The notes under the pieces: generated by a model
The model's input: the letters and a program-made list of their open reading frames with translations, nothing else
Database searches by the model: none
Told to the model about the DNA's origin: nothing
Shown: positions 1-64,000 of the stretch, piece by piece
Position numbering within the stretch: position 1 is the stretch's first letter
Layout of the letters: each line of letters opens with the position of its first letter
Translations under genes and position numbers: made by a program
NCBI GenBank assembly: GCA_029558905.1
Contig: JAKQCX010000012.1
Location: 36,255 to 100,254, forward strand
Direction: 5' to 3'
Length of the DNA: 64,000 nt
Source: Pseudomonadota bacterium
GTDB lineage: Bacteria; Pseudomonadota; Gammaproteobacteria; Burkholderiales; Thiobacillaceae

Positions 1-244
1 TGACGGGCGGGAAGATGGCCACCTCGTCACCGTCCGCCAGGGCGGCCTCGGGGCCGGCGATGTCCTGGTTGACCGCCAGGCGGAAGGCACGGCCCTGGGC
101 CAGCTCCTCGGCCCAGACCCCACCCCGGGTGCGCAGGGCCGCCAGCAGGTCTGCCAGGGCGGCGGGTGAGGACAATTCCAGGGCCTCCCGGTCACGGCCG
201 AAGACTTCCCGCAGTCGCGCGAAATAAAGCAAACGTATGTTCAT
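1..244 (-). CDS. moaD: MoaD, molybdopterin synthase small subunit (3' end outside window)
   Basis: Sulfur-carrier subunit of molybdopterin synthase. With MoaE it converts cyclic pyranopterin monophosphate to molybdopterin in the cytoplasm. The N-terminus MNIRLLYFARLREVFG and the late ADGDEVAIFPPV segment are typical of this ubiquitin-fold family. About 81 codons are visible; the family is usually 80-85 residues and ends in Gly-Gly, so only the last few codons, including the thiocarboxylated tail, are missing. The ATG overlaps the moeA stop by 4 bp (ATGA), which implies translational coupling in a mobB-moeA-moaD operon. Confidence 0.85.
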   Translation of the reverse strand, partial: MNIRLLYFARLREVFGRDREALELSSPAALADLLAALRTRGGVWAEELAQGRAFRLAVNQDIAGPEAALADGDEVAIFPPV

Positions 245-1437
245 TGCAGCCACTCTCCAAGGGGTAGGAAGCGCACCGTATCACCCGGCCGTACCGTGGT
301 GCCGATGGGAATGTCCACCAGCCCGTCGGCCCAGGCCAGGGAAGTGAGCACGCCGGAGCTCTGGTTGGCATACAGGGTCACGCCCCCGGCTTCCAGGCGG
401 GCACGCAGGAACTCCCTTCGGCTACCCGGCCTCGGCCAGGTGAAGTCGGCCGGCACCTGGAAGCTCAGGGGCGGGCTGGTCGGGGCGCCCATGCGGGCCA
501 GCAGGAAAGGCCGTGCGAACAGGGTATAGACCACGAAAGCGGAAACGGGGTTGCCCGGCAGGCCGAGGAAGTCCGCATCCCCCACCTGGCCATAGGCCAG
601 GGGCTTGCCAGGTTTCATGGCCACCTTCCACAGATCCAGGCGACCCAGTCGCTGCACCGCCGCACGCACGTGGTCTTCCTCCCCCACCGACACCCCCCCG
701 GTGGTGATGACCACATCCGCTTCGCGGGCAGCCTGCTCCAGGGTGGACACGGTGGCCTCGGCCCGGTCGGGTACCTGGCCCAGGTCCAGGATCTGCACGC
801 CCAGGCGTGTCAGAAGGGCCAGGAGGGTGGCGCGGTTGGAGTTGTAGATGCGTCCCAGTGGCAGGGGCTCGCCCGGTGGGATGAGCTCATCTCCGGTGAA
901 GAACACCGCCACGCGCAAGCGGCGATAGACCGGCAAACGGGTGCTGCCCACGGCAGCGGCCACACCCAATTGGGCCGGACCCAGCCGCGTGCCCTGCGCG
1001 AGCACGGCCTGGCCGGCACGAATGTCCTCGCCGCGGTGGCGCACATGATCGCCGGGCCGGGGAGGCCGGTTGATGCGTATCCCTCCCGCGCCGGTCTCGG
1101 TATCTTCCTGCATCACCACGGCATCGGCCCCCAAAGGCAGGGGAGCACCCGTGAAGATGCGTGCCACGGTACCGGCCTGCAAGGGATCTCCCAGGCTGCC
1201 CGCCGGGATGCGCTGACTCACCGGCAAGCAGGCCCCGGCCTGCCAATCCGCCGCCAGCAGGGCATAGCCATCCATGGCGGCGTTGTCCAGGGGCGGCACA
1301 TGCACCCCGGATACCACGGGTTCCGCCAGCACCCGGCCCAGGGCCGCATCCGCCGGCACGGATTCTATTTCCACCAGGGGCCGCGCCGCCTGCATCAGGC
1401 GCTGCAGGGCATCATCGAAGGACAGCATGTCACTCAT
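241..1437 (-). CDS. moeA: MoeA, molybdopterin molybdenumtransferase
   Basis: Inserts molybdate into adenylylated molybdopterin to give molybdenum cofactor (398 aa, usual length about 400). The N-terminal domain begins MSDMLSFDDALQRLM; the segment with PPLDNAAMDGYAL is the conserved MoeA signature, and TTGGVSVGEEDHV followed by KPGKPLAYG lies in the MogA-like domain. The chosen start is an internal ATG, since a longer reading frame would run 14 codons further into mobB. It overlaps the mobB stop by 8 bp and moaD by 4 bp. Confident family assignment. Confidence 0.95.
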   Translation of the reverse strand: MSDMLSFDDALQRLMQAARPLVEIESVPADAALGRVLAEPVVSGVHVPPLDNAAMDGYALLAADWQAGACLPVSQRIPAGSLGDPLQAGTVARIFTGAPLPLGADAVVMQEDTETGAGGIRINRPPRPGDHVRHRGEDIRAGQAVLAQGTRLGPAQLGVAAAVGSTRLPVYRRLRVAVFFTGDELIPPGEPLPLGRIYNSNRATLLALLTRLGVQILDLGQVPDRAEATVSTLEQAAREADVVITTGGVSVGEEDHVRAAVQRLGRLDLWKVAMKPGKPLAYGQVGDADFLGLPGNPVSAFVVYTLFARPFLLARMGAPTSPPLSFQVPADFTWPRPGSRREFLRARLEAGGVTLYANQSSGVLTSLAWADGLVDIPIGTTVRPGDTVRFLPLGEWLQ

Positions 1438-1924
1438 GTTGCATCCACTCCAGGATGAAGGCGGCCACCGCCGCCACATCGTTCAGATCCAGCCAGGGCA
1501 GGTTCCCCGGTGGGGCGGCATCGGCCGCCACGGCCATGATATGGGGGTCGTGGGGATGCAGCCAGGGGCGTGAATTCTCCTCACGCCAGACCTCGATCTT
1601 GGCCAGCGCGACATGACGGAAACCCTCCACCAACACCAGGTCACAGGTGGACAGCCGACCCAGATGGTCGTGCAGGCCAGGTTCGGCGGCGCCCGCCAGC
1701 TCGTGCACCAGCATCCAGCGGCGCGGCGAGGTGAGCAGTACCTCCCGGGCGCCGGCCCGGCGATGGCGCCAGGAGTCCTTGCCCGGCACGTCCACTTCGA
1801 TATCGTGGTGGCTCTGCTTGATGACCGACACCAGCAGGCCACGATCCCGCAGCCGCGGCAGCAGCTTCTCCATCAGGGTGGTCTTGCCGCTACCGCTGTA
1901 GCCCGCGAAACCCAGGGCCTTCAT
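1430..1924 (-). CDS. mobB: MobB, molybdopterin-guanine dinucleotide biosynthesis adapter
   Basis: Small GTP-binding P-loop protein (164 aa) that assists MobA in attaching GMP to molybdopterin for bis-MGD enzymes. The Walker A sequence GYSGSGKTT is at residues 8-16, directly after the N-terminal MKALGFA strand. The family motif with KQSHHDIEVDVPGKDSWRHR and the LVLVEGF segment are both present. It is the first gene of a tight leftward operon with moeA and moaD. The 123 bp upstream is shared with divergently transcribed moaA. No mobA is seen in the window. Confidence 0.9.
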   Translation of the reverse strand: MKALGFAGYSGSGKTTLMEKLLPRLRDRGLLVSVIKQSHHDIEVDVPGKDSWRHRRAGAREVLLTSPRRWMLVHELAGAAEPGLHDHLGRLSTCDLVLVEGFRHVALAKIEVWREENSRPWLHPHDPHIMAVAADAAPPGNLPWLDLNDVAAVAAFILEWMQHE

Positions 1925-2047
1925 GACCGGACATCCGGATGGCCGGCGACCCCATGCGCATGATTCAGGTCAAGGCATCTATACCGGACTATGCACAAGA
2001 TGGAACGTATCATTGCTCGATCCTTCTCAAGGGCTCTATTGTGCCCC

Positions 2048-3037
2048 ATGGCTAAGTTCATCACACCCCAGCTCGTCGACCGCTTCGGTCGGCACATCAA
2101 TTATCTGCGCCTGTCGGTCACGGACCGCTGCGACCTGCGCTGCGCCTATTGCATTCCCGAGGGTTTCAAGGGCTTCGAAGAGCCGGAGCACTGGCTGGAC
2201 TTCGACGAGATCGAGCGGCTGCTGGGACTGTTCGCCGGCCTGGGCCTGAAGCGGGTACGTCTGACCGGAGGCGAGCCTCTGCTGCGGCGCGATGTGGTGG
2301 GCCTCTGCCGCCGGCTGGCACGCCTGCCCGGCATCGAGGATCTGTCCATGTCCACCAACGCCACGCAACTGGCGGATGTGGCCATGGCACTGCGACAGGC
2401 CGGCGTGCACCGCCTGAACGTGAGTCTGGACTCCCTGCGCCGCGAGGCGGTGGCCCGCATCAACGGTCGTGACGTGCTGCCCCGCGTCCTGGCCGGCCTG
2501 GAGGCCTCCGCCGCGGCCGGTTTCTCCCCCATCAAGGTGAACATGGTGGTGATGCAGGAGAACGCCGCCGACGTGGACGACATGGTGGCGTTCTGCATGG
2601 AACGTGGCTATGTGCTGCGCCTCATTGAACTCATGCCCATGGGAGACACCGCGCGGCGTATGGGCTATGTGGACCTGCAACCCGTGAAGACGCGTCTGCA
2701 GGCACGCTTCGGCCTGGTGGACCGTATGCTGCCCGGCGGGGGGCCGGCCCGTTACCTGGGCAGTACGGACGGCCGTTTCAGCGTGGGCTTCATCACCCCG
2801 CTGTCGCAGCATTTCTGCGCCACCTGCAACCGCGTGCGCCTCACCGTGGACGGTGTGCTGCACCTGTGCCTGGGCCAGGAAGAGCGTCTGGATTTCCGTG
2901 CCCTCATGCGCGCCGGGGCCAGTGATGCCGAGCTGGTACAGGCCATTCACCGTGCCATCGACCTGAAACCCGAACGCCACGAGTTTCAGGAACAGCCGCG
3001 GAAGCTGGTGCGCTTCATGAACATGACCGGCGGCTGA
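2048..3037 (+). CDS. moaA: MoaA, GTP 3',8-cyclase
   Basis: Radical-SAM enzyme that, with MoaC, converts GTP to cyclic pyranopterin monophosphate, the first step of molybdenum cofactor synthesis. It has the N-terminal CxxxCxxC cluster at Cys28, Cys32 and Cys35, and the second CxxCx13C cluster at about Cys257, Cys260 and Cys274. It ends in the expected Gly-Gly needed for activity. Length is 329 aa. The start MAKFITPQ was chosen over an upstream ATG (1991) because it matches the usual N-terminus. Its 3' end overlaps that of gluQRS by 23 bp, tail to tail. Confidence 0.95.
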   Translation: MAKFITPQLVDRFGRHINYLRLSVTDRCDLRCAYCIPEGFKGFEEPEHWLDFDEIERLLGLFAGLGLKRVRLTGGEPLLRRDVVGLCRRLARLPGIEDLSMSTNATQLADVAMALRQAGVHRLNVSLDSLRREAVARINGRDVLPRVLAGLEASAAAGFSPIKVNMVVMQENAADVDDMVAFCMERGYVLRLIELMPMGDTARRMGYVDLQPVKTRLQARFGLVDRMLPGGGPARYLGSTDGRFSVGFITPLSQHFCATCNRVRLTVDGVLHLCLGQEERLDFRALMRAGASDAELVQAIHRAIDLKPERHEFQEQPRKLVRFMNMTGG

Positions 3038-3950
3038 GCCGCTTTCCTCGCAAGGCAAACCGGCTCCGCCGAGGCCAGGCCACCAGGGCCTGTTGCCAGA
3101 ACTCCGCCAGACTGGCCACAGGTTCCAGATTCATGCCCAGGAATTCCGCCGCCCGCAGCAGACTGGGCAAGGGGCGAGCGTCATCCAGGGGAGTGGCGCG
3201 GGTCTGCTTCGAGAGCTTGCAGCCGGCTGTATCCAACACCACGGGCAGGTGCATGTAAGCCGGTGTGGCCAGGTTCAGGGCCTGCTGCAGGACGATTTGT
3301 CGTGGTGTGGAGGCCAGCAGGTCAGCCCCCCGCACCACGTGGGTGATGCCTTGGGCGGCGTCATCCACCACCACCGCCAGTTGATAGCTGTACACCCCAT
3401 CCGCTCGGCGCAGCACGAAGTCGCCACACTCGCGCGACACCTCGCAAGCCACCCGTCCCAAGGCGCCATCCACGAACAACACACGCTGCGCCGGCACGAT
3501 CAGACGCAAGGCCTTGCCTGGCTGGGGCCGCCTGCCACGGCAGGTGCCGGGATAGACCGGGCCCTCCACACCCCGCGGTGCGGACCCGGCCAGCGCCTTG
3601 CGCGCACAAACACAGGCATAGACCCGGCCCGCATGCACGAGTCCCTCCAGCGCGGCCCGGTAGGCCTCGTCGCGTCGACCCTGCCACATCACGGCACCAT
3701 CCCACTCGAAGCCGTGGACCTCCAGACTGCGCAGGATGGACTCCGCGGCGCCGGGCACCACCCGGGGCGGATCCACATCCTCCATGCGCACACGCCACTC
3801 ACCTCCATGGCTGCGGGCATCGAGACAGCTGCCCAGGGCCGCCACCAGGGAACCGAAATGCAGGGGGCCGGAAGGCGTGGGCGCGAAACGCCCACGGTAG
3901 CCGAAAATTCCGGCACCCGGGGAAACGCACGGGGTGGGGCAGAAGATCAT
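3015..3950 (-). CDS. gluQ: Glutamyl-Q tRNA(Asp) synthetase
   Basis: Truncated glutamyl-tRNA synthetase paralogue that attaches glutamate to queuosine in tRNA(Asp). It keeps the catalytic domain only: RGRFAPTPSGPLHFGS carries the HIGH-like motif at about residues 20-34, and CKLSKQTRA is the KMSKS equivalent. YACVCARK plus a downstream VYPGTC supply the family's zinc-binding cysteines. No anticodon-binding domain follows. At 311 aa it is near the usual 290-310. Start is uncertain: ATG at 3950 is used, with alternatives at 3989 and 3998 and no clear ribosome-binding site. Confidence 0.9.
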   Translation of the reverse strand: MIFCPTPCVSPGAGIFGYRGRFAPTPSGPLHFGSLVAALGSCLDARSHGGEWRVRMEDVDPPRVVPGAAESILRSLEVHGFEWDGAVMWQGRRDEAYRAALEGLVHAGRVYACVCARKALAGSAPRGVEGPVYPGTCRGRRPQPGKALRLIVPAQRVLFVDGALGRVACEVSRECGDFVLRRADGVYSYQLAVVVDDAAQGITHVVRGADLLASTPRQIVLQQALNLATPAYMHLPVVLDTAGCKLSKQTRATPLDDARPLPSLLRAAEFLGMNLEPVASLAEFWQQALVAWPRRSRFALRGKRLSRRSCS

Positions 3951-4028
3951 GCGCGAGGACCGCCACGTCTCCGCCCGGGCGATGCCCATCCAGGACATCC
4001 GACACCCGGGTCGCCGGGCATCCCTTTG

Positions 4029-4057
4029 TTGACGCGGCAAAATGGGGACAATTATAG
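4029..4057 (+). promoter_or_regulatory. Putative sigma-70 promoter of the zapB-like/zapA/6S unit
   Basis: TTGACG (4029-4034) and TTATAG (4052-4057) are separated by 17 bp, a good match to a vegetative promoter. The predicted start of transcription would be about 4063-4065, only a few bases before the ATG at 4068, so the first message may be almost leaderless. Confidence 0.6.
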
Positions 4058-4067
4058 TGCCGGCATC

Positions 4068-4259
4068 ATGCAGGCTGAACTGGACGCACTGGAGACCAAG
4101 CTCGCTCAGATCCTCGAGCGCTATCAGGCCATGCGTGGTGAAAACCTCAAGCTGCGTCAACAGGTCGTCAGCCTGGAAAACACGAACAAGCGTTTGCACG
4201 AGCGGCTCGAAGAGGCACGCACGCGCATGGAATCCCTCTACAACAGGTTGCCGGACTGA
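4068..4259 (+). CDS. Small coiled-coil protein, ZapB-like (TIGR02449-type)
   Basis: A 63-residue protein predicted to be almost entirely coiled coil: heptad-like Leu spacing runs through LDALETKLAQILERY and LKLRQQVVSLENTNKRL. Proteins of this kind sit directly before zapA in many beta- and gammaproteobacteria and are grouped as TIGR02449. They resemble ZapB, which links the Z ring to other division factors; that role here is inference from position. Its stop is 1 bp before the zapA ATG, so the two are surely co-transcribed and probably translationally coupled. Confidence 0.75.
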   Translation: MQAELDALETKLAQILERYQAMRGENLKLRQQVVSLENTNKRLHERLEEARTRMESLYNRLPD

Positions 4260-4260
4260 C

Positions 4261-4575
4261 ATGCCCGCCCATCCGCAAACCATGAGTCTGGACGTGGCCA
4301 TCATGGGCCGGGAGTTTCGCGTGGCCTGCCCGGAGGATGGGCGCGAGGGGCTGTTGCAGGCGGTTTCCTACCTGGATCGCAAAATGCGCGAGATCCGCGA
4401 TACCGGCAAGGTGATCGGGCTGGAGCGCATTGCCATCATGGCCGCCCTCAACATCACGCATGACTATCTCAGCGCCCGCCCGCCGGAGGCGGATACCTCG
4501 GCCTACCGCGAGCGCCTGAGTCAGATCACGAACCTGCTTGATCAGGCCCTGGCACAGCAGGATAATCTCTTCTGA
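4261..4575 (+). CDS. zapA: ZapA, cell division protein
   Basis: FtsZ-ring-associated protein that crosslinks FtsZ filaments at midcell. The 104-residue product has the family layout: an N-terminal domain with VAIMGREFRVACPEDGREGLL and a long C-terminal helix. YLDRKMREIRD and IAIMAALNITHDYL match conserved blocks. It follows the coiled-coil gene after 1 bp and precedes the 6S RNA by a few bases, the classical zapA-ssrS-ygfA order of proteobacteria. Confidence 0.93.
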   Translation: MPAHPQTMSLDVAIMGREFRVACPEDGREGLLQAVSYLDRKMREIRDTGKVIGLERIAIMAALNITHDYLSARPPEADTSAYRERLSQITNLLDQALAQQDNLF

Positions 4576-4577
4576 CA

Positions 4578-4757
4578 ATCTCCCTGCTGCGTACGCGAGA
4601 GGCGCATATTTTTTGAGCCGATACGCACTGCGTAAGGTCTGGCAACAATGTCATGGGCGTGCGCGTGGCAATGTCCATGTGCCCGATGTGGCTGAACCGG
4701 ACCGACCTTGAACCAAGGGGTTCAAGATAGCGTCCCGGACGGCGCAAGCGGGGGGAC
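4578..4757 (+). ncRNA. ssrS: 6S RNA
   Basis: Regulatory RNA that mimics an open promoter and binds sigma-70 RNA polymerase in stationary phase. Seen here: the motif CTTGAACCAAGGGGTTCAAG, nearly identical to the conserved 3'-side hairpin of proteobacterial 6S RNA; TTGAGCCGATA on the 5' side; and end segments that pair into a closing stem (TCTCCCTGCTGCG near 4579 with GCGCAAGCGGGGGA near 4743). Length is about 180 nt. It lies between zapA and 5-formyl-THF cyclo-ligase, its usual location. Exact ends are estimated. Confidence 0.9.
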
Positions 4758-4764
4758 CCCACCC

Positions 4765-5421
4765 ATGCAGGAAGCGCACGCCTCCCCTCCACCGCCTGAC
4801 AAGTCGGACCTGCGCCGCCAGTTGCGCGTCACGCGCCAGACCGTGCCCCGGGAGGCCCGGCGCAAGGCCGGCAAGGCCTTGGTGCGGCATGCCCTGCGAC
4901 ACCATCTGCTGGCGGCAGGCAAGCGCGTGGGCTTCTACATGCCCACCCAGGCGGAGATCGATGTCCTGCCCCTGCTGCGGCGTGCCTACGTCATGGGCGT
5001 GCACTGCTACCTGCCCATCGTGCCGGGCCGCAACCAGCGCAAACTCTGGTTCACACACCTGGATCGCCCGATCCGTCGCTGCCCTCACTGGTATCTGAAC
5101 CGTTTCGGCATCCAGGAATACCAGCCCCCGGGCCAGCGAAGGATACGTGGCGCCTGGCTGCGGACGGTCTTCATGCCTTTGCTGGGTTTCGACCGCCGGG
5201 GCCATCGCATCGGCATGGGCGGCGGCTATTACGATGCCAGCCTGGCCTTTCGCACGCGCCGCATGGCCTGGCATGGCCCCCGCCTGATCGGCGTGGCGTT
5301 TTCCGCCCAGGAGATCGGCTGGCTACCCAATGATGCCTGGGACGTTCCCCTGGATGGGGTGCTCACCGAGCGTGGGCTGTTGCGTTCCCGGAACCGGACC
5401 CCGTCAGCAAGCCTGGGGTGA
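4765..5421 (+). CDS. 5-formyltetrahydrofolate cyclo-ligase (YgfA/FAU1 family)
   Basis: Converts 5-formyl-THF to 5,10-methenyl-THF using ATP. The family signature is present as RIGMGGGYYDASL, with KSDLRRQLRVTRQ at the N-terminus and GVAFSAQE near the C-terminus. At 218 aa it is slightly longer than many homologues because of an N-terminal HASPPPPDKS linker. The ATG lies just past the 3' end of the 6S RNA, and GGGGG just upstream could serve as ribosome-binding site. An earlier ATG (4708) would start inside the 6S RNA and is rejected. Confidence 0.9.
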   Translation: MQEAHASPPPPDKSDLRRQLRVTRQTVPREARRKAGKALVRHALRHHLLAAGKRVGFYMPTQAEIDVLPLLRRAYVMGVHCYLPIVPGRNQRKLWFTHLDRPIRRCPHWYLNRFGIQEYQPPGQRRIRGAWLRTVFMPLLGFDRRGHRIGMGGGYYDASLAFRTRRMAWHGPRLIGVAFSAQEIGWLPNDAWDVPLDGVLTERGLLRSRNRTPSASLG

Positions 5422-5578
5422 CACCGAATCATTCGCAGGCTGTCATTTCGAACGCGGTGAGGAACCTTCGGAGAAGGCACCCCTTCGCCGTGATGACCCC
5501 TGACCAGCCTTCCCAAGCCGGGGGCAAGCAGCACCCGCGTCGGAACGCGAGCCCATGGCCCATGCCGAACGTCGACGC

Positions 5579-5607
5579 AAAAAAAGGGTGGAACTCGCGT
5601 TCCACCC
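5579..5607 (-). terminator. Rho-independent terminator of the repeat-protein gene
   Basis: On the minus strand a perfect 9-bp stem (GGGTGGAAC paired with GTTCCACCC, 4-nt loop) is followed by seven T residues. It lies 25 bp after the stop codon at 5632. Confidence 0.9.
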
Positions 5608-5631
5608 TTCTGCCTGCATGTGCCGCCGGGA

Positions 5632-6306
5632 TTACTTGGCAGCGGGTGCCGCGGGCGCGGCGGGCGCCACGGGTACCGGGAAGAAGCCGGCGAGCGGGTT
5701 GGCGATGTTGCCGTAGGTAGCGGGGTTCATGAAGGCGCCCCAGGTGCCGTAGGTGGCGGGGTTAGCGGCCGCCGCGGCCCACTGGGTGTACAGGTTGGGG
5801 TTCAGGGGCGCCATCATCAGATTCATGTTGGCGGGGTTCAGGGGGGCCATGGCCCAGTTCAGGTACAGGTTGGGGTTCAGGGTGTTCAGGGCCATGTTCC
5901 ACACGCGCGGATCCAGAGGCGCCATCATCCACTTGACGTACATGTTGGGGTTGAGGAACGGAGCCATGGCGGCCATGTAGAAGTTGGGGTCCATACTGGC
6001 GGCCAGCCACTTCATGGCAACGGCAGGGTCAGCGAAGTTGGCATAGGTCTTGAGGATGTCGGGAGACATGCCGGCCTGCAGCATCTTGGTGTAGGTGGCG
6101 GGGTCCATGCCTTTCTGCATCATGATGATGGAGGTGGCGGGATCCATCAGGTTGGTCATGGCGGCCACGGCAGCCTTGGGATCCTGAGCGGTCTGGGCAG
6201 CCTTGGCGGGATCCAGCAGGGCGGAGGCGGTGGCTTCGGGGGTGGGCTGATCGGCGAAGGCAACTTGCGCCATCAGGGCCATGAGGAGGGCGGAAAACTT
6301 CTTCAT
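5632..6306 (-). CDS. Secreted protein of 12-13 residue tandem repeats, function unknown
   Basis: Not recognised as a named family. The 224-residue product begins with a clear signal peptide (MKKFSALLMALMAQVAFA, cleavage before DQ). From about residue 33 it is a run of about eleven units of 12-13 residues, each starting Asp/Asn-Pro, with Tyr or Trp around position 5, Trp or Met around 8, and Met or Leu at the end: for example DPATYTKMLQAGM, NPNMYVKWMMAPL, NPNLYLNWAMAPL, NPATYGTWGAFM. The tail is Ala/Pro-rich (PVAPAAPAAPAAK). There are no cysteines. An exact TATAAT lies 52 nt upstream, an AAGGAG ribosome-binding site precedes the ATG and a strong terminator follows, so it is a single-gene unit. 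A periplasmic or extracellular structural protein is only a guess. Confidence 0.8.
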   Translation of the reverse strand: MKKFSALLMALMAQVAFADQPTPEATASALLDPAKAAQTAQDPKAAVAAMTNLMDPATSIIMMQKGMDPATYTKMLQAGMSPDILKTYANFADPAVAMKWLAASMDPNFYMAAMAPFLNPNMYVKWMMAPLDPRVWNMALNTLNPNLYLNWAMAPLNPANMNLMMAPLNPNLYTQWAAAAANPATYGTWGAFMNPATYGNIANPLAGFFPVPVAPAAPAAPAAK

Positions 6307-6357
6307 TTGGATGCTCCTTGAGGGGGGGTTGATGAAACGGTGAATTCGTGGAAGCGA

Positions 6358-6363
6358 ATTATA
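6358..6363 (-). promoter_or_regulatory. -10 element upstream of the repeat-protein gene
   Basis: A perfect TATAAT on the minus strand, 52 nt before the ATG. I see no convincing -35 element at 16-18 bp. Confidence 0.45.
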
Positions 6364-6452
6364 GGCAACCGGATTTGCGGACCCATCAGTTTCGTGCTGG
6401 TTCTTTTGGGCCATCGCTTGCGCGTTGCGGACACGCAACATTGTGATCGAGC

Positions 6453-7160
6453 TCACTCGCCGAGATAGGCCGCGCGTATCCGTGTATCCATCGCCAATTC
6501 CGGGGAGTTGCCGCTCAGGCTGATGCTGCCGCTTTCCATGACATAGGCCCGCTGACTGATGCGCAAGGCCAGATGGGCATTTTGCTCCACCAGCAGGATG
6601 GTGACGCCCTCGCGCGCAACGGTGGTCACGGTTTCGTAGATCCTGCGCACCATCAGAGGGGCCAGGCCCATGCTGGGCTCATCCAGCAGCAACAAACGCG
6701 GACGGCCCATGAGGGCCCGGGCGATGGCCAGCATCTGTTGTTCCCCTCCCGACAGGGTGCCCGCCAGCTGATCCCTGCGCTCTTCCAGGCGCGGAAAGAG
6801 GGCGTGGACATGCGCCATATCGACGCGTATCGCTGCGTGATCGCGGCGACTGTAGGCCCCCATGGCCAGATTCTCCGCCACCGTCAGCCGCCCGAAGATC
6901 CCGCGGCCCTCCGGTACCAGGGCTATGCCACGGGTGGCGATTTCATGCGTGGCCCTGCCGGTCAGACAGGCTCCGTCGAAATGCACCTGGCCCTCATGGC
7001 CGACCAGGCCCATGAGGCCCCTGAGGGTGCTGCTCTTGCCGGCGCCATTGGGGCCGATGAGACACACCAGCTCACCCTGGGCGATGTCCAGGTCGATGCC
7101 ACGCACCGCCTGGATGCCGCCGTAGGCCACACGCAGCCCCCGCACAGCAAGCAGGCTCAT
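6453..7160 (-). CDS. livF: LivF, branched-chain amino acid ABC transporter ATPase
   Basis: One of two ATPases powering a high-affinity branched-chain (or related) amino acid importer. Walker A is GPNGAGKSS at about residues 37-45, the signature is LSGGEQQ, and Walker B is LLLLDEPSMGLAP, the last characteristic of the LivF branch. Length is 235 aa, typical. The start overlaps livG by 4 bp (ATGA). It is the last gene of the leftward livK-H-M-G-F operon. Confidence 0.93.
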   Translation of the reverse strand: MSLLAVRGLRVAYGGIQAVRGIDLDIAQGELVCLIGPNGAGKSSTLRGLMGLVGHEGQVHFDGACLTGRATHEIATRGIALVPEGRGIFGRLTVAENLAMGAYSRRDHAAIRVDMAHVHALFPRLEERRDQLAGTLSGGEQQMLAIARALMGRPRLLLLDEPSMGLAPLMVRRIYETVTTVAREGVTILLVEQNAHLALRISQRAYVMESGSISLSGNSPELAMDTRIRAAYLGE

Positions 7161-7921
7161 GCCCCGTCACCGAGGTAGGCCGCGATCACTGCCGGATCAC
7201 GCTGCACCGAGGCCGTATCCCCCTCGGCGATCTTGCGGCCGTAATCCAGTACCGCCACCCGGTCGCACAGGCCCATGACCAGCTTCACGTCGTGCTCGAT
7301 CAGCAGCAGGCTCAGGCCGCCATGTCGCAGCTTCAGGAGCAGCTCCCGCATGTGCTGGCGCTCGACGGGGTTCATGCCCGCCACGGGCTCGTCCAGGGCC
7401 AGCAGCTTCGGCTCGGTAGCCAGGGCACGCGCGATCTCCAGGCGGCGCTGGTCGCCGTAGGCCAGGTGACCGGCGATCAACCGTCCCTTGCCGCCCAGGC
7501 CAACGTAGTCCAGCAGCTCCCGGGCCCGGGCCCGGACCGCGGCCTCCTCCTCGCGCGTGCGGCGGCCGCGCAGCACTGCCCCCAGCACGCTGGCGCGCGA
7601 GCGGATATGACGGCCCACCATGACGTTCTCCAGGGCCGTCATATTGGCGAACAGACGGATGTTCTGAAAGGTGCGGGCAAAGCCCCGGCGCACGACCTCG
7701 TGGGGCTTGCGGTTCTGGATCGCCGTCCCCCGCAGCAGCACCTGGCCGGCGCTGACGCTGTACAGGCCGGTCATGCAGTTGAACAGGGTGGTCTTGCCCG
7801 CGCCGTTGGGGCCGATGAGGCCATAGATCTCGCCGTCATTCACCGTCAGGCTCACGTCCTCCAGGGCCGCCAGGCCGCCAAAGCGTTTGCATACTCCCTG
7901 CACGGACAGCAGAGGCGTCAT
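7157..7921 (-). CDS. livG: LivG, branched-chain amino acid ABC transporter ATPase
   Basis: Second ATPase of the importer (254 aa). Walker A GPNGAGKTT follows the LivG-type N-terminus (VCKRFGGLAALEDVS). QNIRLFANMTALENVMVGRH is a LivG hallmark, as is LLALDEPVAGMNP. The signature serine motif is replaced by LAYGDQRRLEIARAL, which is normal for LivG. The start was set at MTPLLSVQG; a longer frame upstream runs through livM and is a shadow. Its start is 2 bp after the livM stop. Confidence 0.93.
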   Translation of the reverse strand: MTPLLSVQGVCKRFGGLAALEDVSLTVNDGEIYGLIGPNGAGKTTLFNCMTGLYSVSAGQVLLRGTAIQNRKPHEVVRRGFARTFQNIRLFANMTALENVMVGRHIRSRASVLGAVLRGRRTREEEAAVRARARELLDYVGLGGKGRLIAGHLAYGDQRRLEIARALATEPKLLALDEPVAGMNPVERQHMRELLLKLRHGGLSLLLIEHDVKLVMGLCDRVAVLDYGRKIAEGDTASVQRDPAVIAAYLGDGA

Positions 7922-7923
7922 GC

Positions 7924-9042
7924 TCAGGCCCGGCTGTCGTAGAGGCTGGCACGCTCCTGCTCGGCCACGCCGTCCTCCGCGGCCCACTCCCGCCTGTGTT
8001 GACGGGAAGACAGCAGACCCGTGGGCCGGAACAGCATCATGCTCACCAGGGCCACCCCGAAGAGCAGCATGCGCAGGTCCGTGGGTTCCACCACCACCTG
8101 GCCCAGCACCGTCCTTTGCAGATCCCCCAGGTAACGCAGGGCCTCGGGCAGGATGGTGAGCAGGGCGGCACCGAGCAGGGCGCCAGCCACGTTGCCCATG
8201 CCGCCCAGCACGATCATGCACAGCACCAGGATGGACTCCCACAGGGAAAAGCTCTCGGGGCTGATGAAGCCCTGGAAGGCGGCGAACAGCCCCCCGGCCA
8301 CGCCGCCGAAGACGGCTCCCATGGCGAAGGCCAGCAGCTTGGTGTTGCGCAGGTTGATGCCCATGGCCGCGGCCGCCACCTCGTCCTCCCGCAGGGCCGC
8401 CCAGGCGCGGCCCACGCGGGAATCCTGCAGGCGCATGGCCACGCCTATGGCCAGCAGGGTGAAGGCCAGGAACAGGTAGTAATACAGGTAGGTGGGAGGC
8501 AGGTCCAGGCCGAGGAACCGCGGGGGCTCGGCGAAGGACAGCCCCGCGATCCGTACCGGATCGATGAGATTGATGCCCTGCGGTCCATTGGTGAGATTGA
8601 AGGGGGCATTCAGGTTGTTCATGAATATGCGGATGATCTCGCCGAAGCCCAGGGTGACGATGGCCAGGTAATCGCCGCGCAGACGCAGCACGGGGGTACC
8701 CAGAAGCACGCCGAACAGACCGGCGAAGGTGGCACCCAGGGGCAGGATGACCCAGAAGGGCAGGTGCAGGCCGAAGTGCGGGCTGGCCAGCCAGGCATAC
8801 ACATAGGCCCCCAGGGCATAGAAGGCGATGTAGCCCAGGTCCAGTAGCCCGGCGTAACCCACGACGATGTTCAGGCCGATGGCCATGAGCATGTAGAGCA
8901 GCACGAAGTCCAGCACCCGCACCCAGGAATTGCCCAGACCGCTGCCCACCAGGAAGGGCAGCGCGATCAGCAATGCCGCCAGCAGCGCGAAGGCCAGGCC
9001 GGGGCGCGCATGCAGAAAATCCAGGCCGGGAAGTCTGCGCAC
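7924..9042 (-). CDS. livM: LivM, branched-chain amino acid ABC transporter permease
   Basis: Inner-membrane permease (372 aa) with many hydrophobic helices. Characteristic segments include LNIVVGYAGLLDLGYIAFYALGAY and LRGDYLAIVTLGFGEIIRIF, and GPQGI lies in the loop expected for LivM. The C-terminal region LFGVALVSMMLFRPTGLL is followed by a charged tail. It forms a heterodimer with LivH. Its stop lies 2 bp before the livG start; livH ends 12 bp upstream of its own start. Confidence 0.93.
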   Translation of the reverse strand: MRRLPGLDFLHARPGLAFALLAALLIALPFLVGSGLGNSWVRVLDFVLLYMLMAIGLNIVVGYAGLLDLGYIAFYALGAYVYAWLASPHFGLHLPFWVILPLGATFAGLFGVLLGTPVLRLRGDYLAIVTLGFGEIIRIFMNNLNAPFNLTNGPQGINLIDPVRIAGLSFAEPPRFLGLDLPPTYLYYYLFLAFTLLAIGVAMRLQDSRVGRAWAALREDEVAAAAMGINLRNTKLLAFAMGAVFGGVAGGLFAAFQGFISPESFSLWESILVLCMIVLGGMGNVAGALLGAALLTILPEALRYLGDLQRTVLGQVVVEPTDLRMLLFGVALVSMMLFRPTGLLSSRQHRREWAAEDGVAEQERASLYDSRA

Positions 9043-9054
9043 CGCCGTCCTGTC

Positions 9055-9984
9055 TCAGGCCCGGTTGGCGACCCGCTCGCCCAGCAGGCCGGAAGGCCGG
9101 AACACCAGCACGGTGATGAGCACGAAGAAGGCAAACACGTCCTGGTAATGGCTGCCCAGGAAGCCCCCCGTCAGGTCACCGATGTACCCCGCGCCCAGGG
9201 CCTCGATGATGCCCAGCAGCAACCCCCCCAGCATGGCGCCGACGATGTTGCCGATACCTCCCAGCACCGCCGCCGAGAAGGCCTTCAGACCCAGCATGAA
9301 GCCCATGTAGTAGTGTGCCAGGCCATAGTATGCGCTCACCATCACACCCGCGACGGCGGCCAGGCCGGAACCCACGATGAAGGTCAGGGAGACGATGCGG
9401 TCCACGTTCACGCCCATGAGCTGGGCCACCTCCCTGGACTGGGCCGTGGCCCGCATGGCCCGTCCCAGCCGGCTGCGCTCCACCAGCAGCCACAGGCCGC
9501 CCATGATGGTGAAGGACAACAGCACGATGAAGATCTGCAGGTCGGTGATCTGCGCACCCAGGATCACATACCGCCCCTGGGGCAAGAGGGGCGGAAAGGA
9601 CACATACTGGCGCCCCCAGACGAGCATGGCCGCGTTCTGCAGCACGATGGACATGCCTATGGCGGTGATCAGGGGCGCCAGACGGGGGGCGTGCCGCAGG
9701 GGCCGGTATGCCACCTTCTCGATGCCGAAGCCCAGGAGCATGCAGGCGGGGATGGCCACCAGCACGCCACCCAGCACCACCACCAGGCCGGGCAGCTGCG
9801 GGAACACGCCGAGCAGGGCGCCGATCACCGTCAGGGCCACCATGGCGCCGATCATGGTGACCTCGCCATGCGCGAAATTGATCAGCTCCAGGATGCCGTA
9901 CACCATGGTGTAGCCCAGGGCCACCAGGGCATAGATGCTGCCCAGGACCAGGCCATTGACGAGCTGTTGCGCGAGGATGTCCAT
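9055..9984 (-). CDS. livH: LivH, branched-chain amino acid ABC transporter permease
   Basis: Partner permease (309 aa). The N-terminus MDILAQQLVNGLVLGSIYAL followed by ALGYTMVYGILELINFAHGE is diagnostic of LivH. The conserved RAMRATAQSREVAQLMGV cytoplasmic loop, thought to contact the ATPases, is present. The C-terminus (FRPSGLLGERV) is typical. It sits between livK (37 bp upstream) and livM. Confidence 0.93.
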   Translation of the reverse strand: MDILAQQLVNGLVLGSIYALVALGYTMVYGILELINFAHGEVTMIGAMVALTVIGALLGVFPQLPGLVVVLGGVLVAIPACMLLGFGIEKVAYRPLRHAPRLAPLITAIGMSIVLQNAAMLVWGRQYVSFPPLLPQGRYVILGAQITDLQIFIVLLSFTIMGGLWLLVERSRLGRAMRATAQSREVAQLMGVNVDRIVSLTFIVGSGLAAVAGVMVSAYYGLAHYYMGFMLGLKAFSAAVLGGIGNIVGAMLGGLLLGIIEALGAGYIGDLTGGFLGSHYQDVFAFFVLITVLVFRPSGLLGERVANRA

Positions 9985-10021
9985 GCGGCCATTCAGGGCA
10001 GGGGGCGGCCTTGCGCGTGGG

Positions 10022-11161
10022 TTACTGGATGACCTCCAGCACGCTCCAGGCGCCGTTCTTCACGCCATACACCGTCACCGCGCCACCCAGGGTGTCGCCC
10101 TTGGCATCGAACCTCAGCGGTCCGGTCACACCCTGGTAATCGGTCTGGCGCAGGGCGGCCACCACCTTGGCGGGCGCAGCGGAATTCGCCCGTTTCATGG
10201 CCTCGACCAGCACATAGACCGCGTCATAGGCATAGGGGGCATAGACCTGTATGGGGCCATATCGGGCCTCGAACTTGGCCTTGAAGGCCTTGCCGCCGGG
10301 CATGGCTTCCAGCGGCAGGCCTGGGGAGGAGGCCACCACGCCCTCGGCGTCGGCGCCGGCCAGCTTGAGGAAGTTGATGGTCTGCATGCCATCGCCGCCC
10401 ACCAGCGTGGCGTTCAATCCCAGACGCTTCATCTGCCGCGCCATGGGGCCACCCTGGGGGTCCATGCCGCCAAAAAACACCAACTGCGCCCCCTTGCCCT
10501 TGATATTGGTGAGGATGGCGGCGAAGTCCGTGGCCTTGTCGCTGGTGAATTCCCGCGCCACCACCTCGACACCGGCGGCCCGCACCGCGCGCTCGAACTC
10601 GTCCGCCAGGCCCTGGCCGTAGGCGGTGCGGTCGTCGATGATGGCCACTTTCTTCGCCCCCAGGCCGTGCACCGCGAAGCGGCCCAGGGCCTGGCCCTGC
10701 TGGGCATCGTTGGCCATGACCCGGAAAGCGTTGGCGAAGCCCTGGGCGGTATAGGCCACGGCGGTGGCGGAGGGGGAGATCTGGGGTATGCCGGCGTCGT
10801 GGTAACGCTTGGAGGCGGGGATGGTGGTACCGGAATTCAGGTGGCCGATCACCGCCACCACGCCCGCATCCAGCAGCTTGTCGGCGACGATGGTGGCGGT
10901 CTTGGGCTCCGCCTGGTCATCCTCGGCCAGGAGCTCCAGCCGCACCGGCTTGCCCGCCAGCACCAGGCCCTTGGCGTTGATCTCGTCCACCGCCAGACGG
11001 GCGCCGTTCTCGTTGTCCTTGCCGATGTGGGTCTGGGGTCCGGTGAGGGGGGAAACGGAACCGATGCGGATCACCGTCTCGCCCGTGTCGTCGCCTTTCT
11101 GCCCGCATCCCGTCAGGATGCCGACCAGGAGCATGCTTGCAAACCATTTGTGGGCGTTCAC
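10022..11161 (-). CDS. LivK-type periplasmic substrate-binding lipoprotein
   Basis: Solute-binding protein of the Liv importer (379 aa). It starts with a lipoprotein signal peptide, lipobox LTGC with Cys19 as the lipidated residue, then IRIGSVSPLTGPQTHIGKDNENGA, the type I periplasmic binding fold of the leucine-binding family. YTAQGFANAFRVMANDAQQG and ydaVYVLVEAMKRA blocks match the family. The start is GTG at 11161, preceded by GGAGAG on the minus strand. As the operon's first gene it probably sets the substrate; leucine, isoleucine, valine or short amides are all possible. Confidence 0.9.
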   Translation of the reverse strand: MNAHKWFASMLLVGILTGCGQKGDDTGETVIRIGSVSPLTGPQTHIGKDNENGARLAVDEINAKGLVLAGKPVRLELLAEDDQAEPKTATIVADKLLDAGVVAVIGHLNSGTTIPASKRYHDAGIPQISPSATAVAYTAQGFANAFRVMANDAQQGQALGRFAVHGLGAKKVAIIDDRTAYGQGLADEFERAVRAAGVEVVAREFTSDKATDFAAILTNIKGKGAQLVFFGGMDPQGGPMARQMKRLGLNATLVGGDGMQTINFLKLAGADAEGVVASSPGLPLEAMPGGKAFKAKFEARYGPIQVYAPYAYDAVYVLVEAMKRANSAAPAKVVAALRQTDYQGVTGPLRFDAKGDTLGGAVTVYGVKNGAWSVLEVIQ

Positions 11162-11213
11162 CGGACTCTCCGATAGGCATAAAAATCACGCGGGTTTATA
11201 TCACAGCGGCCCG

Positions 11214-11237
11214 AAAAACCGGCGGCCCCGGTTTTTT
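11214..11237. terminator. Bidirectional terminator-like hairpin between livK and cytochrome c
   Basis: AAAAACCGG, a CGGC loop, then CCGGTTTTTT forms a hairpin with T or A tracts on both sides. It would end the upstream cytochrome c transcript, whose stop is at 11253 on the minus strand. Confidence 0.7.
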
Positions 11238-11252
11238 CGTTCCCGCGCCGCC

Positions 11253-11558
11253 CTACTGGGCCAGGACCCAGTGCACCAGCCTGCGTGCGTCGGCGTCGGA
11301 TATGCGCGGCTGGGGTGGCATGGGGATATCGCCCCACACGCCCTTGCCACCCTGCTTGATCACCGCCAGCAGATGCGCCTCGGCCCGCGCATCGCCCCTG
11401 TATTTCCGCGCCACATCCCGGAAGGCGGGGCCCACCACCTTCTTGGCCGTCTGATGGCAGCTCATGCAGGCATTCTTCCTGGCCAGGGTCTCGTCGGCGC
11501 TGGTCAGGCCGGCGGACAGGGCCAGGGCAGCCACACCCGTGATCACAACGGCCTTCAT
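11253..11558 (-). CDS. Small periplasmic class I cytochrome c (copy 1)
   Basis: A 101-residue c551/c552-like electron carrier. The signal peptide ends at about TSA21; the haem motif CMSCH is at residues 31-35 with His35 as axial ligand. VVGPAFRDVARKYRG and KGVWGDIPMPPQP follow, the Met in the latter being the likely sixth ligand. An AGGAGA ribosome-binding site precedes the ATG. It is clearly a tandem duplicate of the neighbouring gene (11719-12021): same start MKAVVI, haem position and length. A terminator between them shows they are transcribed separately. Confidence 0.92.
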   Translation of the reverse strand: MKAVVITGVAALALSAGLTSADETLARKNACMSCHQTAKKVVGPAFRDVARKYRGDARAEAHLLAVIKQGGKGVWGDIPMPPQPRISDADARRLVHWVLAQ

Positions 11559-11674
11559 GTCTTGTCTCCTCGTTTGCCCGATGCCGTGCACGGCCCGTGC
11601 CGGCATGGTACTGAACATCGCGGCGGCCAGGAACAACCCCGCGCGTGGCACGGACCGGGTGCCGCGCGCACAAG

Positions 11675-11702
11675 AAAAAGGCCGGGCGAACCCGGCCTTT
11701 TT
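11675..11702. terminator. Bidirectional Rho-independent terminator between the two cytochrome c genes
   Basis: AAAAA, then a GGCCGGG stem paired across a short loop with CCCGGCC, then TTTTT. It follows the stop of the second cytochrome (11719, minus strand). Confidence 0.9.
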
Positions 11703-11718
11703 CCGGCTGTGGCGGGAT

Positions 11719-12021
11719 TTACAGCGACAGCACCCAGGCGGCCAGGGCCTTGGCGTCACCCGCAGCCTTGGGCTGGGGGGCCATGGGCACGGGACCCCAC
11801 ACGCCCTTGCCACCCTTGACGATGACTTGCTCCAGGTGCGCGGCGGCCCCGGCGTCACCCTTGTACTTCTTGGCCACGTCCTTGAAGGAGGGGCCCACGA
11901 CCTTCTTGGCCACCTGATGGCAGGCCATGCAGCCATATTTCTTGGCCATGGCTTCATCGGCGGAGGCCACACCGGCGGTGAGGGCCAGGGCAGCGGCAGC
12001 GGCAATCACAACAGCTTTCAT
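11719..12021 (-). CDS. Small periplasmic class I cytochrome c (copy 2)
   Basis: A 100-residue c551-type cytochrome. The signal peptide MKAVVIAAAAALALTAGVASA is followed by the haem motif CMACH at residues 31-35. VVGPSFKDVAKKYKG and KGVWGPVPMAPQP are conserved with copy 1, and the Met of the last block is the predicted haem ligand. It likely carries electrons between respiratory complexes in the periplasm; the partner cannot be told from the context. Its ribosome-binding region reads AAAAGGAG on the minus strand just upstream of the ATG. Confidence 0.92.
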   Translation of the reverse strand: MKAVVIAAAAALALTAGVASADEAMAKKYGCMACHQVAKKVVGPSFKDVAKKYKGDAGAAAHLEQVIVKGGKGVWGPVPMAPQPKAAGDAKALAAWVLSL

Positions 12022-12221
12022 CTCGGATCTCCTTTTTGCAAAAAGGCAACTCTCGTTGCGAACGGGATGCTACGCAACATCCCCAGTCCTGAAAACATCC
12101 ACTCACTAGGATGATTGGATCATTTCCGGCATGCAGGTAACGCCAGGGCGCAGCCGCGGGTTGACAGCCCGGTCCGGATTGGAGCGCGGAGAGGCGGCGC
12201 CGTGCGTGTGTCCACCGGGTT

Positions 12222-15179
12222 TCAGGAGCGGGCGGCACGCTCCAGGTTCAGGTCCAGCAGGCGGCGCAGGATCTCCGCGTCGGGCATGGCGGGGGTGTAG
12301 TCCGCCCAGCCGTAGGCGGCGGCCACGGCCGCGTCCAGGGCCTGGTGGACCTGGTCCAGCCATGCCGGGCGCTGGTTGTAGAGGTGGGTGAGGGTGCGCT
12401 GCTTCAGCTCCGCCTCGTGACCCGCCCTGGCCACGGGGCGGGCGGGGAAGCCGGCCTGTTCCTCCTCGGGCGTGCGCACCCAGTCCACCCACTCGGACGG
12501 GTTCAGCCAGTTCTCCCGCAGTTCGTCGAGGCGCCGGGCGGCGGCGGCGATGTTCGCCGCGACGATGGAGTTGGCCAGGCAGGTGGGGGAGGAGCGGTCC
12601 GCCGGGGCGGCCGTGTCCCGGGGCGTGAGACCGGCGGGGAAGGGGAAGGTCTCGAAGGTGGTGGTGGGGGTGTAGCGGGGCCGGTCCTCCAGGCTGGTGC
12701 CCAGGCGCAGGGACCAGATCTCGTGGAAGCGGGAATGGAGGATGCCGAAGGTGGTGTCGTCGGCGCGGGCGATGACGATCAGCATCTTGTCCGGCAAGAC
12801 ATGCGCATCCAACCAAACGAATACTCTGTGCTTGGATACGTGAGGTGTGGCGATATAGCGCTTTAGTCCCGACAAGTTTGCCCGCATTGCGACACGCGGT
12901 TCTCCATGCCGCCACCAATACTTGCGGTAAGCCTCTCGGTTATTTCGGTCACGTTCCGGTTTTACGTGCTCAAGGGCATACGCAAATGGCCTCTCATAAA
13001 GAGCCGATTCGGTTACAGACAAGGTTGTGCCGAAATCAATAATCCAGCCATCCCGAGGCGAACGAGTCACATCGATCCCGTTCCAGCTTGGCTTCAGAAC
13101 CTCGCTATTGCTCTTGCCATGTGGGTTTGGCATTGGAAGCCATTGCCGCGCCAACTCACCAGGAATGTCGAAGGCACCGATTTTTTGGGATCCTTGAAAA
13201 GAAACACCCTGGTTCTCCAGCAATCCTCTGGCGAGAGTCAAATCCACCGTCTCGGTTTCCACCCCCGCCGTCAGGTCGGCGTGAATCAACACCACCGGCT
13301 CGCCGTCCAGTACGGCGGCCCTCTCCTCCAGCCCCTCCCCCGCATGCGGGGGAGGGGTGCGCGGCAGCGCGGAAGAGGGTGGTTTTCCGAAGCACAGCAG
13401 ACTCACCCGCACCGCCGCGCCGTTGTTGACCCAGGGCTCGTCGCTCCAGGCGGCGAAAATGGGCATGGCCCTTTCCGCCGCCCCTTTATTCCCTTCAGGG
13501 TGCTCTCCCGCTTGCGGGAGAGGGGTGGAAAGGATACGTTCCAGCACCTTGCGGTTGGCGCCGCCGCGGATGGAGCTGGTGGCCACCAGGCCGGCCCGCT
13601 CCGCCTTGCCCGACTCGATCTGGGCGCGGGCTTTTTCGAACCAGTAGGTCACCAGGTCGGCGCCGCCGGGCACCCGGCCTGCGTAGAGCCGGCGCAAAGT
13701 ATCCACATAGGCGTCACCCAGTTCGCCGCGCATCTTGCTCCCCCCCAGGAAGGGCGGGTTGCCGACGATGACGTCCACGGCGGGCCAGTCGGGCTCGCCG
13801 CCCTGCGGCGTGAGCACCGCGTCCCGGCATGCGATGTGGTCCAGGGGGGCGAGGATGGGGTCGCGGCGGATGGCGTAGCCGTGGTCCAGCATCCACTGGA
13901 TCTCGCCGATCCACACCGTCACCCGCGCCAGCTCGGCGGCGTAGGGGTTGAGCTCGATGCCCAGCACATTGGCGGGGCTGGCCTGGATGCCCACCTGGCG
14001 GTGCAGGCCCAGGGTTTCCGCCTCCAGGTTGGCCCGGTGCTCCAGGTCCTTGAGGGTCTTCAGGGCCAGGTAGAGGAAGTTGCCGGAGCCGCAGGCCGGG
14101 TCCAGCACGCGGTAGTCCTTCAGCCGTTCCAGGTAGCCGATGAAGGCGGCGTTCTTCGCCTTGGCTGATTTGGCCTTGGCGATGGCGGCCTTGGCGGCTT
14201 CCCACTCGGCCATGAGGGGTGCCTCGATGACCGGCTGGATCAGCTTCAGGATGGTGGCCGGGTCCGTGTAGTGGGCGCCCAGCTGGCTGCGCATGTCCGG
14301 GTTGAGGCCGCGCTCGAACAGGGTGCCCAGGATGGCGGGTTCGATGGCGCGCCAGTTCATGCGCGCGGCGGCCAGCAGCTCCACCACGTCGGCGGTTTCC
14401 AGGGACGGCACTTTGATGCGGGCGAACAGGCCACCGTTGAACCAGGGGATGTCGTGCAGGGCGAAGTCGCCGCCGGCCTGCATGGCGTGGAACAGTTCCG
14501 CCAGGCGGCTCCGGGCCTTGGCGCCATCCGGGTTGGAGCGGTCCAGCACGGTCTCGAACAGCTTTTCCGGCAGCAGGCGGGCGTCCTCGGCGAACATGCA
14601 GAACACGCACTGGATGAGGAAGTGGGCCGTGGCCTGCGGGTTGTTGCCCCGCTTGGCGAGACGCTCGGCAATGGCGCCCATGCGTGCGGCGGCCTCCTCG
14701 GTGACGGCGAAGGTGGAACGCTCCGGGCGGAAGCTGTTGGGGGCGTCGAACAGGCGGCGCAGCTTGTCCAGGTTGGCCGGCAGACCGATGTCTTCCAGGG
14801 CGATGGTGTGGACCTCGGAAGGCGTGCCGGTGAAATGGGTGTGGATCTGGATGATCTCCCGGTCGCACACCACCAGCAGGGGCGGGTTGTCCAGGGCCAG
14901 GGCGTAGGTCATGAGCTGCTTCAGGGCCGCGCCCAGGTCCCGGCCCGGGGCCTTGTTCTCCCAGGCGAAGCAGCCCCGCTTCCACACGTCGGCCCAGCCC
15001 GATTTTGCGTTCACTCCGGCGCCGGTGCGCACGGCGCCCCGCTCGAAGCAGTAGTTGTCCGGGTCGTTGGGCTTTTCAACGCCCAGCAGCTCGCACAGGT
15101 CGTTGAAGAAACTCTGGGCACCGGCCCGCTCGGACAGCGGGTTGTGCCGCCATCTGGCGATGAAGGCCTGGGGGGTCAT
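12222..15179 (-). CDS. MmeI-like (type IIL) fused restriction-modification enzyme
   Basis: A 985-residue single-chain enzyme predicted to methylate adenine and cleave DNA. The N-terminus has the MmeI-type nuclease motif D64-x9-E74-N-K76 (within GWADVWKRGCFAWENKA). Next come a helical spacer, then the N6-adenine methyltransferase domain with SAM motif DPACGSGNF at about residue 358 and catalytic NPPF at about 472. The C-terminal half resembles the target-recognition domain, with PTTTFETFPFP. Two segments between NPPF and this domain (about residues 550-560 and 600-615) are translated from palindromic insertions. Start: ATG at 15179 beginning MTPQAF. It is solitary, as expected because one polypeptide does both jobs and methylates one strand. 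Whether the inserts spoil activity is unknown. Confidence 0.85.
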   Translation of the reverse strand: MTPQAFIARWRHNPLSERAGAQSFFNDLCELLGVEKPNDPDNYCFERGAVRTGAGVNAKSGWADVWKRGCFAWENKAPGRDLGAALKQLMTYALALDNPPLLVVCDREIIQIHTHFTGTPSEVHTIALEDIGLPANLDKLRRLFDAPNSFRPERSTFAVTEEAAARMGAIAERLAKRGNNPQATAHFLIQCVFCMFAEDARLLPEKLFETVLDRSNPDGAKARSRLAELFHAMQAGGDFALHDIPWFNGGLFARIKVPSLETADVVELLAAARMNWRAIEPAILGTLFERGLNPDMRSQLGAHYTDPATILKLIQPVIEAPLMAEWEAAKAAIAKAKSAKAKNAAFIGYLERLKDYRVLDPACGSGNFLYLALKTLKDLEHRANLEAETLGLHRQVGIQASPANVLGIELNPYAAELARVTVWIGEIQWMLDHGYAIRRDPILAPLDHIACRDAVLTPQGGEPDWPAVDVIVGNPPFLGGSKMRGELGDAYVDTLRRLYAGRVPGGADLVTYWFEKARAQIESGKAERAGLVATSSIRGGANRKVLERILSTPLPQAGEHPEGNKGAAERAMPIFAAWSDEPWVNNGAAVRVSLLCFGKPPSSALPRTPPPHAGEGLEERAAVLDGEPVVLIHADLTAGVETETVDLTLARGLLENQGVSFQGSQKIGAFDIPGELARQWLPMPNPHGKSNSEVLKPSWNGIDVTRSPRDGWIIDFGTTLSVTESALYERPFAYALEHVKPERDRNNREAYRKYWWRHGEPRVAMRANLSGLKRYIATPHVSKHRVFVWLDAHVLPDKMLIVIARADDTTFGILHSRFHEIWSLRLGTSLEDRPRYTPTTTFETFPFPAGLTPRDTAAPADRSSPTCLANSIVAANIAAAARRLDELRENWLNPSEWVDWVRTPEEEQAGFPARPVARAGHEAELKQRTLTHLYNQRPAWLDQVHQALDAAVAAAYGWADYTPAMPDAEILRRLLDLNLERAARS
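13332..13357. repeat. 26-bp perfect palindrome inside the restriction-modification gene
   Basis: A C-rich arm (CCCCTCCCCCGC) is mirrored exactly by GCGGGGGAGGGG. In frame it encodes part of PPPHAGEG, the usual translation of a widespread proteobacterial intergenic palindrome. Confidence 0.8.
13503..13522. repeat. 20-bp inverted repeat inside the restriction-modification gene
   Basis: CTCTCCCGC, two bases, GCGGGAGAG. Translated in frame as part of PLPQAGE. It is the same class of element as the palindrome 150 bp away. Confidence 0.8.
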
Positions 15180-15269
15180 GGAGGTCAACTGCGTGGACTC
15201 CCTGGTGTGGCGAACAGGGGAGGGGGGTGCTCTTGGCAGCGCCTCACCCTGCCCGGCCGTCCGCGGCAC

Positions 15270-16130
15270 TCAGTCGGCGTTGCCCCACAAACCGTCCGGC
15301 TGGCGGCAGGCGGTGCCGCGCACGTGCCGGGCCCCGCCGGCGCCGGGGACAGCCACCTCGTAGTCCCGGCAGTAGCGGCCGTCCGGGCGGTGCTCGATGG
15401 CCCCGGGGATGACGGCGTAGTCCCGGCCGCCACGCGGGTCCCGCCAGGTGACCTTCTGGCCCGTCTCGGCGAACTCCAGGGCGTGGGCGACGCAGGCCTG
15501 GTCCTGGGCGTCCATGTCACGGCCGATGGCGCCGCCCAGCAGCACGCCGGCGATGGCGCCGCCGATGGTGGCGACGCTGCGGCCGTCGCCCTTGCCGATC
15601 CGGCTGCCCAGCAGGCCGCCGGCCACGCCGCCGATGACCCCGCCGATCACATCCCGGTTGCAGCGGATGATGCCGCCGGAGGGGGGCTCCGCCACGGGGG
15701 GCGGCTCCCAGCCCGGACGGTACACCGGGCCGGAGGGTTCGCGCAGGATCCAGGGCGGCTGGGCGATCACCACCCTGGCGTGCCTGCCGGGGCGGTGGTC
15801 AACGGCCTTGCAGTCGATCTTCTCCTTGAAGCTGCCGTCGCGCTTCCACTTCCGCTCGATCTTGCAGGGGCCGTCACGGAACTTTTCCGTGTAGTCGCCG
15901 CGCGGGTGGCGATAGGGCCCTGCACGCACCCCCTTGCATTCCCGCTCCTCCTCGTAGCCGCCGTTCGCCTTGTATTCGCGCTCCACCCTGCAGGGGCCGT
16001 CGCGGAATTTCTCCTGATATTCCCCACCGTGGTGACCATGCCGGTGCCGGTCGTCCCGGTCGGCCCGGACCGCCGTGGAGAAGGCCAGGCAGGCGGCCAG
16101 CAGCATGAGGGTGCGCGGGTGTAGTCTCAT
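15270..16130 (-). CDS. Glycine-zipper 2TM (Rickettsia 17-kDa antigen-like) surface protein
   Basis: A 286-residue exported protein. The signal peptide (MRLHPRTLMLLAACLAFSTAVRA) has no lipobox. The N-terminal part holds two copies of a module of about 32 residues, each with EKFRDGPC...ER...C (GEYQEKFRDGPCRVE and GDYTEKFRDGPCKIE). A proline-rich linker follows, then the glycine zipper GGVIGGVAGGLLGSRIG and IGGAIAGVLLGGAIG, which is the outer-membrane-associated hairpin of this family, then a C-terminal domain with paired cysteines. A function in envelope integrity is plausible but unproven. AGGAG lies upstream of the ATG; a longer frame to 16298 lacks any signal sequence. Confidence 0.8.
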   Translation of the reverse strand: MRLHPRTLMLLAACLAFSTAVRADRDDRHRHGHHGGEYQEKFRDGPCRVEREYKANGGYEEERECKGVRAGPYRHPRGDYTEKFRDGPCKIERKWKRDGSFKEKIDCKAVDHRPGRHARVVIAQPPWILREPSGPVYRPGWEPPPVAEPPSGGIIRCNRDVIGGVIGGVAGGLLGSRIGKGDGRSVATIGGAIAGVLLGGAIGRDMDAQDQACVAHALEFAETGQKVTWRDPRGGRDYAVIPGAIEHRPDGRYCRDYEVAVPGAGGARHVRGTACRQPDGLWGNAD

Positions 16131-16440
16131 GGGATATCTCCTGGACGATGGCCGGTCCCCGCCATGCGCGGCGCACCCGGCCAAGGGTGAATCGAGGTGC
16201 AAGGTATCACAGCCGGCGCGTGCCGGGCGTCCTCGGCCCTGGCCGGCCTGGGCCTGCGCCGGCCCGACAATGCGAGGCCGGGAAAACCCGGGCATCACGA
16301 CGGTGCAGACGGAGACGCCAGCCCATCCATGGGTCGGCCACCCAGCATTCCCAGGCCAGCGGCCGTGCCATGCGCGCCGCGCGTCACCGTGGCGTGGGCG
16401 TGCAGTTCATGGCCGATGGCCTGCGGACATCACGGCCTGC
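16131..16440. other. Intergenic region with no recognised feature
   Basis: A 310-bp gap between the glycine-zipper gene start and the bioA stop. It must hold the promoter of the former. I see no RNA gene, clear terminator or conserved small ORF; the open frames across it are GC-driven shadows. Confidence 0.5.
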
Positions 16441-17739
16441 TCAGTCCAGGAGCCGCCGGACCACGCTGGCCATCAGCCTCATCTCTTCCTCCTCGACCAC
16501 ATAGGGCGGCATGAAGTACACCGTGTTGCCGATGGGGCGGAGGAACAGGCCCATTTCCAGGGCGCGCCGGTGGAAGTCCATGCCGAAGCCGGGGGCGGCA
16601 TCCCGCACGTCGAAGGCCCAGATCATGCCCAGACTGCGAAAATGTTCGACGCGGGGATGGGCCGCCAGCGGGGCCAGCAGCCCGGTGAAGCGGGCGGCCT
16701 TGGCGCGGTTGGTCCGGATCACATCGTCGGCTTCGAAGATGTCCAGCACCGCCAGGGCGGCGCGGCAGGCCAGGGGGTTGCCGGTGTAGGAGTGGGAGTG
16801 CAGGAAGCCGCGGGCGGTGGCGTCGTCGTAGAACGCGGCATAGATGTCGTCCGTGGTGAGCACGCAGGACAGGGGCAGGTAGCCGCCGGTGAGGCCCTTG
16901 GACAGGCAGAGGAAGTCGGGCCGCACCCCCGCCTGCTCGCAGGCGAACAGGGTGCCGGTGCGGCCGAAACCCACGGCGATCTCGTCGGCGATGAGGTGCA
17001 CCCGGTGGCGGTCGCACATCTCCCGCGCGCAGGACAGGTAGATGGGGTGGTACATGGCCATGCCGGCGGCGCCCTGGACCAGGGGCTCCAGGATGAGGGC
17101 GGCGGTGGCATGGGCGTGCTCCGCCAGCCAGGACTCCAGGCTGGCGGCGGCGCGCAGGGCGCGGGCCTCGGCGCTCTCCCCGGGCGCGGCCAGGCGGGCG
17201 TCCGGACTCATGGCCTGGTGGGTATGACGCAGCAGGGTGGCATAGGTGTGCTTGAACAGGGCCACATCGGTCACCGACAGAGCCCCCAGGGTCTCGCCGT
17301 GGTAGCCGTTTTGCAGGCTGACGAAGCCGGTCTTTTCCGGCCGGCCCGCGTTGCGCCAGTAATGGAAGCTCATCTTCAGGGCGATCTCCGTGGCGCTGGC
17401 GCCGTCGGAGCCGTAAAAGGCGTGGGACAAGCCGGTGAGCAGGGCCAGGCGCTCCGACAGCTCCACCACCGGGGCGTGGGTGCAGCCCGCCAGGATGACA
17501 TGCTCTATCCTGGCGAGCTGGTCGGTGATGGCCGCGCTGATGCGGGGATGGGCGTGGCCGAACAGGTTGACCCACCAGGAGGCGATGCAGTCCAGGTAGC
17601 GCCGGCCGTCGTAGTCGATGAGCCATGGGCCTTCCCCGCGGGCGATGGGCAGGGGCGGGACCTGCTCCAGATGCTTCATCTGGGTGCAGGGGTGCCAGAG
17701 GGCGGCGCGGGTGCGGTCCTGCCAGTCGGCGTTGGTCAT
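16441..17739 (-). CDS. bioA: BioA, adenosylmethionine-8-amino-7-oxononanoate aminotransferase
   Basis: PLP enzyme of biotin synthesis: transfers the amino group of SAM to KAPA, giving DAPA. The BioA-specific start HPCTQMKHLE is present, then SWWVNLFGHAHP, YGSDGASATEIALKM, and the PLP-lysine region LCLSKGLTGGYLPLS. Length 432 aa matches the family. It begins 19 bp after the stop of an orphan parA in the glmU-glmS-parA-bioA operon. Other bio genes are absent from this window, so the pathway is dispersed. Confidence 0.93.
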   Translation of the reverse strand: MTNADWQDRTRAALWHPCTQMKHLEQVPPLPIARGEGPWLIDYDGRRYLDCIASWWVNLFGHAHPRISAAITDQLARIEHVILAGCTHAPVVELSERLALLTGLSHAFYGSDGASATEIALKMSFHYWRNAGRPEKTGFVSLQNGYHGETLGALSVTDVALFKHTYATLLRHTHQAMSPDARLAAPGESAEARALRAAASLESWLAEHAHATAALILEPLVQGAAGMAMYHPIYLSCAREMCDRHRVHLIADEIAVGFGRTGTLFACEQAGVRPDFLCLSKGLTGGYLPLSCVLTTDDIYAAFYDDATARGFLHSHSYTGNPLACRAALAVLDIFEADDVIRTNRAKAARFTGLLAPLAAHPRVEHFRSLGMIWAFDVRDAAPGFGMDFHRRALEMGLFLRPIGNTVYFMPPYVVEEEEMRLMASVVRRLLD

Positions 17740-17758
17740 GCCCCTGGAGTTTCCGCGT

Positions 17759-18523
17759 TTACTGGAAGAACCCCTTGGACAGCAGTTCCATGGTCAGCAG
17801 GCGGTAGTCGTGCGCCCCGGCCGACTCCGTGGCGTAGGTGAAGATGTCCAGGCCATGCGCCGGGCTCTCGGCCAGGGCGGGATCGTCGGTGACGCGGCTC
17901 TCGCACAGGCGCAAGCCGTAGCGCTGCTTCAGGCTCGCCAGGGCCTCCCGGCATTGTGGCCTGCCCTCGTCGAAGCGGGTGAGCACCACGGCGCGCTCGA
18001 TACGGCGCTTGAGCGGCCCTTCCAGCACGTTGAGGGCCAGGTCCAGGCGGTTGAGGCCCTGGATGGACAGATAGTCGGCAGTGACGGGGATGAGCACCCG
18101 GTCGGCCGCCACCAGGGCGTTGAGGGACAGTACCCCCAGTGAGGGGGCGCAGTCGATGAGCACCGGGCCTTCCGCGCGCGCGGCGGATTCCGCCAGACCC
18201 TTTTTCAACAGACCCGCCACCCCGGCAGTGGAACCCAGCAGGGCGTCCACCTTGGACAGGTCCGCATGCCCGGGCAGCAGCCGCATGCCGCCGGACAGAT
18301 GGCGCACCAGGCGGTCCAGGGGGACCTGTTCGCGAAAAAACGCGGCCGTCGTGACGCCCGCCGGCAGATGCCGCACGCCCAGGGCCAAGCTCACATGGGC
18401 CTGGGGATCCAGGTCCACCACCAGGGGCCTGCGCTCCAGCAGGGCCAGGGAGGCGGCCACATTGAGGCAGGTGGTGGTCTTGCCCACCCCGCCCTTCTGG
18501 TTGAACACCGCGATGACTGCCAT
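17759..18523 (-). CDS. Orphan ParA/Soj-family ATPase
   Basis: Deviant Walker A P-loop ATPase (254 aa): FNQKGGVGKTTTCLN at residues 7-21, switch region VVDLDPQAHVSLALG, and VLIDCAPSLGVLSLNAL. This is the Soj/ParA fold that forms ATP-dependent dimers on DNA or membranes. Unlike the ParA at 31801-32568 it has no ParB gene beside it and lies between glmS (2 bp upstream) and bioA (19 bp downstream). Positioning of some cell component is possible; the cargo is unknown. Not MinD, as no amphipathic C-terminal membrane helix is evident. Confidence 0.8.
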   Translation of the reverse strand: MAVIAVFNQKGGVGKTTTCLNVAASLALLERRPLVVDLDPQAHVSLALGVRHLPAGVTTAAFFREQVPLDRLVRHLSGGMRLLPGHADLSKVDALLGSTAGVAGLLKKGLAESAARAEGPVLIDCAPSLGVLSLNALVAADRVLIPVTADYLSIQGLNRLDLALNVLEGPLKRRIERAVVLTRFDEGRPQCREALASLKQRYGLRLCESRVTDDPALAESPAHGLDIFTYATESAGAHDYRLLTMELLSKGFFQ

Positions 18524-18525
18524 GC

Positions 18526-20352
18526 CTACTCCACGGTGACGGACTTGGCGAGGTTGCGCGGCTGGTCCACATCCGTGCCCTTGAGCACGGCCACGTGGTA
18601 GGCCAGCAGCTGCAGGGGCACGCTGTAGACGATGGGCGCGGTGCCGGGGTGGATGTCCGCCAGGGTGAGGTTCTGATAGTGGTCCAGCCCGATTCTCACG
18701 TTGTGGTCGGAAAACAGGAACAGCTCGCCGCCGCGCGCGCGCACCTCCTGCAGGTTGGACAGCACCTTCTCCAGCAGGGGATCGTCGGGCAGGGCGCAGA
18801 CCACAGGCATGCTGGCATCCACCAGGGCCAGGGGGCCGTGCTTGAGCTCGCCCGCCGGGTAGGCCTCGGCGTGGATGTAGGAGATCTCCTTCAGCTTCAG
18901 GGCGCCCTCCAGGGCGATGGGATAGAAGGCTCCCCGGCCCAGGAACAGGGCATGCTGCTTGTCACCGAAGGCCTCGGCCATGCCCCGTATGGCGTTGGAC
19001 AGCTCCAGCACCACTTCCACCTGACGGGGCAGGGCCTGCAGTTCCTCCACCAGGCGGGTCTCCTGCTCCGGTGTCATGCCCCGGCGCCGCGCCAGAGCCA
19101 GCACCAGCAGGCGCAGGGCGGTGAGCTGGGTGGTGAAGGCCTTGGTGGAGGCCACGCCGATCTCCGGGCCGGCGCGCGTCATGAGGGCCACGTCGGATTC
19201 GCGCGTGAGCGAGGACTCGGGCACGTTGCAGATGGTCATGCTGCCCACATAGCCCGCCTGCCCGGCGCCACGCAGGGCGGCCAGGGTGTCGGCAGTCTCG
19301 CCGGACTGGGAAATGGACAGGAACAGGGTGCCGGGCGGTACCACCACCCTGCGGTAACGGTATTCGCTGGCCACCTCCACGTGGCAGGGCACACCCACTT
19401 CCTCCAGCCAGTACCTGGCCACCAGACCGGCGTGGTAACTGGTGCCGCAGGCGATGATGTGCACCCCCCGGGTGGCGTTGAACAGTTCCTGGGCCTTGTG
19501 GCCGAAACTCTCCTCCAGCAGGCGGCCCTTGTGGATGCGGCCTTCCAGGGTCTCGGCGATGACGGCGGGCTGCTCGAAGATCTCCTTGAGCATGTAGTGG
19601 GCATAGGGCCCCTTGTCCGCCGTGGCGGCGGACAGCTGGGAGATGCGTTCCGGTCGGGTCACCGGGTTGCCTTCCAGGTCGAACACGCGGATGCCGTCAC
19701 GGGTGATCTCGGCGGTGTCGCCCTCCTCCAGAAAGACGAAGCGGTTGGTGACGGGCAGCAGGGCGAAGACGTCGGAGGCAAGGAAGTTCTCCCCCTGGCC
19801 CAGACCGATCACCAGGGGGCTGCCGGCGCGTGCCACCACCAGCCGGTCCGCGTCCTCCGGCGTGGCCACCGCCAGTCCGTAGGCTCCCACCAGGCGCTGC
19901 GCCGCGTCCTGCACGGCCTCCAGCAGGTCCGGCGTGGTCTCCAGGATGTGCGCCAGCAGGTGGGCGATGACCTCGGTATCGGTCTCGGAGCTGAAGGAAT
20001 AGCCGCGCTCGGTGAGTTCGGCGCGCAGCTCGGCGTGATTCTCGATGATGCCGTTATGCACCACCGCCACCTTCTCGCCACTCATGTGCGGGTGGGCGTT
20101 GCGCTCCGCCGGCATGCCGTGCGTGGCCCAGCGCGTGTGGGCGATGCCCAGGTTCCCTGGCGCGGGGCTGCGCTCGGCCATCTCCTTCAGGCGTGCCACC
20201 TTGCCCACGGAACGGATGCGGCGCATGGCGCCATCCTCGCCCCGCACCGCCAGACCGGCGGAGTCGTAGCCGCGATATTCCAGACGTTGCAGGCCCTCCA
20301 GCAGGATGGGGACCACGTTGCGATGGGCGATGGCGCCGACGATGCCGCACAT
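18526..20352 (-). CDS. glmS: GlmS, glutamine-fructose-6-phosphate aminotransferase
   Basis: Makes glucosamine-6-phosphate from fructose-6-phosphate and glutamine, the entry to UDP-GlcNAc and hence peptidoglycan and LPS. It starts MCGIVGAIAHRNV, Cys2 being the glutaminase nucleophile. LEYRGYDSAG and HTRWATHG are in the amidotransferase domain; two SIS isomerase domains follow (SQSGETADTLAAL; HAEAYPAGELKHGPLAL). It ends DQPRNLAKSVTVE, canonical. Length is 608 aa. It starts 15 bp after glmU. No glmS ribozyme is seen, as expected outside Firmicutes. Confidence 0.97.
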   Translation of the reverse strand: MCGIVGAIAHRNVVPILLEGLQRLEYRGYDSAGLAVRGEDGAMRRIRSVGKVARLKEMAERSPAPGNLGIAHTRWATHGMPAERNAHPHMSGEKVAVVHNGIIENHAELRAELTERGYSFSSETDTEVIAHLLAHILETTPDLLEAVQDAAQRLVGAYGLAVATPEDADRLVVARAGSPLVIGLGQGENFLASDVFALLPVTNRFVFLEEGDTAEITRDGIRVFDLEGNPVTRPERISQLSAATADKGPYAHYMLKEIFEQPAVIAETLEGRIHKGRLLEESFGHKAQELFNATRGVHIIACGTSYHAGLVARYWLEEVGVPCHVEVASEYRYRRVVVPPGTLFLSISQSGETADTLAALRGAGQAGYVGSMTICNVPESSLTRESDVALMTRAGPEIGVASTKAFTTQLTALRLLVLALARRRGMTPEQETRLVEELQALPRQVEVVLELSNAIRGMAEAFGDKQHALFLGRGAFYPIALEGALKLKEISYIHAEAYPAGELKHGPLALVDASMPVVCALPDDPLLEKVLSNLQEVRARGGELFLFSDHNVRIGLDHYQNLTLADIHPGTAPIVYSVPLQLLAYHVAVLKGTDVDQPRNLAKSVTVE

Positions 20353-20367
20353 GAGCGAACTCCTCCG

Positions 20368-21735
20368 TTATTTCTTCTTCACCGGCCGCTGCCAGCCGCT
20401 CAGGGTGAGCTGCTTCACCCGCGAGAGGGTGAGTTCGCCCGCCGGTGCGTCCCGGGTAAGGGTGGTGCCCGCCCCCAGGGTGGCGCCCCGGCCCACGGTC
20501 ACCGGCGCCACCAGCTGGGTGTCGGAACCGATGAAGACCTCATCCTCGATGGTGGTGCGGTGCTTGTTGGCGCCATCGTAGTTGCAGGTGATGGTGCCGG
20601 CACCGATGTTCACCTTGCGTCCCACCGTGGCGTCGCCGACGTAGGACAGGTGGTTGATCTTGCTGTTGCAGCCCACCTGGGCGTTCTTCAGTTCGACGAA
20701 GTTGCCCACGTGCACTTCTTCCGCCAGCTCGGTGCCGGGGCGGATGCGGGCATAGGGGCCGATGCTCGCCCGCGCGCCCAGGCGGGCGGATTCGATGTGG
20801 CAGAAGGGCTGGACCACCACGCCCGGGCCCAGCTCCACATCCCGTAGCACGCAGTTGGCACCCACTTTCGCACCATCCCCCAGGACCACACGACCCTCGA
20901 ACACGCAGTTGACGTCGATGCTGACGTCGCGGCCGCACTCGATGTGGCCGCGCACATCCAGACGCGCCGGGTCCGCCAGGGTCACACCGGCCTCCATCAG
21001 GCCGCGCGCCACCTCGCGCTGATGGATGCGTTCCAGCTCCGCCAGCTGGGCCTTGCTGTTCACCCCCAGCACCTCCCAGGCATGCGCGGGTGCATGCGTC
21101 TCCACCACCACGCCATCGGCCACCGCCATGGCGATGATGTCGGTGAGGTAGTACTCGCCCTGGGCGTTGTCGTTCTTCAGGCCCTGGATCCAGGCCTTCA
21201 GACGGGCCGTGGGCAGGGCCAGGATGCCGGTGTTGACCTCGCGGATGGCGCGTTCGGCATCGTCCGCGTCCTTGTGCTCGACGATGCGGATGACCTGGCC
21301 GTCCACGCGCACGATGCGGCCATAGCCCGCCGGGTCATCCAGATCCACGCTGAGCAGCCCCACACGGCCGGCCCGGGCCGCGCCCACCAGGGGCTCCAGG
21401 GTGGACGGCCGGATCAGGGGCACATCGCCATAGAGCACCAGGGTCACGCCCGCGTCCACGAGCCACGGCAGGGCCTGACCCACGGCATGGCCGGTACCCA
21501 GCTGCTCGGCCTGGAGCACGAAGCTCAGGTCCTCGGCGGCCATGGCCTGGGGCACGGCCTCGCCGCCAAAGCCATAGACCACGCAGATGCGTGCCGGTCC
21601 CAGGGTCTTGGCGGTATGCACCACATGGGTGAGCAGGGGCTTGCCGGCCAGGGGGTGCAGGACCTTGGGCAGGTCGGAGCGCATGCGCGTGCCCTTGCCG
21701 GCGGCGAGGATGAGAATGTCCAGGGATGGGGCCAT
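20368..21735 (-). CDS. glmU: GlmU, bifunctional GlcN-1-P acetyltransferase / GlcNAc-1-P uridyltransferase
   Basis: Catalyses the last two steps to UDP-GlcNAc. The N-terminal pyrophosphorylase domain has [18 protein letters not shown]; the C-terminal left-handed beta-helix has hexapeptide repeats with [11 protein letters not shown] and [14 protein letters not shown]. Length 455 aa is standard. The start at [10 protein letters not shown] was chosen; the frame extends 50 codons further upstream without homology. Together with glmS it forms a cell-wall precursor unit, and orphan parA and bioA follow in the same direction. Confidence 0.96.
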
Positions 21736-21936
21736 GATGGGTCGGGTTGAAGCCACGTTATCGAATCGGATCCTGCCAAAGGCGGCCAAGTATAGCGTCA
21801 CGCGCGGTCCGTAAAGGCAGCCCGGAACGCGCGTCTGTCCGGCACCGGGGCCAGGCCGGCCAGCGTGCCGCCTGCTTATCGGCACTCGACCCGCCCGGCT
21901 TAAATGCCGCGGCGATCGTGCGCGCGGTTGCCGGGC

Positions 21937-22302
21937 TCAGGCCCTCCCTTGTTCCAGGCCGTGGCGGAAATTGGCCAAGAAGGTGGCGATGGACTCGATG
22001 AATTCCGGGTCACCCCGGGCCACGTTGATGCTGGCATGCAGGGTGGTCTCGCCGTTGCGCGTGGTCACCGTCCATTGCAGGGCATTGGGACACGAGAGCA
22101 GTTCATAACGCACGCCGTTGCGTACCGCCGTGCAGCGCGCATCGAACAGCCCCCACACGCAGCTGATCTCGCCCCGCTCGGCATCGCCCACGGCGTCCAC
22201 CTCATGGACATCGGCGCACAGGGCCGGCAGACGCGCCAGCGTACAGCGTGCCCGCAGCTCCGCTTCCGGGATCGCAGGGGTGATGACATGCAGCCATTCC
22301 AT
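21937..22302 (-). CDS. Small protein of unknown function
   Basis: Not recognised. A 121-residue soluble protein with no signal peptide or membrane segment. It begins MEWLHVITPAIPEAELRARC; four cysteines are scattered through the first two thirds (including SCVWGLFDARC), and the C-terminal half reads like a beta-strand-rich region ending in a helix (FIESIATFLANFRHGLEQG). Codon usage matches its neighbours, which supports a real gene. It lies between glmU and an NSS-type transporter gene (40 bp past the transporter stop) and runs in the same direction. Function unknown. Confidence 0.6.
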   Translation of the reverse strand: MEWLHVITPAIPEAELRARCTLARLPALCADVHEVDAVGDAERGEISCVWGLFDARCTAVRNGVRYELLSCPNALQWTVTTRNGETTLHASINVARGDPEFIESIATFLANFRHGLEQGRA

Positions 22303-22342
22303 GGGTCCACCTCGCGCATTACGCCCTGGGATGACCCGGCGT

Positions 22343-23683
22343 TTACAGATTGCTCCAGAACACGAACACCACCCCCAGGGGCGCGATGAAGCGCGCCACC
22401 AGCAGCCAAAGCGCGAAACCCGGCCGGCCCAGACCCAGTTCGGCCCGCACGCCCCGCTGGTCCAGCTTCCATGCGACGAATACGATGGCCCCCAGGCCTG
22501 CCAGCGGCAACATGAGCTTGCTGGTGACGTAATCCAGCAGGTCGAAGATGTTGAGGTCGAAGAGCCTGACCCCGCTCCACAGGCTGAAGGACAGCAGGGC
22601 GGCGATGCCCAGAGCCCAGCTGCCCAGACCTGCCGTCACGGTGGCGGTGGCCCGTCCCAGGGGGGTGCGTTCCTCGAGCAGTTCCACCACGGGTTCCAGC
22701 AGGGAGATGGACGAGGTCAGGGCGGCGAAGCCGAGCAGCAGGAAGAACAGGGTGCCGACCGGCACGCCACCCGCCATGTGCCCGAAGGCCAGGGGCAGGG
22801 TGACGAACACCAGGCCTGGGCCGGAAGCAGGATCCAGGCCGTGCGCGAAGACGATGGGGAAGATGGCCATGCCGGCGCATAGGGCAAACAGGGTGTCCAG
22901 GAACACCACCGTGCGCGCGGTGCGCAACAGGTCCACTTCACGGCCCAGGTAGGAACCGTAGGCCATCATGACGCCCATGCCCAGAGACAGAGTGAAAAAG
23001 GCGTGCCCCAGCGCGGCCAGCAGCACCTGGGCATCCAGGCGGCTCCAGTCCGGGGCAAAGAGGAAGCGCAGACCTGCCAGGAAGCTGCCCGTGCTCATGC
23101 CATAGCCCACCAGCACCAGGAGGATCAGGGCCAGTGCCGGCATCATCAGCCGGCTGGCGCGTTCGATGCCCGTGGACACACCCAAGGCCACCACACCCAC
23201 AGTAAGGGCCATGAAGAGGGTGTGCCAGCGCAGCAGGTCCATGGGCCGGGCGAGGAAACGCTCAAAGTCACCGGCGATGGCCAGCTTGTCCAGGCCGTCG
23301 AAGCCCCCCAGCGCAGCCTTGCCGATGTACGCCAGAGCCCAGCCGCCGATCACCGAATAGAAGGACAGGATGAGAAAGGCGGCCAGCACCCCCATGCCTC
23401 CCACCAGGGCCCACTGGCGGCCATGGCCGTGCTGACGGGCCAGCCGCGCCATGGTGTGGACGGGATTGCGCTGACCACGCCGTCCCAGCATCCATTCCGC
23501 CACCAGAATGGGCACGCCGATGAAGGTGACGCACAGCAGATACACCAGCACGAAGGCCGCACCCCCGCTCTGGCCCGTCATGTAGGGAAATTTCCAGATG
23601 TTGCCCAGGCCCACGGCGGAACCGGTGGCCGCCAGGACAAAACCCAGGCGCGAGGACCAGTGGCCGTGGAATTTCCGACTCAT
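22343..23683 (-). CDS. Sodium-dependent transporter, neurotransmitter:sodium symporter (NSS/LeuT) family
   Basis: Predicted inner-membrane Na+-coupled amino acid symporter (446 aa). The diagnostic first helix is present: WSSRLGFVLAATGSAVGLGNIWKFPY, in which the unwound GNIWKFPY segment binds Na+ and substrate. Eleven to twelve hydrophobic helices follow. FFTLSLGMGVMMAYGSYL corresponds to helix 6, the other half of the binding site. Start MSRKFHGHWS was chosen; the longer open frame runs into the atpC region. Substrate cannot be told from sequence. Confidence 0.9.
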   Translation of the reverse strand: MSRKFHGHWSSRLGFVLAATGSAVGLGNIWKFPYMTGQSGGAAFVLVYLLCVTFIGVPILVAEWMLGRRGQRNPVHTMARLARQHGHGRQWALVGGMGVLAAFLILSFYSVIGGWALAYIGKAALGGFDGLDKLAIAGDFERFLARPMDLLRWHTLFMALTVGVVALGVSTGIERASRLMMPALALILLVLVGYGMSTGSFLAGLRFLFAPDWSRLDAQVLLAALGHAFFTLSLGMGVMMAYGSYLGREVDLLRTARTVVFLDTLFALCAGMAIFPIVFAHGLDPASGPGLVFVTLPLAFGHMAGGVPVGTLFFLLLGFAALTSSISLLEPVVELLEERTPLGRATATVTAGLGSWALGIAALLSFSLWSGVRLFDLNIFDLLDYVTSKLMLPLAGLGAIVFVAWKLDQRGVRAELGLGRPGFALWLLVARFIAPLGVVFVFWSNL

Positions 23684-23813
23684 GCCGGGCTGGCCCCGCG
23701 TGCCTCGGGGCGGTGCCCACGCCGGCACCGAGGGCGCAGACGCCCGCGCATGGCTTGCGGGGTGGTCCGTGGCGGCATGCGGCCGGTCCTTCCGCCCGAA
23801 CCCGTGGCGGGTC

Positions 23814-24239
23814 TCAGTGCTTGATCTTGCGCAGCTTCTGGATGGTGGCCAGCTGGGCCACGGCCTCGGCCAGTTCGGCCTGCGCGCGCGCGTAGTCCAG
23901 GGAGGCGCCGCGGTTTTGCATGGCCTCCTCGGCCAGGCGCTTGGCCTCCAGGGCGCGGGCCTCGTCCAGGTCGGCACCACGAATGGCGCTATCGGACAGG
24001 ATGGTGACGATGCCCGGCTGCACCTCCAGCAAGCCGCTGGAGACATAGATCACGTCCTCCTCGCCCTTGTCCGGGGACTTGATGCGCACGGAGCCGGGCT
24101 TCAGGCGGGTGAGCAGCGGGGTGTGGCGGGGATAGATACCCACCTCGCCCATCTCCGCCGGCACGATCACATACTCCGCCAGGCCGGAATAGATGGCGGC
24201 CTCGGCACTGACGATATCGACATGAATGGTCATTGCCAT
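23814..24239 (-). CDS. atpC: ATP synthase F1 subunit epsilon
   Basis: Regulatory central-stalk subunit (141 aa) that couples rotation and can inhibit ATP hydrolysis. The N-terminal beta sandwich has [17 protein letters not shown] and [20 protein letters not shown]; the C-terminal helical hairpin is present ([14 protein letters not shown]...[15 protein letters not shown]). The start MAMTIHV follows CAGGAAATTTGAC on the minus strand. Last gene of the atp operon. Confidence 0.96.
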
Positions 24240-24335
24240 GTCAAATTTCCTGAAAGGGGGGAAGAGGCGAGGTGGAAAGACTGGTGGGCGTCCCGCTCTC
24301 CACCCCATGCCCCGCGCTGCGCATGCCTCACGGAT

Positions 24336-25724
<1,389 letters not shown>

Positions 25725-25759
25725 CTAATTTCCTGAAAGCGAATGCGGTACCTGGAGAC

Positions 25760-26626
25760 TCATACGGCGGCGGCGCCGGCGACGATCTCGCTGATTTCCT
25801 GGGTGATGGCGGCCTGACGGGTCTTGTTGTAGACCAGCTTGAGCTCGTCGATCACGCTCTTGGCGTTGTCGGATGCGGCCTTCATGGCCACCATGCGGGC
25901 GGACTGCTCACAAGCCATGTTCTCGGTCACGGCCTGATAGATCAGCGCCTCGATGTAGCGCACCATGAGGCCGTCCACCACGCCCCTGGCCTCAGGCTCG
26001 TAGATGTAGTCCCAGTGGTGTTCGGCCTTTTCCTCCGCCTCTTCCGCCGACAGGGGTACCAGCTGCTTGAAGGAGGGCTCCTGTTTCATGGTGGAGACGA
26101 AGCGGCTGTAGATCAGATACAGGGCATCGATGCGGCCTTCCTTGTAGGCGTCCAGCATGACCTGCACCGGGCCGATGAGACGCTCCATCTGGGGCGTGTC
26201 TCCCAGGCCGGTGACCTGCGCGGCCACATTGCCCCCGAGGCGCTGGATGAAGCCCAGGCCCTTGTTGCCCACCGCGCAGACATCCACCTCCACCTGCTGC
26301 TCGTCCCAGGCCTTCATCCTGGCCAGCGCCACGCGCAGGGCATTGGTGTTCAGGCCGCCGCACAGACCCTTGTCGGTGGTCACCAGGATGACACCCACGC
26401 GCCGGATGCTGGCGCGGGGCACCACGAAGGGGTGGCGATACTCGGGGTGGGCCTGGCTGAAGTGGGCCGCCATGCGGGCGATCTTCTCGGCGTAGGGACG
26501 GGCGTGACGCATGCGCTCCTGGGCCTTGCGCATCTTGGCAGCGGCGACCATCTCCATGGCGCGGGTGATCTTGCGCGTGTTTTCCACGCTCTTGATCTTG
26601 GTGCGAATCTCTTTTCCGGCGGCCAT
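25760..26626 (-). CDS. atpG: ATP synthase F1 subunit gamma
   Basis: Rotor shaft subunit (288 aa). The N-terminal helix [20 protein letters not shown] with [13 protein letters not shown] and the C-terminal helix ending [20 protein letters not shown] are the conserved coiled-coil that turns inside the alpha3beta3 ring. [12 protein letters not shown] is also conserved. Start MAAGKEIR; the frame extends 30 codons into atpA and is rejected. It starts 13 bp after the atpA stop. Confidence 0.97.
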
Positions 26627-26639
26627 CGTACAGTCCCGG

Positions 26640-28181
26640 TCAGTAGGCGGCGGAGGTCTTGAAATCCTCGATGGCGGCGGCCAGCTGCTTTTCGGACTCG
26701 CCGTCCAGGTCGCCACTGTTCAGGATGCGTTCCAGCAGGCCGCCATGCTGGGCCTTGATGTAGGACTGCAGGGCGGCCTCGAAGGCCAGGGCGCGCTTCA
26801 CCTCCACATCGTCCATGTAGCCCATGTTGACCGCGAACAGGGTCACGGCCATCTCCGCCACGTTCATCGGGGAGTACTGGAACTGCTTCATGAGTTCCGT
26901 GACCAGCTTGCCGCGATCCAGCTGCTTGCGCGTGGCCTCGTCCAGGTCGGAGGCGAACTGGGCAAAGGCCGCCAGCTCGCGGTACTGGGCCAGGGCCAGG
27001 CGGATGCCGCCGCCCAGCTTCTTGATGACCTTGGTCTGGGCCGCGCCGCCGACGCGGGACACGGACAGGCCGGCGTTGATGGCGGGACGGATGCCGGCGT
27101 TGAACAGGTCGGATTCCAGGAAGATCTGCCCGTCGGTGATGGAGATCACGTTGGTGGGCACGAAGGCGGACACGTCGCCGGCCTGGGTCTCGATGATGGG
27201 CAGGGCGGTGAGGGACCCGGTCTGGCCCTTGACGGCGCCGTTGGTCAGCTTCTCCACGTAGTCGGCGTTGACGCGGGCGGAGCGCTCCAGCAGGCGGGAG
27301 TGCAGGTAGAACACGTCGCCGGGGTAGGCTTCGCGGCCCGGGGGACGGCGCAACAGCAGGGAGATCTGGCGATAGGCCCAGGCCTGCTTGGTGAGGTCGT
27401 CATAGACGATGAGGGCATCGCGGCCGGTGTCGCGGAAGTACTCGCCCATGGCGCAGCCGGCGTAGGGGGCGATGAACTGCATGGCGGCCGGGTCGGAGGA
27501 GGTGGCGGCCACGACGATGGTGTGACCCATGGCGCCGTGCTCTTCCAGCTTGCGCACCACGTTGGCGATGGAGGAGGCCTTCTGGCCAACGGCCACGTAG
27601 ATGCACAGGATGCCCGTGCCCTTCTGGTTGATGATGGTGTCGATGGCCACCGCGGTCTTGCCGGTCTGGCGGTCGCCGATGATCAGCTCCCGCTGGCCGC
27701 GGCCGATGGGCACCATGGCATCCACGGACTTGAGGCCGGTCTGCATGGGCTGGGCCACGGACTGGCGGGCGATCACGCCGGGGGCGATCTTCTCGATGGG
27801 AGAGGTACCGGCGGCGCTGATGGGACCCTTGCCGTCGATGGCCTGGCCCAGGGCATTCACCACCCGCCCCAGCAGGCCTTCGCCCACGGGGACCTCCAGG
27901 ATGCGGCCGGTGCATTTGACCGTATCCCCCTCGGAGATGTGCTCGTATTCGCCCAGCACCACGGCACCCACGGAGTCGCGCTCCAGGTTCAGGGCCATGC
28001 CCATGGTGCCGCCGGGGAACTCCAGCATTTCGCCCTGCATCACGTCCGCCAGGCCGTGGATGCGGACGATGCCGTCGGTGACGGAGACCACGGTCCCCTG
28101 GGTGCGCAGCTCGGAGCCGGATTCCAGATTCTGGATGCGGTTCTTGATCAGCTCGCTGATTTCGGACGGGTTGAGTTGCAT
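26640..28181 (-). CDS. atpA: ATP synthase F1 subunit alpha
   Basis: Non-catalytic nucleotide-binding subunit (513 aa). It starts [16 protein letters not shown]; the P-loop is [13 protein letters not shown], followed by the Asp-ended strand [17 protein letters not shown] and the [22 protein letters not shown] loop. The C-terminus [16 protein letters not shown] ending ([12 protein letters not shown]) fits. It lies between atpH and atpG. Confidence 0.98.
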
Positions 28182-28253
28182 GGCTACTCCGATTCTCTTT
28201 CAAGTCTCACGCCAGCCGGACCGGATGCCTATCCAGGACGGCGGCACGTCGCA

Positions 28254-28787
28254 TCAGGCCTTCAGGGTGACGGCCAGCTGTTCCAGCCCGCCGCGCACCG
28301 ACGCATCCATCACTTCGTCACCCACCTGGATGACCACGCCCCCGATGAGCCCGGGGTCCGTGGACTGGGTAGCCTTGATCCTGCGCCCATAGCGGCCTTC
28401 CAGTTTCGTCACCAGACCGGCCAGCTGGGGGGGGGTCAAGGCATACGCACTGGTGACGTGGGCCGTCAGCTCGCCCTCCTGGACCGCCTTCAGGGCCTGG
28501 AACTGGGCGGTGATCTCCGGCAGCAGGGTCAGGCGCCGGTTTTCTGCCAGCAGATGCACCAGATTGACACCCTCGGCACCCAGGGCGTCGCCGCACACGG
28601 CCAGGATCACATCCGCCACGCGGCTGCTCTCCACGCCCGGATTGGCCGCCATGGCCTGAATGCGTCCATCGCCCACCACGGCATCCAGCAGGGCCAACCG
28701 CCGCGCCCAGGGCTCCCAGCTGCGGGTCTCGGCCGCCAGCTTGGCGGCGGCCTCGGCGTAGGGGCGGGCTAGGGTCGCGCGTTCCAT
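28254..28787 (-). CDS. atpH: ATP synthase F1 subunit delta
   Basis: Peripheral-stalk subunit (177 aa) linking the b dimer to the top of F1. The N-terminal helical domain has TLARPYAEAAAKLAAE; the C-terminal signature is AQSTDPGLIGGVVIQVGDEVMDASVRGGLEQL in variant form (KATQSTDPGLIGG, DEVMDASVRG). Start MERATLARPYA. It begins 16 bp after the atpF stop. Confidence 0.95.
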   Translation of the reverse strand: MERATLARPYAEAAAKLAAETRSWEPWARRLALLDAVVGDGRIQAMAANPGVESSRVADVILAVCGDALGAEGVNLVHLLAENRRLTLLPEITAQFQALKAVQEGELTAHVTSAYALTPPQLAGLVTKLEGRYGRRIKATQSTDPGLIGGVVIQVGDEVMDASVRGGLEQLAVTLKA

Positions 28788-28803
28788 GATGCGTCCATCC
28801 CCT

Positions 28804-29274
28804 TCACAGCTCGTTCTGGATGGCCTGCAACAGGTCCGCATGCGCCTGCGCATCCACTTCCCGACGCAGGATACGCCCGGCACCGGCCACCACCAGCGCG
28901 GCCACCTCGCCGCGCAGGGCCTCCCGCGCACGGTGGCTCTCCTGCTCGATCTCGGCCTTGGCGGCGGCGAGCAGGCGATCACCCTCCTCACGGGCCGCGG
29001 TCTTGGCCTCCTCGATCATCTGGCTGGCGCGTTTTTCTGCCTGGGCGATGATCTCGGCGGACTTCTGCTTGGCCTCCACCAGGTTCTCGGTGGCGCGCCG
29101 GCTGGCCAGCTCCAGCTCGTGCCTGCCGCGATCGGCCGCAGCCAGGCCATCGGCGATGCGTTTCCTGCGTGCCTCCAGGGCATTGACAATGGGCGGCCAC
29201 ACGAACTTCATGCAGAACCACACGAAGATTGCGAACGTGATGGACTGCCCGATCAGGGTCAGATTCATGTTCAT
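28804..29274 (-). CDS. atpF: ATP synthase Fo subunit b
   Basis: Peripheral stalk (156 aa). One N-terminal membrane helix ([20 protein letters not shown], then VWPPI) is followed by a long charged helix rich in Ala, Glu and Arg, which dimerises and reaches subunit delta. The sequence is typical of betaproteobacterial AtpF. It sits 35 bp after atpE. Confidence 0.96.
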
Positions 29275-29309
29275 GAGCGGTCCTCGCGCAAAGGGGTCAT
29301 GCGCACGGT

Positions 29310-29558
<249 letters not shown>

Positions 29559-29583
29559 CTAGGGACGATGCACGAATACGAAA

Positions 29584-30872
<1,289 letters not shown>

Positions 30873-30880
<8 letters not shown>

Positions 30881-30899
30881 CAAAGCCTTTGATGATTGC
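30873..30899. repeat. 13-bp perfect inverted repeat over the atpI start
   Basis: GCAATCATCAAAG, one base, CTTTGATGATTGC. It lies between parB (stop at 30906) and atpI. On the minus-strand RNA it forms a 13-bp hairpin containing the atpI ATG; as DNA it could be an operator. No T tract follows, so it is a poor terminator candidate. Confidence 0.75.
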
Positions 30900-30905
30900 C
30901 GCGCG

Positions 30906-31739
30906 TCAATGGATTCGTTCCAGGATACCGTCCAGCTGTTCCAGGCTGCCGAATTCTATGCTGACGCGGCCCGCACCCTTGCGATCGGCCCGGATACGCA
31001 CGCTGGCGGCGAGGCGTTCGGACAGTTCCTCCTCCAGGCGCACCACATCCCGATCCCGTTGCACCGGGCCGGCGGGCGGCTTGAGCAGCCGGTTGACCAG
31101 GCGTTCCGCCTCCCGCACGGACAGGCCCCGTCGGCTGATTTCATGCGCCGCATCGAGCTGGCGTGCCGGACTCAGGGACAGCAGGGCACGGGCATGTCCC
31201 ATGTCCAGGTCCCCCGCCATGAGCATGACCTGCACCGGCTTGCCCAATTGCAGCAGGCGCAGCAGGTTGGTCACCGCCACCCGCGAGCGGCCCACGGACT
31301 CGGCAGCACTCTGGTGGGTCATGCTGAATTCCTGGATGAGGCGCTGCAGCCCCTGGGCCTCTTCCAGTGGATTGAGGTTTTCCCGCTGGATGTTCTCGAT
31401 GAGGGCCATCTTCAGGGCGGCGGCGTCTGGGACCTCCCGCACCAGCACGGGCACCTGGGTCAGACCCGCCAGCTGGCAGGCACGCCAGCGCCGCTCGCCG
31501 GCGATGATCTCGTAGCGGCCGCCGGGAATGGCACGGGCCAGGATGGGCTGCATCAGACCTTGGGATTTGATGGATTCCGCCAGCTCCGCCAGGGCCCCGC
31601 TGTCCATGCGGGTGCGGGGCTGGTACTTGCCGGGCACCAGGCTTTCCACAGGCAGCGTGAGCAAGCGCTCACCTTCCGGGGTTTCACCCTCCCCCAGCAA
31701 CGCATCCAGACCACGTCCCAATCCCTTCAGCTTCGCCAT
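30906..31739 (-). CDS. parB: ParB, chromosome-partitioning protein
   Basis: CTP-dependent DNA clamp (277 aa) that loads at parS and spreads to organise the origin region. It starts MAKLKGLGRGLDALLG, the ParA-stimulating N-terminus; the CTP-binding GERRWRA box is in EIIAGERRWRACQLAG, then ALIENIQRENLNPLEEA. The helix-turn-helix for parS recognition follows (AAESVGRSRVAVTNLLRLL), with a C-terminal dimer domain. Four candidate parS sites lie in this window, so the whole system is visible. It starts 61 bp after parA. Confidence 0.97.
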   Translation of the reverse strand: MAKLKGLGRGLDALLGEGETPEGERLLTLPVESLVPGKYQPRTRMDSGALAELAESIKSQGLMQPILARAIPGGRYEIIAGERRWRACQLAGLTQVPVLVREVPDAAALKMALIENIQRENLNPLEEAQGLQRLIQEFSMTHQSAAESVGRSRVAVTNLLRLLQLGKPVQVMLMAGDLDMGHARALLSLSPARQLDAAHEISRRGLSVREAERLVNRLLKPPAGPVQRDRDVVRLEEELSERLAASVRIRADRKGAGRVSIEFGSLEQLDGILERIH

Positions 31740-31800
31740 GTCTCATTCCTCCTGCCGTGCATGCTGTGAAAGTGACGAACCCCCGAGGGATTCCCCGTCC

Positions 31801-32568
31801 CTACGATGTCCGCCGGGCCATCAATTCCCTGGCCATCCGCAGATAGGCCTGGGCCCCCTTGGAGCCCCTGTCGTAGCCCAGGGCCGACAGACCGTGGCTG
31901 GGTGCTTCCGCCAGGCGCACGTTGCGCGGCACCACGGTGTCGAACACCTTGGCACCGAAATGGGCCTTGAGCTGGTCCGAGACGTGCTGGGCAAGGGTAT
32001 TGCGGGGGTCGAACATCACCCGCAGGACGCCGTCGATGCTCAGCCCAGGGTTCAGACGGGCCTTGATTTTCTTCACGGTGTTGACCAGGTCCGCCAGGCC
32101 CTCGATGGCGAAGTACTCGCACTGCATGGGGATGATGACCGCATGGGCGGCAGTGAGAGCGTTCACCGTGAGCAGGTTCAGGGCGGGCGGACAATCGATG
32201 AGGATGGTGTCGTACTGCTCCATGACCGTCTTCAGGGCCTGCCGCAGGCGAAATTCCCGTTCTTCCGCCTGCACCAGCTCCACTTCCGCACCGGCCAGGT
32301 CCCGGTTGGCGGGCAGTACGTCGAAATCCCCGGAGCCGGATGGCACGCATACCCGCGCGAAGGGCTGCTGCCGCAGCAGGAGGTGATAGACGGTATGGTC
32401 CAGGCGCTGCTTGTCCACGCCGCTGCCCGTGGTGGCATTGCCCTGGGGGTCCATGTCGATGAGCAGGATGCGCTGCCCGAGATGGGCCAAGCATGCCGCC
32501 AGGTTGACGGCGGTGGTGGTCTTGCCCACACCCCCCTTCTGATTGGTGACCGCCAGGATACGCGTCAT
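31801..32568 (-). CDS. parA: ParA (Soj), chromosome-partitioning ATPase
   Basis: Deviant Walker ATPase (255 aa) whose ATP dimers bind DNA non-specifically and are cleared by ParB-parS, moving origins apart. MTRILAVTNQKGGVGKTTT carries the P-loop; VNLAACLAHLGQRILLIDMDPQGNATTG is the switch I region; ILIDCPPALNLLTVNAL is Walker B. Start is the ATG at 32568, 2 bp after the rsmG stop; the open frame continues into rsmG as a shadow. Operon mnmG-rsmG-parA-parB, the standard arrangement near proteobacterial origins. Confidence 0.97.
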   Translation of the reverse strand: MTRILAVTNQKGGVGKTTTAVNLAACLAHLGQRILLIDMDPQGNATTGSGVDKQRLDHTVYHLLLRQQPFARVCVPSGSGDFDVLPANRDLAGAEVELVQAEEREFRLRQALKTVMEQYDTILIDCPPALNLLTVNALTAAHAVIIPMQCEYFAIEGLADLVNTVKKIKARLNPGLSIDGVLRVMFDPRNTLAQHVSDQLKAHFGAKVFDTVVPRNVRLAEAPSHGLSALGYDRGSKGAQAYLRMARELMARRTS

Positions 32569-32570
32569 GC

Positions 32571-33194
32571 TCACTCCGCTGTCATGATGATGAGATGCCG
32601 GTCCGCCTCCAGACCCGGTACATGCAGGCACACATCCGACCTGACCCGGGCCCCCTGCAGCTGGCCGACCTCCTCGTGGGGATACAGGCCCTTCATGGCC
32701 AGCCACTCTCCCCCCGGAGCCAGCAGCCGCCGGGTGAGGGCGACGAATTCGCGCAGATCGCTGAAGGCGCGGGACACGATCCGGGGAAAGCCCCCGGCCC
32801 AGACGAAGGCCTCCACGCGCGCATGCACCACCCGCGCGCGCGGCAGGTTCAGTTGGAGGGCGGCCTGCCGCATGAAGCCGCACTTCTTCTGGCTGGCATC
32901 CAGCAGGGTCACTTCCAGGTCCGGCCTGGCGATGGCCAGAGGGATGCCCGGCAGGCCCCCGCCGCTGCCCACGTCCAGCAAGGGGCCCGTACCGATATGG
33001 GGCAGGATGGCCAGGCTGTCCAGCAGGTGGTGGGTGAGCATGCGCTCCGGCGCGCGGATGGCGGTGAGGTTGTAGACGCGGTTCCACTTGGCCAACAGGC
33101 TCAGGTAGTCGAGCAGGGCGGCCTGCTGGCCAGGTTCCAAAGGCAGTCCCATTTGCGCGAGGGCCTCGGCCAAAGGCCCGGACAAGGCCTTCAC
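32571..33194 (-). CDS. rsmG: RsmG, 16S rRNA (guanine527-N7)-methyltransferase
   Basis: Methylates G527 in the 530 loop of 16S rRNA using SAM. The 207-residue product has the SAM-binding motif [17 protein letters not shown] and preceding [11 protein letters not shown], both family hallmarks, and SRAFSDL later. Its start overlaps the mnmG stop by 4 bp. Loss of this gene in other bacteria gives low-level streptomycin resistance. Confidence 0.96.
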
Positions 33195-35083
33195 GGCTCT
33201 TCCCCTCGGCGCGAAGTGCCTCGCTTCAGATGCACCATGAGCACGGACACGGCCGCCGGCGTCACCCCGGGAACCCGGGCGGCCTGACCCAGGGTGACGG
33301 GACGCGCGGCCTCGAGCTTCTGGCGCACCTCGATGGACAGGCCGGCGAGGGCCATATAGTCGAAGTCGTGGGGCAGGGGCTGATCCTCCAGGGCACGCTG
33401 GCGCTCCACCTCCTCCTGCTGGCGCGCCATGTAGCCGGCATATTTGGCGGCGATCTCCACCTGCGCACGGGCCTGTGCATCCTCCAGGCCGGGGCTGCCC
33501 CCGGGCAGGGCAAGGAGGTCGGCGTAGCGCACTTCCGGGCGGCGCAGCAACTCGAACAGGTTGTGTTCCCGCTCGATGGGCTTGCCCAACACAGCCTGGG
33601 CCCGTTCAGCCGCGAGTATGGAAGGGTTCACCCAGGTGGACTTCAGGCGCTCCGTCTCGCGCGCCACGGCCGATTGCTTGGCCTGGAAGCGCTCCCAGCG
33701 CGTGTCATCCACCAGACCCAGCCGCCGGCCGATCTCCGTGAGACGGGCGTCGGCATTGTCCTCGCGCAGGGAGAGGCGGTATTCGGCCCGGCTGGTGAAC
33801 ATGCGATAGGGCTCCAGGACGCCCCGTGTGGTGAGATCGTCCACCATGACACCCAGGTAGGCCTGGTCCCGCCGTGGCCACCATGCCTCCTGCTCACGCG
33901 CGCGCAGGCCGGCATTCAGGCCCGCCAGCAGCCCCTGGGCCGCCGCTTCCTCATAGCCCGTGGTGCCATTGATCTGGCCGGCGAAGAACAGGCCTTCGAT
34001 GGCCTTGGTTTCCAGACTGGGTTTCAGGCCTCGTGGATCGTAATAGTCATACTCGATGGCGTAACCCGGGCGCAGGATGTGGACCTGCTCCAGACCCCGG
34101 ATGGAGCGCACCAGGTCCAGCTGCACATCGAAAGGCAGGCTGGTGGAAATGCCGTTGGGATAGACCTCGTGGGTGCTCAGGCCCTCGGGCTCCAGAAAGA
34201 CGTTGTGGCCGGCCTTGTCGGCAAAGCGGTGAATCTTGTCCTCGATGGAGGGGCAGTAGCGCGGGCCCACCCCCTCGATGACGCCGGTATACAGGGGCGA
34301 GCGATCCAGGCCCGCACGGATGATCTCATGGGTGCGGGCATTGGTCTGGGCGATCCAGCAGGGTAGCTGGCGGGGGTGCATGTCTCGCTCGCCCAGGAAG
34401 GAAAATACCGGAACCGGTTCATCCCCGGGCTGCCGTGCGAGTACGCCATAGTCGATGCCGCGACCGTCGAGCCGGGGTGGCGTGCCGGTCTTCAGGCGGC
34501 CCACGGGCAGGTCCAGCTCGCGCAGCCGATGCGCCAGGGAAACGGCCGGTGGGTCCCCCATGCGACCAGCCTGGAAGCTCTCCAGGCCCACATGCACCCG
34601 TCCGGCCAGGAAGGTGCCCGTGGTGAGCACCACGCTGCGGGCCCGGAAGGCGATGCCCAGCTGGGTGCGCACCCCCGCCACCGTGCCGCCCGCCAGGATC
34701 AGATCCTCCACGGCCTGCTGGAAGAGGGTGAGGTTGGCCTGATTCTCCAGGCGAGCGCGGATGGCCTGCCTGTACAACACCCGGTCGGCCTGGGCGCGGG
34801 TGGCACGCACCGCCGGCCCCTTGGAGGCATTGAGGATGCGGAACTGGATACCCGCCTCGTCCGTGGCCAAGGCCATGGCACCCCCCATGGCATCCACTTC
34901 CTTCACCAGGTGACCCTTGCCGATACCGCCAATGGATGGGTTGCAGGACATGGCTCCCAGGGTCTCGATGTTGTGCGTGAGCAGCAGGGTGCGCAGACCC
35001 ATGCGCGCGCATGCCAGGGCCGCTTCGGTGCCGGCATGGCCACCACCCACCACGATTACTTCGAATACCTCCGGAAAATCCAT
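33191..35083 (-). CDS. mnmG: MnmG, tRNA uridine 5-carboxymethylaminomethyl modification enzyme
   Basis: FAD enzyme that with MnmE modifies the wobble uridine (U34) of several tRNAs. The FAD motif [21 protein letters not shown] is at the N-terminus; [19 protein letters not shown] and [21 protein letters not shown] are diagnostic. Length 630 aa is normal. Start MDFPEVFEV; the frame stays open for 43 more codons across a parS site. Its partner mnmE is at 39989-41317. Confidence 0.97.
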
Positions 35084-35138
35084 GAATTTCAGCTTCTTGC
35101 CGGCTACAGGGACATGCATTCTAAGCCGCCCACACGCG

Positions 35139-35154
35139 GGTTTCACGTGGAACA
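35139..35154. other. parS-like site 1, upstream of mnmG
   Basis: GGTTTCACGTGGAACA compared with the ParB consensus TGTTTCACGTGAAACA: two mismatches, central TTTCACGTG intact. It lies 55 bp upstream of the mnmG ATG. Confidence 0.85.
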
Positions 35155-35324
35155 ATGCGCACCGCGCACGCAGATGCCGACGGGTCCGTCGCCTGCAGGG
35201 CAACCTCGTCACCGGATTGCCCCGTCGTGGGTCCGACCCCTGGCCATCGGTATTTCCGCATTCATGCCAGCGTCGGAAGGGCGCACGGTGGATGGTTCAG
35301 CGCCCTATTGGCGGCACCCTGCGC

Positions 35325-37107
35325 TCAACCCGTATTACGGATGCCGGCGGTGATGGCGTTGATGGCGCGCAGCAGCGGTTCCATCCAGGGGCTGTCCGCC
35401 TGGGAATCCAGCGGCTGGCCAGGGACATGGCCGGCTCCGGATTTTTCCGCAGCAGGGTCCGACTTTCCGTCACTGTCAGGATCTCGCGACAGGTGCGCAC
35501 GAATTCAGCCTGGGTGAAGGTGAATACCCGCCGGGCCGTTTCCTGGTCCGTGCTCCGCCGCGCACATTCTTGCGCCAGGCCCATATCCACCTTCGCCAGG
35601 GCCATCTGCGCATGGGACAGCCGGGTGCGGAAGCGCATACCCAGGCGATGGCGCGCACCGACCCCTTCGAGCGCGCCTCCATCCTGTGATGCGAGGGGCG
35701 TGAGCCGATGTGCATGAGGCCGATCTCCCGGACCGGCGTGGCCTCGTGAAAGTAGTCGAGAAAACCCGCGGTGCGTTCCGTGAGCAGATGGTAGAGGGTC
35801 TCGCCCAGCCGGACCTGTTCCGCCACGATCCCCGGAGCTGCCGCCTGGTCCGGCACCACACGCCCGGGCAGACGCGCACTGGCAAGGATCAGGCCGCTGA
35901 CGCCCAGGGTGAGCTCATGGGTCGCGGTCTCCAGGTTGTTGTGCCTGCAGAACGCCATCCCGCCCTGTTCGGGGAAGCGGGTCTCGCCCCGCACCATACC
36001 GGCGGCAGGGCTGGAATGGCCGAATAGGCGGGACCGTCCCCCCCGACCATGGAACAGGCGGCAGGGCAGGTCTTGCGCATCTGCCAGGGCGATGATGCGT
36101 TTCTGTGCCTCGTGCAGCCCCAGGCCGAGACCAGGATGTCCGCAACGGCGGCGTGTGCCGGGACGACTCCTGCAGCACGTCCAGTTGCAGGATGTGGAAC
36201 CGTAAGTGCGCACCAGCAGGATCAGGCCCTGCAGATCCTGGGCCGCCACCTCGGCTTCACCGTGCGCCACCAGGGAGTCCCGGATCAGCAGCAGGTCGTC
36301 GAGAAACACCTGGGCACTGGCATAGGCCGCCGGCCGGGGATCCACGTCCTGGCCTTCGATGGCGCGCCGCACCCGCTCCAGATCGCATCGCAGGCGATGG
36401 CCCATGATGGCCGGCTTGCGTCGGTGGGGCTGGCGTGCATTGCGTGGGGCGCGTACCAGAACTCCTGCGCGAACCGACGATCGTCGCGCGTCGACGCACT
36501 CATGAGGGCCGGCGTGGGTACTGCCGCAGGGAGAAGGAGAGCATTGCCGACACGGCCTGCACGCGCCGCATGTATTCCTCGTGTACGGTCTGGGCCTGCA
36601 TCCACCAGGCCAGAGCGGTAATCTCCACCCTCAGCCCGGGATGGCCGTCCCGGCCACCGATCCGGAGCCGAATCGCAGGAATACGGGAGGCTCCAGCACC
36701 GGCAGGCTGTCGCCATAGAGGTCGCTGCTGGGCACGGTGAAAGTCGCGATAGAGCTGCACCGTGGCCTGAAACAGGGATTGCGGGAAATCGCTCAGTCCG
36801 GCGCGAATCTCGCCGCGCACCTCCGGGCCGTCAGTTGGTGGCCTTCCTCCGCCTGGTTGAGGAGGCTGAAATAGACGTTGTAGGCCCTTACGAACTGCGC
36901 CAGGGCCTCGGGCGAAAGCCGCTCGACGCTTGCCACGAGGGCCATCCGGATCTCCGCGTCATCCTTGCGCCACAGCCCGGCGAACCATGATGCAGGCGCC
37001 TCGGGGCGGCATGGTGGCTCCACCTGCCACCGCAGGATACAGTTGGGCAGCATGACCAGTTGGCGGGTGCGCTGCCGCAGGGCCTTGTCCTGGTTGGGCG
37101 TGATCAT
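35325..37107 (-). pseudogene. ppc: Decayed phosphoenolpyruvate carboxylase gene
   Basis: Remnant of PEP carboxylase (PEP + bicarbonate to oxaloacetate). Recognisable pieces occur in order but in changing frames: SPEALAQFVRAYNVYFSLLNQAEEGH (about 36830-36910); GGRDGHPG and AQTVHEEYMRRVQA; FLDDLLLIRDSLVAHGE; CRLFHGRGG; RFPEQGG; IGLMHIGSRPSHHR; and the true C-terminus AINAITAGIRNTG, whose stop is at 35325. It spans about 1.8 kb against the 2.7-2.8 kb of intact ppc, so internal segments are lost, apparently including the TAHPTE active-site region and the middle of the barrel. At least four frameshifts are needed to join the parts. It is non-functional; another anaplerotic route is presumably used. 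Confidence 0.85.
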
Positions 37108-37194
37108 GGCGGGCCGGGAAGGGTGACGGATGCGTGCATATCCGTGGCGTGCCCCGCTTGCCCGAATCGCATGCGAAGAACCTGGCTCACGCGA

Positions 37195-37210
37195 AGTTTC
37201 ACGTGAAACG
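37195..37210. other. parS-like site 2, between the ppc remnant and the ABC exporter
   Basis: Contains the perfect 14-bp core GTTTCACGTGAAAC (37196-37209), the best match in the window to the ParB-binding palindrome. The outer bases differ from consensus (A and G). Confidence 0.92.
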
Positions 37211-37214
37211 GCAC

Positions 37215-38996
37215 TCAGGCATGGGCATACAGTTTGTGATACAGCCCGCCCTGCTGCATCAGGCTGGCGTGGTTGCCCTCTTCCACGATGCGGCCGTTTT
37301 CGAACACCAGGATGCGCTCGGCCTGGCGCACGGCCGACAGGCGGTGCGCGATGATGAGCGTGGTGCGCCCCGCCAGGAAGCCGGACATGGCGGTCAGCAG
37401 GCGGTGTTCGGTCTCACTGTCCAGGGCGGAAGTGGCCTCGTCCAGGATCACCACCTTGGGTTGGCCGAGCACCATGCGGGCAATGGCCAGGCGCTGGCGC
37501 TGGCCTCCGGACAGGCGCACGCCGCTCCTGCCCACGATGCTGTCCAGGCCCCCCGGCATCCCGGCGATGAAATCCCTGAGCTGCGCAATGTCCAGGGCCT
37601 GCCACAGCTGCTCGTCACTCAGCCGGCGGCCCATGCAAAGATTCTCCCGCACGCTGGCGTTGAACAGCACCGGATGTTGCAGCACCACGCCCACATGCTC
37701 GCGCACGCGCTCCCAGCCCACCTCGCCCACTTCCACGCCGCCAAAGAAGATATGCCCACCGCGCAGGGGATACAGTCCCAGCAGGGCCTGCACCAGGGTG
37801 GACTTTCCGCCTCCCGAGGCCCCTACCAGGGCCACCTTCTCCCCCGGGGCGATGTCCAGGCTCACTTCATCCAGGATGGACTCACCCTCGTCATAGGCGA
37901 AGCTGACCCTCTCCAGACGGATGGCCACGCTGGGCTGGCCCGCAAAGGGGTCCGCGCGGCCGTGGCCGTCCTCCACGGTCTTCAATGCCAACAGGCCATT
38001 GATACGGGTCAGCGCGGCCGTGGCCGCATACCAGGCGTACTGGATATTCAGGATCTCCTGCACCGGCGACATCATGAACCACAGGTAGCTGAACACCGCC
38101 AGCATCTCGCCGATGCTCAGGTCCGAGAACACCACCATCAACATGGCCACGGCCCGAAAGACGTCGAAGCCGGTGACGAAGATGAAGAAGGACACCCGGT
38201 TCATGGCATCCGCCTTCCACGCAAAGGCGGCGGCATGCCTGCGTATGTGGGCCGCCTTGTCCGTCACCCGCGCGAGATAGAAGCGTTCCCGGTTCATGGC
38301 GCGGATCTGGTGCAGGGCATCCAGGGTCTCGGTCAGGGCCTCCTGAAACACCTCGAAGGCCGAGTTCTCCCGCTTCTTCATCTCCTTCACGCGTTTTCCC
38401 AGACGCGTGGAAAAGGCGATGACCACGGGATTGAGCAAGAGGATGAACAGCGCCAGCTGCCAGTGCATCCACAGCAGGATGGCGGCCACCCCCACCAGGG
38501 ACAGGACCGCGACGATGAAGCCGGAGATGGAAGCGCCCAGGAAACCGTCCACCGCATTCATGTCCGTCACGAAATGCGAAGTCACCCGCCCCGAGCCCAG
38601 GGTCTCATACTCGGACAGGGCAATGCGTGACAGGCGCCGCAACATGCGTGCGCGGATGTGGTACACCAACTCCTTGGAAACCAGGGAAAAGGTGCGCAAC
38701 TGCCAGACGTTGAGCAGGATGGATGCCAGACGCAGCCCCACCGTCAGCAGCAGGGCCAGAAGGATGAACAGCACCGGCCCGTGCCAGGATGGTGGAAACC
38801 AGGGTGCAAAAGTGGCCACGAAGGGCCCGGGCTTGCCGAGCAGCACCTCGTCCACCAGTACCGGCAGGAAGAGGGGCACGGGCACTGCGCAGATCACCGC
38901 CAGGATGGCGATCAGGTTGCCGCGTGCCAAGGCACCTCGGTGGGCGCGCAGTTCCCCCAGGATCTCGCGCCAGCTCAGGGGAGGAGGGGGCGCCAT
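37215..38996 (-). CDS. ABC transporter, fused permease/ATPase (MsbA/lipid A exporter-like)
   Basis: Half-transporter of 593 aa acting as a homodimer in the inner membrane. The N-terminal domain has about six helices (first at LIAILAVICAVPVPLFLPVLV). The ATPase domain has Walker A VALVGASGGGKSTL, signature RLSGGQRQRLAIARM, and Walker B VVILDEATSALDS with the switch IIAHRLSAV. It belongs to the exporter class that includes MsbA and multidrug or peptide pumps. Substrate is unknown; no neighbouring gene suggests one. Its stop is 5 bp from parS site 2. Confidence 0.88.
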   Translation of the reverse strand: MAPPPPLSWREILGELRAHRGALARGNLIAILAVICAVPVPLFLPVLVDEVLLGKPGPFVATFAPWFPPSWHGPVLFILLALLLTVGLRLASILLNVWQLRTFSLVSKELVYHIRARMLRRLSRIALSEYETLGSGRVTSHFVTDMNAVDGFLGASISGFIVAVLSLVGVAAILLWMHWQLALFILLLNPVVIAFSTRLGKRVKEMKKRENSAFEVFQEALTETLDALHQIRAMNRERFYLARVTDKAAHIRRHAAAFAWKADAMNRVSFFIFVTGFDVFRAVAMLMVVFSDLSIGEMLAVFSYLWFMMSPVQEILNIQYAWYAATAALTRINGLLALKTVEDGHGRADPFAGQPSVAIRLERVSFAYDEGESILDEVSLDIAPGEKVALVGASGGGKSTLVQALLGLYPLRGGHIFFGGVEVGEVGWERVREHVGVVLQHPVLFNASVRENLCMGRRLSDEQLWQALDIAQLRDFIAGMPGGLDSIVGRSGVRLSGGQRQRLAIARMVLGQPKVVILDEATSALDSETEHRLLTAMSGFLAGRTTLIIAHRLSAVRQAERILVFENGRIVEEGNHASLMQQGGLYHKLYAHA

Positions 38997-39163
38997 CGTC
39001 AGGAAGTCGTCATTAGCGTCGGATTCGCCGGATCAAGTGGCCCACGCACCTGGGAAACACACGTGCCATACATGTAACACATTGATATGCAACCATTCTT
39101 GTCTAAAAAATATGGCACAGGTATTGCTAGGTAAAGGATAAATCCTTACTGGAGGCCGTTATC

Positions 39164-39511
39164 ATGTGGGACCTGATCAATGAATTGAAACCCCTGGCTG
39201 CGCCGATACCGACGGACAAGGAACGCTCGGCCATCGAAACCCGATTTCCGCATATCGCGCGCGAACTGTGCGCCCTGTGGAAGACCGGTCAGATCGACCT
39301 GTACCTGGACGATCTCCTGCTGGACAGCAGGGGCGGACGCCAGGGCTTCCCCGCCGATGTCCTCGACGAGCTCATGTCCCTCTCCGGCATGCGCTGGCAT
39401 CTCTATCACGAAGTGGAGCGGGCGCAGCCACGGCCGGGCCTTTTTTCCTTTGCCGCCATGAACGAAGCCGACCTGGCGCATGGCCGCAGCGCCAGGGCCT
39501 GGGTGTTCTGA
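39164..39511 (+). CDS. Small protein of unknown function
   Basis: Not recognised. A 115-residue soluble protein (MWDLINELKPLAAPIPTDKE...) with no signal peptide; the middle reads FPHIARELCALWKTGQIDLYLDDLLLDSRGG. Support for a real gene: GGAGG eight bases before the ATG, an AT-rich upstream stretch that could hold a promoter (TTGTCT about 39098 with TATTGC about 17 bp later), and a start in a region without other genes. It stands alone between the exporter and mnmE, and both flanking genes run on the opposite strand. Confidence 0.6.
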   Translation: MWDLINELKPLAAPIPTDKERSAIETRFPHIARELCALWKTGQIDLYLDDLLLDSRGGRQGFPADVLDELMSLSGMRWHLYHEVERAQPRPGLFSFAAMNEADLAHGRSARAWVF

Positions 39512-39920
39512 CGGCTCTACCCGGTCGTTCCTGAAAACCCCCCGGAACCGGCATGGACACATGCCTGCTGGGGTGATAGCCGAAGACCGGAACGCACGGC
39601 TTGAACTCGCCAAGAGGCAGATCTCCAGGTGTTCTGCCTTGCTGCCTGCCCGCCCGTCACCGAAGATTTCCTTCGCTCGCGCGTCAACGATCTGATCGCC
39701 CCACGCCATCGAACGTCAGCCCACCATCGTCGGGCTTGCACGGCGCGGTATCGAGCGCAAGGCCAGCGCCAAGGCGGGCATCGGGGCGGCGGTGTAGGAG
39801 GCGCTGGGGCAGACCTTGAGAAGGCGCCACCCCAGCTTCACGCCCGGCATGCGCCCGCGGTCGTGTGCATCCGCAGGGGCATGGCCAATCTGTGCGCAAC
39901 ATGCAAGCCGACCGCGGGAC
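39512..39920. other. Non-coding stretch, possible weak transposase debris
   Basis: About 410 bp with no convincing gene. Near 39660-39700 the plus strand encodes DFLRSRVNDLIAPRH, which faintly resembles the N-terminus of some IS5-family transposases, but the frame is lost at once and no inverted repeats were found. Treated as unannotated. Confidence 0.3.
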
Positions 39921-39944
39921 AAAAAGCCCGCAGTTACGCGGGCT
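39921..39944 (-). terminator. Terminator of mnmE
   Basis: On the minus strand AGCCCGC, a 6-nt loop, GCGGGCT, then TTTT(T), 45 bp beyond the mnmE stop. It would end the rpmH-rnpA-yidC-mnmE transcript. Confidence 0.85.
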
Positions 39945-39988
39945 TACGGGGGTTTTGCGGAAGGCTTCGGACTATGCCGGAAGGCTTG

Positions 39989-41317
39989 TTATTTTCCGAT
40001 GCAGAACTGCGCGAAGATCACACCCAGCAGGTCGTCGGCGCTGAACTCGCCAGTGATCTCACCCAGGGCCCGGTGCGCCAGACGCAATTCCTCGGCGAGC
40101 AGCTCCAGCTGTCGGTCCGCCTCCCGGGCAGCCCGGACATGCACGCGCGCGCGGGTGAGGGCTTGCACGTGTCGCACACGGGCCATGTAAACACCTTCCC
40201 CGCTTTGCTGCCATCCCGCCAGTTCCAGCAGACGCGCGCGCAGCAGATCCAGGCCGCTGCCCGTGCGGGCTGAAAGCCAGATATCGCTACCGTCCTCGCC
40301 GATCCGGGGCGCCTCCCCGGTCAGGTCGATCTTGTTGTGCAGGGTGAGTACCGGGATCCCGGGCAGGCGTCCGAGTATGGCCGTTTCCGCCTCCCCCACG
40401 CCGTGTTGGGCATCGATCAGCAGGAGTGCGATATCGGCCTTGGCGACGGCCGCCCAGGTGCGTTCGATGCCCAGGCGTTCCACGGAATCCGCGCTGTCCC
40501 GCAGGCCGGCGGTGTCGAGGATATGCAGGGGCACGCCCTCGATCTGGATGACCTCGCGCAGGGTATCCCGGGTGGTGCCCGCCACATCCGTGACGATGGC
40601 TGCCTCGAAGCCGGCCAGCCGGTTGAGCAGGCTGGACTTGCCCACGTTGGGTTGGCCGATGAGCACCACATCGAGGCCGTCCCGCAGGAGCACGCCCTGG
40701 CGCGTGCTCGCAAGCACACCCTCCAGCTGTCCGGCAATGGCCTCCAGTCGCCCCCAGGCATCCGCCTGCCGCAGGAAATCGATGTCCTCCTCGGGAAAGT
40801 CCAGGGTGGCCTCCACCAGCATGCGCAGCTGGATCAGGGCCTCCTTCAGCGCATTGACCTCGCGCGAGAAGTCCCCTTCCAGTGCACGCAGGGCGGACCG
40901 CGCGGCTTGGCGGCTGCCGGCATCGATGAGGTCGGCGATGGCCTCGGCCTGCGCCAGGTCCAGCTTGTCGTTGAGGAAGGCGCGGCGGCTGAATTCACCG
41001 GCCTGCGCCAGCCGGGCACCCAGCTCCAGACAGCGTTCCAGCACGCCCTGCAGGACGAAGGGCCCGCCATGGCCCTGGAGCTCCAGCACATGCTCACCGG
41101 TAAAGGAATGCGGGGCAGGAAACCACAGGGCGATGCCATCGTCCAGCACCCGGCCGTGGGCGTCGAGGAAGCGGACACGATGCGCATGCCGGGGCCGCAG
41201 GTCACGACCCAGCAGGCCCTGCATGAAGGGTTTCAGATCCGGCCCGGACAATCTGACCACACCGATGCCGCCGCGCCCCGGGGGCGTGGCGATGGCGGCA
41301 ATGGTATCGGTACTCAA
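39989..41317 (-). CDS. mnmE: MnmE, tRNA modification GTPase
   Basis: GTPase partner of MnmG in wobble-uridine modification (442 aa). N-terminal folate-binding domain [21 protein letters not shown]; central G domain with G1 [10 protein letters not shown]2 GTTRD, G3 DTAG, and G4 as NKID. It ends in CIGK, the conserved C-terminal cysteine motif. It begins 35 bp after the yidC stop. Confidence 0.97.
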
Positions 41318-41352
41318 GGACGGGACCCGATCCCGGCGACTGTCCCAGAATG

Positions 41353-43011
41353 TCAGTGCTTACTATCGTTGGCAGCCTTTGCGCCAACCTCGATCATCCT
41401 GTTGATCTGCCATTGCTGCAGGATGGACAGGACGTTGTTGACCAGCCAGTACAGCACAAGGCCCGCCGGGAAGAACAGGAACATCACCGAGAAGATGATC
41501 GGCATGGCCATCATGACTTTCTGCTGCACCGGGTCCGGTGAGGAGGGCGACAGCTTCACCTGGATGAAGGAGGTGATGGCCATGATGATGGGCAGCACAT
41601 AGTAGGGGTCCGGCTTGGACAGGTCGGTGATCCACAGCGCGAACGGCGCCTGACGCAGCTCCACCGCGCCCAGCAGCGCCCAATACAGGGCGATGAAGAC
41701 GGGAATCTGGATGAGGATGGGCAGGCAGCCGCCCAAGGGATTGATCTTCTCCTCCTGGTAGATCTTCATCATCTGTTCATGCAGCTTCTGGCGGTCATCG
41801 CCATAGCGCTCCTTCAGACGCTGCAGGCGGGGCGCGAGCTTGCGCATCTTGGCCATGGACTTGTAGCTGGCGGCCGACAGGGGGTAGAAGGCCAGCTTGA
41901 TGAGCACGGTGAGCAGGATGATGGCCACACCCCAGTTCTGCACCAGCCTGTGCAGCCAGCTCAGGGCCACGAAGATGGGGTAGGCGAGGATTTTCAGCCA
42001 ACCGTAATCCACCACCAGGTTCAGGCCGGGGGCCAGGGTCTTGATCTTTTCCAGTTCCTGAGGGCCCGCGTACAGCCGCATGGACAGGGTTTTTTCCGCG
42101 CCCGGCTCGACGCGGATGGCGGGCTGGATGATCCCGGCGCTGTACTGGCCCTGCCCCAGGGCGCGTGTATAGAAGTCACGCGGGGAGGTATCCGCCGGGT
42201 CCGGGCTGAGCCAGGCGGCGAAGAAGTGGTGTTGCACCATGCCCAGCCAGCCATCCCTGGCCTGGCGCACATAGTCCTGCTTACCCTTGGCGATGTCCTC
42301 GAACTTGATCTTCTGGAACTTGCCTTCCTCCGTATACACCGCCGGACCGGTAAAGCTGTAGAGGAAATAGGACTGGCCTTCCGGCGGGTTGCCATGGCGC
42401 AGGAACTGGTAATAGGGATTGCCCGAGACCGGCGTGGTGCCGTGGTTGACTACCTTGGTTTCCAGATCCACCACATAGCTGCCCCGGTGGAAGACATAGG
42501 TGCGCTGTACCCTCACGCCGTTCATGTCCGCGCTCAGCACCACGCGCAATTCATTTTTTCCGTCCTGCATGCGGTATTCGCCCGGAGTGAGCTGAAAAAC
42601 CGTCTTGTGGCTGGGCAACTGGCCGCCCACGAAGCCCGATTGGGCAAAGTAATTGTGTCCCGGCTTCTCCTCGAACAGACGGAAGGTCTGGTCGGTATCG
42701 CCATCCTGGCGATAGCGCAGCAGTTGCATGTCGCGCAGGTCGCCGCCATGCGCATCGATCTCGGCCGTGAGTACATCGGTGACCACCCTGGCACGCGCGC
42801 CCCGCTGCACCACGGCGGTCTCGGGCCGCGCATCCGTGCCCACCCGTCCGGCCTGGGCCGGCGCACTGGGGACGTCCGCCTCCTGACCGGTGACGCCGGC
42901 AGCCCTGGTCGTGGCGGCCGGCTTCGGATGGTTGTATTCCTGCCAATTCCCCCATAGCAGGAATAGGGAAAAGGAAAACACGACGAAGGCGAGGATGCGC
43001 TGGGTGTCCAT
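41353..43011 (-). CDS. yidC: YidC, membrane protein insertase
   Basis: Inserts and folds inner-membrane proteins, alone or with SecYEG (552 aa). An N-terminal signal-anchor helix ([18 protein letters not shown]) is followed by a large periplasmic beta domain. The conserved core has [20 protein letters not shown], with the groove arginine probably supplied by a nearby residue, [21 protein letters not shown] and the last helices. Only 5 bp separate it from rnpA; the small yidD gene that usually lies between them is missing. Confidence 0.96.
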
Positions 43012-43016
43012 GAAGG

Positions 43017-43406
43017 CTATTCAGTATCGTTGGGATGATGCCGGCGGCCGCGTACGCAGGCCCGGCATGCGGCCATTCCCTTGAGGAAATCATCCCGCAG
43101 GCGGGTTTCATCCGCAGGATGGTCCGTGGCGCTGGCCCTGAGACGGGCAATGATATCCAAACCGGCGAGTTCCGACTGCCGCTGCCTGAAGCATTCGCGT
43201 ATCAGGCGCTTGATGCGGTTGCGTTTCACCGCACTGACCACCAGGCGCTTGGGCACGATCATGCCCAGGCGGCCGTAGCCCAGGCCGTTGGGGCCTGCAC
43301 GTACATCCATGAGTCGACCCTGCCAGCCACAGCGAAAGCGCAAAACGGATGAGAACTCATCCGCTTTGCGCAGCTTCCTGTACCAGCCGAAGGATTGGTC
43401 CGTCAC
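43017..43406 (-). CDS. rnpA: RnpA, ribonuclease P protein component
   Basis: Protein subunit (129 aa) that helps the RNase P ribozyme trim tRNA 5' leaders. The RNR motif region is VSAVKRNRIKRLIRECFR, and FGWYRKLRKADEFSSVL is the N-terminal block. GTG at 43406 is chosen as start because it gives the usual length; the open frame runs far upstream without homology. It follows rpmH by 95 bp, as in almost all bacteria. Confidence 0.93.
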   Translation of the reverse strand: MTDQSFGWYRKLRKADEFSSVLRFRCGWQGRLMDVRAGPNGLGYGRLGMIVPKRLVVSAVKRNRIKRLIRECFRQRQSELAGLDIIARLRASATDHPADETRLRDDFLKGMAACRACVRGRRHHPNDTE

Positions 43407-43501
43407 GCGCGGGTGTCCAGCACGGCACCACGGCACCCGGCTGGCGACAGCGAGCCCGTTTCCCCCGCTACGTCCCGACGGGTTCCCCTGCGCGCCGGCT
43501 C

Positions 43502-43636
43502 TCAGACCGCCAGGCGCTTGCGGCCCTTGGCACGGCGGGCATTGATGACCGCCCGCCCGCCGCGGGTGCGCATGCGCGCGCGAAAACCATGGGTGCGTTT
43601 GCGGCGGACAACGGAAGGCTGATAGGTGCGTTTCAT
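43502..43636 (-). CDS. rpmH: 50S ribosomal protein L34
   Basis: A 44-residue, highly basic ribosomal protein: [18 protein letters not shown] at the N-terminus, ending GRKRLAV, which is the standard sequence. It is too short for ordinary ORF cut-offs. First gene of the leftward rpmH-rnpA-yidC-mnmE operon, divergent from dnaA. Confidence 0.98.
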
Positions 43637-43686
43637 GGAGGAACCTCGTAAACGGCCGCCAGGAGGCGTCTGGAGAAAAGCGTGCC

Positions 43687-43715
43687 ATTAGACGCATAGA
43701 CCCATGATTTGTCAA
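43687..43715 (-). promoter_or_regulatory. Promoter of rpmH operon
   Basis: On the minus strand a perfect TTGACA (43715-43710), 17-bp spacer, and TCTAAT (43692-43687): a near-consensus vegetative promoter about 50 bp upstream of the rpmH ATG. Confidence 0.85.
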
Positions 43716-43806
43716 TCTTTTCCTGCGTTCTAGGGGGCGGTGATAGAATGCATACCGACTTGCCGTCACCTCCATTTTTCTCCTTCTCTGCCTCTCGACG
43801 CCGCTC

Positions 43807-45186
43807 ATGGACGATTTCTGGAGCCATTGCCTTGCCCATTTCGAGCGGAGTCTCAACCCACAGCAACTCAATACCTGGATCCGCCCCCTGAGCGTGCGGC
43901 AGATGCCCGGTAACGTGGTACTGACGGCGCCCAACAATTTCGTGGCGCAGTGGGTGCGCAACAGGTTTCTGCCCGAGGTGGAGGTCCTGGCACAGACTTT
44001 CTTCCCGGAGCACACCCGGGTGTCCCTCGCCATCGCCAGCGGCAAGGCCCCGGTTGAGCAGGATACCGGCGCGGTGCGGCACGTGACCGGCGATCCTCCG
44101 CCACGGGAAAGTACCGGGAAGACCGAAAAGGCCCAGGCGGCAAGTATCGAGCCCCGTGCCAACCCGGACAGCCGCATCAACCCCCTGTTCAACTTCGACA
44201 GTTTTGTCCCGGGTAAGGCCAATGACCTGGCTCGTGCCGCCGCCCTGCAGGTGGCGGACAATCCGGGCTCCGGCTACAACCCCCTGTTCGTATATGGTGG
44301 CGTGGGTCTGGGCAAGACCCACCTCATCCAGGCCATCGGCAACCGGGTCGCGCAGCGCAATCCCAAGGCCAAGGTGTTGTATATCCATGCCGACCGCTAT
44401 GTCTCGGACATGGTGCGGGCCCTGCGCGCGAACGCCTACGATGCCTTCAAGCAGCGCTACGACTCCCTGGACCTGCTGCTCATCGATGACATCCAGTTCT
44501 TTGCCGGCAAGGAGCGCACCCAGGAGCAGTTCTTCTACACCTTCAATACCCTCATCGAAGAGCACAAGCAGGTCATCATCACCAGCGATACCTTCCCCAA
44601 GGACATGGAAGGCATCGAGGAAAGGCTGAAGTCCCGCTTCAGCTGGGGCCTTACGGTCATGCTGGATCCACCGGAGCTGGAAATGCGCGTGGCCATCCTG
44701 CTGAACAAGGCCCGTCAGGACAAGGCCATCCTGGACGAAGGCACGGCCTTCTTCATTGCCAAGCAGGTGCGTTCCAACGTGCGCGAACTCGAGGGCGCGC
44801 TCAAGCGCGTCGTCGCCTACGCCCGCTTCAACAAACTGCCGGTGTCCGTCGAGGTGGCGAAGGAGGCCCTCAAGGACCTTCTGGCCGTGCAAAACCGACA
44901 GATCTCCATCGAAAACATACAGAAAACCGTGGCGGACTATTACAAGATCAAGGTAGCGGACATGTTCTCGAAAAAACGTACCCGCAACCTGGCACGTCCC
45001 AGGCAGATGGCCATGTTCCTGGCGCGCGAGCTCACCGCCCTGTCCTTTCCGGAAATCGGCCAGTCCTTTGGCGGGCGGGACCACACCACCGTCCTGCATG
45101 CCTGTGCCAAGATCGAGGAACTGAAGGCCACGGATCCGTCCCTGCGTCGAGACCACCATCTGCTCGTCCAGGTCCTGACTGGGTAG
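43807..45186 (+). CDS. dnaA: DnaA, chromosomal replication initiator
   Basis: AAA+ initiator (459 aa) that binds DnaA boxes and melts oriC. N-terminal domain I is WSHCLAHFERSLNPQQLNTWI; the Walker A is FVYGGVGLGKTHLIQA, Walker B LLLIDDIQFFAGKE, and the DNA-binding signature GGRDHTTVLHAC is in domain IV. The upstream region has TAGAAT at 43744-43749 as a possible -10 without a good -35. It is divergent from rpmH, and the probable oriC follows it. Confidence 0.98.
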   Translation: MDDFWSHCLAHFERSLNPQQLNTWIRPLSVRQMPGNVVLTAPNNFVAQWVRNRFLPEVEVLAQTFFPEHTRVSLAIASGKAPVEQDTGAVRHVTGDPPPRESTGKTEKAQAASIEPRANPDSRINPLFNFDSFVPGKANDLARAAALQVADNPGSGYNPLFVYGGVGLGKTHLIQAIGNRVAQRNPKAKVLYIHADRYVSDMVRALRANAYDAFKQRYDSLDLLLIDDIQFFAGKERTQEQFFYTFNTLIEEHKQVIITSDTFPKDMEGIEERLKSRFSWGLTVMLDPPELEMRVAILLNKARQDKAILDEGTAFFIAKQVRSNVRELEGALKRVVAYARFNKLPVSVEVAKEALKDLLAVQNRQISIENIQKTVADYYKIKVADMFSKKRTRNLARPRQMAMFLARELTALSFPEIGQSFGGRDHTTVLHACAKIEELKATDPSLRRDHHLLVQVLTG

Positions 45187-45204
45187 AACGACGCGCATGG
45201 TATG

Positions 45205-45407
45205 CGGGATTCTGTGGATCATTACTGTAGCCGGTGTGGACAACCGCGGAAATTTCAGGGTGAGGCAGACTTATCCACAATGCCTCCCGATCCGATCCCC
45301 AGGACGTCAACCCTCTTGTGCACAGTACAATGCGTTGATTTTTATATGGATTGCGCACTTGTTCACAGCCCGACCCGGGATACATCATCACCAACAGGAA
45401 GAGACAA
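45205..45407. other. Probable oriC between dnaA and dnaN
   Basis: Five 9-mers resembling the DnaA box lie within 155 bp: TTATCCACA (45271-45279, perfect); minus-strand TTGTCCACA (45235-45243) and TGATCCACA (45213-45221); TTGTGCACA (45316-45324); TTGTTCACA (45359-45367). A local AT-rich stretch TTGATTTTTATATGGATT lies at 45334-45351 between the last two and may be the unwinding element. Gene orientation flips on either side of this area. I see no comparable cluster upstream of dnaA. Confidence 0.8.
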
Positions 45408-46514
45408 ATGCTTGTAATGAAATCTTCGAAGGACGCCTTGCTGAAGCCGCTGCAGGCCGTGGCCGGCGTGGTGGAGCGTAAGCACACCCTGCCCATACTC
45501 TCCAACGTATTGGTGGAAGTGAGTGGCGGACGGGCAGCCTTCGTAGCCACGGATCTGGAGATGGAGATCAGTACCTGGGCGGAAGAACAGGGCACGGCGG
45601 ATGTCGCCTTCACGGTTTCCGCACGCAAGTTTCTGGATATCTGCCGTTCCCTGGATGGGATCGATCCGCTTTCCTTGGACCTGACGGGAGAGCAACTCAG
45701 GATCCAGGCCGGGCGCAGCAGGTTCAGCCTGCATGCCCTGCCCGCGCGGGAATTTCCCAGGCTGCAGGTTCCCGAAGGCCAGGGCTTGTCCTTGAGTCTG
45801 CCGCAGGCACAGCTGCGCCGGCTGCTGAGCCGGGTGCAGTACTCCATGGCCGTGCAGGACATCCGCTATTATCTCAACGGCATGCTGTTGTCCCTGCGCG
45901 GCGGACGCCTGACCGCGGCGGCCACCGACGGGCACCGTCTGGCAGTGGATGCGCTGGATCTTCCGCAAGAGCTCGATCAGGAGGTGGACGTAATCCTGCC
46001 GCGCAAGGTCGTGCTCGAACTGGTCAAGCTGCTGGGAGACGGTGATGAGGCCGTGCACCTGCGGGTGAGTCCGAACCAGGTGGTCTTCCGGCGCTCCGAC
46101 TTCGAGCTGCGCAGCAAGGTGGTGGATGGCAAGTTCCCGGACTGGCAGCGTGTCATACCCCAGGGGCATGACAAGGCATTCGTCATCGAGCGCGCGCGTC
46201 TGTCCCAGTCCCTGGCGCGCGCGGCCATCCTCACCAATGACAAGTACCGGGGCGCGCGCCTGGCACTGACCACCGGCAGTCTGCGCATCGCCTGCAGCAA
46301 CAACGAGCAGGAAGAGGCCCAGGAAGAACTGGACATCGATTACCAGGGCGAACCGCTGGATATCGGTTTCAATGTCCAGTACCTGCAGGATGCACTCAAC
46401 AATCTGGAGAGCGATGTCGTCGCCTGCTCGTTCGGAGACCCCACCAGTTCCATGCTGATCAGCCTGCCGGAGAACGCCAGTTTTCATTATGTGGTCATGC
46501 CCATGCGCATCTGA
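45408..46514 (+). CDS. dnaN: DnaN, DNA polymerase III beta sliding clamp
   Basis: Ring-shaped processivity clamp (368 aa). It starts MLVMKSSKDALLKPLQAVAGVVERKHTLPILSN; the three clamp repeats are followed by the standard C-terminus YVVMPMRI. Start 45408 is preceded by AGGAAGAG; an ATG three codons later is less well placed. The next gene is gyrB; recF, often between them, is absent. Confidence 0.97.
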   Translation: MLVMKSSKDALLKPLQAVAGVVERKHTLPILSNVLVEVSGGRAAFVATDLEMEISTWAEEQGTADVAFTVSARKFLDICRSLDGIDPLSLDLTGEQLRIQAGRSRFSLHALPAREFPRLQVPEGQGLSLSLPQAQLRRLLSRVQYSMAVQDIRYYLNGMLLSLRGGRLTAAATDGHRLAVDALDLPQELDQEVDVILPRKVVLELVKLLGDGDEAVHLRVSPNQVVFRRSDFELRSKVVDGKFPDWQRVIPQGHDKAFVIERARLSQSLARAAILTNDKYRGARLALTTGSLRIACSNNEQEEAQEELDIDYQGEPLDIGFNVQYLQDALNNLESDVVACSFGDPTSSMLISLPENASFHYVVMPMRI

Positions 46515-46584
46515 CATGGGTGGAGCACCAAAGAGCATGAAGCGGGAGCGCGCCTGCGCCGGCCCGTCTCTTTCCATTCCCTAG

Positions 46585-49074
<2,490 letters not shown>

Positions 49075-49086
49075 GGGAGCGACACC

Positions 49087-49122
49087 CCATGCAAACGGCG
49101 GCTACGGCCGCCGTTTGCATGG
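49087..49122. terminator. Long perfect hairpin between gyrB and the PEP-CTERM gene
   Basis: A 16-bp perfect stem (49087-49102 with 49107-49122) around the loop TACG, starting 12 bp after the gyrB stop. There is no T tract on either side. Probably a transcript 3'-end structure serving the convergent genes. Confidence 0.65.
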
Positions 49123-49144
49123 CCTATGGGCAGGGATTCGGGTA

Positions 49145-50032
49145 TCAGGCCCTGCGCGCGCGTGCCACGAAGCCCAGCAGGCCAAGACCGGCCAGCATCA
49201 TGACCCAGGCCTGGGGTTCGGGCACGGGCATGGCCGTGCCCACCAGGTGCCCGTCGTCTGCCAGGCCATTGGCGGCGGTGAAGCCGTAATACAGCGCTAC
49301 ACCATGCAGGCCCTCGGCATTGCCGTCGACGTTATCGACCACGCTGAAACTGACCAAACTGCCTTGATATAGCCCACTCACCATGCCTGTGAGGATCCCG
49401 GTCTGATCGCCATTGCCGGATGGCACATAGCTGATGTACGCGTACCAGGGATCCTCCGAATCGTCGTTGAGGAGATCATCGATATCCAGACCGGATTCCG
49501 TATATGCGAGCGGGATGCCGGAATCGTTGCCGAGCCACTGGATGCTGGGCGCCACGGGTTCGCCCGGAAAATTGAAGGTATCGATGGCGAACGCGCGGCC
49601 ACCCAACCCCGTGTAGGCGTAGCCCAGGTCGGAACCCGTGCTGGGCACCAGCCCGGCCCCGCCGTTGATCGTTTGTGGGTCATTGGGGCTGAGGACAAAG
49701 GTCATGCCATCGCCATGGATGGTGCCCGGTGGCACCATGAAATAAAAACCCATGCTGAAAGGCAGGTCGAAATCCAGCATGGTTGGGGTGGGAGCAAAGG
49801 CCGCACCACCCTGATTGCCGGTACCCGCCTGAGTCAGATGCAGGATGCTGAACTGATAGCCCTCGTCAATGAAATTGACCGCCGTGGCAGAGCCGTACAG
49901 GTTCCAGGTGGTGAAATCCGTGTATTGGTCCAGGTTGAGGCTGGGATTGCCCGCAAGGGCAGCCGTGGCAGGAGACGGCAGGGCGAATTGCACCGTGAGC
50001 AACAGGGTGAACAGAGAAAGCCTGGATTGCAT
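49145..50032 (-). CDS. PEP-CTERM sorted protein with legume-lectin-like domain
   Basis: A 295-residue exported protein. Signal peptide MQSRLSLFTLLLTVQFALPSPATA; then a beta-sandwich region resembling L-type lectins (MGFYFMVPPGTIHGDGMTFVLSPNDPQ, LGYAYTGLGGRAFAIDTF), rich in Asp, Gly and Asn. It ends with the sorting tag VPEPQAWVMMLAGLGLLGFVARARR: the VPEP motif, a membrane helix and a basic tail. PEP-CTERM proteins are processed by exosortase and usually belong to species that make extracellular polysaccharide; binding of sugars is inferred from the lectin-like fold. No exosortase gene is in the window. Confidence 0.88.
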   Translation of the reverse strand: MQSRLSLFTLLLTVQFALPSPATAALAGNPSLNLDQYTDFTTWNLYGSATAVNFIDEGYQFSILHLTQAGTGNQGGAAFAPTPTMLDFDLPFSMGFYFMVPPGTIHGDGMTFVLSPNDPQTINGGAGLVPSTGSDLGYAYTGLGGRAFAIDTFNFPGEPVAPSIQWLGNDSGIPLAYTESGLDIDDLLNDDSEDPWYAYISYVPSGNGDQTGILTGMVSGLYQGSLVSFSVVDNVDGNAEGLHGVALYYGFTAANGLADDGHLVGTAMPVPEPQAWVMMLAGLGLLGFVARARRA

Positions 50033-50312
50033 GATTCTTCTCCTTCAAGGACTGACCGCAGCGTGAAACACATCTTCCTCAAGCAATATTCAAGCCATGC
50101 AAGAAACAACTGAACAAGCCAATGAATAAACATGATATTTTTTGACCTTTCTGGCAGGTCTCGGCGCCGCACCTGGGCATGTGTAAACTCACGTCATGAT
50201 GCATATGCACCATTCCGTGCGGGTCTTGCATGACGGGACGGGGTAGCCTGGTGTGGCACCGTCACACCCAACATGCCGAATACGGTTTTCATCCTGTACG
50301 CGAGGTGCCGCC

Positions 50313-51047
50313 ATGCCCGCGATCCCCACGCTCAGCCTGGAGCGCATCCTGCACACCCAGGGCTTCGGCAGCCGCAGGGCTTGCCGGCAAATGATTCGTG
50401 ATGGCAGGGTACGGGTGGGGGAGGCCGTGATCGACAACCCCCTGTGTGAACTGCCGCCGGCGGAACTGGCGTTCACGGTGGATGGCCAGCACTGGCGCTA
50501 CCGGGAAAGGGCCTATGTGATGCTGCACAAACCGCCCGGATTCGAGTGTTCGCGAGCACCCCGGCAGCATGCCGGCGTGCTCGACCTGCTGCCCGCGCAA
50601 TTGCGGCAACGTGGGGTGCAGCCCGTGGGCCGCCTGGATGTGGATACCACCGGCCTGCTGTTGCTCACCGATGATGGTACCTTCCTGCACCGCCTCACCT
50701 CGCCCAGATATGCCTTGCCCAAGGTGTATGAGGTGACCACCCGGCATGCCCTCACGCAGGAACAGTTGCGTGCCCTGCGCCTGGGGGTGGTGCTGCGCGA
50801 CGACCCGGAACCTGTTTCCGCCTCGGTCTGCGAGCAAGTGAGCGGACACTTGCTGAGGCTGACGATCACGCAGGGACGCTATCACCAGGTCAGGCGCATG
50901 ATCGCCGCGGCGGGGAACCGGGTGGAGGCCCTGGCGCGTGTGTCCGTGGGCGGTTTGCGGCTGCCGGCGGACCTGCCCGTCGGCGCCTGGCGCTGGCTGG
51001 GGCCGGACGAGCTTGCGCGGCTGCGGCCCGCGTCGTCACGCGAATGA
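50313..51047 (+). CDS. rsuA: Pseudouridine synthase, RsuA-like
   Basis: Probably makes pseudouridine 516 in 16S rRNA (244 aa). The N-terminal S4 domain is LERILHTQGFGSRRACRQMIRDGRV; the catalytic aspartate is in GRLDVDTTGLLLLTDDG, and GRYHQVRRM is conserved. The related RluB/E/F enzymes modify 23S rRNA, so the exact target is inferred from length and the VMLHKPPGFECS block. Start MPAIPTLSLERIL. Confidence 0.85.
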   Translation: MPAIPTLSLERILHTQGFGSRRACRQMIRDGRVRVGEAVIDNPLCELPPAELAFTVDGQHWRYRERAYVMLHKPPGFECSRAPRQHAGVLDLLPAQLRQRGVQPVGRLDVDTTGLLLLTDDGTFLHRLTSPRYALPKVYEVTTRHALTQEQLRALRLGVVLRDDPEPVSASVCEQVSGHLLRLTITQGRYHQVRRMIAAAGNRVEALARVSVGGLRLPADLPVGAWRWLGPDELARLRPASSRE

Positions 51048-51078
51048 CCGTGTCCCGCATGCTCCGGCACGCACCGTT

Positions 51079-51630
51079 TCAGCCGATCACCAGGCCGAGC
51101 AGGCCCAGGATGAAGACGACGATGCCAGCGGTGACGATGCGTGGGTCGGGTTCGTGCAGGTGCTGGCGCACCTGCAGCTGCATGCGCTCGATCTGGATGA
51201 CGGGCGGCTTCAGTGCCGTGACTTCCATGCGGTAGGTGCCGGGCTGGACGTGCTGCATGAGCAGCAGATGCTCGCGGAAACTGGGGTTGGTGTCGGTCAC
51301 CTGACTCACGCCCAGGGAGATCTGCAGCGGCTGCGCGGCCTCCCCCTGGCGGTACAGGGTGACGGCATACAGGTCGCGCGGGGGCTTGCTCTCGTCCATG
51401 TTGGGAGAGAAGTGCCCCTGCGCCAGCAGGACCAGGCCCACGGGTGCCATGTCCGGATTCAGGACGAAGTCCGGCGAGACCCAGCGCCGCGCCTCGGCCG
51501 CCCAGCCTTCGGCCACTGTCAGGTCCAGCCGCTGTGCCTGGCTGCCGGTATAGAACTTGGCGTACACCCAGTAGGCGGGCGCCAGCAGGGCACCCAGGGC
51601 GATGAGCGCGAGGGAAAGCATCTTGATCAT
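51079..51630 (-). CDS. Membrane protein of unknown function, end of two-component operon
   Basis: Not recognised. A 183-residue protein with an N-terminal membrane helix (MLSLALIALGALLAPAYWVYA) and a C-terminal one (IVTAGIVVFILGLLGLVIG); the roughly 130 residues between are predicted to lie outside the cytoplasm. Its start overlaps the kinase stop by 4 bp (ATGA), so it is translated with the sensor and may be an accessory to it. No cysteines. Confidence 0.65.
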   Translation of the reverse strand: MIKMLSLALIALGALLAPAYWVYAKFYTGSQAQRLDLTVAEGWAAEARRWVSPDFVLNPDMAPVGLVLLAQGHFSPNMDESKPPRDLYAVTLYRQGEAAQPLQISLGVSQVTDTNPSFREHLLLMQHVQPGTYRMEVTALKPPVIQIERMQLQVRQHLHEPDPRIVTAGIVVFILGLLGLVIG

Positions 51631-53573
51631 ACGCTGGGGGGAGTGGCGGATTGCGCCAGCAGGTGTGAGAGAAAGGCCCGTAGTTTGGCGGGCTTCAGTG
51701 GTTTGTGCAGCACCGGCAGGCCAGACAGGTGCAGGGCCTGGATGGTGTCCGGGGCCGTGTCGCCGGTGATCAGTGCCGCGGGCAGGGGGCCGAAGGCCGC
51801 CTGCAGGCTGGCGATGGCCTCGATGCCGGTGCGGCCGTTCTTGAGTCGGTAGTCGGACAGGATGACGTCCGGCCTGCGGCCCAGCTCGATCAGTTCCTGG
51901 CGTACCTGCTCACCGTCCTCACCGGCGGCCAGGGCCACGCCCCACTGATCGAAGACCTGCACCATGGCCTCCAGGATGGCGGTATCGTCGTCGATGAAGG
52001 CCACCAGGGCGTGTTCCAGGGGCATGGCGATGCCCCTGGCCGGGCTGTGCGCCTGTTCCTCCTGCGTACGGGGATGACAGCGGGAAAAGCGCAGGTGAAA
52101 GCATGAGCCCTTGTCCAGCTGGGATTGCACGTGAACCTGGCTGCCCAGCAGGCGGGCCAGGCGGGCGACGATGGCCAGGCCCAGGCCCAGGCCCTTGTCG
52201 CGGTGGCGCTCGGGGTTGGACAGCTGGAAATATTCCTCGAACACATGTGTCTGGAAGGCCTCGGGAATCCCCTTGCCCGTATCGCGCACCTCCAGCCGCA
52301 GCCAGTTGTCCTGCACGCGTCGGACCCCCACCAGGACACCACCCGTGTCCGTATAGCGCAGGGCGTTGGAGATCAGGTTGGCGAGGATGCGTTCCAGCAG
52401 GACCGGATCGGTGAAAAGCCAGGCATTGCCGGCGTGCATGCGCAGACGCAGGCCCTTGGCACTGGCCATGTGGCTGAACTGCTGTTCGAGGCGGTCCATC
52501 ACCTGCCTGAGAGGAAAGCATTCCGGCCGGGACTGCACCGCACCCGCATCCAGGCGGGACAGGTCCAGCAGGGCATTGAGCAGGCTTTCCATGCTGCTGG
52601 CGGAGGCACCGATATGTTCGGCCAGGCGCAGGGTCTCGCCGTCCGTAAGGCGTTCACTGAGCGCTTCCACCAGTAGGGTCAGGGCATGCAGCGGCTAACG
52701 CAGGTCATGGCTTGCGGCAGCCAGGAAGCGGCTCTTCGCCAGGTTGGCGGATTCCGCCTGCTGCTTCTGCGCGCGCAGCTCGGCCGTGGCTTCCAGGATG
52801 CGCTGTTCCAGGATGCGCTGGTTTTCCTCCAGTCGTATGGCCATGCGGTTGATGCCCTGCTGCAGCGCGCCGATCTCGCCCGGTGAGTCCTCGCGGATGC
52901 GCTCGCTCCATTCACCCTGGGAGATGCGGGCCACGGCCCGGGTGATGGCCTGCAGGGGCTGGCTTACGACCCCGGACAGGCGCCAGGCCAGCACCAGGGC
53001 CAGGCCGATGCTGATGATGGACATGCCGGCCGCCGCCAGGCTGACCTGGGAGCGGGCCAGTTCGACGGGTGCGCGTGTCATGGCCAGCACGACATAGGCA
53101 AAAGGCTGGTCGGGTGGCGGATGGGCGTCCAGATACGGGTCCTGCTCGCCGGGGGCGGGCAGGGTGACCGGATACGTGAAGAAATACAGGCGATTCCGGC
53201 GCTGCACCAGGGGGGGCGTGGATCCGTTGGGCAGGGGCAGGGGATCGGCCACGCCGCTGAGCAGGATCCATTCGCGCCGGTCGGCGACCGCCACGGTCTG
53301 GGCAGCCAGGCTGCCGCGTTCGAGATCCATCTGGCGTTTGACATTGGGCAGGTTGCCCGTGAACAGGTCGAAGGCGATTCCCTCGGCCAGACGGCGCGCG
53401 GCATCCGTGCCCCGCATGGTCAGATTGGCTTCCGCCTTGGAGATGCTGCGGTGGGTGAAGTAGGCGGCGAACAGGCCAACCGCCACCAGCATGGGCAGCA
53501 GGGCGACCACCAGGATGCGCAGCCGCAGGTTCAGGGTGTGGGACGGATTGGAGATGGGCGGAGAGGCAGGCAA
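51627..53573 (-). pseudogene. Hybrid sensor histidine kinase split by an in-frame amber codon
   Basis: One continuous frame of 649 codons apart from TAG at 52695-52697. Order: membrane helix (about residues 19-41), periplasmic domain, second helix (about 178-200), HAMP and coiled coil, then the H-box ending FLAAASHDLR with His289. The stop follows as codon 293, and PLHALTLLVEAL resumes directly after it. Most relatives read HDLRQPLHAL, so a single CAG to TAG change explains it. The remainder encodes the ATPase (NLISNALRYT, DTGKGIP) and a receiver domain with phospho-acceptor in VILSDYRL. The first part would make a sensor without ATPase; a GTG at 52670 could start the second. It lies 31 bp after its response regulator gene. 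Confidence 0.85.
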
Positions 53574-53604
53574 GGGCGGCTCGCGCGGGAGGGGTGTACG
53601 TGGT

Positions 53605-54252
53605 TCAGCGGCGCTTGTGCAGCCCCATCTTCTGGGCCACCAGTACCGCCTCGGTGCGGTTGTTGACCTGGAGGCTGCGGAAGATGGCGGCCAGGTGGAT
53701 TTTCACCGTGCCCTCGGTGACCTCCAGGGTCTTGGCGATCTGCTTGTTGCTCAGGCCCTTGGCCAGCTCGCCCAGCACCTCGATCTGCCGGGAAGTCAGG
53801 GCGCTGTTGCGGACGTGCGTGGACAGGCCCACCGGCACGCCGGGCCTGTCCAGCAGGCTGGGCGGGATGAACACCCCACCCGCCAGCACCAGGCGCAGGG
53901 CACTCAGGATGACGTCGCTGGGCGAGGCCTTGGTGATGTAACCCAGGGCGCCGGCGGCCAGCAGTTTCTGGATGTCCATGACCTGTTCCGCGGCCGACAG
54001 CACCACCACGGGTATGTCCGGGAAGGCCGCACGGAAGCGCAGGATGCCTTCCACGCCGTCCATGCCGGGCATGTACAGGTCGAGCAGCGCCAGGTCCACG
54101 CCGCCGTGCAGGTGGCGCATGCGGTGCATGGTGGCGAAGGCGGTGGGGTAATCCATGGCCTCCACCAGTTCAACCTCCGCATCCAGCTTCGCCAGGACGG
54201 GCTTCAGGCCTTCCCGGAACAGGGGATGATCGTCTGCCAGCAAGATGCGCAT
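53605..54252 (-). CDS. NarL/LuxR-family response regulator
   Basis: A 215-residue transcription regulator. The receiver domain starts MRILLADDHPLFREGL, with phospho-acceptor Asp in LALLDLYMPGMDG and the conserved Lys in GYITKASP. The C-terminal LuxR-type helix-turn-helix is LTSRQIEVLGELAKGLSNKQIAKTL followed by TVKIHLAAIFRSL. First gene of the operon with the interrupted kinase, its probable partner. With the kinase broken, it may be unphosphorylated or be driven by another kinase. Confidence 0.9.
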   Translation of the reverse strand: MRILLADDHPLFREGLKPVLAKLDAEVELVEAMDYPTAFATMHRMRHLHGGVDLALLDLYMPGMDGVEGILRFRAAFPDIPVVVLSAAEQVMDIQKLLAAGALGYITKASPSDVILSALRLVLAGGVFIPPSLLDRPGVPVGLSTHVRNSALTSRQIEVLGELAKGLSNKQIAKTLEVTEGTVKIHLAAIFRSLQVNNRTEAVLVAQKMGLHKRR

Positions 54253-54329
54253 GTTTGCCTCCTTGGTGCACGCTACTTATATAGGCGGTTCCAGCCGGGG
54301 GCTGCGGGCCGCGTGCCCGTGCGTCGGTC

Positions 54330-55163
54330 TTATTCTCCCAGGCCCAGGCGCTGCCACAGGGTGCTGGTGAGACCGGCCTGGTTCAGGGTGTAGAAGTGCA
54401 GTCCCGGCGCGCCGCCCGCCAACAGGCGCTCGCACAGGCCGGTGACGAAATCCAGGCCGAAGGCGCGGATGGAAGCGGTGTCGTCCATGTAGCCTTCCAG
54501 CTTGCGGCCCAGCCAGCGCGGGATTTCCGCGCCGCACAGGGTGGAAAAGCGTGCCAGCTGGCCATAGTTGGAGATGGGCATGATGCCGGGCACGATGGGC
54601 AGGCTCAGGCCCAGCTCAGCGCAGTCGTCGAGGAAGTTGAAATAGGCATCGGTATTGAAGAAGTACTGGGTGATGGCCGCGTTGGCGCCGGCCTCGCACT
54701 TGCGCCGGAAGTTGAGCAGGTCTTCCCGGTAGCTGCGCGCCTGGGGGTGGGTCTCAGGATAGGCCGCCACCTCGATCTCGAACCAGTCGCCGGTCTCCTG
54801 GCGGATGAACTCCACCAGCTCGTTGGCGTAGCGCAATTCACCGGGATCGGGCATGCCCGAGGGCAGGTCGCCGCGCAGGGCGACGATGTGGCGGATGCCA
54901 TGTGTCTGATACAGCCGCAGAATCTGGCGGATGCTTGCCCGGGTGGAGCCCACGCAGGACAGATGCGGCGCTGCGGCCAGGCCCTCGGCCTGGATCTCGC
55001 GCACGGTCTCCAGGGTGCGATCCTGGGAGGAGCCGCCGGCGCCGAAGGTCACGGAGAAGAATTTGGGCTTGAGCTGGGCCAGCTGTTGGCGGGCGGCCCG
55101 CAGCTTGAGGATGCCTTCCTCCGTCTTGGGGGGAAAGAACTCGATGCTGAAGGTACGTTTCAT
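54330..55163 (-). CDS. metF: MetF, 5,10-methylenetetrahydrofolate reductase
   Basis: FAD enzyme that makes 5-methyl-THF for methionine synthesis (277 aa). It starts MKRTFSIEFFPPKTEEG; FFSVTFGAGGSSQDRT, HLSCVGSTRASIRQIL and FNTDAYFNFLDDC are family blocks. Start ATG at 55163. No SAH or SAM riboswitch is recognised in the short upstream gap. Confidence 0.95.
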   Translation of the reverse strand: MKRTFSIEFFPPKTEEGILKLRAARQQLAQLKPKFFSVTFGAGGSSQDRTLETVREIQAEGLAAAPHLSCVGSTRASIRQILRLYQTHGIRHIVALRGDLPSGMPDPGELRYANELVEFIRQETGDWFEIEVAAYPETHPQARSYREDLLNFRRKCEAGANAAITQYFFNTDAYFNFLDDCAELGLSLPIVPGIMPISNYGQLARFSTLCGAEIPRWLGRKLEGYMDDTASIRAFGLDFVTGLCERLLAGGAPGLHFYTLNQAGLTSTLWQRLGLGE

Positions 55164-55194
55164 GGCCTGGTGCGCGCGATGACGACCCGTGAGT

Positions 55195-56232
55195 TTAGCC
55201 GAGAGCCATGCCCAGCGCCCGGCCGATCGCCCAGGTCGACGCGCCGGCTGCGCCACCGATGAGCAGCATGCGCAGGCCACCCGACAGGGCCGGCCGGCCG
55301 GTGAACAGGCTGAGGGAGGCGCCCACGCCGAACAGGGCGATGCCGGTCACCGCCACCACGCCGCCCAGGGCGTGCGCACGCCCCAGCAGCAGATAGGGCA
55401 GCACGGGCAGGCCAGCCCCCAGGGCGAAGGCCAGGAAGGAGCTGGCGGCCGCCCCCCAGGGCGAACCCAGCGCATCCGGGTTCAGGCCCAGTTCCTCCCG
55501 CGCCAGGGTATCCAGGGCGCGATCCGGGTCCTGCAGCAGACGGTCGGCCAGCTGGCGTGCCTGGGCTGCATCCATGCCCTTGGCGGCGTAGATGAGGGCC
55601 AGCTCCGCCGCCTCCTCCTGGGGGTATTGATCCAGCTCCTGGCGCTCCAGGGCCATCTGGTATTCGTGGAATTCCCGCTGCGAGCGCACCGACACGTATT
55701 CTCCCGCCGCCATGGAAAAGGCGCCGGCCAGCAGACCGGCCAGGCCGGAGAGCAGCACCACCCTGGCGTCCACGCCGGCCCCGGCCACTCCCAGGATCAG
55801 GCTGGCGTTGGAGACCAGGCCGTCGTTCACGCCGAACACGGCGGCGCGCAGGTTGTTGCCGTCCTGTGCACGCTGCTGGCCGGCATCGATCTGTTCCAGG
55901 CGCATGGGTATGCCATGCGGGCGCGGACCCCGATACAGGCTCATGCCGCGCACCTTCATGGCGGCCAGGATGCCCTTCATGGTGCCTACCCCCAGGCGTG
56001 GGACGAGCCAGCCGATCAGGCGGGTGCGCGGATCGGGACGCCAGATCGCGGGCACGTGCCGGCCGTCCCGCCGCAGGGCGTCCGCCCACGCCTCGGCCTG
56101 GCGTTCCGCCGCGCGCGCCAGCTCCAGGAACAGCACCTGGCGCGGGGTGCCGGATTCCGCGTCGGAGACGATGCGGTACAGCCAGGCGGAACGCTTCTCC
56201 TCGCGCCAGTTTTCCAGCGGCTGCATGGCCAT
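55195..56232 (-). CDS. VIT1/CCC1-family transporter with N-terminal ferritin-like domain
   Basis: A 345-residue membrane protein. The N-terminal 130 residues form a helical domain (EEKRSAWLYRIVSDAE...FLELARAAERQAEAW), like the rubrerythrin/ferritin-like part of bacterial CCC1 homologues. The C-terminal part has about five helices, starting NLRAAVFGVNDGLVSNASLILGVAGAG and GLAGLLAGAFSMAAGEYVSVRSQREF, the CCC1 signature for iron or manganese transport. Relatives such as MbfA export iron; direction here is inferred. It lies 5 bp after the comM stop. Confidence 0.85.
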   Translation of the reverse strand: MAMQPLENWREEKRSAWLYRIVSDAESGTPRQVLFLELARAAERQAEAWADALRRDGRHVPAIWRPDPRTRLIGWLVPRLGVGTMKGILAAMKVRGMSLYRGPRPHGIPMRLEQIDAGQQRAQDGNNLRAAVFGVNDGLVSNASLILGVAGAGVDARVVLLSGLAGLLAGAFSMAAGEYVSVRSQREFHEYQMALERQELDQYPQEEAAELALIYAAKGMDAAQARQLADRLLQDPDRALDTLAREELGLNPDALGSPWGAAASSFLAFALGAGLPVLPYLLLGRAHALGGVVAVTGIALFGVGASLSLFTGRPALSGGLRMLLIGGAAGASTWAIGRALGMALG

Positions 56233-56237
56233 GTGGC

Positions 56238-57737
56238 TCAGCCGGCCGTGCCTGCCAGGCGCCGGTACTGCACGGCCTCGGCCACGTGCGCGGGCGACAG
56301 GGTCTCGGCACCCGCAAGGTCGGCGATGCTGCGGGCCACGCGCAGGATGCGGTGGTAGCCGCGGGCCGAGAGGTCGAGACGGCGAATGGCCTGCTTCAGC
56401 AGTTCCAGTGCGGCCGTCTCGGCGCGGCAGTGCAGGTCGACCTCGCGTCCCGCCAGGTGGGCATTGGGCTTGCCCTGGCGTCGGACCTGGGCTTCCCGGG
56501 CGCGCGACACGCGTGCGCGCGTCGGCATGGAGGCCTCGCCCGCACCGGCCTGGGTCAGTTCCGCCTCGGGCAGGGCGGGCACCTCGATGTGCAGGTCGAT
56601 GCGGTCCAGCAGCGGCCCGGACAGACGGCTGCGGTAGCGGGCCACCTGCTCCGGCGTGCAGCGGCAGCGGCCGGAGGGGTGGCCGAGGTAACCGCAGGGG
56701 CAGGGATTCATGGCCGCCACCAGCTGGAAGCGGGCGGGAAAGTCCGACTGCCGCGCCGCCCGCGAGATGGTGATGCGCCCATTCTCCAGGGGTTCGCGCA
56801 GCACCTCCAGGGCCTGGCGAGAGAACTCGGGCAGCTCGTCCAGGAACAGCACGCCATGGGTGGCCTGGCTCGCCTCTCCGGGGCGGGGCGGATTGCCGCC
56901 CCCCACCAGGGCCACGCCCGAGGCGGTGTGGTGCGGCGCGCGAAACGGACGCCTGCCCCAGGCCTCGGGCCGGAAGGCGCCGGACAGGGACAGCACGGCG
57001 GCGGATTCCAGGGCCTCGTCCTGGGTCATGGGCGGCAGGATGCCAGGCAGGCGCTGCGCCAGCATGGACTTGCCCGTGCCCGGCGGACCGCTCATGAGCA
57101 GGGAATGTCCGCCGGCGGCGGCCACCTCCAGGGCACGGCGGGCGCCATGCTGGCCCTTCACGTCCGCCAGGTCGGGATAGGCCAGGTCGGCCATGGTTTC
57201 ACGTGGAACAGCCTGGACCAGGGTCGCGCGCTGCAGCAGGTGCGCGCAGACCTCCAGCAGGCTGTGCGCGCCGAACACCCGGGCATCGCGCACCTGTGCT
57301 GCCTCCCGCGCATTTTCCACGGGCAGGATGAAGGCGCGCCCGTCGCGCGCGGCGGACAGCATCATGGCCAGCGCGCCACGCACCGGGCGCAGGCCACCGG
57401 TGAGCGCCAGCTCGCCGGCAAACTCGTAACTTTCCAGCGCCTGGGCAGGGATCTGGCCCGAGGCCGCCAGCACGCCGAGGGCCATGGGCAGGTCGAAGCG
57501 GCCCGATTCCTTGGGCAGATCGGCGGGCGCCAGGTTGACGGTGATGCGGCGCTGGGGGAAGTCGAAGCCGGATTGCTGCAGGGCGGCCCGCACCCGGTCC
57601 CGGGCCTCCTTCACCTCAGCCTCGGGCAGGCCCACCAGATTGAAGGCGGGCAGGCCGTTGGCCAGGTGGGCCTCGACGACGACTTCGGGTGCCTCCATGC
57701 CCGCCAGGGCACGGCTGCGGACGATGGCCAAGGACAT
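56238..57737 (-). CDS. comM: ComM/YifB-family Mg-chelatase-like AAA+ ATPase
   Basis: Hexameric helicase-like ATPase (499 aa); in Vibrio, ComM extends branch migration during natural transformation. N-terminal Lon-protease-like domain (VVEAHLANGLPAFNLVGLPEAEVKEARDRV), then Walker A MSGPPGTGKSMLAQRLPG, Walker B GVLFLDELPEFSR, and the cysteine cluster MNPCPCGYLGHP...CRCTPEQV. Start MSLAIVRSRALAG. A parS-like site is embedded in its coding sequence, giving the peptide VPRETMAD. Confidence 0.9.
   Translation of the reverse strand: MSLAIVRSRALAGMEAPEVVVEAHLANGLPAFNLVGLPEAEVKEARDRVRAALQQSGFDFPQRRITVNLAPADLPKESGRFDLPMALGVLAASGQIPAQALESYEFAGELALTGGLRPVRGALAMMLSAARDGRAFILPVENAREAAQVRDARVFGAHSLLEVCAHLLQRATLVQAVPRETMADLAYPDLADVKGQHGARRALEVAAAGGHSLLMSGPPGTGKSMLAQRLPGILPPMTQDEALESAAVLSLSGAFRPEAWGRRPFRAPHHTASGVALVGGGNPPRPGEASQATHGVLFLDELPEFSRQALEVLREPLENGRITISRAARQSDFPARFQLVAAMNPCPCGYLGHPSGRCRCTPEQVARYRSRLSGPLLDRIDLHIEVPALPEAELTQAGAGEASMPTRARVSRAREAQVRRQGKPNAHLAGREVDLHCRAETAALELLKQAIRRLDLSARGYHRILRVARSIADLAGAETLSPAHVAEAVQYRRLAGTAG
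57195..57210. other. parS-like site 4, inside comM
   Basis: GGTTTCACGTGGAACA, identical to sites 1 and 3. It falls at comM codons for PRET, about 180 residues into the protein. Confidence 0.8.
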
Positions 57738-57766
57738 GTTTCCTCCCCGTCATGCTTATGCCTGTA

Positions 57767-58654
57767 TCAGTGTTTGCGCCGCAGGCCCTGGCGGCCCACC
57801 CAGTCGCGCGCGAACTGCTGCGCCACCCGGCCGGAACGCCCACCGCGCTGGATGGCCCATTGCAGGGCCTCGGCGCGCATGGACGTGTCGCGCTTGCCGC
57901 CCAGGGCCTCCACCCAGCCGTCGACGATGGCCAGGTAATCGTCCTGGCCGAAGGGCCAGAAGCTCAGGGTCAGGCCGAAGCGATCCGACAGGCTGACCTT
58001 TTCTTCCGTGCTCTCTGCCGGCCGCAGCTCCCCTTGCCCGTCGTGGCGGGCGGCGGTGTTCTCGGCCATGAATTCCGCCATGAGATGACGCCGGTTGGAG
58101 GTGGCGGCGATGAGCACGTTCTCCGGCAGGCCCGCCACCGAGCCGTCCAGGGCAGCCTTGAGGGGCTTGTAGGCGGCGTCTCCCGGCTCGAAGGACAGGT
58201 CGTCGGTGAACAGCAGGAAGCGCCAGGGCTGGCCCGCCAGGTGTTCGCCGATCTCCGGCAGATGCATGAGGTCTTCCCGTTCCACCTCCACCAGACGCAG
58301 CCTCTGTCTGGCAAAGCGGGGCAGCAGGGCCTTGATGAGGGACGACTTGCCACAGCCACGGCTGCCGGCCAGCAGCACGTTGTTGGCCGGCAGGCCCTTG
58401 AGGAACTGGCGGATGTTGCGCTCCAGGGCGGCCTTCTGCGCGTCGATGCGGGCAAGCGCCTGCCAGGGCGGACAGTTGAGCTGGCGCACCGGCATGAGCC
58501 GGCCATGCCCCATGTATGTGCGCCAGCGGCAGGCCAGGGTGGCGCGCCAGTCGATGACGGGAGGGGGCGGCGGCAGCCAGGCATCCAGCCGGGCCAGCAG
58601 ATCGCTGGCGCGGGCGACGAGCAGGGCCAGTTCGGGGGGGACGTGTCCGGCCAT
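57767..58654 (-). CDS. DUF815-family P-loop ATPase
   Basis: A 295-residue AAA-like ATPase of unknown role. Walker A is VLLAGSRGCGKSSLIKAL, then FLLFTDDLSFEPGD as Walker B and VLIAATSNRRHLM as sensor. The family motif SDRFGLTLSFWPFGQDDYLAIVDGW is present. It is a regular neighbour of argJ in betaproteobacteria and often lies near a Nudix hydrolase gene, but its biochemical function is not established. Its ATG overlaps the argJ stop by one base. Confidence 0.85.
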   Translation of the reverse strand: MAGHVPPELALLVARASDLLARLDAWLPPPPPVIDWRATLACRWRTYMGHGRLMPVRQLNCPPWQALARIDAQKAALERNIRQFLKGLPANNVLLAGSRGCGKSSLIKALLPRFARQRLRLVEVEREDLMHLPEIGEHLAGQPWRFLLFTDDLSFEPGDAAYKPLKAALDGSVAGLPENVLIAATSNRRHLMAEFMAENTAARHDGQGELRPAESTEEKVSLSDRFGLTLSFWPFGQDDYLAIVDGWVEALGGKRDTSMRAEALQWAIQRGGRSGRVAQQFARDWVGRQGLRRKH

Positions 58655-59880
58655 CAGCTGCGGTACTCCGCGTTGATCTTCACGTATTCGTAGGAGAGAT
58701 CGCAGGTCCATACCGTGGCCTCGGCTTCGCCTCGCGCCAGGTGCGCACGCACGCTGATCTCGGCTTCCGCCATGACCCGGGCACCCTCGGCTTCCTGGTA
58801 GGTGTCGGCGCGGCCACCGTGCTCGGCCACCAGGACATTGCCCAGCCACAGGCGGACGCGCTCCACGTCCAGGTCCTGGATGCCGGCATAGCCCACGGCG
58901 GCGAGGATGCGGCCCAGGTTGGGGTCCGAGGCGAAGAAGGCGGTCTTCACCAGGGGAGAGCGGGCAATGGCATAGGCCACCTGCTTGCATTCCGCCTCGT
59001 CCCGACCGCCTTGCACGCGCACCTCGATGAACTTGGTGGCGCCTTCGCCGTCGCGGACGATGGCCTGTGCCAGTTCAACTGCAACGGCAACGATGGCGGC
59101 CTTGACCTCGGGCCAGCCGGCATCGGAGTCGGATGCGAAGGCGGCACCGGACTGGCCGGTGGCGATCATTACGAAAGAGTCGTTGGTTGAGGTATCGCCA
59201 TCGACGGTAATGCAGTTGAAGGAGGCGTCGGCCGCTTCCTTGACCAGCTTGTCGAGCATGGGCTGGGCAATGCCGGCATCGGTGGCGACGAAGCCGAGCA
59301 TGGTCGCCATGTTCGGCTTGATCATGCCGGCGCCCTTGGAAATACCCGAGATCGAGATCGTTTTGCCACCTACCGTGACGCGACGCGACGCAGCCTTGGC
59401 AAGGGTATCGGTGGTCATGATGGCGTGCGCTGCAGCGTGCCAGTTGTCGGCCCTCAGATCGGCCCTGGCGGCGGGCAGGCCGGCCTTCAGGCGGTCCACC
59501 GGCAGCGGCTCGAGGATGACGCCGGTCGAGAAGGGAAGCACCTGGTCGGCAGCAATGCCGAGCAACTCGGCCACCGCAGCGCAGGAGGCCTGCGCCGTCT
59601 GACGCCCCGGCTCGCCGGTACCCGCGTTGGCGATGCCGGTGTTGATAACCAGGGCGCGGATTTCCTTGCCCGCTGCCAGATGGTTACGGCAGAGCTGCAC
59701 CGGCGCCGCGCAGAAGCGATTCTGCGTAAACACGCCAGCCACCGTGCAGCCAGCATCGAGCGCAACCAGGGTCAGGTCGCGACGGTTCTTCTTGCGGATT
59801 TCCGCTTCGGCAACGCCGAGGCGAACACCAGCGACCGGAAAGAGCTGATCGGCGGCGGGGGTAGCGTAATTGACAGGCAT
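58654..59880 (-). CDS. argJ: ArgJ, ornithine acetyltransferase / N-acetylglutamate synthase
   Basis: Recycles the acetyl group in arginine synthesis (408 aa). It is made as one chain and self-cleaves at the conserved [10 protein letters not shown], with Thr193 becoming the new N-terminal nucleophile. It starts [22 protein letters not shown] and ends [12 protein letters not shown], both canonical. Codon style differs between halves: the first two thirds use GTT, GCT and TCG freely, while the last third (after [11 protein letters not shown], codons 274-284, about 59030-59061) matches the genes on its left. This may mark a recombination or assembly junction. Confidence 0.95.
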
Positions 59881-59900
59881 TCTCGTGGCTCCAAAAGCAT

Positions 59901-59922
59901 CAAGGCACCGTCGGGTGCCTTG
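59901..59922 (-). terminator. Terminator-like hairpin between secA and argJ
   Basis: A 9-bp perfect stem (CAAGGCACC with GGTGCCTTG) around GTCG. On the minus strand it follows the secA stop by 8 bp and is followed by ATGCTTTT, a short imperfect T tract. Confidence 0.6.
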
Positions 59923-59930
59923 GGATCAGA

Positions 59931-62639
<2,709 letters not shown>

Positions 62640-62740
62640 CGCGATGGTAGGTGGTTGCGCGGGTGGCGGCAAAGGGCTGATTCTAGCATGCCCCCACCCG
62701 GCGATGATGGCGACCTAAATCAAGTGCGGCGTTCCTCGCT

Positions 62741-63661
62741 TCAGCGCCGCCTGACCTGCGCGTATTCCTCGCCCTGTTTCAGGAATTGAGCGGGATTCTG
62801 GGCGACACCCAGCATGCGCACCTCAAAATGCAGGTGCGGGCCGGTGGACCGACCGGTGCTGCCGACCGCGCCCAGGCGCCCCCCCCGCTTGACCAGCGCA
62901 CCGGGCGTCACGTCCATGCGGGACAAGTGGGCATAGCGCGAAGTCAGGCCCTGGCCGTGATCGACTTCGATCAGGTTGCCATATTCCGGGTGATAGGTGG
63001 CCGACAGCACGACGCCATCTGCCGCGGCAACCACCGGCGTGCCGGTTTCGGCAGAAAAGTCGAGACCTTCGTGCATCGAGCGCAGGCCGGCGATCGGGTC
63101 GGCCCGGTAGCCGAAGGACGAACCCAGCGTCGCATCCTTGACCGGCAGCATCGTCGGCAGCAAACGATCCTTGACCCGTTTTTCGAGCAGCTTGAATTCG
63201 AGATAGACCAGATCGTCGCTGTGACGCTCCACTTCGTCGGCCAGGCGGTCGATTTCCGACTGCATGGCGTTCGGCGAGGTCGGCGCCGGCAGATAAGGGC
63301 CGCCCTGACTGGGTTTCACGATACCGAGGGACGCCTCGCGCTTGATGCCGGCCAGGCCGGATACACGATCGCCCAGGGCATCGAGTTGCAGCACCTGCCC
63401 CTGCAACTCCCCCAGACGGGTGGCCATCAGTTGCAGGTTGTTGTCGAGGTAATTGCGGGTTTTCTGGCTCTCCTGCAACTGCAACTTGACGAGCAGGTCC
63501 TCGATCAGCGGCAGGCGAAGGTGCACCGACAACCAGGAAAACAGGGCCGAGGTGGAAAAAACCAGGGCCAGGAAGACAAGCAGCGTGGCAACCACATGCC
63601 AAGGCATAATGGTGAATGTGCGCGCCGCCTTCAGATGACGCGAAACCAGAATGATCTGCAC
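62741..63661 (-). CDS. M23-family peptidase (LytM domain), membrane-anchored
   Basis: A 306-residue envelope protein. One N-terminal membrane helix (HVVATLLVFLALVFSTSALFSW) precedes a coiled-coil region and a LytM/M23 metallopeptidase domain with zinc ligands in SMHEGLDFSA and PHLHFEVR, plus YAHLSRMDV. It may cut peptidoglycan crosslinks or activate an amidase. Start: GTG at 63661 has a perfect AGGAGG 6 bp upstream on the minus strand, whereas an ATG six codons earlier lies over that site and is rejected. Between secA and dciA, its usual place in betaproteobacteria. Confidence 0.9.
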   Translation of the reverse strand: MQIILVSRHLKAARTFTIMPWHVVATLLVFLALVFSTSALFSWLSVHLRLPLIEDLLVKLQLQESQKTRNYLDNNLQLMATRLGELQGQVLQLDALGDRVSGLAGIKREASLGIVKPSQGGPYLPAPTSPNAMQSEIDRLADEVERHSDDLVYLEFKLLEKRVKDRLLPTMLPVKDATLGSSFGYRADPIAGLRSMHEGLDFSAETGTPVVAAADGVVLSATYHPEYGNLIEVDHGQGLTSRYAHLSRMDVTPGALVKRGGRLGAVGSTGRSTGPHLHFEVRMLGVAQNPAQFLKQGEEYAQVRRR

Positions 63662-63671
63662 GGAACCTCCT

Positions 63672-64000
63672 ATGTACAAAGGGCCAGAGCACTATCTCGA
63701 CAGCGACGCCAGCACGAGCCGGATCATGGCCCACGCCCGTCTGCTGCAAAAGCTCTCGCGTCGCTTCGAAGCAATAGCCCCTTCCGGGCTGCGGCATGCT
63801 GCGCGCGTTGCCAATTACAAGTCGGGGAAAATCGTTATCCACGCCGATAACGGCGCAGTCGCCACCAAAATCCGCCAGATGAGCCAGCGTTTGTGTGACG
63901 AGTTATCCAAGGGAGGGGCGGAGTGTAGCCTCATGGAAGTCAAAGTGCAACCCCGCCAAAACCCTTACCAAACAAGGACTTCAACACCAAAACCCCTCTC
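63672..64000 (+). CDS. DciA/DUF721 family protein (3' end outside window)
   Basis: Predicted loader of replicative helicase DnaB in bacteria without DnaC. About 109 codons are visible: MYKGPEHYLDSDASTSRIMAHARLLQK, then the DUF721-like core (HAARVANYKSGKIVIHADNGAVATKIRQM, LCDELSK) and a polar tail continuing off the window. It is divergent from the M23 peptidase, with start codons only about 10 bp apart, so their promoters and ribosome-binding sites lie in each other's coding regions. Family assigned from pattern and synteny, so moderate confidence. Confidence 0.75.
   Translation, partial: MYKGPEHYLDSDASTSRIMAHARLLQKLSRRFEAIAPSGLRHAARVANYKSGKIVIHADNGAVATKIRQMSQRLCDELSKGGAECSLMEVKVQPRQNPYQTRTSTPKPL

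Follow-up and report, generated by a model that had tools for sequence, protein, structure and literature searches.

Predicted periplasmic repeat proteins with regularly spaced prolines in Thiobacillaceae: a possible holder of zero-valent sulfur

The published systems closest to the protein described here are compared below from the available excerpts of the papers cited. In Allochromatium vinosum, the sulfur globule proteins SgpA-SgpD are exported, are very hydrophobic and carry regularly spaced prolines (PMC10386293). The STI1 domain is a hand made up of six short helices; its turns carry conserved prolines and its groove is rich in Met (PMC13083928). The DUF302 proteins of sox clusters are, as the excerpt presents them, unexplained periplasmic proteins of sulfur loci, and for T. 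thioparus the same source suggests an unidentified protein for releasing sulfur (PMC5248467); the import of sulfur is described as poorly understood in the part seen of another paper (PMC11582611). The family described here may bear on the fate of the sulfur atom where SoxCD is lacking, and on how insoluble sulfur is stored and handed over to the cytoplasm.

We studied a gene in a stretch of 64,000 nucleotides from a Thiobacillaceae genome (the window) that encodes a repeat protein, referred to below as the target. The features on which the analysis draws are as follows.

5632..6306, minus strand: coding sequence of the repeat protein, 224 amino acids, stop codon included in the interval (ATG at 6304-6306, stop at 5632-5634)
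6253..6306, minus strand: predicted signal peptide, about residues 1-18 (AQVAFA / DQP), by eye, with an AlphaFold2 helix at residues 3-15
5689..6213, minus strand: repeat region, residues 32-206, with 14 Asp/Asn-Pro motifs and units of mostly 12-13 residues, from spacings, shuffles and the AlphaFold2 model
5635..5688, minus strand: Pro/Ala-rich C-terminal tail, residues 207-224, from the sequence, with low model confidence
6314..6319, minus strand: ribosome-binding site AAGGAG, read directly
6358..6363, minus strand: TATAAT, a possible -10 box with no clear -35, read directly
5579..5610, minus strand: intrinsic terminator, an 8-bp GC-rich stem (A-U extended) with seven U, fold computed
6424..6439, no strand assigned: palindrome GTTGC-N6-GCAAC, a candidate operator
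6453..7160, minus strand: livF-like ABC ATPase gene, the conserved upstream neighbor (LivF is the best NCBIfam match, below its cut-off)
4708..5421, plus strand: ygfA, 5-formyltetrahydrofolate cyclo-ligase, the conserved neighbor on the other side (TIGR02727 over its cut-off)

An earlier sequence-only reading had placed a secreted protein of about eleven repeats in this open reading frame; the frame itself was borne out on the minus strand, and the signal peptide can be recognized by eye, as a prediction. The 14 Asp/Asn-Pro dipeptides are spaced by 10, 13, 13, 25, 13, 13, 13, 12, 13, 12, 13, 12 and 9 residues, the spacing of 25 dividing into 13+12 at a Ser-Pro (residue 81). Lengths of 12 or 13 residues account for ten of the 13 spacings, against a maximum of three among 5000 residue shuffles of the mature protein, and the number of [DN]P dipeptides itself reached at most 11 in 5000 shuffles. 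The repeat pattern therefore stands, with a count of about 12 to 14 units rather than eleven, and the proposed drift from Asp-Pro to Asn-Pro toward the C terminus is real: residues 32-106 and 132 carry Asp-Pro, whereas Asn-Pro stands at 119 and from 144 to 203. Over 467 units of 12-13 residues from 63 relatives the consensus is [DN]-P-x-x-Y-x-x-W/M-M/L-x-x-x-M/L, with Tyr at position 5 and Trp at position 8 in 49% of units each, and with Met or Leu in 64% at position 9 and in 76% at position 13.

The mature part of the target is 22% Ala, 13% Pro and 9.7% Met; Met averages 10.6% in the 63 relatives and reaches 20% and 30% in two distant members. Such a content would suit a Met-rich periplasmic protein that captures oxidants or metals (copper, for example), but we consider this reading improbable: Pro, Tyr and Trp are conserved in the units as much as Met is, the mature part contains neither His nor Cys, and no gene for metal transport or Met-sulfoxide repair was noticed by eye in the neighborhood maps.

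AlphaFold2, given 63 sequences, modeled the target with a mean pLDDT of 85.4 and a pTM of 0.70, with block means of 90-97 over residues 21-160; each unit contains about one helix, 8-12 residues long. The target is thus predicted to be a chain of short Pro-capped helices, one for each unit. For a subtype of the family with Asn-Pro, Met- and Tyr-rich units (P0089, 68 sequences), the model follows the same plan at lower confidence, a helix of 7 to 8 residues recurring about every 9 residues (mean pLDDT 77.7, pTM 0.54, block means 84-92 over residues 61-170). With the target model, no Foldseek match in the PDB or in the viral set had an E under 1, and the fold search with the subtype model was likewise without a match. 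The structure prediction that the sequence-only reading had recommended gave one short helix per unit with no Foldseek match. That reading could not assign a family, and the searches agree with it: the target matched no family in Pfam and NCBIfam and nothing significant among PDB sequences, and its 63 aligned relatives had no Pfam match below E 0.06; a strong match to a characterized family, named in advance as evidence against the proposal, appeared in none of Pfam, NCBIfam, PDB or Foldseek. Among the papers searched, none concerned STI1 in the bacterial periplasm, and the excerpts surveyed on sulfur globules and wider subjects do not describe the repeat family. What emerges is a repeat of about 12.5 residues with one short helix per unit, for which no Pfam model or PDB fold match was found.

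A protein search with the target gave 85 homologues, some of which bear BON or OmpA domains at scores that exceed the Pfam cut-offs; the closest (P0002, 60% identical over 80%) has a BON domain. The window's genome holds six copies, the target among them, and one is fused to OmpA (G000:C8, PF00691 at 63.6 bits). Like OmpA-type peptidoglycan-binding envelope proteins, one conserved paralogue group has a C-terminal OmpA domain, whereas the window's protein differs from them in having none (PF00691 absent in the Pfam search). Together with the signal peptide recognized by eye, the OmpA- and BON-fused relatives support the structural periplasmic role that the sequence-only reading had advanced as speculation.

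Family matches (E<=0.001) occur in 29 of 61 related genomes, with 3-9 matches each. By rank, carriers are 23/23 in the genus (own genome included), 6/14 in the rest of the taxonomic family and 0/24 in the rest of the order. Over the 80 loci retained of 97, the named records with relatives include Thiobacillus, Parasulfuritortus and further Betaproteobacteria; one carrier, Parasulfuritortus cantonensis LSR1 (L073), is a cultured environmental bacterium, but most relatives derive from metagenome assemblies. A profile search at the level of the order matched 8 of 399 genomes, 2 further carriers among them; at the level of the class 9 of 369 matched, the own genome and a spurious match included, which leaves seven other carriers, whose proteins are homologous to the family by profile comparison (99.7%, E 2e-25). 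The spurious match, in G768, is a 36-residue open frame with a stop in a region where the repeat gene is absent, and it was rejected. The Asn-Pro subtype also compares with the family profile at 99.1%, a score perhaps inflated by short repeats; its protein search gave 383 homologues, and "hypothetical protein" is every product name among the 120 of the 383 that were listed. Examples of the subtype are L182 548-1959 and 2065-3054, L174 807-1430 and L109 8597-9409, and in two genomes it lies near soxYZ and DUF302. Two members from the order-level search alternate 12 and 13, in 23/23 spacings of one and 21/22 of the other (the exception being one spacing of 25). The distant members L133 1489-2670 and L132 1075-2517 contain 20-30% Met with the 12/13 alternation nearly unbroken, and these near-regular natural repeats could suit structural work.

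One reading of such an envelope protein is a holdase or lipid-contact protein whose short Met-rich helices would form a hydrophobic groove, as in STI1/DP domains, and which, independently of sulfur metabolism, would hold lipids or unfolded proteins of the outer membrane. The STI1/DP domains of ubiquilin, Dsk2 and Hop are likewise Met-rich short helices with conserved Pro turns, according to the excerpt available (PMC13083928), whereas the target is exported, bacterial and built of about 12 or more regular units against six helices. In 37 genomes, PF17830 (STI1-HOP_DP) gave nine matches at E<=0.1, eight of them inside family members and the ninth (L160) in another protein, so that these sub-threshold matches fall almost only in the target's family. 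The distant Met-rich L133 passes the cut-off of PF23195 UBQLN1 (51.8 against 27 bits) and that of PF13877 (28.3 bits). The OmpA and BON fusions, and mlaE beside one paralogue group, also fit an envelope holdase. On the other side, every PF17830 match was under the cut-off (0/37 genomes over it, the best at 19.8 against 29.1 bits) and the target had none; the PF23195 score of L133 adds up over many repeats, and this model passed its cut-off neither in the target nor in any of the 37 genomes. In a direct STI1 scan one real paralogue scored 14.1 bits and a second (L156) gave no match, as did seven shuffles that left the first 22 residues and the D/N/S-P pairs intact. No STI1 structure appeared among the fold-search results, and the holdase reading leaves the sulfur loci described below unexplained. 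For these reasons we regard it as unlikely, if still worth weighing. Membership of ubiquilin/STI1 was tried and rejected, six PF23195 matches in the 37 genomes lying outside any family ORF and the eight PF17830 matches in the family being sub-threshold. In the comparison with the STI1 helical hand, short helices at Pro turns are predicted for the target, and the fold search was without a match. For the predicted helices the closest structural parallel is an STI1-like groove that would accept hydrophobic clients, although the membership test fails.

The gene neighborhoods separate the paralogue groups. The place of the target's group, conserved in many loci of the target type, is between livF and ygfA, and other groups have conserved places at mlaE-cysS, at a proton pyrophosphatase and in sulfur loci. 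The family ORFs with enough upstream sequence (n=149) included 37 at livF/ygfA, 37 at mlaE/cysS and 13 in sulfur loci, the last label being given where DUF302 or FCSD lay no more than 4.5 kb away. The group that adjoins the proton pyrophosphatase is the OmpA-fused one; the pyrophosphatase falls within the sequence covered in 2 of its 6 rows. The conserved place next to livF and ygfA could indicate an accessory protein of an upstream branched-chain amino acid (Liv-type) uptake system, and in G469, from another family of the class, a relative adjoins a Liv/Urt-like gene set (by eye) but is convergent with it. We rate this as very improbable, since livF is not beside the other paralogue groups, livF and the target are separated by 146 nt with a palindrome and a -10-like box between them, and the target has its own terminator. 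In many relatives a second, shorter repeat gene (end WLxLP ... RY) lies between the target orthologue and ygfA (L016 669-1370, L009 645-1379, L012 2286-2981 and others); no such gene lies between the target and ygfA in the window. A 6S RNA (RF00013, 54.3 bits) is found at window 4578-4758 (plus strand), immediately ahead of ygfA and running over its annotated start; there was no other Rfam match within the window, and ARAGORN found no tRNA there. One homologue, P0031, starts as LivF and ends as a repeat protein, probably because sequence at the conserved livF place was deleted or was joined in assembly.

The target itself is not beside sulfur genes, nor is the great majority of family ORFs. 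Members of other groups are. From tblastn distances and gene maps, a member stands directly between DUF302 and the cytochrome c/FCSD genes in L025, L030, L043, L081 and L084, and directly between an FCSD homologue and SoxY in L109 and L113. In L036 the order is SoxY and SoxZ, a kinase, two CZB-like genes, rhodanese, DUF302, the repeat gene, cytochrome c, the FCSD flavoprotein and a NapA-like gene (FCSD, DUF302 and rhodanese named by Pfam, SoxZ and SoxY by NCBIfam, and the kinase, CZB and NapA by eye). In L109 it is an FCSD homologue, the repeat gene, SoxY, SoxZ, DUF302 and a Met-rich Asn-Pro protein. Outside the taxonomic family, G219 has Sulf_transp, the repeat gene and DUF302 in order; G358 has the same three in a row with a thioredoxin-like gene inserted; and in G439 a stretch of about 9 kb contains Sulf_transp, several repeat genes, DUF302, SoxZ and SoxY. 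A repeat gene following a sulfur-transporter gene was seen in two other families of the order. DUF302 proteins adjoin repeat genes in four lineages (L036 6529-7254, L193 9784-10467, L192 10596-11312, L185 12672-13703); they differ from the repeat proteins in domain and are neighbors rather than relatives, and they may be functional partners. In the tree the target's group joins the sulfur-locus groups and not the mla or OmpA groups, with a support of 89/99 that is not strong; through this node a sulfur role of the window's copy would follow by homology from its sulfur-linked paralogues.

Carriage of the family was then compared with sulfur-oxidation genes. In the class sample (369 genomes, with the own genome left out and G768 not counted as a carrier), dsrA is over its cut-off in 6/7 carriers and 105/361 others (Fisher p=0.0036), or in 4/5 carrier genera (binomial p=0.03). 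The leaving out of G768 weakens the association, because that genome has dsrA and soxB. Of the class-level carriers, G518 has no dsrA above the cut-off and G635 no soxB. Outside the taxonomic family, dsrA is over its cut-off in 8/9 carriers (the miss being G518) and 6/37 non-carriers, and soxB in 8/9 carriers (the miss being G635) and 16/37 non-carriers, where the 37 non-carriers were hand-picked rather than drawn at random, leave out five of the listed run and include G768. Inside the taxonomic family neither gene discriminates, because the non-carriers examined there have both (soxB in 8/8, dsrA in 7/8 over the cut-off). No soxC over the cut-off was found in the 30 carriers examined, of 38 known (counted in carriers only), and their Sox systems are therefore of the type that leaves sulfane sulfur.

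Taken together, we think it possible, though short of probable, that the target binds or coats zero-valent sulfur (S8 or polysulfane) in the periplasm. Sulfane sulfur would be left there by FCSD and by a Sox system that has no SoxCD, and the Cys-free units, rich in Met, Leu, Trp and Tyr, could hold it non-covalently in the form of particles or small clusters; OmpA-fused paralogues would anchor the held sulfur to peptidoglycan, and the DUF302, rhodanese and YeeE-type neighbors would hand it over to the rDsr route of the cytoplasm. The window's copy would be a further member of this sulfur-holding set under its own regulator. The coat or granule role guessed at by the sequence-only reading is partly supported: it gains from the paralogues beside sulfur genes and loses from the position of the window's copy outside any sulfur locus; because those paralogues adjoin FCSD, SoxYZ, DUF302 and sulfur-transporter genes, the granule would be one of zero-valent sulfur. 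A more specific form, which we hold to be unlikely, casts the family as the periplasmic protein, so far missing, that accepts sulfane sulfur where Sox lacks SoxCD. It would be a "sulfur chaperone" with an STI1-like groove, tethered to peptidoglycan through the OmpA paralogue, and its Cys-free, Pro-capped helices would capture the S8 or polysulfane that FCSD and Sox produce.

Among described proteins, the holder of zero-valent sulfur proposed here resembles Sgp, as far as the excerpt goes, in its signal peptide, hydrophobic repetitive sequence, spaced prolines, several genes per genome and occurrence in sulfur oxidizers of the rDsr type. The target has the Sec signal peptide (by eye) and the hydrophobic proline-spaced repeats, and its own genome has both dsrA and soxB over their cut-offs, as expected of a host that oxidizes sulfur by rDsr. 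It differs in a Pro spacing of 12-13 against mostly 2-5 in Sgp (PMC10386293) and in the OmpA domains of one group of its family, Sgp being compared here by its partial published description. No NCBIfam sulfur globule model matched the target or nine distant relatives. The family provides a delimited set of genes, partly located within sulfur-oxidation operons, that is open to deletion and binding tests.

A strong terminator behind the target, as claimed from the sequence, is borne out by the hairpin and U run: a 71-nt stretch folds at -31.7 kcal/mol (z -4.2), a signal overlooked by the consensus scan. A promoter of the target's own, also claimed, is plausible, because TATAAT and AAGGAG were read by eye and the consensus scan found no two-hexamer sigma-70 site upstream. 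The palindrome occurs as well in the target-type loci of 23 relatives, 103-159 nt before the guessed start codon and with varying spacer letters. It was absent upstream of the other groups (0/37 mla, 0/13 sulfur-locus, 0/6 OmpA and 0/21 partner genes), in a scan that used script-guessed start codons and missed the window's site, which was read directly. Among the groups scanned it is thus confined to target-type loci, which suggests a regulator specific to the target's group that acts through it. The whole genome holds two GTTGC-N6-GCAAC sites, 7 kb apart, the second (G000:C11:35437-35452) lying just outside the window at the end of an ORF that resembles gpsA by eye.
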